A stretch of DNA of 24,718 nt from a virus: IMG/VR virus record IMGVR_UViG_3300017752_002855, positions 1 to 24,718 of that record, one strand, 5' to 3'. The notes under the pieces were generated by a model. That model was not told the origin of the DNA, ran no database searches, and saw nothing but the letters and a program-made list of their open reading frames with translations. Below, piece by piece: positions 1 to 24,718 of this stretch. Position numbers and translations under genes: made by a program. How positions within the stretch are numbered: the first letter of the stretch is position 1; the number at the start of each line of letters is the position of its first letter.

Positions 1-1
1 C

Positions 2-79
2 ACACAAGGTGCTGGTGACTACTTCACTGGTATCGCAGGGTTCAGATACAGGACTTTCAAGATCGAAAATTTGACGTGA
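2..79 (+). CDS. C-terminal end of an unknown upstream gene (partial)
   Basis: An open frame enters from the left edge and stops at TGA 77-79, giving about 25 residues ending in KIENLT. The tail is rich in aromatic residues and glycine. It could be the end of a virion protein, because structural genes often lie upstream of uvsY in T4-like phages, but nothing here identifies it. The late-promoter-like GATAAATA of the next gene begins inside its stop codon. Confidence 0.5.
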   Translation, partial: TQGAGDYFTGIAGFRYRTFKIENLT

Positions 80-85
80 TAAATA
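78..85 (+). promoter_or_regulatory. Late promoter (GATAAATA) of uvsY
   Basis: GATAAATA matches the T4 late box TATAAATA at 7 of 8 positions and the looser NATAAATA form reported for marine T4-like phages. If the box occupies -13 to -6 as in T4, transcription would start near base 91, only about 4 bases before the uvsY ATG at 95. No Shine-Dalgarno sequence is visible between box and ATG. Confidence 0.5.
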
Positions 86-94
86 CATTATATT

Positions 95-538
95 ATGATT
101 ACATTAAAAGAACTCCAAGAATCTTGGGCAGTTGATTGCAAAATTGACGAGTTAGAACTCGGTAAAGCAACGATCAAAACTGCTGAACTTCACTCCAAAT
201 ATCTCAATCACCTCTCCAATTTTAAGTTACAACTTAGAAAATCCGAGGCAGCATTCTACAAGCTGAGAAGAATCAAGCAACAATACTGGCGCGGAGAATT
301 ATCCAAGCAGGAACTTGATGCACTCGGTTGGGATCAATGGCTCGGTAATAAACCTCTGAAGAACGATATGGCTGAGATGATCGAGTCAGACGAAGATCTC
401 CAAGAACAAATGAACAAGGTTGAGTATATCCGCACTGTCGTTGATTTCCTAGACCGAGTTATGCGATCCCTACACAGCAGGACTTGGGATATTAAAAATG
501 GTATTGAGTGGACTAAATTTACAAATGGACTTATGTAA
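95..538 (+). CDS. uvsY: UvsY recombination mediator
   Basis: The 147-residue protein fits UvsY, the mediator that loads the UvsX recombinase onto gp32-coated single-stranded DNA during recombination-dependent replication and repair. T4 UvsY is 137 residues. The N-terminus (ITLKELQE), the early SKYLNHLS block (T4: SKWLNKHS), the basic central stretch and the C-terminal helical segment follow the family pattern as I remember it. The strongest support is position: it abuts uvsW with a TAATG overlap at 536-540, the classic uvsY-uvsW pairing. ATG 95 has no clear Shine-Dalgarno sequence and follows a late-promoter box closely, so the message may have a very short leader. No catalytic motif is expected. 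Confidence 0.88.
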   Translation: MITLKELQESWAVDCKIDELELGKATIKTAELHSKYLNHLSNFKLQLRKSEAAFYKLRRIKQQYWRGELSKQELDALGWDQWLGNKPLKNDMAEMIESDEDLQEQMNKVEYIRTVVDFLDRVMRSLHSRTWDIKNGIEWTKFTNGLM

Positions 539-2019
539 TGGCTGACATCACTGTCACATATAAAAACGCTGTGAACATGCACGTTGAATGTGACACAGGT
601 ATTCTCCAAGAACTGAATGACTTTTTCACATTTGATGTTCCTGGAGCCAAATTTATGCCTGCATATAAATCGCGTATGTGGGACGGTAAAGCAAGACTCT
701 TTAATATGTTCAACAAAGAATTACCTGTTGGGCTGATAAAGTATCTCCTCGACTTCTCTAAACAGCTCGAATACACTGTAGACAACCGCATTGAGTCAAA
801 GGGTGACATAGTATCAACTGAATACATTGAGAACTTTGCGAAGAAGTTAAACTTACACAGCGGAGAAAAGCCGATTGAGATAAGAGATTATCAGGTGCAA
901 GCTGTCCGTAAGGGTGTTCAAGGTGCAAGATCCTTACTGTTATCACCGACAGCTTCTGGTAAGTCTCTTATCATCTACACTCTCATGCGGTATTACCAAG
1001 AGAGAAACAAGAAACAACTCATCATCGTTCCCACAACCTCGCTCGTTGAGCAAATGTATGGCGACTTTCAAGACTATGCAAGCGGTGTCGAATGGCAAGC
1101 GAGCGAGAACTGTCATCGAATCTATGGCGGTAAGGAAAAGTCAAACGAGTTTCCTGTCACGATCTCGACTTGGCAATCAATCTACAAATTTCCGAAGAAA
1201 TGGTTCGAGAAGTTTGATGTTGTTTATGGCGACGAAGCACATTTGTTCAAAGCGAAATCTCTTACAACTATCCTAAACAAATGCGAAAACGCACACTGGA
1301 GATTTGGTACAACAGGAACTCTGGATGGCACAAAGACTCACCGCCTCGTTCTGGAAGGTTGTTTCGGTAATGTGACAAAGGTAATCACCACAAAAGAACT
1401 GATGGATGATGGTCAGGTTGCGAATCTCGATATAACTTGTTTGCTCCTGCAACACAAGGATGAAGAGCGCAAGGCGATGAAGACAATGAAGTATCAGGAG
1501 GAAGTTGACTGGCTGGTGCGCGACCATTGGAGAAACAATTTAATCAGCAACCTCGTGATCGATCAGAAAGGTAACAGCTTGGTCTTATTTCAATTCGTTG
1601 AAAAGCATGGCAGTGTCCTTTTTGATATGATAAAGAAAAAGGCTGACAAAGATCGACCTGTGTATTTTGTATATGGTGGCACTGACACTGATCAGCGAGA
1701 AGAAATACGTGCCTTGACTGAGAAGAGCGATAATGCTATAATCGTCGCCTCGTATGGTACGTTCTCGACAGGTATAAATATTCGTAACTTACATAATGTT
1801 GTATTCTCCTCACCATCGAAAAGTAGAATAAGAAATTTACAGTCGATCGGTCGGGGATTGCGCCTCGGGGAAAACAAGGTTGCGTGTAAACTCTTTGACA
1901 TTGGCGATGACCTGTCTTGGAAGTCAAAGAAAAATTATACTCTCGAACATCTGGTTGAAAGAGTCAAACTATATAATGAAGAAGGTTTCAAGTATAAACT
2001 TGTCAAGGTTGATAAATGA
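538..2019 (+). CDS. uvsW: UvsW ATP-dependent helicase
   Basis: UvsW is an SF2 DNA/RNA helicase that unwinds R-loops and branched DNA, resolves recombination intermediates and, in T4, shuts off origin-dependent replication late in infection. The protein is 493 residues (T4: 503). The N-terminal substrate-binding domain (FFTFDVPG, then RMWDGKARL) is followed by Walker A PTASGKS (K142), the DEAH box at 232-235, a motif III-like TTGT, the VASYGTFSTGI block and motif VI QSIGRGLR from residue 435. It is translationally coupled to uvsY (TAATG), and its stop overlaps the next ATG (ATGA at 2016-2019). A perfect TATAAATA at 1773-1780 lies inside the gene but leads to no nearby start codon. Confidence 0.96.
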   Translation: MADITVTYKNAVNMHVECDTGILQELNDFFTFDVPGAKFMPAYKSRMWDGKARLFNMFNKELPVGLIKYLLDFSKQLEYTVDNRIESKGDIVSTEYIENFAKKLNLHSGEKPIEIRDYQVQAVRKGVQGARSLLLSPTASGKSLIIYTLMRYYQERNKKQLIIVPTTSLVEQMYGDFQDYASGVEWQASENCHRIYGGKEKSNEFPVTISTWQSIYKFPKKWFEKFDVVYGDEAHLFKAKSLTTILNKCENAHWRFGTTGTLDGTKTHRLVLEGCFGNVTKVITTKELMDDGQVANLDITCLLLQHKDEERKAMKTMKYQEEVDWLVRDHWRNNLISNLVIDQKGNSLVLFQFVEKHGSVLFDMIKKKADKDRPVYFVYGGTDTDQREEIRALTEKSDNAIIVASYGTFSTGINIRNLHNVVFSSPSKSRIRNLQSIGRGLRLGENKVACKLFDIGDDLSWKSKKNYTLEHLVERVKLYNEEGFKYKLVKVDK

Positions 2020-2432
2020 GTGGTTTCGATAAAGTAAGAGTTGTCAGGTTTACCGATGGAACGACGATCGTCGCTTGCCTTGAAACAGAATATGATTTGT
2101 CGAAGCCATTTATGAATATGATGTATCCAATCGAAATATATTCTGGTGGCGTGGACGAGTATGACGATCACCTCAGTGAATCGTATATGTTGAAATCTTG
2201 GATGGGTCTTTCAGATGATGTTGCGTTCACTGTTTCGACAGCTGGTGTGCTGGTAGTATCAAAGTTGGTTGAGTCGCACATGATAGGGTATGAGGATTGC
2301 GTGAAGAAGATATATTTTGAAGATAAGGCACAACGTCGGAAGACTAAAATGGAGGAGAGCCTCGCTGATGTGCTGAGTCCAGATGACCTGCTTGATTATT
2401 TGGATGCTAAGACAAACAACAAGATAAATTAA
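2016..2432 (+). CDS. Conserved phage protein, possibly Sm-like fold
   Basis: A 138-residue protein whose ATG overlaps the uvsW stop (ATGA), so it is probably co-translated with the helicase. I do not recognise a named gene. The layout resembles the phage Sm-like family: an opening strand with VRFTDGTTIVA, a hydrophobic MMYPIEI strand, an LKSWM segment, then a long VSTAGVLVVSKLVE strand region and a charged, probably flexible C-terminus (EDKAQRRKTKMEE). The 22423 gene has a parallel order of elements (ILKLSSGEEVIG, KPAVIIL, IHIMPNHVIGVMQP). If the resemblance is real, an RNA-binding ring is the expected role. This is inference from pattern and is not established. Confidence 0.6.
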   Translation: MSGFDKVRVVRFTDGTTIVACLETEYDLSKPFMNMMYPIEIYSGGVDEYDDHLSESYMLKSWMGLSDDVAFTVSTAGVLVVSKLVESHMIGYEDCVKKIYFEDKAQRRKTKMEESLADVLSPDDLLDYLDAKTNNKIN

Positions 2433-2524
2433 TACTTCTCTTTCAAACAGCGACACGCTGATTATACCAACGATTTAAGTAATTGTCAAGCATTACTTTG
2501 ATCTTTTTTGAAATAAACTTATGC

Positions 2525-2553
2525 TTGACTATTTTGAAGTAATCATGTAGAAT
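2525..2553 (+). promoter_or_regulatory. Sigma70-type promoter of gene 55
   Basis: The -35 TTGACT (2525-2530) and -10 TAGAAT (2548-2553) are separated by 17 bp, and the box lies in the GCTTGACT context shared with other promoters in the window. The predicted start near 2560 is about 3 bases before the ATG at 2563. The rest of the 130-bp gap (2433-2562) holds a small CAGCG/CGCTG hairpin at 2448-2460 and a T6 run at 2504-2509 behind a weak stem, a doubtful terminator for the uvsW unit. Confidence 0.8.
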
Positions 2554-2562
2554 GGTGATATT

Positions 2563-3180
2563 ATGGCTAAAAGAAGAGATCCCAACAGTCGACATTACGT
2601 TGACAATAAAGAATTCCTAGTTGCGATTACAGAGTATCGCGAGCGTGTTCAGGCTGCAAAAGCAGCAGGTGAGCAGAAACCTCGTGTGACTGAGTATCTA
2701 GGTGAGTGTATGGTGAAGATCGCCAACCACCTCGCATACAAATCCAATTTCGTAAATTATACTTTCAGAGACGAGATGATTCTCGACGGTATTGAAAATT
2801 GTATCACATATATTGATAATTTCGATCCAGAGAAATCAAAGAATCCGTTTGCATACTTCACACAGATTACTTACTACGCATTCATTCGTCGTATCCAAAA
2901 AGAGAAGAAGCAAATGGATACGAAGAAAAAGTTTATCGGCAGTTTGGATATGCAGGAACTGATGATGGCAGACGCTGACGGTAATGACGGAAACGCAGAA
3001 TATCTGGAGTATATCCGCAAGGCAGTTGACGAAGCAGCACAGCTTGAAGAAAAGCATGCTGATCAGAAGGCAGGGTTGAAGAAGCGCAGACCCAAATACC
3101 TCGATGATAAAGAGGCACTCGCCATGGCGAAAGAGAAACTAGAAGTTATGAAAGACATTGACGGAGAAAAATCTGAATGA
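2563..3180 (+). CDS. 55: Late sigma factor gp55
   Basis: gp55 is the phage sigma factor that binds host RNA polymerase core and recognises the TATAAATA late promoter, working with the sliding clamp gp45. The protein is 205 residues (T4: 185). Family features seen: an early YVDNKEFL (T4: YVNNKELL), the block FRDEMILDGIENC, the core NFDPEKSKNPFAYFTQ followed by AFIRRIQKEKKQ (T4: NPHAYITQ, then AFVQRIKKERKE), and a charged C-terminus. Late-type boxes elsewhere in the window agree with its presence. The start is ATG 2563. GGTGAT just upstream could act as a Shine-Dalgarno sequence on a longer transcript, but its own promoter would start the RNA past it. Its stop overlaps the next start (ATGA at 3177-3180). 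Confidence 0.93.
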   Translation: MAKRRDPNSRHYVDNKEFLVAITEYRERVQAAKAAGEQKPRVTEYLGECMVKIANHLAYKSNFVNYTFRDEMILDGIENCITYIDNFDPEKSKNPFAYFTQITYYAFIRRIQKEKKQMDTKKKFIGSLDMQELMMADADGNDGNAEYLEYIRKAVDEAAQLEEKHADQKAGLKKRRPKYLDDKEALAMAKEKLEVMKDIDGEKSE

Positions 3181-3734
3181 AAGATGGCGCACAGCTTTTT
3201 ACCGACCCAAAGCAATATCAAGTAATGGTCGACATTGAAACTCTCAGCACAAGAGGTAATGCTGCAATCCTTTCAATCGGTGCAACCAAATTCAATATCG
3301 AGTCTGGAGTAATCGATACCTACTATCAAAACATCGATGCCTCTACTGCAAAGAAATATGACCGCCATATAGACAAGGGAACTATCGACTGGTGGAGCAG
3401 GCAAAACAAGCAAGCACTCAAACAATTAATGATTGACACAATGCCATTTGAGAAAGCCATTAACGAGTTTCGTGATTGGTATGGAACCAAGTCTATCCCT
3501 ATCTGGGGAAACAGTGCTGGGTTTGATGTTCAAATCCTAGAGTCTGCCATGTATTCTATCGGTCATGAAAAACCACCATGGCTATACTGGCACATCCACT
3601 GTTTCAAAACTGCAACCAATCTGGTTGGAGTCAGCAACGCAAAGATCCGAGCAAACGAAGATGACACGCATCACAATGCTTTGGATGACGCAATAAGTCA
3701 AACCAATACTCTGGTGAAAATTTTACGAACATAA
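3177..3734 (+). CDS. DEDDh-type 3'-5' exonuclease (DexA / Rv2179c-like)
   Basis: A 185-residue RNase-H-fold exonuclease of the DEDD superfamily, which removes nucleotides from 3' ends using two metal ions. The acidic residues are in order: D19 and E21 in MVDIETL, D117 in AGFDVQI, then a C-terminal HHNALDD block (H165/H166, D170/D171) giving the DEDDh signature. Size and the lack of further domains fit the Rv2179c-like exoribonuclease group and resemble T4 DexA. The ATG is inside the gene 55 stop (ATGA), indicating translational coupling. A later ATG at 3225, just before the first catalytic Asp, is less likely because it would trim the first strand. Whether the substrate is RNA or DNA cannot be told from the sequence. 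Confidence 0.82.
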   Translation: MKDGAQLFTDPKQYQVMVDIETLSTRGNAAILSIGATKFNIESGVIDTYYQNIDASTAKKYDRHIDKGTIDWWSRQNKQALKQLMIDTMPFEKAINEFRDWYGTKSIPIWGNSAGFDVQILESAMYSIGHEKPPWLYWHIHCFKTATNLVGVSNAKIRANEDDTHHNALDDAISQTNTLVKILRT

Positions 3735-3747
3735 GGAATGCCTTCTT

Positions 3748-5328
3748 TTGTGCGGGATAAACGGTCACACTAAAGTTAAACGTAAAACTTTAATTGGTTT
3801 GATGAATGCTAAAAATAGTTATCGTGGACCAGATCACACAGGAGTCTGGACTGACGAATTTTTGCATCTCGGTCATAATCTTTTGACCATCTCAGGCGAA
3901 ACTGAAACTTCAAAGCAACCAAAGATTACTCGCAAGGGTAACATATTATCGTATAATGGCGAGATATATGATGTTGAGGGTTATGACACTGATTGGTTGG
4001 CAGAAATGCTAGATTTTCACGGTGTCGATTATCTGAGAAAAGTCAACGGTCATTTTGCTCTTGCTTGGTACGAGGTTGAAAAGGGATTGTTGCATTTGGT
4101 CAGAGATCATTATGGCGGCAAACCTCTCTTTTATCACATCGATGGAAAAAATGATTTGTATTTTTCTAGTACACTGGATGTGTTTAATTATATTACTGAC
4201 ATGGAGTTATGTAAAAGAAGACTAGATAAAATCGACAAGGCATCCCGATTTGCTATGGGTGAACTCACTCCATATAAAAACATACACAAACTATATCCAG
4301 GAGAGATTATAACGTGGGATGTCAAGAAAAAGAAATTGCATTCACGAAGTCACTTACACGATTATCAAATAGAACCTAACAACAATATAACTTTCCCTGA
4401 GATTAAAAAGTCAATAGAGAATGGTATTCGTTCTGTGTGTAACACGAAACAAACAATTGGTGTTAGTTTGTCTGGTGGGTTAGATTCAAATACAGTTTTG
4501 TCGCAAATAAAAAAACTGGGTATGAAAGATAGATATGCAGTTTCTACTATGTATGATGTTTCGGGGCAAAAGGGTATCTACAGCCCATATATGAACGACA
4601 TACGCAAAATTTTTGAATGCGCAGAACACCACGATACTGAACACGTGCCAGTAATAATCAATGAGCAAGTTTTTCGAGATAACCGAATAGAAACCTTGAA
4701 TGCAATATATCACCCTGTGTTTGATTTCAAAAGAGCTGTTCCGAGATTCATGGCGATGAAGGGTGCTGCCGAAGCAGGAGTGAAAGTAATTTGCACTGGT
4801 GACGCAGGCGACGAGATCTTCACAGGTTACAGCGGTGATCATCCAGATATGCAAGAAAGGCGATTGAAAAATTTCACCAAAGAAAATGCTCAAAGAATAA
4901 AAGAAGATTTGCCATGGTTTCCTGTCCATTGTTTTGGTGATGACGCATTAAACAATCAACGATTATTTTTTCTCTTGACCAGAGATAGTTATCATATTGT
5001 AAATGATTTATGTGCTGGGTATTTTTCGATGGAGTATCGCGCTCCGTTTACACACCAGCAACTGGTTCGAGATATTTTATCAGTGCCTGCAGAATTAAAG
5101 ACCAAGCAACACAGCAAGGTTAAAACTCCAGGAATCTCAAAATTTTTGTTGAGAGGACTCTTTGAAGAAGAACTTCCAGACGTGGTTGTCAATACAGACG
5201 AAAAGGCAGGGTGGTGTATACCATGGGAAGCAAGGCACGACCCAATAAACAGGAATTCGTTTTTTAAAATGGTAGACGTTTTCAATTTCAAACAACGTAA
5301 CAATCTCGAAGAACTGAGACATATTTAA
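3748..5328 (+). CDS. asnB: Glutamine-hydrolysing asparagine synthetase
   Basis: This 526-residue enzyme would make asparagine from aspartate, glutamine and ATP in the cytoplasm, or amidate a related substrate. The N-terminal class II glutaminase domain begins MCGI, so Cys2 becomes the N-terminal nucleophile after Met removal; YRGPD (R26-D29) and SYNGEIYD follow. The synthetase domain has the pyrophosphate loop SLSGGLDS (S242-S247) and the later GDAGDEIFTGY (D352-E356). The only start that places Cys second is TTG 3748, with AAGGA at 3733-3737 upstream; an ATG at 3738 is out of frame. The gene is AT-rich (27, 30 and 35% GC in three 60-base rows I counted), far below the VWA gene, suggesting recent acquisition. 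A surface-glycan amidotransferase is an alternative role. Confidence 0.9.
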   Translation: MCGINGHTKVKRKTLIGLMNAKNSYRGPDHTGVWTDEFLHLGHNLLTISGETETSKQPKITRKGNILSYNGEIYDVEGYDTDWLAEMLDFHGVDYLRKVNGHFALAWYEVEKGLLHLVRDHYGGKPLFYHIDGKNDLYFSSTLDVFNYITDMELCKRRLDKIDKASRFAMGELTPYKNIHKLYPGEIITWDVKKKKLHSRSHLHDYQIEPNNNITFPEIKKSIENGIRSVCNTKQTIGVSLSGGLDSNTVLSQIKKLGMKDRYAVSTMYDVSGQKGIYSPYMNDIRKIFECAEHHDTEHVPVIINEQVFRDNRIETLNAIYHPVFDFKRAVPRFMAMKGAAEAGVKVICTGDAGDEIFTGYSGDHPDMQERRLKNFTKENAQRIKEDLPWFPVHCFGDDALNNQRLFFLLTRDSYHIVNDLCAGYFSMEYRAPFTHQQLVRDILSVPAELKTKQHSKVKTPGISKFLLRGLFEEELPDVVVNTDEKAGWCIPWEARHDPINRNSFFKMVDVFNFKQRNNLEELRHI

Positions 5329-5339
5329 GGATAAATTAT

Positions 5340-5555
5340 ATGATACGAAGCATTGAAGATATTAGATATCACGTTCATCAAAAGGAACTTGTAGCGTATA
5401 TGCAAGACATGCGCGGTAAGGTTGAGAAGAAAAATGTGCTTGACTTTTCAGCTGAAGAATTATATACTCTACTGTTGCAAGCGTATGAACTCGGAGACAA
5501 AGATGCCCGAAGACGAATTAAAGATGCCCTTGAAGGACGCTCGTCGGATAGTTGA
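5340..5555 (+). CDS. Small hypothetical protein (71 aa)
   Basis: I do not recognise this protein. It is charged and probably mostly helical (IEDIRYHVHQKELVAYM, then SAEELYTLLLQAYELGD), with no cysteines, signal peptide or membrane segment. ATG 5340 is preceded by AAGGA at 5327-5331 at 8 bases spacing, which supports the start. It follows asnB closely and its 3' end overlaps the 5503 gene in another frame by 53 bases. A sigma70-type promoter (5440-5468) lies inside it. Confidence 0.65.
   Translation: MIRSIEDIRYHVHQKELVAYMQDMRGKVEKKNVLDFSAEELYTLLLQAYELGDKDARRRIKDALEGRSSDS
5440..5468 (+). promoter_or_regulatory. Internal sigma70-type promoter candidate
   Basis: TTGACT at 5440-5445 and TATACT at 5463-5468 with a 17-bp spacer, in the same GCTTGACTTTT context as other promoters in the window. 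It lies inside the 5340 gene and could serve the 5503 gene and the downstream 47/46 unit, which otherwise has no obvious promoter. Coding constraint makes chance occurrence more likely than for the intergenic promoters. Confidence 0.45.
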
Positions 5556-5676
5556 GACATACGAAAAGGATTTCAACGAGGGAATAATAGCATATCCAGA
5601 GGTCAAAAAAGACCTTGACTTAGCACGCAAAGTGTTGCATAATTACTGGATTCGAGTATTCAGGAGGATGGATTAG
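5503..5676 (+). CDS. Small hypothetical protein (57 aa)
   Basis: A 57-residue, charged, probably helical protein (MPEDELKMPLKDARR at the start, ending in RVFRRMD) that I do not recognise. ATG 5503 has GGAG at 5493-5496 with 6 bases spacing, much better than any upstream in-frame start. It overlaps the 3' end of the preceding gene by 53 bases in a different frame. Its TAG stop overlaps the GTG start of the next gene, so the two are probably translationally coupled. Confidence 0.6.
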   Translation: MPEDELKMPLKDARRIVETYEKDFNEGIIAYPEVKKDLDLARKVLHNYWIRVFRRMD

Positions 5677-6218
5677 TGAATATTTTTTACCTAGATGAAA
5701 ACTATGAGACTGCTGCGAAACAACACTTAGACAAACACGTTGTCAAGATGATTATCGAGTATGCTCAACTTATGTCGACTGCTCATCGTGTTCTAGATGG
5801 GACTCAGTGGTATGACAAGACTGCTGCTGGTCGTAAAATTGCTCGCTGGGAACACCCACATCCAGAGAAGGATCAGATCCTTTACAAAGCATCACACATC
5901 AATCACCCATCTGGTATCTGGGTGCGAGAATCTTTCAGTAACTATATCTGGTTGCATGCTCTCTGGCAAGAACTGTGTAAAGAATACACGCACCGCTATG
6001 GTAAGGTTCATCTGACCCAGCAAAAATTGCAACACATCTTGAAGTATCCACCTGAGAATATCAAGAGTGGACCAATGACCAAGATGCCCCAAGCAATGCC
6101 AGACGAATTCAAACAACCAGATTCTATTGAAGCATATCGTCAATACTACCGCATTGCCAAAGCCAAGATGGCTGTATGGACTAAGCGAGAAACACCAGAC
6201 TGGTATTTCGCAACATAG
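5676..6218 (+). CDS. Conserved phage protein of unknown function (HVVKM family)
   Basis: A 180-residue protein starting at GTG 5676 behind a perfect AGGAGG (5662-5667, 8 bases spacing). The opening MNIFYLDENYETAA followed by DKHVVKMIIEYAQLMSTAHR is a pattern I recall from many marine phage proteins that are usually left unnamed. Histidine and tryptophan are abundant (HPHPE, HINHPSGIWVRES, LHALWQELC), and conserved histidines could bind metal, but this is speculation. There is no membrane segment or signal peptide. It sits directly before gene 47, so a DNA-metabolism role is possible. Confidence 0.7.
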   Translation: MNIFYLDENYETAAKQHLDKHVVKMIIEYAQLMSTAHRVLDGTQWYDKTAAGRKIARWEHPHPEKDQILYKASHINHPSGIWVRESFSNYIWLHALWQELCKEYTHRYGKVHLTQQKLQHILKYPPENIKSGPMTKMPQAMPDEFKQPDSIEAYRQYYRIAKAKMAVWTKRETPDWYFAT

Positions 6219-6225
6219 GTAACTT

Positions 6226-7287
6226 ATGAAAATTGCATTGATTACTGATACGCACTTTGGTGCGCGATCCGATTCTATACCTTTCGACAACTTCTTTGAG
6301 AAATTTTATACAGAGAAGTTTTTCCCCGAACTGGAAAAGCGTCAGATTAAAACCATTATTCACTTGGGTGATATTTTCGATCGTCGCAAGTTTATTAATT
6401 TTAATACTTACAAAAAGTGCCGAGAGTATTTCTTTGACAAAGCGCAAGAGATGCAAATCGACATGCACATGATCCCTGGAAATCATGATACATATTTCAA
6501 GAACACCAATGAGGTGAACTCTCCTGAGTTGTTGTTAAAAGATTATGACAACATCACAATCTATCCAGAGGTAACAAAGTTATCTTTTGATGAGAGAGAT
6601 ATTCTGTTTACTCCTTGGATTTGTTCTGATAATTACAAGCAGACTATGGAGGCAATAAATGAGACAGACGCCAAAGTATGTTTTGGACATTACGAACTAT
6701 CTGGTTTCCAGATGTACAAAGGTCACGCAAACGATCACGGAATGGATCCTAAGATTTTTGATAAATTCGATCTTGTTTGCTCTGGCCATTTTCATCATCG
6801 TTCCAGCAATGGGAATATTACTTATTTGGGTAATCCTTATGAAATTACTTGGAGCGATTATGACGACCCTAGAGGATTTCACATCTATGATACTAAAACA
6901 AATGAACTTGAATTCATTCAAAATCCGTTTAACATCTTTCATAAGTTCTATTACAACGACGCAGATGATTCTTCTGGAACAGATATCGACACTGTTGATT
7001 ATGATTCTGTTATTGGTGGATCCGTTAAGGTAGTTGTTGTCAACAAGGGCGATTTTGCTAAGTTTGATTCCTTTATAGATAGACTAGAATCATGTGATTT
7101 GATTGAGATGAAAATCATTGAAGACTTCTCGGAGTTTGAAGATGACGCTATCGATTCAGACAATCTAAATCTTGAAGATACTATCACGTTGCTTGATGAT
7201 TATATCGACAACATCCACACTGACTTAGACCGCAAGAGACTAAAGGATGTAGTCAAAGGTCTTTATGTAGAAGCCAAAAATATATAA
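6226..7287 (+). CDS. 47: gp47 recombination endonuclease subunit (Mre11/SbcD-like)
   Basis: gp47 is the nuclease subunit of the gp46/gp47 complex, which resects DNA ends for recombination-dependent replication and host DNA breakdown. The 353-residue protein (T4: 339) has the calcineurin-like phosphoesterase motifs in order: D8-x-H10 (DTHFG), GDIFD (G48-D52), GNHD (G85-D88), GHYELSGF (H155) and GHFHH (H188, H190), all metal or catalytic positions. The C-terminus is acidic and carries the region expected to contact gp46. The start at 6226 agrees with the short T4-type N-terminus; its ribosome site (AGGT) is weak. It overlaps gene 46 by TAATG at 7285-7289, as expected for subunits made together. 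Confidence 0.95.
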   Translation: MKIALITDTHFGARSDSIPFDNFFEKFYTEKFFPELEKRQIKTIIHLGDIFDRRKFINFNTYKKCREYFFDKAQEMQIDMHMIPGNHDTYFKNTNEVNSPELLLKDYDNITIYPEVTKLSFDERDILFTPWICSDNYKQTMEAINETDAKVCFGHYELSGFQMYKGHANDHGMDPKIFDKFDLVCSGHFHHRSSNGNITYLGNPYEITWSDYDDPRGFHIYDTKTNELEFIQNPFNIFHKFYYNDADDSSGTDIDTVDYDSVIGGSVKVVVVNKGDFAKFDSFIDRLESCDLIEMKIIEDFSEFEDDAIDSDNLNLEDTITLLDDYIDNIHTDLDRKRLKDVVKGLYVEAKNI

Positions 7288-8957
7288 TGATTTACTTTGA
7301 AAAACTACGGTGGAAAAACTTCCTCTCCACTGGTAATGCTTTCTCTGAGGTAGACTTTACACGATCACCTTCTACTCTTATTGTAGGGGATAACGGTGCA
7401 GGTAAATCAACATTTCTTGATGCATTGTGCTTTGGATTGTTCAACAAACCTTTTAGAAACATAAATAAACCGCAACTGGTGAACTCTGTCAATCAAAAGG
7501 GTTTATTGGTTGAGGTTGAGTTTCGTGTTGGTAAATCCCAATACAAAGTTATTCGTGGTGTCAAACCGAATATATTCGAGGTGCACCGCGATGGTGAGAT
7601 GATTGATCAGGATGCTGCTCTGAGAGACACGCAAAAATATCTCGAAGAATCCATTCTGAACCTGAATTACAAATCATTCACCCAGATCGTTATTTTAGGG
7701 AGCGCATCGTTTACACCATTTATGCAACTCCCTGCACATATTAGACGCGAGGTGATCGAGGATATTTTGGATATCCAGATCTTCACGACTATGAATGGGC
7801 TGTTGAAACAACAGCTGACTGGTATACAAGGAGAGATTCGAGATATTGAGTCCAAGGTAGAGGTTGCCAAACAAAAAGCCACTATCCAGAAACGATATAT
7901 TGAAACTCTAGAAAATAACAAGGCTGATAAGATCAGTGAAATCGAAGGAGAGATAAATGAGTTGGACGGCAAGATCGAGGTCATTAAGAAGGATACAGCA
8001 ATCAAGGATGAGCAGGCGAAGAATCTGGGCGACCCGACCGCAAAAAGAAGAAAACTCGAAGCCATCAACGAAAAGTTTATCTCCCAAGTCAGAAAAATAA
8101 ACAAAGAATTAGAATTTTATGAAAAGCACGACGACTGTCCGACCTGTAAACAGGGTATTCCCCACGAGCATAAAGAAGAAATACAAAGTGAGAGAGTGGG
8201 TAAAATCAAAGAACTCGAAGCAGCATCAGGAGAAATGCAAGAAGAATTCGAAAGAGTGGATCGCCTGATAAAAGAATATCAGGATTTGCAGTCTGAGATA
8301 ATAGAGGCAAATAATGAGATTACAACTAATCAAAAATATCTTCAACGCTTACATGCAGAGTTGGGCGATGCTCGAGGGCGTGTGGCTGATATCGAGTCAG
8401 AGCAAAATAAACTCAAAGAACTTGCCAAAGAAGTAACTGCTGCAAACAAACATCGGTCTGAAAAGAACGAGGAAATGCATTATATGCAGGCAGTTGCTGC
8501 ACTGTTGAAGGACACTGGCATCAAGACCAGAATCATCAAACAATATCTCCCTGCCATCAACACTCTGGCAAACAAGTATCTTGCCGCAATGGACTTCTTT
8601 GTGAACTTCAATCTGGATGAGAAGTTTAACGAGACGATTAAATCTCGTGGTCGCGATAAGTTTTCGTATGCCTCGTTCAGTGAGGGTGAGAAACAGCGCA
8701 TTGATTTGGCGTTGCTGTTTACTTGGAGAACTATAGCCAAGATGAAGAACAGCGCAAGCACCAACCTTTTGATTCTCGATGAGGTGTTTGACAGTTCGTT
8801 GGATAATAATGGTACAGATTACGTTATGACTCTGCTAAATACAATTGGTGACGACACAAACGTATTTGTGATCAGCCATAAGGGTGACCAGTTATTTGAC
8901 AAGTTTAGATCGGTAATTAAATTCGAGAAAAGACAAAACTATTCGGTGATGGTATAA
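7287..8957 (+). CDS. 46: gp46 recombination endonuclease subunit (Rad50/SbcC-like)
   Basis: gp46 is the SMC-like ATPase partner of gp47. The 556-residue protein (T4: 560) has Walker A GDNGAGKST (K40), a Q-loop region around FTQIVILGS, two coiled-coil arms (about residues 170-275 and 295-410), a CPTC zinc hook (C284, C287) at the apex, the ABC signature FSEGEKQR and Walker B LLILDEVFD (D498, E499), followed by a His-switch-like VISHK. The order and spacing are those of a complete Rad50-type protein. It is coupled by TAATG overlaps both to gene 47 upstream and to the deformylase downstream (8955-8959). Confidence 0.95.
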   Translation: MIYFEKLRWKNFLSTGNAFSEVDFTRSPSTLIVGDNGAGKSTFLDALCFGLFNKPFRNINKPQLVNSVNQKGLLVEVEFRVGKSQYKVIRGVKPNIFEVHRDGEMIDQDAALRDTQKYLEESILNLNYKSFTQIVILGSASFTPFMQLPAHIRREVIEDILDIQIFTTMNGLLKQQLTGIQGEIRDIESKVEVAKQKATIQKRYIETLENNKADKISEIEGEINELDGKIEVIKKDTAIKDEQAKNLGDPTAKRRKLEAINEKFISQVRKINKELEFYEKHDDCPTCKQGIPHEHKEEIQSERVGKIKELEAASGEMQEEFERVDRLIKEYQDLQSEIIEANNEITTNQKYLQRLHAELGDARGRVADIESEQNKLKELAKEVTAANKHRSEKNEEMHYMQAVAALLKDTGIKTRIIKQYLPAINTLANKYLAAMDFFVNFNLDEKFNETIKSRGRDKFSYASFSEGEKQRIDLALLFTWRTIAKMKNSASTNLLILDEVFDSSLDNNGTDYVMTLLNTIGDDTNVFVISHKGDQLFDKFRSVIKFEKRQNYSVMV

Positions 8958-9463
8958 TGGAACTATTGAACTTTGGTGATGAGATGTTGAAGCGAACTCC
9001 AAAAGAGTTTGACTTCGAGGAACAAGATGCAAAAGAGTTTTGTGATAAACTGTTTGCGAAACAACAAGAACTCGGAGGCATTGGTCTTTCAGCAAACCAA
9101 GAGGGTTTGGACGCGAAGGTGTTCACATTTGGTGATGGTAAAGACATGAAGCGGTATATCATCAATCCAATTGTTATTGGCATGGGAGATGACACCGAGG
9201 CAATGAAAGAAGGTTGCCTTTCACTTCCTGGAGTGTTCTTGATGATTCGTCGCCCAACAAAGGTGACTGTGAAGTATCAGGATGTAGAAGGTGCTGATGT
9301 TGTCGAGGAGTTTACTGGTATGGCTGCAAGGGTTGTCCTTCACGAATATGACCATATGGTTGGACAAAATTTCACACAACGTGTTTCGAAGCTGAAACTC
9401 GACCGTGCGATAAAGGCAATGAAGAAGAAGGTCGTGAGGAAGATTCGAAGCAAGATACAATAG
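8957..9463 (+). CDS. def: Peptide deformylase
   Basis: This metalloenzyme removes the formyl group from the N-terminal Met of new proteins, allowing Met removal. The 168-residue protein has all three motifs: GIGLSANQ (G41-Q48), EGCLS with metal ligand C87, and HEYDH (H129, catalytic E130, H133). It is close to the length of bacterial enzymes, with a basic C-terminal tail (KAMKKKVVRKIRSK). Deformylases are known in marine T4-like phages, where they are thought to favour turnover or production of particular proteins. Here it is translationally coupled to gene 46 (TAATG), an unexpected partner. The enzymatic assignment is firm; the substrate preference is unknown. Confidence 0.93.
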   Translation: MELLNFGDEMLKRTPKEFDFEEQDAKEFCDKLFAKQQELGGIGLSANQEGLDAKVFTFGDGKDMKRYIINPIVIGMGDDTEAMKEGCLSLPGVFLMIRRPTKVTVKYQDVEGADVVEEFTGMAARVVLHEYDHMVGQNFTQRVSKLKLDRAIKAMKKKVVRKIRSKIQ

Positions 9464-9473
9464 GAGTAATCTT

Positions 9474-9668
9474 ATGAAGAAGCTGAGAATAAAGATGAAG
9501 AACGGATACGAGTATGACGCACTAACCAGTGCCAGAAAGTTCTACTGTTATCTCCAGAGAGCAGGTGTGGCGAAGAAAATAAAGCGCGGATACAACAAAA
9601 GACTCCGCAAGCATATCAAGTTGTATGACAAAGCCAAAGTAAAATATTCGGATAGTGACAACACATAA
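9474..9668 (+). CDS. Small basic hypothetical protein (64 aa)
   Basis: A 64-residue, very basic protein (MKKLRIKMKNG, then KKIKRGYNKRLRKHIK) that could bind nucleic acid, judged only by charge. AGGAG at 9462-9466 overlaps the deformylase stop and precedes ATG 9474 by 7 bases. It abuts the next start (TAA 9666-9668, ATG 9669). No family recognised. Confidence 0.65.
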   Translation: MKKLRIKMKNGYEYDALTSARKFYCYLQRAGVAKKIKRGYNKRLRKHIKLYDKAKVKYSDSDNT

Positions 9669-10241
9669 ATGAGAACTATTGTTGCGTTTGGTGACAGCTG
9701 GACGTCTGGATTAAATAAACTGGATGACAAACGATATTATGTCACTTCGTTTGTGGAACACATCTCTACTCAGCTTGGTTGGGATCTCATCAACTATGGG
9801 GTTGATGGTAATTCTAATCCAGCCATAATGAGCCAAGTCTTGTCTCACGAGTTTAAACCAAATGAATTCGCTCTTATAACTTGGAGCGGATCCACACGAG
9901 ATTGGGATTGGGATTCTTCTGACATGATGTTCAAGAAGCCGAACTGGGTTGGTGGCAGACAACACAAAGAACACTCTCAATGTTATTATATGTCAGAGGT
10001 CAGTATACGTGCGACTGAAAATTACTTGACTTCCAACTCAATAAATTATATAATGGCGTCAGCATTTGATGAAAACTACACTATTCGAGACGAAGAATGG
10101 GAACATTGGCACAAGGGAACACTGAAAGATTTTTGCGAGGAAGACTTAGAAGTTTGTCAGCACCCAAATGCTGATGGGCATAAGAAAATTGCTGATGGTC
10201 TTATAAATAGTGTCTTATATAGGAGTACAGAATATGTCTGA
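9669..10241 (+). CDS. SGNH/GDSL hydrolase-like protein
   Basis: The 190-residue protein opens with TIVAFGDSWTSG, the block I signature of SGNH hydrolases with nucleophile S10. A block II-like NYGVDGNSN and a C-terminal HPNADGHKKIA, matching the block V histidine region, follow. The Asp usually three residues before that His is not in its normal place (the sequence reads EVCQHPN), and block III is unclear (WSGSTRDW), so activity is uncertain. Such enzymes act as esterases, often on acylated glycans. No signal peptide is seen. A sigma70-type promoter lies inside the gene at 10026-10054, and its end overlaps the next gene by 8 bases. Confidence 0.65.
   Translation: MRTIVAFGDSWTSGLNKLDDKRYYVTSFVEHISTQLGWDLINYGVDGNSNPAIMSQVLSHEFKPNEFALITWSGSTRDWDWDSSDMMFKKPNWVGGRQHKEHSQCYYMSEVSIRATENYLTSNSINYIMASAFDENYTIRDEEWEHWHKGTLKDFCEEDLEVCQHPNADGHKKIADGLINSVLYRSTEYV
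10026..10054 (+). promoter_or_regulatory. Internal sigma70-type promoter candidate
   Basis: TTGACT at 10026-10031, a 17-bp spacer and a perfect TATAAT at 10049-10054, inside the SGNH-like gene. It would start RNA near 10061 and serve the 10234 gene before the late promoter at 10202 takes over. The match is as good as the intergenic promoters, but it lies in codons. Confidence 0.45.
10202..10209 (+). promoter_or_regulatory. Late promoter (perfect TATAAATA) of the 10234 gene
   Basis: A perfect T4 late box. With T4 spacing the RNA would start near 10215, leaving a normal leader with AGGAG at 10221-10225 before ATG 10234. Box, start, ribosome site and ATG are all correctly spaced, although the box lies within the end of the SGNH-like gene. 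Confidence 0.75.
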
Positions 10242-10608
10242 CGATTATGATTTTGGGTTCACTATGGTGGACGAGGACGAGATCGAGGGATCTCCTCCAG
10301 CACAACAGACTGTAACAGCCGAAGTATCATCTGATCAGATGGACTCTATTATGGATAAACTCGAACAGCTGGAGGCAAGAATCCTCTCCTCTGATAATTC
10401 GGGTATGATTAATGAGCACCGCAATCTGGTCGAGCAAGATGTTGCTGGGAAACTCAGGGATGTCGAGGATCTAATCCTTCCCCTACTGTTGAACCTGAAG
10501 AAGAATCCCGAAAAGGACATCATCAAATGGCCAAATCGGACTGTTATTATCGACAAACAGATCGAAAAAATCAAGGCAATTACAAGATATTTTGAACAAA
10601 TCAGCTAA
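10234..10608 (+). CDS. Conserved hypothetical late protein (124 aa)
   Basis: A 124-residue protein with an acidic N-terminus (MVDEDEIEG), a probable coiled-coil segment (SIMDKLEQLEARIL) and a C-terminal block (LRDVEDLILPLLLNL, then KNPEKDIIKWPNR) that I recall recurring in marine T4-like phages without a name. ATG 10234, with AGGAG 8 bases upstream, is preferred to GTG 10210, which lies at the end of the late box and ahead of the predicted RNA start. I considered the late co-activator gp33 and rejected it because the C-terminal clamp-binding tail is absent. Late expression is supported by the perfect TATAAATA. Confidence 0.72.
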   Translation: MSDDYDFGFTMVDEDEIEGSPPAQQTVTAEVSSDQMDSIMDKLEQLEARILSSDNSGMINEHRNLVEQDVAGKLRDVEDLILPLLLNLKKNPEKDIIKWPNRTVIIDKQIEKIKAITRYFEQIS

Positions 10609-10657
10609 GTTGTTGATTTTACAGGGAATCTTTTTTCAATAAAATAGCAAAAAACGC

Positions 10658-10686
10658 TTGACATTTACCTCAATATGACCGATAAT
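10658..10686 (+). promoter_or_regulatory. Sigma70-type promoter of the VWA gene
   Basis: Perfect -35 TTGACA (10658-10663), 17-bp spacer, -10 GATAAT (10681-10686). An A-rich stretch just upstream (10641-10654) could act as an UP element. The predicted start near 10693 leaves a short leader with AGGAG at 10701-10705 before ATG 10711. Confidence 0.88.
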
Positions 10687-10710
10687 AGGTGTAAGAGTTG
10701 AGGAGAAGTT

Positions 10711-12972
10711 ATGGAAATTGCCCAGAAAAGTACACTAGCTAAGTTGCTCGCTACTGAGAATGTGAGCCTCGAGCATAAGAACGTCCCTACTGCATACTTC
10801 GATCTGAAGGATCGTAAGGTCGTTCTTCCTATACTGAAATCCGACATCAGCCCTGCTATGTATGACCTGTTCATCGGTCACGAAGTAAGTCATGCGCTGA
10901 ACACTCCCTTGGAAGGTTGGCACGATTCCCAGTCTCTGAAGGGTAAAGGTTTCAAATCATTCCTAAATGTCGTTGAAGATGCTCGCATCGAGCGTGATAT
11001 CAAAAAGCGTTTTCCTGGACTGACCAAGAGTTTCTACAAAGGATATCGTGAGATGTTCGAGATGGACTTCTTCGGTCTTGGTGACAACGACATCAATGAC
11101 TATCCCCTGATCGATCGTATCAATCTGTTCTACAAGGTTGGTCAGTTCGCCAATGTTCATTTCACTGATGCAGAGCAAGTCTTTGTTGACCGTGTTGCCA
11201 AGTGTGAGACTTGGGATGACGTTGTGGCTGTCTCTGAAGATCTGTATGACTATGCGCAGAATGAAGAGTCAGAAATGGATCTGCCTGATGCCTTTCACGG
11301 TGACAGTGAGGAAGGCGAGAATGATAGCGAAGATCCTATGCCTATGCCGAGCGATGACTCTGACGCTAACAGCGAAGAAGAGACTGGTGAGGATGAATCC
11401 CACGACTCTGACGACTCGCAAGAGTCTGACGCTGAAGAAGAAAACAACGAAGGTGATGCCTCTGACGAAGAGTCTGATGATGAGTCTGATGACGCTGACA
11501 TGATCCAGAGTGAAGAGTCTGGCGAGCCAGCGTCTCTTACTGATCAGGCATTCCGTGACAATGAAGAGCAGTTGATTGAGACTGGATCTCGAGACATTCA
11601 CTGGGTAAACTTCCCCAAACTTGACACCAAGAAGTGGGTGAACAACGATCCTTGGAATGGTCTTGAAGATCATCTCCGTGAGAAAGTCGACTTCTTTGTC
11701 GCTGATGACGCAGGGAGAGGTTGGCGCAGTTTTGACTCGGAGGATGCGATTCCTTTCGAGACTGCTGCTGAGATGCTAGTCAATGGCTTCACCAAGAAGA
11801 ACCGTGCCTTTATCAATATGATGGTGTCACAGTTTGAGGCGAAACGTAAAGCACAGACTCTGAAGAAAGCACGTGAGCACCGCACTGGTGACTTGAATAT
11901 GGACAAGCTGTGGGCAACCAAGCTGACTGAAGACGTGTTCCTGTCAACGACTGTTACTCCCGATGGCAAGAACCACGGTATGCTGATGGTCATTGACTTC
12001 TCTGGATCTATGTATGACAAACTTCAAGCGACTATTGAGCAGATGCTGATTCAGGTGTCGTTTTGTAAGAAAGTAAACATTCCGTTTGAGGTCTACTCTT
12101 TCACAAACAACCATGGAAACAATATTGATCAGCACGTTGTTCAGAACCAAAAAGCTGGTGACCTTCAGATAGTCGATAATGACCTGTGTATCAATCGTCT
12201 GATTCACTCTGGTATGGGTGCTAAAGAATTCAAGAAAACTATGATGCTGATGCTGATGATTGGCTCTGGCTATTCTACTTGGAATTCTCGGCAGTCTGGT
12301 TTGCCCTTCTGTGAGCACTACAGCTTCCCTAGTCGTTTCGGTCTTGGCGGCACACCGCTGGACGCGACTGTTCTGATGATGCGCGATATTGCTCTGGAGT
12401 TTCGTCGTCGTAATGGCATTGATGTCCTGAACACTCTGTTCCTGACTGATGGCGGTAACACTGGTTCGCTCGGTATGGGCGGTGACCACAATGCTTACAC
12501 TCGAAGCTACTCTTATGGTGGTGACCGTGTGGCTATCCGTGAGAACGGTGTGACGACTCTCGGTAAGACTGAGTCTCGAGTCTGGAACACAAGGTTCGCT
12601 GATCAGGTTTGTCAGGCTCTGATTGCCCACTATGACAAGACGACTGGCTCTCGGACGGTGAATTACTTCCTGTCTGACGCTAATCGCGCTCGTATGAAGC
12701 AGGAATTTATGAACATTTATGGCTGGAATTCCGAGTCTGACTTCGATAAGAAGTGGAAGACTGAGTGGTTGTCTGATGGATATATCCAGATAGACGGTCT
12801 CGACGGCTTCCCTACTGCCTTCTGCCTCCGCTCCAAGGATCTCGGAGAGGATGCTGAGTTAGAGGTCAAAGGTGAGAAGAAAGGCGATCTGGTGCGTGGA
12901 TTCAAGAAGTTCCAGAAGACCAAGACTACCTCGCGCAAATTTTTAACGAAATTTATTGAAAAAATCGCTTGA
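10711..12972 (+). CDS. Metallopeptidase-like / VWA domain protein (CobT-like partner of a MoxR ATPase)
   Basis: A 753-residue, three-part protein. The N-terminal part has HEVSH (H57-H61) and a downstream NVVEDARIE (E89, D90), the arrangement of the putative metallopeptidase domain found beside VWA-like domains (DUF2201_N type). Residues about 185-272 are an extremely acidic Asp/Glu/Ser linker. The C-terminal half is a VWA domain with a complete MIDAS: D429-F-S431-G-S433, T548 (GGTPLDA) and D580 (LTDGG). Acidic linker plus VWA recalls CobT/ChlD chelatase subunits, and the next gene is a CobS/MoxR ATPase. No CobN is present, so a chaperone or remodelling role is at least as likely as cobalt insertion. 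GC content is clearly higher than neighbouring genes. Confidence 0.85.
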   Translation: MEIAQKSTLAKLLATENVSLEHKNVPTAYFDLKDRKVVLPILKSDISPAMYDLFIGHEVSHALNTPLEGWHDSQSLKGKGFKSFLNVVEDARIERDIKKRFPGLTKSFYKGYREMFEMDFFGLGDNDINDYPLIDRINLFYKVGQFANVHFTDAEQVFVDRVAKCETWDDVVAVSEDLYDYAQNEESEMDLPDAFHGDSEEGENDSEDPMPMPSDDSDANSEEETGEDESHDSDDSQESDAEEENNEGDASDEESDDESDDADMIQSEESGEPASLTDQAFRDNEEQLIETGSRDIHWVNFPKLDTKKWVNNDPWNGLEDHLREKVDFFVADDAGRGWRSFDSEDAIPFETAAEMLVNGFTKKNRAFINMMVSQFEAKRKAQTLKKAREHRTGDLNMDKLWATKLTEDVFLSTTVTPDGKNHGMLMVIDFSGSMYDKLQATIEQMLIQVSFCKKVNIPFEVYSFTNNHGNNIDQHVVQNQKAGDLQIVDNDLCINRLIHSGMGAKEFKKTMMLMLMIGSGYSTWNSRQSGLPFCEHYSFPSRFGLGGTPLDATVLMMRDIALEFRRRNGIDVLNTLFLTDGGNTGSLGMGGDHNAYTRSYSYGGDRVAIRENGVTTLGKTESRVWNTRFADQVCQALIAHYDKTTGSRTVNYFLSDANRARMKQEFMNIYGWNSESDFDKKWKTEWLSDGYIQIDGLDGFPTAFCLRSKDLGEDAELEVKGEKKGDLVRGFKKFQKTKTTSRKFLTKFIEKIA

Positions 12973-12997
12973 CTTTTTGGAGAGAATGAGCGAGAAT
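12969..12997 (+). promoter_or_regulatory. Sigma70-type promoter of the MoxR/CobS gene
   Basis: TTGACT (12969-12974), 17-bp spacer, GAGAAT (12992-12997, 4 of 6 matches). It overlaps the VWA stop codon (12970-12972), with an A6 tract just upstream. The predicted start near 13004 leaves a leader with AGAGGA before ATG 13029. Confidence 0.65.
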
Positions 12998-13028
12998 AGA
13001 GTATAACTTGATGAGAGAGGATTATGTT

Positions 13029-14177
13029 ATGAGTAAATTGAATCGTGAAAAGCTGATTGCTGCCCTTAATGCGGAGAGCAAAGAGACGTTCACTCGCCCC
13101 GAGGTAGCCAAGATCGTTGAGGATCTCGGTATCTCCTATCCGCACTGGTTCTTTCGTGAGAACAAAGTCGGCTACAATAAATATGCTGTTGATGCAGCAG
13201 GACTCCGAGTTGTGGCGAGCAATACCGCTCCCCAGACTGCTCCTGCCCCTATACAGGATGCCAAAGTTGTGACCCAAGCCAAACTAGCGGTTGAAATTGA
13301 CAACCTCGTCCCTGTGGTCGATCCCACTTATGTGGCGTTTGGTTTCCACAAAGACCTGACCAAGATTATCAAGTCTGGTCTGTTCTATCCCACATTCATT
13401 TCTGGTCTGTCTGGTAACGGTAAGACCACCATGGTCGAGCAGATCTGTGCCAAGACCAAGCGTGAAGCGATCCGTGTGAACATCTCGGTCGAGACTGACG
13501 AGGATGATTTGATCGGTGGTAACACACTGGTTGATGGCAACGTGGTTTACCGTGAAGGTCCAGTTCTGACCGCGATGAAGCGTGGTTCGGTTCTGATTCT
13601 TGACGAATTGGATCGTGGCTCTAACAAGCTGATGTGTCTTCAAGCGATCCTTGAGGGCAAACCATACTACAACAAGAAGACTGGTGAGATGGTTCAGCCT
13701 GCCGCTGGTTTCAATGTTGTCGCCACTGCTAACACTAAAGGTCGTGGTTCGGATGATGGCAAGTTTATCTCTGCCCAGATCCTTGATGAAGCATTCCTTG
13801 AGCGTTTTGCTATCACGATTGAACAACAGTTCCCTTCTGAAGCGCAAGAGAAACGTATTGTGCTCGGTAAGATGAGCAAGGTTGGTAAGGTCGATGAGGA
13901 CTTCGCTGAGAAGCTGGTTCGCTGGGCTGATGTTATTCGTAAGACGTTTGCTGAGGGTGCTATTGATGACCTCGTATCTACTCGTCGTATTGAGCACATC
14001 GTGAATGCTTATGCTATGTTCGATGACCGCCTCAAAGCGATCGAGTTGTGTGTGAATCGCTTCGATGAAGATACTCGTGCGGCATTCATTGACCTGTATA
14101 CCAAGGTTGATGCTGGTGCACTGATTGATGAAGATGAAACTGTCAGTGCTGAAGCTACTGATGACTTTGACTTTTAA
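13029..14177 (+). CDS. cobS: MoxR-family AAA+ ATPase (CobS-like)
   Basis: A 382-residue AAA+ ATPase of the MoxR/CobS group. Walker A is GLSGNGKTT (G126, K132, T133), Walker B is LILDELD (D192, E193), and the NTKGRGSDDGKF stretch followed by LDEAFLERF is typical of CobS. The N-terminal about 60 residues form a small helical domain with conserved aromatics (YPHWFF). CobS forms a ring with CobT that drives cobalt insertion by CobN; MoxR ATPases in general work with VWA proteins to mature or remodel targets. The adjacent VWA gene is the obvious partner. ATG 13029 with AGAGGA at 13016-13021 is preferred to TTG 13008. The gene symbol reflects usual phage annotation, not proof of cobalamin work. Confidence 0.88.
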   Translation: MSKLNREKLIAALNAESKETFTRPEVAKIVEDLGISYPHWFFRENKVGYNKYAVDAAGLRVVASNTAPQTAPAPIQDAKVVTQAKLAVEIDNLVPVVDPTYVAFGFHKDLTKIIKSGLFYPTFISGLSGNGKTTMVEQICAKTKREAIRVNISVETDEDDLIGGNTLVDGNVVYREGPVLTAMKRGSVLILDELDRGSNKLMCLQAILEGKPYYNKKTGEMVQPAAGFNVVATANTKGRGSDDGKFISAQILDEAFLERFAITIEQQFPSEAQEKRIVLGKMSKVGKVDEDFAEKLVRWADVIRKTFAEGAIDDLVSTRRIEHIVNAYAMFDDRLKAIELCVNRFDEDTRAAFIDLYTKVDAGALIDEDETVSAEATDDFDF

Positions 14178-14189
14178 GGAGACAATGGA

Positions 14190-14471
14190 ATGATTGATTA
14201 TAAATTCAGGGAAGATGAGTTGATGGAGGAGTTTAGATCTTACATAGACAAGACCTATGACGGTCACTATGGTAAGACTGGACTCCAATCTTCTGAGGTA
14301 ATTGTAGATCGTGGTCATGGAGAGGGATTCTTCCATGGCAACATCGATAAGTATAACGGTCGATATGGTAAGAAAGGAACTCCTGCTGATCACCGAAAAG
14401 ATATAATCAAGATTATCCATTATGGTTTCTTGGCATTATACGAACACGATCGGAAACATTCAGATGGCTAA
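14190..14471 (+). CDS. DUF3310-like conserved phage protein
   Basis: A 93-residue protein with an EEFRSYIDKTYDGHY opening, a GHGEGFFHGNIDKY block, RYGKKG and a C-terminal HRKDIIKIIHYGFLAL helix. This order (gene-rich N-K-Y-x-x-R-Y-x-K-K-x then a K-x-x-H-Y helix) resembles the DUF3310 phage family, sometimes called a putative nucleotide kinase. I know of no proven function. GGAG follows the MoxR stop directly, so it may be read on that message. It overlaps the glycosyltransferase start by 8 bases. Confidence 0.65.
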   Translation: MIDYKFREDELMEEFRSYIDKTYDGHYGKTGLQSSEVIVDRGHGEGFFHGNIDKYNGRYGKKGTPADHRKDIIKIIHYGFLALYEHDRKHSDG

Positions 14472-15234
14472 AGTTTTGGTCGCTATCCTGACCAATGGGA
14501 AGCCAGAGAAGTTGGAGCGGTGTCTAAAATCCGTGAACTCAAACTCCTCTCCTCATGAGCGGATTGTCGTTATTAATACAACTGATATCGACTTCTCTTC
14601 TCTGGCGACCCAAATTTCTTTTGACAATGGATTCCCTGTAACGAAAACAAAGTCGAATGGGACTCCAGGATGCGGTAAGAATTCTGTCCTTAGATACTTC
14701 CTTTCCAGCGATGCTGATTATGTCCTCCAGATTGATGGAGATGATTACATTTCTGAAACTTGTATTGCTCGGTTACATGAGGAGATCGAGAATAATGAGT
14801 TTGATGTAGCATGTCTGAGTAAAGGGTATGCGCTTGCTTCAAGTAAGAGGAAAATTCTGGTGAAGGATATTCACAATCTCCCCAAGGTTGCAAGGCAGGG
14901 TCTGACATGGGAGAAAGAAGATCTCGATTACTGGCATCAATATTTGGAGTTTATTGCCTCCCACACTTTCAATGGCGATCCATTCAACCGATATATGTTA
15001 TTGAATCGCACTGCTGCAAAGTATAAATTCGATGAGACTCTGGATATCGCGGAGGATCTCTTACATTTCTTACAGGTTAAACGCGATTTGGTATTACACG
15101 AAATTTGCGCTTCCGAAGATGACTTCTTGTATATGTATGACTTCTCTGAAGATGGGCAGGTTATGGATTCGATGAAAGGTAAGACGATGATAGACAATTT
15201 TAAAGCAATGATGGTGGAGTGGAACAATGGATAA
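14464..15234 (+). CDS. Family 2-type glycosyltransferase
   Basis: A 256-residue GT-A fold glycosyltransferase. The opening MAKVLVAILTNGKPEKLERCL strand-helix, an NSNSSPHERIVVINTT strand and the DXD-type IDGDDY motif (D91, D93, D94) for metal and nucleotide-sugar binding fit family 2. Donor and acceptor are unknown; targets in phages include DNA bases, virion proteins and cell-surface glycans. ATG 14464 overlaps the previous stop (14469-14471), which is why it is preferred to the longer in-frame start at 14422. The 3' end overlaps the ketoacyl synthase start by 8 bases. It begins the run of accessory genes 14464-17617. Confidence 0.8.
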   Translation: MAKVLVAILTNGKPEKLERCLKSVNSNSSPHERIVVINTTDIDFSSLATQISFDNGFPVTKTKSNGTPGCGKNSVLRYFLSSDADYVLQIDGDDYISETCIARLHEEIENNEFDVACLSKGYALASSKRKILVKDIHNLPKVARQGLTWEKEDLDYWHQYLEFIASHTFNGDPFNRYMLLNRTAAKYKFDETLDIAEDLLHFLQVKRDLVLHEICASEDDFLYMYDFSEDGQVMDSMKGKTMIDNFKAMMVEWNNG

Positions 15235-16348
15235 ACTTGCCATCACTGGTATTGGTATGATAGATAATCTGGGTAAGAATCCAGAGCAATGCTTCTCGAA
15301 TTATATCAGCGACAATTATGTTGATGCTTATGATGGGAAATTTGTTGCAGATACTAGCGATATGTTACGCCCAGAAAATATGCGAGGATCCGATTATGCG
15401 AGTCTGAGTCGAGTAAATCAGATGGGACTCCACGCTGCAGAAATGGCAATGGCAAATATACCAATGCGTGAAAACACATTCACTCTGTTCTCAACTTTGT
15501 CGAACGGTAATGAAGAGTTGGTTGATTTCGTTCACGACTTGGAAGATGGTGGTCGCAGAGTAAAACCGAAACGCATGGTTCAGAGTTTAAAAGACCACTT
15601 GTCTGGATTGATTCCGATACTTCACAACTTCACTGGTGGTTCTACAGCGTTCAACTCTGCTTGTGCCAGCAGTTTATATGCATTACATTATGCATTCAGC
15701 CTTGCCGACGATTATGATTTCATTGTTTGTGGCGGTGCTAATAGTATCAATGACCTTGACATGGAATATTTCGGTAAACTTGGAGCACTGGGAACATCAT
15801 CCAAGCCATTTGACGAAGATAGAGATGGCTTTATTATGGGTGAGGGTGCTGGGTGCGTTGTGCTTGAACGTCCATACAGCGCGATTTCTCGAGGTGCGAC
15901 CATCTATGGTTACATATACAAACCATCGCTGGGGTCTGATGGATCTGCTGGTAATATCGTTGAACCTTCATCGATCGGCATCACAAAAACGATGCAAAGG
16001 AGCGCAGAAAAATATAAAGAGGCATTGGCGTTTGTTTCTGCACACGCTACCTCGACTCCAGCTGGAGATGTTATTGAGTATGATGCGATTAAGAAAGTGG
16101 TTGGTGATGTCCCTGTCACAGCGTTCAAGTCTAAACTCGGACACACACTAGGTGCTTGCTCCATCATTGAAATCATTTACACGTTGATGGCTCTGCGAAA
16201 TAAAACTATCCCCAAATCTCACAACATTGATGAAACTCTCCTAAATAATGTTGTATTAGAAAATTCGAAAACAACCAAGAGATTTGCGTTAAAGAATAGT
16301 CTTGGATTTGGAGGTAAATGTGCTTCAGTCATTATCGAAGCTGTATAA
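15227..16348 (+). CDS. Beta-ketoacyl-ACP synthase (KAS I/II-like)
   Basis: This thiolase-fold enzyme would condense malonyl-ACP with an acyl-ACP, elongating fatty acids or building a related acyl chain. The 373-residue protein (typical 405-415) has the full Cys-His-His set: C146 in NSACASS, H273 in HATSTPAGD and H306 in KSKLGHTLGA, with the conserved K301, and a C-terminal SLGFGGKCAS glycine loop. The opening LAITGIGMI and GEGAGCVVLE are also typical. It is complete, with only shortened loops. GGAG at 15216-15219 gives a good ribosome site. Ketoacyl synthases are rare in phages. The following desaturase gene overlaps it, suggesting one lipid-modifying unit. Confidence 0.93.
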   Translation: MDKLAITGIGMIDNLGKNPEQCFSNYISDNYVDAYDGKFVADTSDMLRPENMRGSDYASLSRVNQMGLHAAEMAMANIPMRENTFTLFSTLSNGNEELVDFVHDLEDGGRRVKPKRMVQSLKDHLSGLIPILHNFTGGSTAFNSACASSLYALHYAFSLADDYDFIVCGGANSINDLDMEYFGKLGALGTSSKPFDEDRDGFIMGEGAGCVVLERPYSAISRGATIYGYIYKPSLGSDGSAGNIVEPSSIGITKTMQRSAEKYKEALAFVSAHATSTPAGDVIEYDAIKKVVGDVPVTAFKSKLGHTLGACSIIEIIYTLMALRNKTIPKSHNIDETLLNNVVLENSKTTKRFALKNSLGFGGKCASVIIEAV

Positions 16349-17033
16349 AAAATATCATCACACAGGAACACACCAAGCGATGAATTTGGTTGGTGTTGCT
16401 ATGTTATTGTTGTATCCGTTGGTGCAGGGATTCACGGCAAACTATTTGATTGGTGCGTTTGTCGGTATGCTCTTGATTACGTTTGTCGCCTCGGCATATT
16501 ATCACCGTGCGTTGTCTCATAGAACTTGGACTCCGACGAAATCAATGCACTATATTTTCTTGACATTGGGTGCTGCATTTTGGGTTCTCCCAGCCATGTA
16601 TTGGGTTGGGTTGCACCGCAAACACCATAGATACTATGACACTGATCAGGATCCGCATGGTCCAATGGCTGGGTGGAAACAGAATTTGCTGATGGTTCTT
16701 TACAATACCCCAGAAGCATCATATCTGAAGACAGATCTGAAACACGAACCGATGCGCTGGCAGAATACTCATTATTTGAAGATTGCTTTGTTCACCACTT
16801 TGGTGATGGCTCTGGTTAATCCAGTCTTGTATTTTGTAGCGGTGGGTTATGTGTATGGCTCATTCATAATGATTAACACGTATGGTCATTGGCGAGGAGT
16901 AAAAGATTCTCATATCCTTGCTATGTTTTCTGGCGGTGAGTTGTATCATAAAACGCATCACGAAGACCAGAGAAAGACTCGGTTGGGTCTGTTCGACCTT
17001 GGGTATTATGGTTTGATTAAATGGATGAAGTGA
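16320..17033 (+). CDS. Membrane fatty-acid (acyl-lipid/acyl-CoA) desaturase
   Basis: A 237-residue integral membrane di-iron desaturase of the delta-9 type, introducing a double bond into an acyl chain with O2 and an electron donor. All three histidine boxes are present: HRALSH (H62-H67), HRKHH (H99-H103) and HKTHH (H210-H214). WVGLHRKHHRYYD followed by DPHGP is the familiar box II context. Hydrophobic segments at about residues 22-58, 76-96 and 150-185 would form the membrane helices. GTG 16320 with GGAGG at 16310-16314 (5 bases spacing) is preferred; a TTG at 16302 has no ribosome site. It overlaps the ketoacyl synthase by 29 bases and the next gene by 13. Confidence 0.92.
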   Translation: MLQSLSKLYKKYHHTGTHQAMNLVGVAMLLLYPLVQGFTANYLIGAFVGMLLITFVASAYYHRALSHRTWTPTKSMHYIFLTLGAAFWVLPAMYWVGLHRKHHRYYDTDQDPHGPMAGWKQNLLMVLYNTPEASYLKTDLKHEPMRWQNTHYLKIALFTTLVMALVNPVLYFVAVGYVYGSFIMINTYGHWRGVKDSHILAMFSGGELYHKTHHEDQRKTRLGLFDLGYYGLIKWMK

Positions 17034-17617
17034 TACGCATAACAAGTTCGTATGCGCTAGATGATAAGTTAATAGAGTTTTGTAAGTCGGCACACCGTAG
17101 TGAAGATCCGACTTCTGAGAATGTAGAATTTTTGGATTGGGAAAACAGACCTGAGACTCTACTCAATCAAATATACAAGCAACGAATCTATGATGATGGT
17201 GGATATTTTTGTGTAGAGGAAGATGGTCGTTTCGTTGCAGGTGCTGGATATTATCCGTATGAAGATGACCGCAATATTGCCATAGCACCTGTTCGGTTGT
17301 TTATACATCCTGACGCCAATGCCTTCCGTGGAATTAAACTGCTACACAAAGTCACGCAAAGTGTGATCGAGTATATAAATGAGCAAGACCATAAATCTTT
17401 TATGTTCTTTGTGAATGAGCATAATATGTGGAGAACGAAACGCCACTCTGATTGGAAAAATTCTAGAGGAAATTATGTTTCAGTATTTCCAGGACAACCT
17501 GTCAAGCAATACGAGCATAAAGTAGAATATAAATACACACCACAATATGCTTTTTATGTCGATTATGGAAATTATGAGAAGGAAATTATAGAATGTCTGG
17601 AAAAAATTATTATATAA
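17021..17617 (+). CDS. GNAT-like acetyltransferase (tentative)
   Basis: A 198-residue protein with a GNAT-like layout: an N-terminal helix region, YFCVEEDGRFVAGAGYY (strands 2-3), APVRLFIHPDANAFRGIKLL (strand 4, with RG near the CoA-loop position), an amphipathic helix and a SFMFFVNEHN strand 5. The usual Q/RxxGxG/A CoA loop is degenerate, so acetyltransferase activity is a guess. ATG 17021 overlaps the desaturase stop, which places it in the same operon. A late-promoter box for the next gene lies within its last 90 bases. Confidence 0.55.
   Translation: MDEVIRITSSYALDDKLIEFCKSAHRSEDPTSENVEFLDWENRPETLLNQIYKQRIYDDGGYFCVEEDGRFVAGAGYYPYEDDRNIAIAPVRLFIHPDANAFRGIKLLHKVTQSVIEYINEQDHKSFMFFVNEHNMWRTKRHSDWKNSRGNYVSVFPGQPVKQYEHKVEYKYTPQYAFYVDYGNYEKEIIECLEKIII
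17528..17535 (+). promoter_or_regulatory. Late promoter (perfect TATAAATA) of the 17593 gene
   Basis: A perfect late box inside the end of the preceding gene. The predicted start near 17541 would leave a leader of about 52 bases containing AAGGA (17579-17583) ahead of ATG 17593. The box is within codons, so chance cannot be excluded. Confidence 0.5.
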
Positions 17618-17922
17618 AATATACTTATATTCGAGATTCTCTTACCACACCGTTCACAGATAGTGATTTTATCGAGGTTGGTGATAATCTTTGGAAGATG
17701 ATTACAGAATTTATGGCAGCAACTGAAGGTTCTTCCATTTCTATGGAAGTCTCTGTTGATGGTCTTTCTTGGTCTCATGTGTTTTTATTTCCGACAGAAG
17801 AATCTAGAGCAGAACTGCTTTCAAAATACAACGAAGAAATTGCTAAACACCCAAACATTATCGAGCAACATGCAGAAGCTGGTGTTCAATTTGAATGGGA
17901 AATGTTTGAAATTGATGCTTGA
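17593..17922 (+). CDS. Hypothetical protein (109 aa)
   Basis: An unrecognised 109-residue acidic protein (opening SGKNYYIKYTYIRDS, then ISMEVSVDGLSWSHVFLF and a helical C-terminus). Alternating strands suggest a compact alpha/beta fold. There is no membrane segment or signal peptide. AAGGA sits 9 bases before ATG 17593, and the gene overlaps the preceding one by 25 bases. It closes the accessory cassette. Its last codons contain the -35 of the gene 45 promoter. Confidence 0.65.
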   Translation: MSGKNYYIKYTYIRDSLTTPFTDSDFIEVGDNLWKMITEFMAATEGSSISMEVSVDGLSWSHVFLFPTEESRAELLSKYNEEIAKHPNIIEQHAEAGVQFEWEMFEIDA

Positions 17923-17947
17923 CTATTTTGGGACAATGATGTATTAT
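17919..17947 (+). promoter_or_regulatory. Sigma70-type promoter of gene 45
   Basis: TTGACT (17919-17924), 17-bp spacer, TATTAT (17942-17947), in the GCTTGACTATTTT context identical to the gene 55 promoter. The start near 17954 leaves a leader of about 30 bases with an AGAGGA-type ribosome site before ATG 17984. It opens the 45-peroxiredoxin-44-62 operon. Confidence 0.88.
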
Positions 17948-17983
17948 TGTGTAACTAAGTGAAAGAAAGAGGAAACTTATATT

Positions 17984-18640
17984 ATGAACATTTCTAAACC
18001 AACCCTTGAAGTCTTAAAAAACTTCGCAACAATTAACACGAACATCCTAGTTCGTGAAGGTAATACTCTTGCCACTATTTCTAATGGTAAGAATATATTC
18101 TCTCGCGCTACAGTGACCGAGTCATTTGACAAGGAGTTTGCGATCTATGACTTGAACAGTCTGCTAGGTCTGCTGACATTCACTGACAATCCAGATCTGG
18201 ATCTTGGCGATGAGAGTCTTAAAATCAACAGCAGTGGTGCAGAGTTTGAGTATTTTTATGCAGACCCTTCAATCATTGTTGCTGCTCCCGACAAGACTAT
18301 TGATGTCGACAACTTCTATGAGTTCTCAATGAGCAAAGATGAAGTCACAAACATCAGTCGTGCTGCCTCTGTAATCAGCGCACCTGTAATGAGTGTTGTT
18401 GGTCGTGACGGTAAAGTGACATTGTCTGTCGGTGATCCATCAACTCCTCGCAGTAACACCTTCCGTCAGGTTATTGGTGAAACTGATAAAGAGTTTGATT
18501 GTCGCCTCGCTGTTGAGAACTTCAAAGTGATTGCCGATTCGTACAAGATCGTCTTGTCACAGAAGAAGTTTATGTTCCTAGAGAACGAATCAGGCACTTT
18601 AAAATACTGGTTGGCTCTCGAACCAAACTCAGTAATCTAA
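17984..18640 (+). CDS. 45: gp45 sliding clamp
   Basis: gp45 is the trimeric processivity ring for DNA polymerase gp43 and also the mobile activator of late transcription through gp55 and gp33. The 218-residue protein (T4: 228) matches the family from the start: ISKPTLEVLKNFATINTNIL (T4: LSKDTTALLKNFATINSGIM), then EFAIYDLNSLLGLL (T4: DVAIYDLNGFLGIL), and ends in the short strand pair WLALEP (T4: VVALEA). It is the first gene of the clamp and clamp-loader operon, although a peroxiredoxin separates it from gene 44. Confidence 0.96.
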   Translation: MNISKPTLEVLKNFATINTNILVREGNTLATISNGKNIFSRATVTESFDKEFAIYDLNSLLGLLTFTDNPDLDLGDESLKINSSGAEFEYFYADPSIIVAAPDKTIDVDNFYEFSMSKDEVTNISRAASVISAPVMSVVGRDGKVTLSVGDPSTPRSNTFRQVIGETDKEFDCRLAVENFKVIADSYKIVLSQKKFMFLENESGTLKYWLALEPNSVI

Positions 18641-18649
18641 GGAGAAACC

Positions 18650-19255
18650 ATGCCTTTATTTCCGCACCGCATACCTAATGTGGTTCATCATGTCCGTGTG
18701 CGTGATGAATCGATTGGTGGTGATAATCCATTCAAGTGGGAAATGAAATTAACCCACGAGATTGTAGGGAGAGAAAAATGTATTATTTTTGCACTTCCTG
18801 GAGCATTCACACCAACCTGCTCTACGTTCCAGCTTCCTGACTTTGAGGAATTGTATCCTCGATTTCAGAAGGCAGGTATCGAAAACATCTTCTGTGTATC
18901 AGTAAACGATACCTTTGTGATGAATAAGTGGGCAGAAGATCAAGGTCTTGAACACGTTAAAGTAATCCCAGATGGATCTGGTAAGTTTACTTCTTCCATC
19001 GGAATGGATGTTTACAAAGACAACCTTGGCTTCGGTATTCGATCTTGGCGTTATGCTTTGATTGTTAAGAACTTTGAGATCGAACAGCAGTTCGTTGAAC
19101 GAGGTTTTAAACATAATGCTGATGACGACCCATACGGTGTATCTTCTCCGCAAAATATCCTTGCCTTTTTGGAAGGAAGAGAGTATGATGCAGGTGGTGA
19201 AGCGTTGCAATTGAACCTATTAGATGGCGTAGGTTCTGAAGATAAAATTGGTTAG
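18650..19255 (+). CDS. Peroxiredoxin (Prx5/PMP20-like)
   Basis: A 201-residue thiol peroxidase that would reduce H2O2 and organic peroxides. The active-site signature P50-x-x-x-T54-x-x-C57 (PGAFTPTC) is intact with peroxidatic C57, and CVSVNDTFVMNKWAED and the Arg in IRSWRYALIV follow the Prx5 pattern. A further Cys (C83 region, FCVSVND) could be the resolving residue; otherwise it is a 1-Cys enzyme needing an external thiol. The C-terminal about 30 residues extend beyond the core. AAGGAG precedes ATG 18650. Peroxiredoxins are unusual in phages, and this one lies inside the replication operon between genes 45 and 44, so it would be made early with the clamp. Confidence 0.92.
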   Translation: MPLFPHRIPNVVHHVRVRDESIGGDNPFKWEMKLTHEIVGREKCIIFALPGAFTPTCSTFQLPDFEELYPRFQKAGIENIFCVSVNDTFVMNKWAEDQGLEHVKVIPDGSGKFTSSIGMDVYKDNLGFGIRSWRYALIVKNFEIEQQFVERGFKHNADDDPYGVSSPQNILAFLEGREYDAGGEALQLNLLDGVGSEDKIG

Positions 19256-19264
19256 GAGTATTAT

Positions 19265-20209
19265 ATGATGAAGCAAGATGAATTTCTTTGGGTTGAAAAA
19301 TACCGCCCACAAACACTGGAGGAATGTATTCTTCCCTCCTCTCTCTTGGATACATTCCAACAGTTCGTGGACGCTGGAGAAATATCAAACTTGCTGTTAT
19401 GTGGTACTGCTGGCACGGGTAAGACGACGGTCGCTCGTGCGTTGTGTAATGAATTAGGATGTGACTACATTATTATCAATGGCTCTGAGGAGTCTGGGAT
19501 CGATGTTCTTCGGACAAAGATCAAAGACTTCGCCAGCACTGTGTCCTTTGAGGGCAAGCCAAAAGTGGTTATACTTGACGAAGCAGATTATTTGAATCCT
19601 AATTCAACACAACCTGCCTTGCGTGCATTCATTGAGGAGTTTTCATCAAACTGTCGGTTCATATTTACCTGTAACTTCCGAAACAGGATTATCGATCCGT
19701 TACACAGTCGAACAACAGTCGTGGACTTTAAACTCGATAAGACCAACCGCCAACAGATGGCATCTCGCTTTATGAAGCGAATGGCTCGTATCCTCGACCA
19801 GGAAAATGTTGAGTATTCTGAAAAAGTCCTTGCTGAACTTTTGATGAAACATTTTCCCGATTATCGACGTGTCCTCAATGAATTGCAACGCTACAGTGTG
19901 TCTGGTAAAATCGACGAGGGAATCCTTTCTAACCTCGCTGAAGTAAATACCAAGGCACTTATTGATAGTCTGCGTGACAAGGATTGGAAGAAGATGCGCC
20001 AATGGGTCGCCAACAATGTTGACGCAGACCCGCAAGGTGTTTATCGTAAAATCTACGATACGCTCTTGGACAAAGTCGCACAAGTTCCGCAACTCGTCCT
20101 TCTCATTGCAGACTATCAATACAAGGCAGCATTTGTGGCTGATCAGGAAATCAATCTAACCGCTTGTCTCACAGAGATTATGGCGAATGTTGAGTTCCGT
20201 AATGCTTGA
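19265..20209 (+). CDS. 44: gp44 clamp-loader ATPase subunit
   Basis: gp44 forms the AAA+ tetramer of the gp44/gp62 clamp loader, which opens gp45 and places it at primer ends. The 314-residue protein (T4: 319) has WVEKYRPQTLEECILP near the start, Walker A GTAGTGKTT (K53), Walker B VILDEAD (D105-D108), and SRT at the position of the Arg-finger SRC motif (LHSRTTVV), where Thr replaces the usual Cys. Tandem ATGs at 19265 and 19268 both suit AGGAG at 19254-19258; the first is listed. The 3' end overlaps gene 62. Confidence 0.95.
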   Translation: MMKQDEFLWVEKYRPQTLEECILPSSLLDTFQQFVDAGEISNLLLCGTAGTGKTTVARALCNELGCDYIIINGSEESGIDVLRTKIKDFASTVSFEGKPKVVILDEADYLNPNSTQPALRAFIEEFSSNCRFIFTCNFRNRIIDPLHSRTTVVDFKLDKTNRQQMASRFMKRMARILDQENVEYSEKVLAELLMKHFPDYRRVLNELQRYSVSGKIDEGILSNLAEVNTKALIDSLRDKDWKKMRQWVANNVDADPQGVYRKIYDTLLDKVAQVPQLVLLIADYQYKAAFVADQEINLTACLTEIMANVEFRNA

Positions 20210-20645
20210 GGGTATGGGTGATCCAGTTGTAAAGCTGGACGAAGAACAGTTTAAAGTAAAGAAAAAATCAATCAGTCCGTTTGATTTCGTGAACGCGATT
20301 CACCACACAAAGCAGGATATGATTGTTGACGACTGGTCTGAGAAACAATACAATGCATTCATCATCAACAAGGCATTGAGTTATGGTGCTGACACGGTGA
20401 TTGCCTGTAATGAAATGAACAGTCGCCCACACATAGACAAGAAAGCACAATTCGATTTTCTTCGCGGTATCGTTCGACCGAAGAAACGATTTAACAAATG
20501 GTTGAAACCAATCAAGGAAGAAGATCTAGCTGTTGTCAAAGAGTATTATGGATACAATGACACTCATGCTCAGAGTGCGTTGAGAATCTTGACTGACGAT
20601 CAGTTAGAAGTTATCAAGAAGAAATTAGAAAGGGGTGGTAGATAA
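20202..20645 (+). CDS. 62: gp62 clamp-loader small subunit
   Basis: gp62 is the non-ATPase subunit of the clamp loader. The product is 147 residues, shorter than T4 gp62 (187). The block FDFLRGIVRPKKRFNKWLK matches T4 HFNYL-AVPRGKRYGKWAK, and the NAFIINKALSYGADTV region corresponds to the T4 FMVENALSQFP helix. Operon position after gene 44 is decisive. The start is uncertain: ATG 20202 overlaps the gene 44 stop by 8 bases and suits translational coupling, but ATG 20187 and 20214 are also in frame. Its last codons form part of an intrinsic terminator, and its 3' end overlaps the minus-strand gene by 21 bases. Confidence 0.85.
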   Translation: MLEGMGDPVVKLDEEQFKVKKKSISPFDFVNAIHHTKQDMIVDDWSEKQYNAFIINKALSYGADTVIACNEMNSRPHIDKKAQFDFLRGIVRPKKRFNKWLKPIKEEDLAVVKEYYGYNDTHAQSALRILTDDQLEVIKKKLERGGR

Positions 20646-21359
20646 CCATCCTTTTTTCTGAAACATTTTTACGACTTCTGGATAAGTTTCTTTATATAGA
20701 ATCTGAATAGCAAAACTTCTCCCCACATAAATCCCTGCCTTTTGTTCTGATTTTGGAACAACTCCCTTTCCACCACCAACACTATGCCACTTACTGGTAT
20801 TTAACAATGATGGGGATCTAAGATTCGCATAGTTGGTGCTACAAGCTAATGTGTCTCTATCGTTTTCTCTGTAAAAATATGTCGGACGATAAAATGCATA
20901 ATCTGGTGATATTGGTATGTTGCAATTTACTCTGTATCCCATCTTTGGATCTTGGTGGACTGGTCCAGCCATATAGTCATTCATAGAGGCACAGAATCTC
21001 CAACCATGACCATTATACCTCTTTGTTATCACTTCCATCATTTCATCAGCTTCAGCTATTTCTATTGCTGGTATTGCGAATAGGGGATTTGGTTCGTTGA
21101 GATTAAACACAAGTGTATTTAATTTTGTTTCGTTCCAAGGGGTTCTTCTATCTTTTTTGGTGATTCTATCGTCTCCAAGTGAAACAAGATTTTGATCGCC
21201 ATGGTATCCTTCGCGTCTAATATCTCTAGAATTGGGATCTGTCTTCACGGTTTCCGTTACAGATTTAATTACCGCGCCACCATATTCCCTGAGTTTTTTT
21301 CTTTCTTCTGGAGATAGGAGGTCTTTACACGGAAAGTAATATTGATGTTTCGCTGACAT
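20625..21359 (-). CDS. Putative 2OG-Fe(II) oxygenase-like protein
   Basis: The only minus-strand gene of the window, 244 residues. I do not recognise a named protein, but the spacing of H135-x-D137 (GPVHQD), H192 (LLNTSKWHSV) and R214 (GRSFAIQI) is that of the HxD...H...R iron and 2-oxoglutarate site of the dioxygenase superfamily, with a NCNIPIS strand after HxD and the LLNT strand before the distal His as expected. Such enzymes hydroxylate proteins, lipids, small molecules or bases; the substrate here is unknown. ATG 21359 is preferred to the in-frame codons further upstream because the late promoter would start RNA exactly there. It sits between genes 62 and regA, which adjoin in T4, and overlaps gene 62 tail to tail by 21 bases. 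Confidence 0.65.
   Translation of the reverse strand: MSAKHQYYFPCKDLLSPEERKKLREYGGAVIKSVTETVKTDPNSRDIRREGYHGDQNLVSLGDDRITKKDRRTPWNETKLNTLVFNLNEPNPLFAIPAIEIAEADEMMEVITKRYNGHGWRFCASMNDYMAGPVHQDPKMGYRVNCNIPISPDYAFYRPTYFYRENDRDTLACSTNYANLRSPSLLNTSKWHSVGGGKGVVPKSEQKAGIYVGRSFAIQILYKETYPEVVKMFQKKGWLSTTPF
20633..20657 (+). terminator. Intrinsic terminator of the 45-44-62 operon
   Basis: Stem GGGTGGT (20633-20639) and ACCATCC (20645-20651), 7 bp with one G-U pair, a 5-base loop, then T6 (20652-20657). It overlaps the gene 62 stop codon (20643-20645). Read on the minus strand, the stem has an A-C mismatch and lacks a clean U-run, so it works mainly for + strand transcripts. Confidence 0.8.
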
Positions 21360-21364
21360 AATGA

Positions 21365-21372
21365 TATTTATA
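21365..21372 (-). promoter_or_regulatory. Late promoter (perfect TATAAATA, minus strand) of the oxygenase-like gene
   Basis: On the minus strand this reads TATAAATA. With T4 spacing (box at -13 to -6) position +1 is 21359, the A of the ATG, so the message would be leaderless. It forms the left half of a 12-bp perfect palindrome with the regA promoter. Confidence 0.65.
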
Positions 21373-21376
21373 AATA
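21369..21376 (+). promoter_or_regulatory. Late promoter (perfect TATAAATA) of regA
   Basis: A perfect late box that shares its first four bases with the oppositely oriented box at 21365-21372; together 21365-21376 is a perfect palindrome. The predicted start near 21382 leaves a leader of about 33 bases with AAGGA at 21404-21408 before the regA ATG. Confidence 0.75.
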
Positions 21377-21414
21377 AATCCAGACACTCTAAAGAAGAAG
21401 AATAAGGATTTATG

Positions 21415-21828
21415 ATGAGTGAAGATTTCTTCCAGATTGAATATCCTGGATACGCACCGCTAGAAATCACTTTAAAAGATGCAGATGACTTTCTAAAAAT
21501 TAGAGAAACATTATCCCGCATTGGCGTTGCTTCCAGAAAAGAAAAAGTTTTATACCAGTCTTGTCACATACTGCACAAGAAGGGTAGGTATTTCATCACA
21601 CACTTCAAAGAACTGTTTGCGCTTGATGGTAAGGCAGCAGACTTTGGTGAAGGTGACTTGGAAAGGCGAAACACGATCGCTAAGTTACTTTCAGACTGGG
21701 GTTTGATGACTATAGTATCTGAAGAGCAGCATGCTGAACAAGCACCGCTGTCTCAGATTAAGGTTCTCTCGTTCAAAGAAAAGAACGATTGGGAACTGAT
21801 AACCAAATATAATATTGGCAAAAAATAA
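21415..21828 (+). CDS. regA: RegA translational repressor
   Basis: RegA is an RNA-binding protein that blocks ribosome binding on many early phage messages, in T4 including those of 45, 44 and regA itself. The 137-residue protein (T4: 122) matches closely: LEITLKDADDFLKIRETLSRIG (T4: IEITLKKPEDFLKVKETLTRMG) in two parts, VLYQSCHILHKKGRYFI, HFKELFALDG, LLSDWGLMTIV and the C-terminal KYNIGKK. Tandem ATGs at 21412 and 21415 exist; the second is better spaced (6 bases) from AAGGA. In contrast to T4, it is cut off from gene 62 by a terminator and an opposing gene, and its only clear promoter is late. Confidence 0.95.
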   Translation: MSEDFFQIEYPGYAPLEITLKDADDFLKIRETLSRIGVASRKEKVLYQSCHILHKKGRYFITHFKELFALDGKAADFGEGDLERRNTIAKLLSDWGLMTIVSEEQHAEQAPLSQIKVLSFKEKNDWELITKYNIGKK

Positions 21829-21842
21829 CTTGACTTTTTTGC
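21818..21842 (+). terminator. AT-rich inverted repeat at the end of regA (weak terminator candidate)
   Basis: GCAAAAAA (21818-21825) and TTTTTTGC (21835-21842) form an 8-bp stem with a 9-base loop around the regA stop codon. The 3' arm is mostly T, but no T-run follows. It overlaps the -35 of the hsp20 promoter, so it may simply reflect A-tract and T-tract elements of that promoter. Confidence 0.3.
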
Positions 21843-21859
21843 GTTAGATATTATATAAT
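21830..21859 (+). promoter_or_regulatory. Sigma70-type promoter of hsp20
   Basis: TTGACT (21830-21835), 18-bp spacer, perfect TATAAT (21854-21859). The start near 21866 gives a leader of about 52 bases that carries the predicted thermosensor hairpins. No late box precedes the gene, so it should be expressed early by host sigma70 polymerase. Confidence 0.85.
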
Positions 21860-21863
21860 AATC

Positions 21864-21917
21864 ATGCGTTGCCATTTGGGACGCATAAACAAACTCGCTT
21901 AATATAAGGAGACCATT
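21864..21917 (+). promoter_or_regulatory. Candidate ROSE-like RNA thermometer in the hsp20 leader
   Basis: Two hairpins fill the leader. The first pairs ATGCGT (21864-21869) with ACGCAT (21881-21886), with an inner CC/GG. The second pairs CTC-g-CTT (21894-21900) with AAGGAG (21906-21911), six base pairs that hide the whole Shine-Dalgarno sequence, around a 5-base loop. UCGCU at 21895-21899, with its G bulged opposite AGGA, matches the U(U/C)GCU signature of ROSE thermometers that control bacterial small heat-shock genes. ATG is 21918. Folding was done by eye and no energy was computed. Confidence 0.55.
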
Positions 21918-22373
21918 ATGGTTACTAAATTCAGAGCACGAGATCTCCACGAGATCGCAAATAACCTCGCCCCATTCACGATTGGATTTGACCAAGTATT
22001 CGAGAATCTAAATAATGTGGCAGAACTTTCCAACAATTACCCACCTTACAATATTGTCGATGAAGGCAATGGCAAATACACAATTGAATTTGCTGCAGCT
22101 GGATTCACGGATGACGAATTGACAATCACCCAAGTCCCAGAAGGGAACAAACTTGTTGTGCAAGGCATTCAAACCGATGAAGACGATCGTAAATTTGTCC
22201 ACAAGGGTATTGGCGCGAGAAACTTCACCAAGACATTTGCGTTGAATCAGGATGTCGAGGTAGCAGGTGCAAACTTTAACGATGGTATTCTTACAATCTC
22301 TCTTGAACATATCATTCCAGAAGAACGTAAGCCAAAAACCATTGCAATTAAAAAACAATTTCTACAAGAGTAG
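21918..22373 (+). CDS. hsp20: Hsp20/alpha-crystallin small heat-shock protein (IbpA-like)
   Basis: Small heat-shock proteins bind unfolding proteins and hold them for refolding by ATP-dependent chaperones. The 151-residue protein has an IbpA-like N-terminus (TIGFDQVFENL, then NNYPPYNI), an alpha-crystallin domain (about residues 35-130) ending in the A-x-F-N-D-G-I-L-T-I signature (ANFNDGILTI), and a C-terminal I-x-I motif (KTIAIKK) used in oligomer assembly. AAGGAG precedes ATG 21918 by 6 bases and is predicted to be masked by a hairpin. Hsp20 genes are common in marine T4-like phages. In T4, regA and 43 are neighbours; here this gene and an Sm-like gene lie between them. Confidence 0.93.
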   Translation: MVTKFRARDLHEIANNLAPFTIGFDQVFENLNNVAELSNNYPPYNIVDEGNGKYTIEFAAAGFTDDELTITQVPEGNKLVVQGIQTDEDDRKFVHKGIGARNFTKTFALNQDVEVAGANFNDGILTISLEHIIPEERKPKTIAIKKQFLQE

Positions 22374-22380
22374 ATAAATA
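22373..22380 (+). promoter_or_regulatory. Late promoter candidate (GATAAATA) of the Sm-like gene
   Basis: GATAAATA overlaps the last base of the hsp20 stop, just as the same octamer overlaps the stop upstream of uvsY. The predicted start near 22386 falls within the G-run of the following hairpin. Ribosome site AGGA is at 22411-22414 before ATG 22423. Confidence 0.45.
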
Positions 22381-22381
22381 A

Positions 22382-22403
22382 GGGGGAGCGATGCTGCTCC
22401 CCC
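22382..22403 (+). other. Strong GC-rich hairpin between hsp20 and the Sm-like gene
   Basis: GGGGGAGC (22382-22389) and GCTCCCCC (22396-22403) form a perfect 8-bp stem with a 6-base loop. No T-run follows, so a simple intrinsic terminator is doubtful. It may protect the 3' end of the hsp20 message, attenuate read-through, or mark a processing site. Confidence 0.7.
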
Positions 22404-22422
22404 AACATTCAGGAAATATATT

Positions 22423-22743
22423 ATGAGCGAATCACAAGTCCAAATCTTAAAGTTATCCTCTGGCGAAGAAGTTATCGGTCAAGTCACCGATATCGTTGTC
22501 GAGGAAAGACAAATCATCGTACTGCAAAAACCAGCTGTAATTATTCTTCAGCCAACTGAAAATGATGGCAAGTTTAGTATCGGTCTTGCACCATATGCTC
22601 CGTATGCACATGAGAATACGATTCACATTATGCCGAATCACGTCATCGGTGTTATGCAACCCACTGATCAGATGAAGAATGAATACGATACTCACTATGG
22701 TAGCGAGATCATTACCCCCAAAAAACAAAGTATAATCACATAA
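22423..22743 (+). CDS. Phage Sm-like (LSm-fold) protein
   Basis: A 106-residue protein with the layout of the small Sm-like family known from cyanophages: VQILKLSSGEEVIGQV (strands 1-2), KPAVIILQP (strand 3), GLAPYAPYAHENTIHIMPNHVIGVMQP (here in two parts: an aromatic loop then strands 4-5) and a charged helix DQMKNEYDTHYG. A novel Sm-like protein of putative cyanophage origin has a published crystal structure; this one looks related, but that is from memory. Sm rings bind RNA, so a role in message stability or regulation is plausible. It lies between hsp20 and gene 43 and has a late box upstream. Confidence 0.7.
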   Translation: MSESQVQILKLSSGEEVIGQVTDIVVEERQIIVLQKPAVIILQPTENDGKFSIGLAPYAPYAHENTIHIMPNHVIGVMQPTDQMKNEYDTHYGSEIITPKKQSIIT

Positions 22744-22751
22744 TTCAGTGC

Positions 22752-22780
22752 TTGACATTTATGCCTGCTAGGGGTATAAT
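22752..22780 (+). promoter_or_regulatory. Perfect consensus sigma70 promoter of gene 43
   Basis: TTGACA (22752-22757), 17-bp spacer, TATAAT (22775-22780): a full consensus match, in the GCTTGACATTTA context shared with the VWA promoter. Counting -7 at 22780 places +1 at 22787, the A of the gene 43 ATG, so the message is predicted to be leaderless. Confidence 0.9.
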
Positions 22781-22786
22781 CTACTC

Positions 22787-24718
22787 ATGACTGAATTTTA
22801 TACATATTGCTGGCAGTACGGAAAACACGTGTTGACCAGAGGCTACCGCGATGGGGTTGCATTCACTGAACGCGACCCTTCCTTCAAACCAAAGTTATAT
22901 GTTAGATCACCCGAAGTGTCAGACATCAAGGGACTTTATGGCGAGAATCTAAAGCCAGTTGAGTTCCTTAATGCTGCTGACTGTCGGGAGTTTGTTCAAA
23001 GTTATGACGGTATCGGTAATTATCCGATCTATGGTCAGACCGATCTAACATACCAATATCTTTCCGAGCGATATCCAGACGAAGTTCCGTTTGATATGTC
23101 TGTGATGAACATCCAGTCTCTCGATATCGAGACAACGACTGAGCACGGATTTCCAGATGTTGATAATCCGAAAGAAAAAATCACTCTGATCACTGTGGTG
23201 AATAACAACACCAAAGAAATCTTCACATGGGGTGAGGGTGACTGGACTCCCGAGTCTCCTGAGATCGATGGCTTGAATGTCACATATGAATCCTGTGTTG
23301 ATGAGTATGAGTTGCTTACAAAGTTCGGGACTTGGTGGTTTCAGAATACCCCAGATATTATCACTGGCTGGAACATTGAGTTTTTCGATATCCCATATCT
23401 GATGAACCGATGCGCAAGAGTCCTCGGTGGTCAGGACGAGCAGAAACAAAATAAAGTCAAAAACGGATTCAGCCCATTCAATATGACGCGCAAGAAAAGC
23501 GTGAAGATGATGGGTAGGGAACACACACTATATGACATCAAAGGTATTGCTCAACTCGACTATCTTGATCTCTACAAGAAGTTTACCTATCAAGTTCGTG
23601 AGTCTTACAAACTTGATTACATTGCTGAGGTCGAACTCGGTCACAAAAAACTCGAAAACAATTATGACACGTTCAAAGATTTCTATGAGAAAGATTGGAA
23701 TAGGTTTGTAGACTATAACATTATCGATAGTAAATTAGTCGATGACCTTGAAGACAAGATGAAACTCATCGAGTTGATTGCAACTATGGCATATGATGCC
23801 AAGTGTAATCTAGGCGATATCTACTCTTCTGTTCGGACATGGGACTGCCTCCTATACAATCACCTTCTGAAGAAAAAAATTATGATTCCTCAGAAGAAAG
23901 AAAACGAGGGTAGAACAATCGAGGGTGCATATGTTCAGCAACCTCAGATTGGTGCGTATGATTGGGTCTTGAGTTTCGACGCAACATCTCTGTATCCTTC
24001 TATCATTATGCAATACAATATGTCTCCTGAGACTCTTGTTGCTGATGAAGCAACGATTGACACGACAGTTGATAAGTTGCTCGATCGTCAAACTGAGATT
24101 GATACTGGTCATGCTGTGGCTGCAAATGGTGCTAAATTTTCTCGAGGGAAGCAAGGTATCTTTGCTGAGATCACTCAAACATTCTTTGATGACCGCCAGA
24201 AGTATAAGAAGCTGATGAAACAAACCGAGCGCGAGTATGAGAAAACAAAAGATCCCTCACTCAAAGCCAAGATCGCAAAATACAACAACTTCCAAATGGC
24301 TCGTAAAATTCAGTTGAACAGTTTGTATGGCGCGATGGCAAACCAGTATTTTAGATATTATGATGACAGGATTGCCGAGGGTATTACATTGTCTGGTCAG
24401 TTTATCATCCGTGAGACTGCAAAGGCACTCGATGAATATCTGAACGAGGTTTGTGGTACTGAAGGTGAGGTCTACTCTTTCTATTCAGATACAGATTCCT
24501 GTTATATTACCCTTGACAAATTGGTCAAAAAGTATTACAATGGTCTTTCTAAATCGAAAATTGTCGACTTACTCGACAAGATTGGTGAGGAAAAGATTGA
24601 GCCAGCCATTGCAAAGGCGATGACAAAACTGGCTGAATATACAAATGCCTATGAGGAAAAGATCTTCTTCAAACGTGAAGCGATTGCCGACAAAGGTATT
24701 TGGGTTGCTAAAAAACGA
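22787..24718 (+). CDS. 43: gp43 replicative DNA polymerase (5' part, cut by window end)
   Basis: gp43 is the family B polymerase with 3'-5' proofreading that copies the phage genome with the gp45 clamp. 644 residues are visible and the frame is open at the edge; about 200 more are expected. The exonuclease has D113/E115 (LDIET), D201 (TGWNIEFFD) and D314 (YNIID). The polymerase has motif A SFDATSLYPS (D398), motif B KIQLNSLYGA and motif C YSDTDS (D568, D570). Motif C comes about 53 residues earlier than in T4, mainly from shorter exonuclease and palm insertions. MTEFYT aligns with T4 MKEFYI, confirming the start at 22787. The only nearby ribosome-site-like sequence (AGGGG 22770-22774) lies upstream of the -10 box. 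Confidence 0.97.
   Translation, partial: MTEFYTYCWQYGKHVLTRGYRDGVAFTERDPSFKPKLYVRSPEVSDIKGLYGENLKPVEFLNAADCREFVQSYDGIGNYPIYGQTDLTYQYLSERYPDEVPFDMSVMNIQSLDIETTTEHGFPDVDNPKEKITLITVVNNNTKEIFTWGEGDWTPESPEIDGLNVTYESCVDEYELLTKFGTWWFQNTPDIITGWNIEFFDIPYLMNRCARVLGGQDEQKQNKVKNGFSPFNMTRKKSVKMMGREHTLYDIKGIAQLDYLDLYKKFTYQVRESYKLDYIAEVELGHKKLENNYDTFKDFYEKDWNRFVDYNIIDSKLVDDLEDKMKLIELIATMAYDAKCNLGDIYSSVRTWDCLLYNHLLKKKIMIPQKKENEGRTIEGAYVQQPQIGAYDWVLSFDATSLYPSIIMQYNMSPETLVADEATIDTTVDKLLDRQTEIDTGHAVAANGAKFSRGKQGIFAEITQTFFDDRQKYKKLMKQTEREYEKTKDPSLKAKIAKYNNFQMARKIQLNSLYGAMANQYFRYYDDRIAEGITLSGQFIIRETAKALDEYLNEVCGTEGEVYSFYSDTDSCYITLDKLVKKYYNGLSKSKIVDLLDKIGEEKIEPAIAKAMTKLAEYTNAYEEKIFFKREAIADKGIWVAKKR

Follow-up and report, generated by a model that had tools for sequence, protein, structure and literature searches.

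In this study, we asked what a perfectly symmetrical 12-bp element does between the gene for the translational repressor RegA and an oppositely oriented gene in a T4-related marine phage, that is, whether it serves both genes as a promoter and whether it also forces a choice between them. The stretch of DNA analysed, referred to here as the window, comprises 24,718 nucleotides, and in a nucleotide search of a phage collection its nearest records were T4-like cyanophages, which match it in parts at about 67% identity. Our reading, to which we give a probability of about 0.75, is that the palindrome acts as a bidirectional T4-type late promoter that allows co-expression of two late genes, with some competition between them and with no dedicated switch. 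This reading draws on four sequence-based observations, namely the element itself, its conservation together with the gene order, a fixed 5-nt spacing on one side and the match with an element between T4 genes 26 and 51. The features on which the argument turns are as follows.

2563..3180, plus strand: gp55-type late sigma factor (PHROG 234, 2.4e-59)
17984..18640, plus strand: gp45-type sliding clamp (PHROG 223, 3.5e-62)
19265..20209, plus strand: gp44-type clamp loader (PHROG 168, 1.2e-124)
20187..20645, plus strand: gp62-type clamp loader, overlapping the 3' end of the dioxygenase gene (PHROG 225, 1e-40)
20625..21359, minus strand: 2OG-Fe(II)-dioxygenase-fold protein, 244 aa (invariant HxD...H; AF2 model and Foldseek)
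21365..21376, both strands: TATTTATAAATA palindrome, formed by two late-promoter boxes that overlap; unchanged in all 11 contigs that have the gene pair
21365..21372, minus strand: TATAAATA, the late box of the dioxygenase gene, from which transcription is predicted to start on the A of the ATG (21359)
21369..21376, plus strand: TATAAATA, the late box of regA, from which transcription is predicted to start near 21382 by the T4 rule of -13 to -6 (PMC1524935)
21404..21408, plus strand: Shine-Dalgarno-like AAGGA of regA (from the sequence)
21412..21828, plus strand: regA, translational repressor (Pfam PF01818 Translat_reg, 1.8e-46; PHROG 242)

Inspection of positions 21365-21376 confirmed what a preliminary description of this DNA had noted, a perfect 12-bp palindrome in which two copies of TATAAATA, one per strand, overlap and have the central TATA (21369-21372) in common. 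TATTTATAAATA occurs once in 24.7 kb, where shuffled sequences average 0.01 copies, and TATAAATA is present five times in the window versus 0.8 expected from shuffles, its sole minus-strand copy being the one inside the palindrome. A chance origin of the palindrome is ruled out by these shuffles together with the junction counts and the conservation in other contigs given below. A sigma-70-like promoter at the palindrome was also considered and the scan found none. The assignment to the T4-type, gp55-dependent late promoters follows from the exact TATAAATA on both strands and from the phage-encoded gp55-type sigma factor; the gp45 gene is likewise present in this record, which is a 24.7-kb fragment. 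Since the window encodes gp55-, gp45-, gp44- and gp62-type proteins, its late machinery is likely to be of the T4 type. The element can also be classed as a putative bidirectional promoter, one symmetrical element being common to two genes, one on each side. The earlier view of a palindromic, face-to-face late promoter with regA on one side and the only minus-strand gene on the other is therefore supported, the latter being the sole convincing minus-strand gene of the window.

On the plus side, translation of regA probably begins at the second ATG, at 21415, because relatives read ATAATGAGTGAAGA here. A search for terminator-like sites on the plus strand between gp62 and regA found none, and regA may for this reason also be reached by read-through from gp44-gp62. 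The gp62 and dioxygenase genes overlap tail to tail by 21 bp (20625-20645), and such read-through towards regA would therefore be antisense to the whole dioxygenase gene. Several metabolic-type genes are also found in the window, at 15227-16348, 16302-17033, 3748-5328, 8957-9463 and 18650-19255; the products include a beta-ketoacyl synthase, a desaturase-like protein (recognized by eye only), an asparagine synthase-type amidotransferase, a peptide deformylase and a redoxin, the gene for which adjoins the clamp genes.

For the product of the minus-strand gene, the preliminary description had proposed an oxygenase-like enzyme, and this is right as to the fold. The best Foldseek matches in the PDB of an AlphaFold2 model, which is of moderate confidence (mean pLDDT 68, low over residues 43-101), are 2OG-Fe(II) oxygenases, e.g. 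PHD2, AsqJ and ALKBH2, and the model combines a double-stranded beta-helix fold with the HxD...H iron ligands, H135, D137 and H192, which are invariant in an alignment of nine relatives. At the sequence level, the protein has no match in Pfam, PHROG or the PDB that would place it in a known family; a profile of nine of these dioxygenases gave no match among PDB sequences, and tblastn with three of them gave none among 50,697 phage records. We call the product dioxygenase-fold only and regard the enzyme activity as putative. Proteins of the 2OG-Fe(II) oxygenase superfamily are common in cyanophages (PMC3037559).

In order to follow the element in other phages, marine contigs were collected by a regA search, by a DNA-pattern scan and by protein searches with two sub-alignments of the dioxygenases. 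The full palindrome is kept in 11 of 11 contigs, the window included, that have the dioxygenase gene beside regA, in a sample that is partly biased, the pattern scan selecting for the promoter and not being used alone as evidence of conservation. One further contig (L001), which hardly differs from the window (99.97% identity over 5,966 bp), was left out of the separate count, and a generic palindrome-plus-ATG scan, which mixes many phage types, served as a lead only. The regA search returned 80 loci, 44 of which carry the plus TATAAATA without the minus half, 10 carry NATAAATA, 24 have neither and two (L002 and L003) have the palindrome; in both of these, a dioxygenase-type gene occupies the corresponding position on the minus strand. 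At all 44 plus-box loci, which have no minus gene, the four preceding bases are never TATT. The palindrome is also kept in a contig (L226) found by its own protein rather than by the pattern. The preliminary description had named relatives with this gene order and only half of the palindrome as grounds for refutation; none was found among the 11 contigs, and half-palindromes were seen only where the minus gene is absent. TTTATTTATAAATAT is unchanged in all 11 contigs, the remainder of the regA leader varies by substitutions and indels, and only 22% of regA third codon positions are invariant among ten of the palindrome contigs. The minus open reading frame is also open to an upstream start at 21521 in the window; this candidate was rejected because 7 of the 11 contigs have a stop in frame no more than 25 codons before the conserved ATG.

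The regA tree places the loci with the palindrome in a single clade (96/92) amid plus-box loci, and the palindrome thus probably arose in one event. The simplest history would be that a directional late promoter of regA came first, that the divergent dioxygenase gene arrived once, and that the promoter became symmetrical and stayed so. Three contigs (L222, L223 and L226) are 98-99% identical on the regA side, but in 40-column windows the identity of their dioxygenase genes drops to only about 25-60% in the gene body and recovers towards both ends. This pattern suggests that the dioxygenase gene is a cassette for which exchange takes place at one fixed site. Because of this apparent exchange, promoter conservation among the closest contigs in part reflects common flanking DNA, and we take the conservation argument to rest on the deeper branches.

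The two sides of the palindrome differ in their distance from the genes. In T4, the late box spans -13 to -6 (PMC1524935), and by this numbering the plus start would be at 21382, giving a regA leader of about 33 nt that contains AAGGA, and the minus start would be at 21359, giving a leaderless message. The minus start predicted in the preliminary description, also 21359, is exactly the minus gene's ATG, a geometry that was overlooked there, as was the T4 precedent. There is no Shine-Dalgarno site before this ATG, and the box is exactly 5 nt from it in 11 of 11 contigs, with varying spacer bases (TCATT, TCAGT, TCAAT or TTAGT). The spacing was examined further in a test that is independent of annotation, in which ATGs opening at least 80 codons were counted at distances of 0-9 after TATAAATA. 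In 12 contigs including the window, 21 such ATGs lie at 5 nt versus four at all other distances. For the Pelagibacter phage HTVC008M the same test gave five at 5 nt with TATAAATA and nine with NATAAATA, spacings of 4 and 6 nt being rare, and for the 5-nt class it gave 0 in T4, KVP40 and the cyanophage Syn9 and 0 to 1 in the cyanophage S-PM2. When NATAAATA and a limit of 60 codons were used, 35 candidates in 20 protein families were found, the dioxygenase accounting for six candidates. Many genes that start exactly 5 nt after NATAAATA were seen in HTVC008M (NC_020484) and in five relatives (G006, G007, G010, G011 and G012). In HTVC008M, as on the minus side here, NATAAATA-N5-ATG is found at depositor-annotated starts, those of genes for a 2OG-Fe(II) oxygenase, a CsgF-like protein, a DNA end protector, a tail tube cap and baseplate proteins; however, this phage lacks TATTTATAAATA and its promoters are not the 12-bp palindrome. 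With a geometry that fits in 11 of 11 contigs, an enriched spacing and a predicted start, the natural reading is that genes spaced in this way would have leaderless late messages.

The palindromic architecture itself is of an already known kind. The sole TATTTATAAATA of T4 (NC_000866), at 116450-116461, separates late genes 26 and 51, which are divergent and carry baseplate hub annotations. Of the 11 phages in a comparison, 10, among them phages of Acinetobacter and Klebsiella, have this palindrome, with differing intergenic bases nearby; Krischvirus MIZ4 is the one without it. In OL960580 both overlapping boxes are annotated as T4-late promoters, and the source cited for that annotation is Miller et al. 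2003. The identical 12-mer thus stands between two divergent genes in both cases; however, in T4 both messages would have leaders and Shine-Dalgarno-like sites (17 and 21 nt from box to ATG), whereas the minus side in the window is predicted to be leaderless. What differs here is that one message appears to begin exactly on its start codon. Junctions between called genes were compared in 12 contigs, where gene calls in those lacking annotation are mechanical, and in five isolate genomes; each of the 10 palindromes at such junctions separates divergent genes, and 0 of 149 co-directional box junctions has a palindrome (Fisher p 1e-8, or 5e-4 with related palindromes collapsed to four families). 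In relatives, TATAAATA shows a strong coding-strand bias, e.g. 40:7, 18:0 and 0:15. Further copies of TATTTATAAATA were noted in marine relatives at G006:71590-71601, G009:9521-9532, G006:162681-162692 and G007:83517-83528, and those of G006 and G009 at called junctions sit between divergent genes. In four contigs (L083, L154, L158 and L195) a T4 gene 4-like gene, recognized by eye (MAYQGKFRPK...), starts 5 nt from TATTTATAAATA, and on the palindrome's other side a divergent gene follows at a distance of about 30 nt. None of the literature searched dealt with T4 late promoters that are symmetrical or divergent.

Two alternative readings would do away with a pair of working promoters. The plus box might be the sole working promoter, with the minus gene transcribed from elsewhere and the minus half a passive passenger, for example as DNA beside exchanged cassettes. 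The contrast described above between nearly identical regA sides and widely different dioxygenase bodies is in agreement with this idea and indicates that hitch-hiking contributes among the closest contigs. However, across the deeper branches it is the leader that varies, and TTTATTTATAAATAT and the 5-nt spacing stay constant; moreover, the minus half is never present at loci without the gene, and the scan found no sigma-70-like promoter near the minus start, so that we consider a passive minus half improbable. A perfect inverted repeat between divergent genes is also in the usual place for an operator, and the palindrome might bind a dimeric regulator instead of polymerase. This we regard as very improbable, as each half is exactly a late box, the box alone recurs before plus-strand genes, the palindrome is absent from the co-directional junctions and in the T4 relative the annotation gives two late promoters for the same element.

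According to the bidirectional reading, host RNA polymerase with gp55 and, on the T4 model, gp33 and the gp45 clamp would bind TATTTATAAATA late in infection, in either orientation and one at a time per DNA copy, the plus-facing polymerase producing the regA message with its leader and Shine-Dalgarno-like site and the minus-facing polymerase the leaderless dioxygenase-fold message. Mutually exclusive binding on one DNA copy is likely because the predicted starts are only 23 bp apart. The bidirectional promoters of Escherichia coli (Warman et al., PMC12825309) are similar in that a symmetrical -10-type element drives divergent transcription, and a start separation of 23 bp is a common class among them; they differ in using sigma-70 and TATAAT, whereas here a gp55 late box is present, the activity of which we infer. 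Opposing polymerases sterically exclude each other at the E. coli promoters, with competition only when one direction is strongly activated and none at the basal level (PMC12825309). The preliminary description was therefore fair in suggesting that two gp55-polymerase complexes could not bind at once, but the built-in either/or switch that it derived from this is unsupported; exclusion on one copy is not bistability, and a cell late in infection holds many genome copies. A true switch, in which competition selects RegA or the dioxygenase per cell or infection phase and the trade-off itself is under selection, would account for the strict retention of the palindrome and for a separation at which two polymerases should not fit. 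However, the box and the factor are identical in both directions, which leaves no known input to flip it; basal E. coli promoters of this kind showed no competition; in T4 the same element serves a gene pair, 26 and 51, whose products are needed together; and read-through into regA would meet no blocking terminator-like site. We thus think it improbable that the element is a dedicated switch, and prefer co-expression with some competition.

A further idea concerns direction. The polarity of T4 late activation is set by the orientation of the clamp (PMC2988020), and a symmetrical promoter might therefore be oriented by the clamp and so, indirectly, by replication. That the promoter has no built-in direction and that the orientation of the gp45 sliding clamp sets it seems to us unlikely, though less so than a switch or a passive minus half. 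If true, a palindromic late promoter would report the direction of the replication fork, and the output of regA versus the dioxygenase would follow replication polarity. As T4 has a copy of the element, both competition and clamp-dependent direction are testable in a reconstituted system.

Taken as a bidirectional late promoter, the palindrome between divergent genes would recur as a conserved device among T4-like phages, from T4 genes 26 and 51 to uncultured marine phages. For Pelagibacter-type phages, the 5-nt spacing suggests that some late messages form a leaderless class, one that is absent from T4 and the cyanophages, and such a class would matter for the annotation of gene starts and for translation in these phages.

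Follow-up and report, generated by a model that had tools for sequence, protein, structure and literature searches.

A putative ROSE-type RNA thermometer in the leaders of phage hsp20 and other chaperone genes

We analysed a stretch of 24,718 bases of DNA (the window), a fragment of an uncultured T4-like phage, and found that the 5′ end of its hsp20 mRNA is likely a two-hairpin RNA thermometer of the ROSE type (21864-21911), although its response to heat is inferred. The element precedes hsp20 in most of the hsp20-carrying phages examined. A reading made beforehand without database searches (the sequence-only reading) had proposed a ROSE-like thermometer. Every prediction it made at the level of sequence held, and the effect of temperature on translation stays an inference. 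Its scope was understated, as the element is widespread in phages and stands also before dnaK, groES and genes for phasin-like proteins.

Anatomy of the hsp20 leader

The anatomy of the leader is shown directly by the sequence and its fold (Table 1). In the hairpin nearest to the gene (hairpin 2), the arm CUC-g-CUU (21894-21900) pairs with the Shine-Dalgarno sequence (SD), leaving a single bulged G at 21897. The minimum free energy (MFE) fold at 37 °C consists of exactly hairpins 1 and 2, with -15.1 kcal/mol. The sequence-only reading had described the SD as fully paired with this arm, UCGCU with its bulged G as the U(U/C)GCU signature of ROSE elements, and a second hairpin upstream; all of this held, the SD pairing with exact coordinates and in agreement with the MFE fold. 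The reading did not mention that the upstream hairpin 1 has its own bulged G (21871), within a YgCC/GGR core, or that a promoter precedes it. The position of this sigma70-type promoter is shown, and it would start RNA at about 21864-21867; the mRNA is therefore predicted to begin with hairpin 1. An RNA start downstream of 21900, named beforehand as a possible refutation, is contradicted by this promoter prediction, which puts the predicted start upstream of both hairpins.

Table 1. Features of the window and loci of other genes with ROSE-type leaders (L numbers are our handles for loci)
Feature	Position or loci	Strand	Remarks
Clamp-loader genes	in window		
regA	21412-21828		directly upstream of hsp20 leader
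Sigma70-type promoter TTGACT-18-TATAAT	21830-21859	+	consensus scan, 11/12 matches
Hairpin 1	21864-21886	+	stem AUGCGUU/GACGCAU, CC/GG, loop AUUU
Hairpin 2, predicted thermosensing hairpin	21894-21911	+	sequence, fold, conservation, ROSE_3 alignment
UCGCU	21895-21899	+	U(U/C)GCU anti-SD signature of ROSE elements, definition in PMC3669281
Shine-Dalgarno AAGGAG	21906-21911	+	6 nt 5′ of AUG; AUG at 21918
hsp20	21918-22373	+	151 aa, alpha-crystallin domain; putative controlled gene
DNA polymerase gene	from 22787		
dnaK (Hsp70) with ROSE-type leader	L379-L458, L147, L169, L186, L236		often followed by second element and hsp20
groES behind ROSE-type leader	L532, L583, L617, L637		
groEL behind ROSE-type leader	L578		
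Phasin-like genes behind ROSE-type leader	L140, L144, L159, L164, L167, L223, L270, L278, L306, L347, L370		

The published description of ROSE-like elements (PMC3669281, PMC4166951) comprises imperfect pairing of a U(U/C)GCU arm with the SD that leaves a G bulged, two to four hairpins with the SD in the gene-nearest one, and a place in the leader of a small heat-shock gene. The window leader, with two hairpins and hsp20 starting at 21918, meets each of these points. The description also asks for more translation on warming, through melting of the SD hairpin while hairpin 1 persists; for the window leader this is supported by predicted SD exposure alone (given below). It does not qualify as a fourU element, its arm CUCGCUU being without UUUU. 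The gene product matches Pfam HSP20 (E 6.6e-15) and PHROG 432 Hsp20 (E 1e-42) and is 43% identical to enterobacterial IbpA across 136 columns, so that the earlier description of the gene as an IbpA-like Hsp20 also held. A bacterial donor close to the phage hsp20 was not found with strict peptide patterns in a collection of genome contigs.

The two hairpins share a local motif in which the bulged G is flanked by a pyrimidine-purine pair and C-G; it takes the form YgCC/GGR in hairpin 1 (bulge 21871) and YgCU/AGGR in hairpin 2 (bulge 21897). The bulged G of hairpin 1 is as invariant as that of hairpin 2, in ROSE_3 too, and is not known to have a role.

Folding energy alone is weak and non-decisive evidence for the structure, because 11 of 200 shuffled sequences folded as well as the window leader; its z-score is modest (-1.8), as z-scores were in general. 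A covariance search with the Rfam ROSE models, suggested as a check by the earlier reading, points to ROSE_3 (RF02523), which aligns with the window leader end to end at 32.8 bits (E 5.9e-7 for the whole window). This does not reach the curated gathering threshold of 43 bits, and membership is thus not met. At gathering thresholds Rfam reports nothing in the window or its relatives, and ROSE_3 emerges only at a relaxed threshold, with scores of 27.5-39.4 bits in relatives; no phage leader tested reaches the gathering score. Membership of ROSE_2 (RF01832) is not met either (14.2 bits, E 1.3, against a cut-off of 65). When 13 relatives (63.7 kb) were compared with 4227 Rfam families, all 11 matches with E<1 were to ROSE_3, and each sat exactly at the hsp20 leader. 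The window element is significant over its full length, yet it lies outside curated RF02523 as it stands.

Conservation, covariation and specificity of the element

Relatives were collected by two protein-based scans of IMG/VR, whose hsp20 loci ranged in identity from 100% to about 32%, and were supplemented with named phages; leader sequences played no part in their choice. Nearly all share one layout: promoter box, bulged-G YgCC/GGR hairpin, linker, bulged-G SD hairpin and start codon. The pairing and the bulged G are retained in close relatives and out to Hsp20s only about 32-40% identical, with either UCGCU or UUGCU as the arm. Under strict criteria, the SD hairpin was present in 44 of 57 distinct hsp20 leaders and in 56 of 62 distinct dnaK leaders, against 6-9% in shuffled leaders. 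An AT-rich promoter box (TATAAT, TATATA or T4-late-like NTAAATA) was found in 36 of 52 leaders; these boxes are often of the T4-late type and mostly end 0-9 nt 5′ of hairpin 1. Cultured phages that carry the element include P-RSM4, S-PM2, S-RIM12, ACG-2014h and P-TIM40, the Pelagibacter phages HTVC115P and HTVC103P, the Methylophilales phage Melnitz-3 and the Sinorhizobium jumbo phage Phosso. No element was seen in the hsp20 leader of Vibrio phage PWH3a-P1. Our covariance model found no match in that of the P. aeruginosa jumbo phage Callisto, where a related hairpin can nevertheless be drawn by eye.

The covariance model (R1) was built from a seed of seven leaders. Across 95 sources (350 kb), 82 of its 84 matches were phage hsp20 leaders; the remaining ones were a bacterial ibpA leader and an off-target match at 12.5 bits. 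In a model-based alignment of 50 distinct leaders, 96.1% of cells were paired, compared with 80.9±0.9% in shuffles, and double changes occurred in 9 of 14 pairs. Compensatory double-change cells numbered 102; shuffles gave 26.7±4.3, and slid controls never more than 11. For hairpin 1, double changes were seen in 7 of 8 pairs, and its bulged G was invariant in the alignment.

Since the 50-leader alignment had been fitted to R1, we made an independent check on 193 distinct leaders, fetched solely by exact hairpin-2 sequence. The hairpin-1 core was present in 159 of them, and its flanking stem was fully (4/4) paired in 78.6%, versus 7.3% (maximum 13.8%) when the 3′ arms were dealt among sequences. 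Hairpin 2 is under stronger constraint on sequence, yet compensatory pairs exist there as well: AUC-g-CUU/AAG-GAU in HTVC103P, GUC-g-CUU/AAG-GAC in ACG-2014h and, read by eye, CCAC-g-CUU/AAG-GUGG in S-TIM5 and S-TIM54. Under loose criteria, the bulged base was G in 106 and A in 11 of 117 distinct hsp20 and dnaK hairpins. Conservation of the pairing and its compensatory changes are shown by these counts, the sequence-only reading having proposed a comparison of hsp20 leaders as a check, and it is the comparative data, not the folding energy, that raise the structure above chance.

Specificity was also evident in whole genomes, where R1 gave a single match, at hsp20, in a 138.7-kb relative, P-RSM4 (176 kb), S-PM2 (187 kb) and Phosso (469 kb). 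The best match in Callisto (18.3 bits) lay elsewhere in the genome than hsp20.

Several leaders carry a bulged A in a natural variant of the ROSE core (CUU-a-CUU opposite AAGGAG; L089, L098, L108, L444, L448, L454 and L456). In P-HM1 (L116, GU071101; 542-601) the annotated hsp20 start (544) falls within the predicted thermometer, and translation probably begins at an ATG further on, after the SD. Two records that appeared to offer phage members of the Rfam families were rejected and used only as controls: 'Campylobacter phage A11a' (L120, MG065691), a candidate ROSE_2, and 'Pseudomonas phage Y7' (L124, OQ572409), a candidate ROSE_3, hold ordinary bacterial ibpA leaders (100 and 69 bits, respectively), probably from contaminating host DNA.

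Other genes behind the element

When viral contigs were scanned four times for exact matches to hairpin 2, without the use of proteins, at least 465 places were returned. The gene behind the pattern was hsp20 in 375 of these 465, dnaK in 32, a phasin-like gene in 20, groES in 9, and groEL and a peroxiredoxin gene in 1 each; among the places outside the named classes, 15 were cut by the end of the contig. Genes were identified with Pfam for representatives, and GroES otherwise by its N-terminus. The first hairpin-2 pattern had 11 places in a collection of cellular genomes, one of them 5′ of hsp20 on a 13.5-kb metagenome-bin contig; the other ten had no relevant gene. These results show the association of the element with chaperone genes.

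Among phage dnaK loci fetched by protein alone, 73 of 80 carry the element, and most of the others have it with a bulged A. R1, built from hsp20 leaders, also matches dnaK leaders, as well as a second element between dnaK and the next gene, hsp20, forming a dnaK-ROSE-hsp20 cassette. Cassettes of the order groES-groEL-ROSE-hsp20-clpS-like were found in two loci (L578 and L583). Some of the dnaK and phasin-like leaders carry an additional hairpin. Neither an SD nor a ROSE element precedes dnaK in the huge phages examined (LR756502 and others) or in Lak-A2. The phasin-like proteins are small (70-80 aa; 70-75 aa in the family at the loci of Table 1), resemble phasins by eye only and have no match in Pfam or PHROGs; possibly they are unnamed phage stress proteins. 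In a single case, an AhpC/TSA peroxiredoxin gene on a phage contig (L668:5203-5739) has a hairpin and an SD hairpin with UUGCU ahead of it.

Proposed mechanism, rival explanations and known systems

In the mechanism we propose, hairpin 2 would pair the SD with the U(U/C)GCU arm at low temperature, its helix weakened by the single bulged G. Warming would melt hairpin 2 and leave the stronger hairpin 1 folded, so that ribosomes could bind and Hsp20 be made. Transcribed during infection, the message would wait for hairpin 2 to be opened by warming or by another cause, and the phage may benefit from chaperoning of proteins in the heat-stressed infected cell. Phages would share the element as a post-transcriptional switch for hsp20, dnaK, groES with groEL, and the phasin-like small proteins. 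It is inferred that hairpin 2 melts at physiological temperatures, that translation is induced and that the phage benefits. With ViennaRNA, the predicted exposure of the SD in the window leader was 0.02, 0.09 and 0.23 at 20, 37 and 47 °C, nearly as in a leader of the Pseudomonas (P. aeruginosa) ibpA type (0.03, 0.10 and 0.21). Leaders were folded from hairpin 1 on, as DNA upstream of the promoter caused misfolding. Opening is predicted to proceed gradually and to differ between relatives, some of which are predicted to be open or flat at all temperatures, and the model fails to reproduce an E. coli-type control leader; for these reasons the predictions support temperature sensing without proving it. 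Also weighing against the proposed reading are the ROSE_3 scores below the gathering threshold, the modest z-scores, the bulged A in about 10% of SD hairpins and the lack of the element in PWH3a-P1.

The main alternative, which is possible and may apply in addition, is that the leader is chiefly an operator for Hsp20 itself. An IbpA-like Hsp20 would bind the 5′ untranslated region and repress translation until Hsp20 is titrated away by misfolded proteins, so that the RNA would report protein aggregation rather than temperature, or do so atop thermosensing; given that dnaK and groES carry this element too, Hsp20 would act as a repressor of phage chaperones. It is known that gamma-proteobacterial IbpA binds its own ROSE leader and needs Arg93 for this (PMC10474464; E. 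coli IbpA), and the equivalent arginine (R101 in the window protein) is invariant in the aligned phage and IbpA sequences. However, such an arginine is common to many small heat-shock proteins and is weak evidence, the bulged-G SD hairpin is retained as in ROSE elements that melt with heat, and some phages have dnaK with the element while Hsp20 is not known in all of them.

It is unlikely that the hairpin merely sets low or delayed translation, for instance late in the infection or by way of a repressor such as RegA, without sensing temperature. Boxes of the T4-late type do precede many leaders, and regA lies directly upstream in the window phage and in several cyanophages. Against this, the element tracks heat-shock genes (dnaK, groES, hsp20), whose surroundings differ widely, and follows neither genome position nor regA, and a plain SD hairpin would need neither an invariant bulged G nor hairpin 1. 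A chance hairpin with a coincidental ROSE signature could be entertained on the modest z-score of the single-sequence fold and on the 6-9% of shuffled leaders that have bulged-G SD hairpins, but the frequency of the strict-criteria hairpin in distinct hsp20 and dnaK leaders, with compensatory changes, speaks against it. We rejected this explanation on covariation and whole-genome specificity, which all but exclude it.

Thermosensing by a ROSE-type element remains the preferred reading, and the closest known counterpart is the short two-hairpin ROSE of Pseudomonas ibpA. In that system, experiments in cells and in vitro have established thermoregulation; temperature is sensed by hairpin 2 only, and hairpin 1 remains folded at 42-50 °C (PMC3669281, Krajewski et al. 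2013). The phage element shares with it two hairpins, a leader of about 60 nt, the bulged-G U(U/C)GCU arm opposite the SD, the same bulged-G core in hairpin 1 and a small heat-shock gene behind. In contrast to the P. aeruginosa-type leader, which scores 69 bits with ROSE_3, the phage elements score 27-39 bits, below the cut-off; they reside in phage genomes with phage promoters, have CUU/AAG rather than CUGA/UCAG at the top of hairpin 2, and are found also on dnaK, groES and phasin-like genes. With the E. coli-type ibpA ROSE (ROSE_2) the window element has in common the bulged-G U(U/C)GCU arm on an IbpA-type gene, but not the score given above.

Known phage thermometers are lambda cIII, a fourU element in blyA of SP-beta and a fourU element before a phage sigma70 gene (PMC11182007, PMC10586365). 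The element described here, with its predicted heat response, resembles these in being a temperature-sensitive leader structure in a phage mRNA, whereas they belong to other RNA classes and genes, none being a ROSE element and none acting on a chaperone. Lambda cIII works in the opposite sense, heat lowering its translation (PMC4166951). Among RNA thermometers in general, ABC-transporter cases joined in 2024 (PMC11342760). Phage proteins of the kinds whose leaders carry the element have been described, namely Hsp20 of cyanophages (PMC3827213, PMC5028025) and chaperones of moraphages (PMC12619734); the word 'thermometer' is absent from these cyanophage and jumbo-phage/moraphage papers. In the open-access literature searched (subscription papers and preprints were outside the scope), we did not find a ROSE element in a phage, which agrees with the statement of the sequence-only reading that no phage thermometer of this class was described. 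We thus regard the element as ROSE-type in anatomy, though not RF02523 by the cut-off; its setting and its target genes are new, and its control by heat is inferred.

A bolder reading, towards which we lean only slightly, is that tailed phages own a heat-shock regulon. A shared ROSE-type thermometer would switch on Hsp20, DnaK, GroES/GroEL and phasin-like proteins translationally and independently of the host's transcriptional heat-shock response, in T4-like cyanophages, pelagiphages, a Methylophilales phage, jumbo phages and many uncultured phages; Hsp20 may, as part of this reading, feed back on the same leaders as a sensor of aggregation. Phage RNA thermometers have so far been a handful of isolated cases, and a single conserved element is now seen to mark the chaperone genes of phages from many groups. 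Long-studied cyanophages are included, in which hsp20 was known and its control was unexplained in the literature examined. The element predicts when phages make chaperones and offers a direct test of why they carry them, provides a sequence handle for phage stress genes, unnamed small proteins included, and, for aquatic phages, gives a concrete link between temperature and infection.

Some other features of the window were noted. A beta-ketoacyl synthase gene (15227-16348; Pfam 5.8e-24 and 4.4e-20) is an unusual metabolic gene for a T4-like phage. A perfect sigma70 consensus, TTGACA-17-TATAAT (22752-22780), lies directly 5′ of the DNA polymerase gene. Immediately 3′ of hsp20 there is a strong hairpin, GGGGGAGC/GCTCCCCC (22382-22403), and a similar hairpin, GGGGGAG/CTCCCCC, follows hsp20 in L578 and L583.
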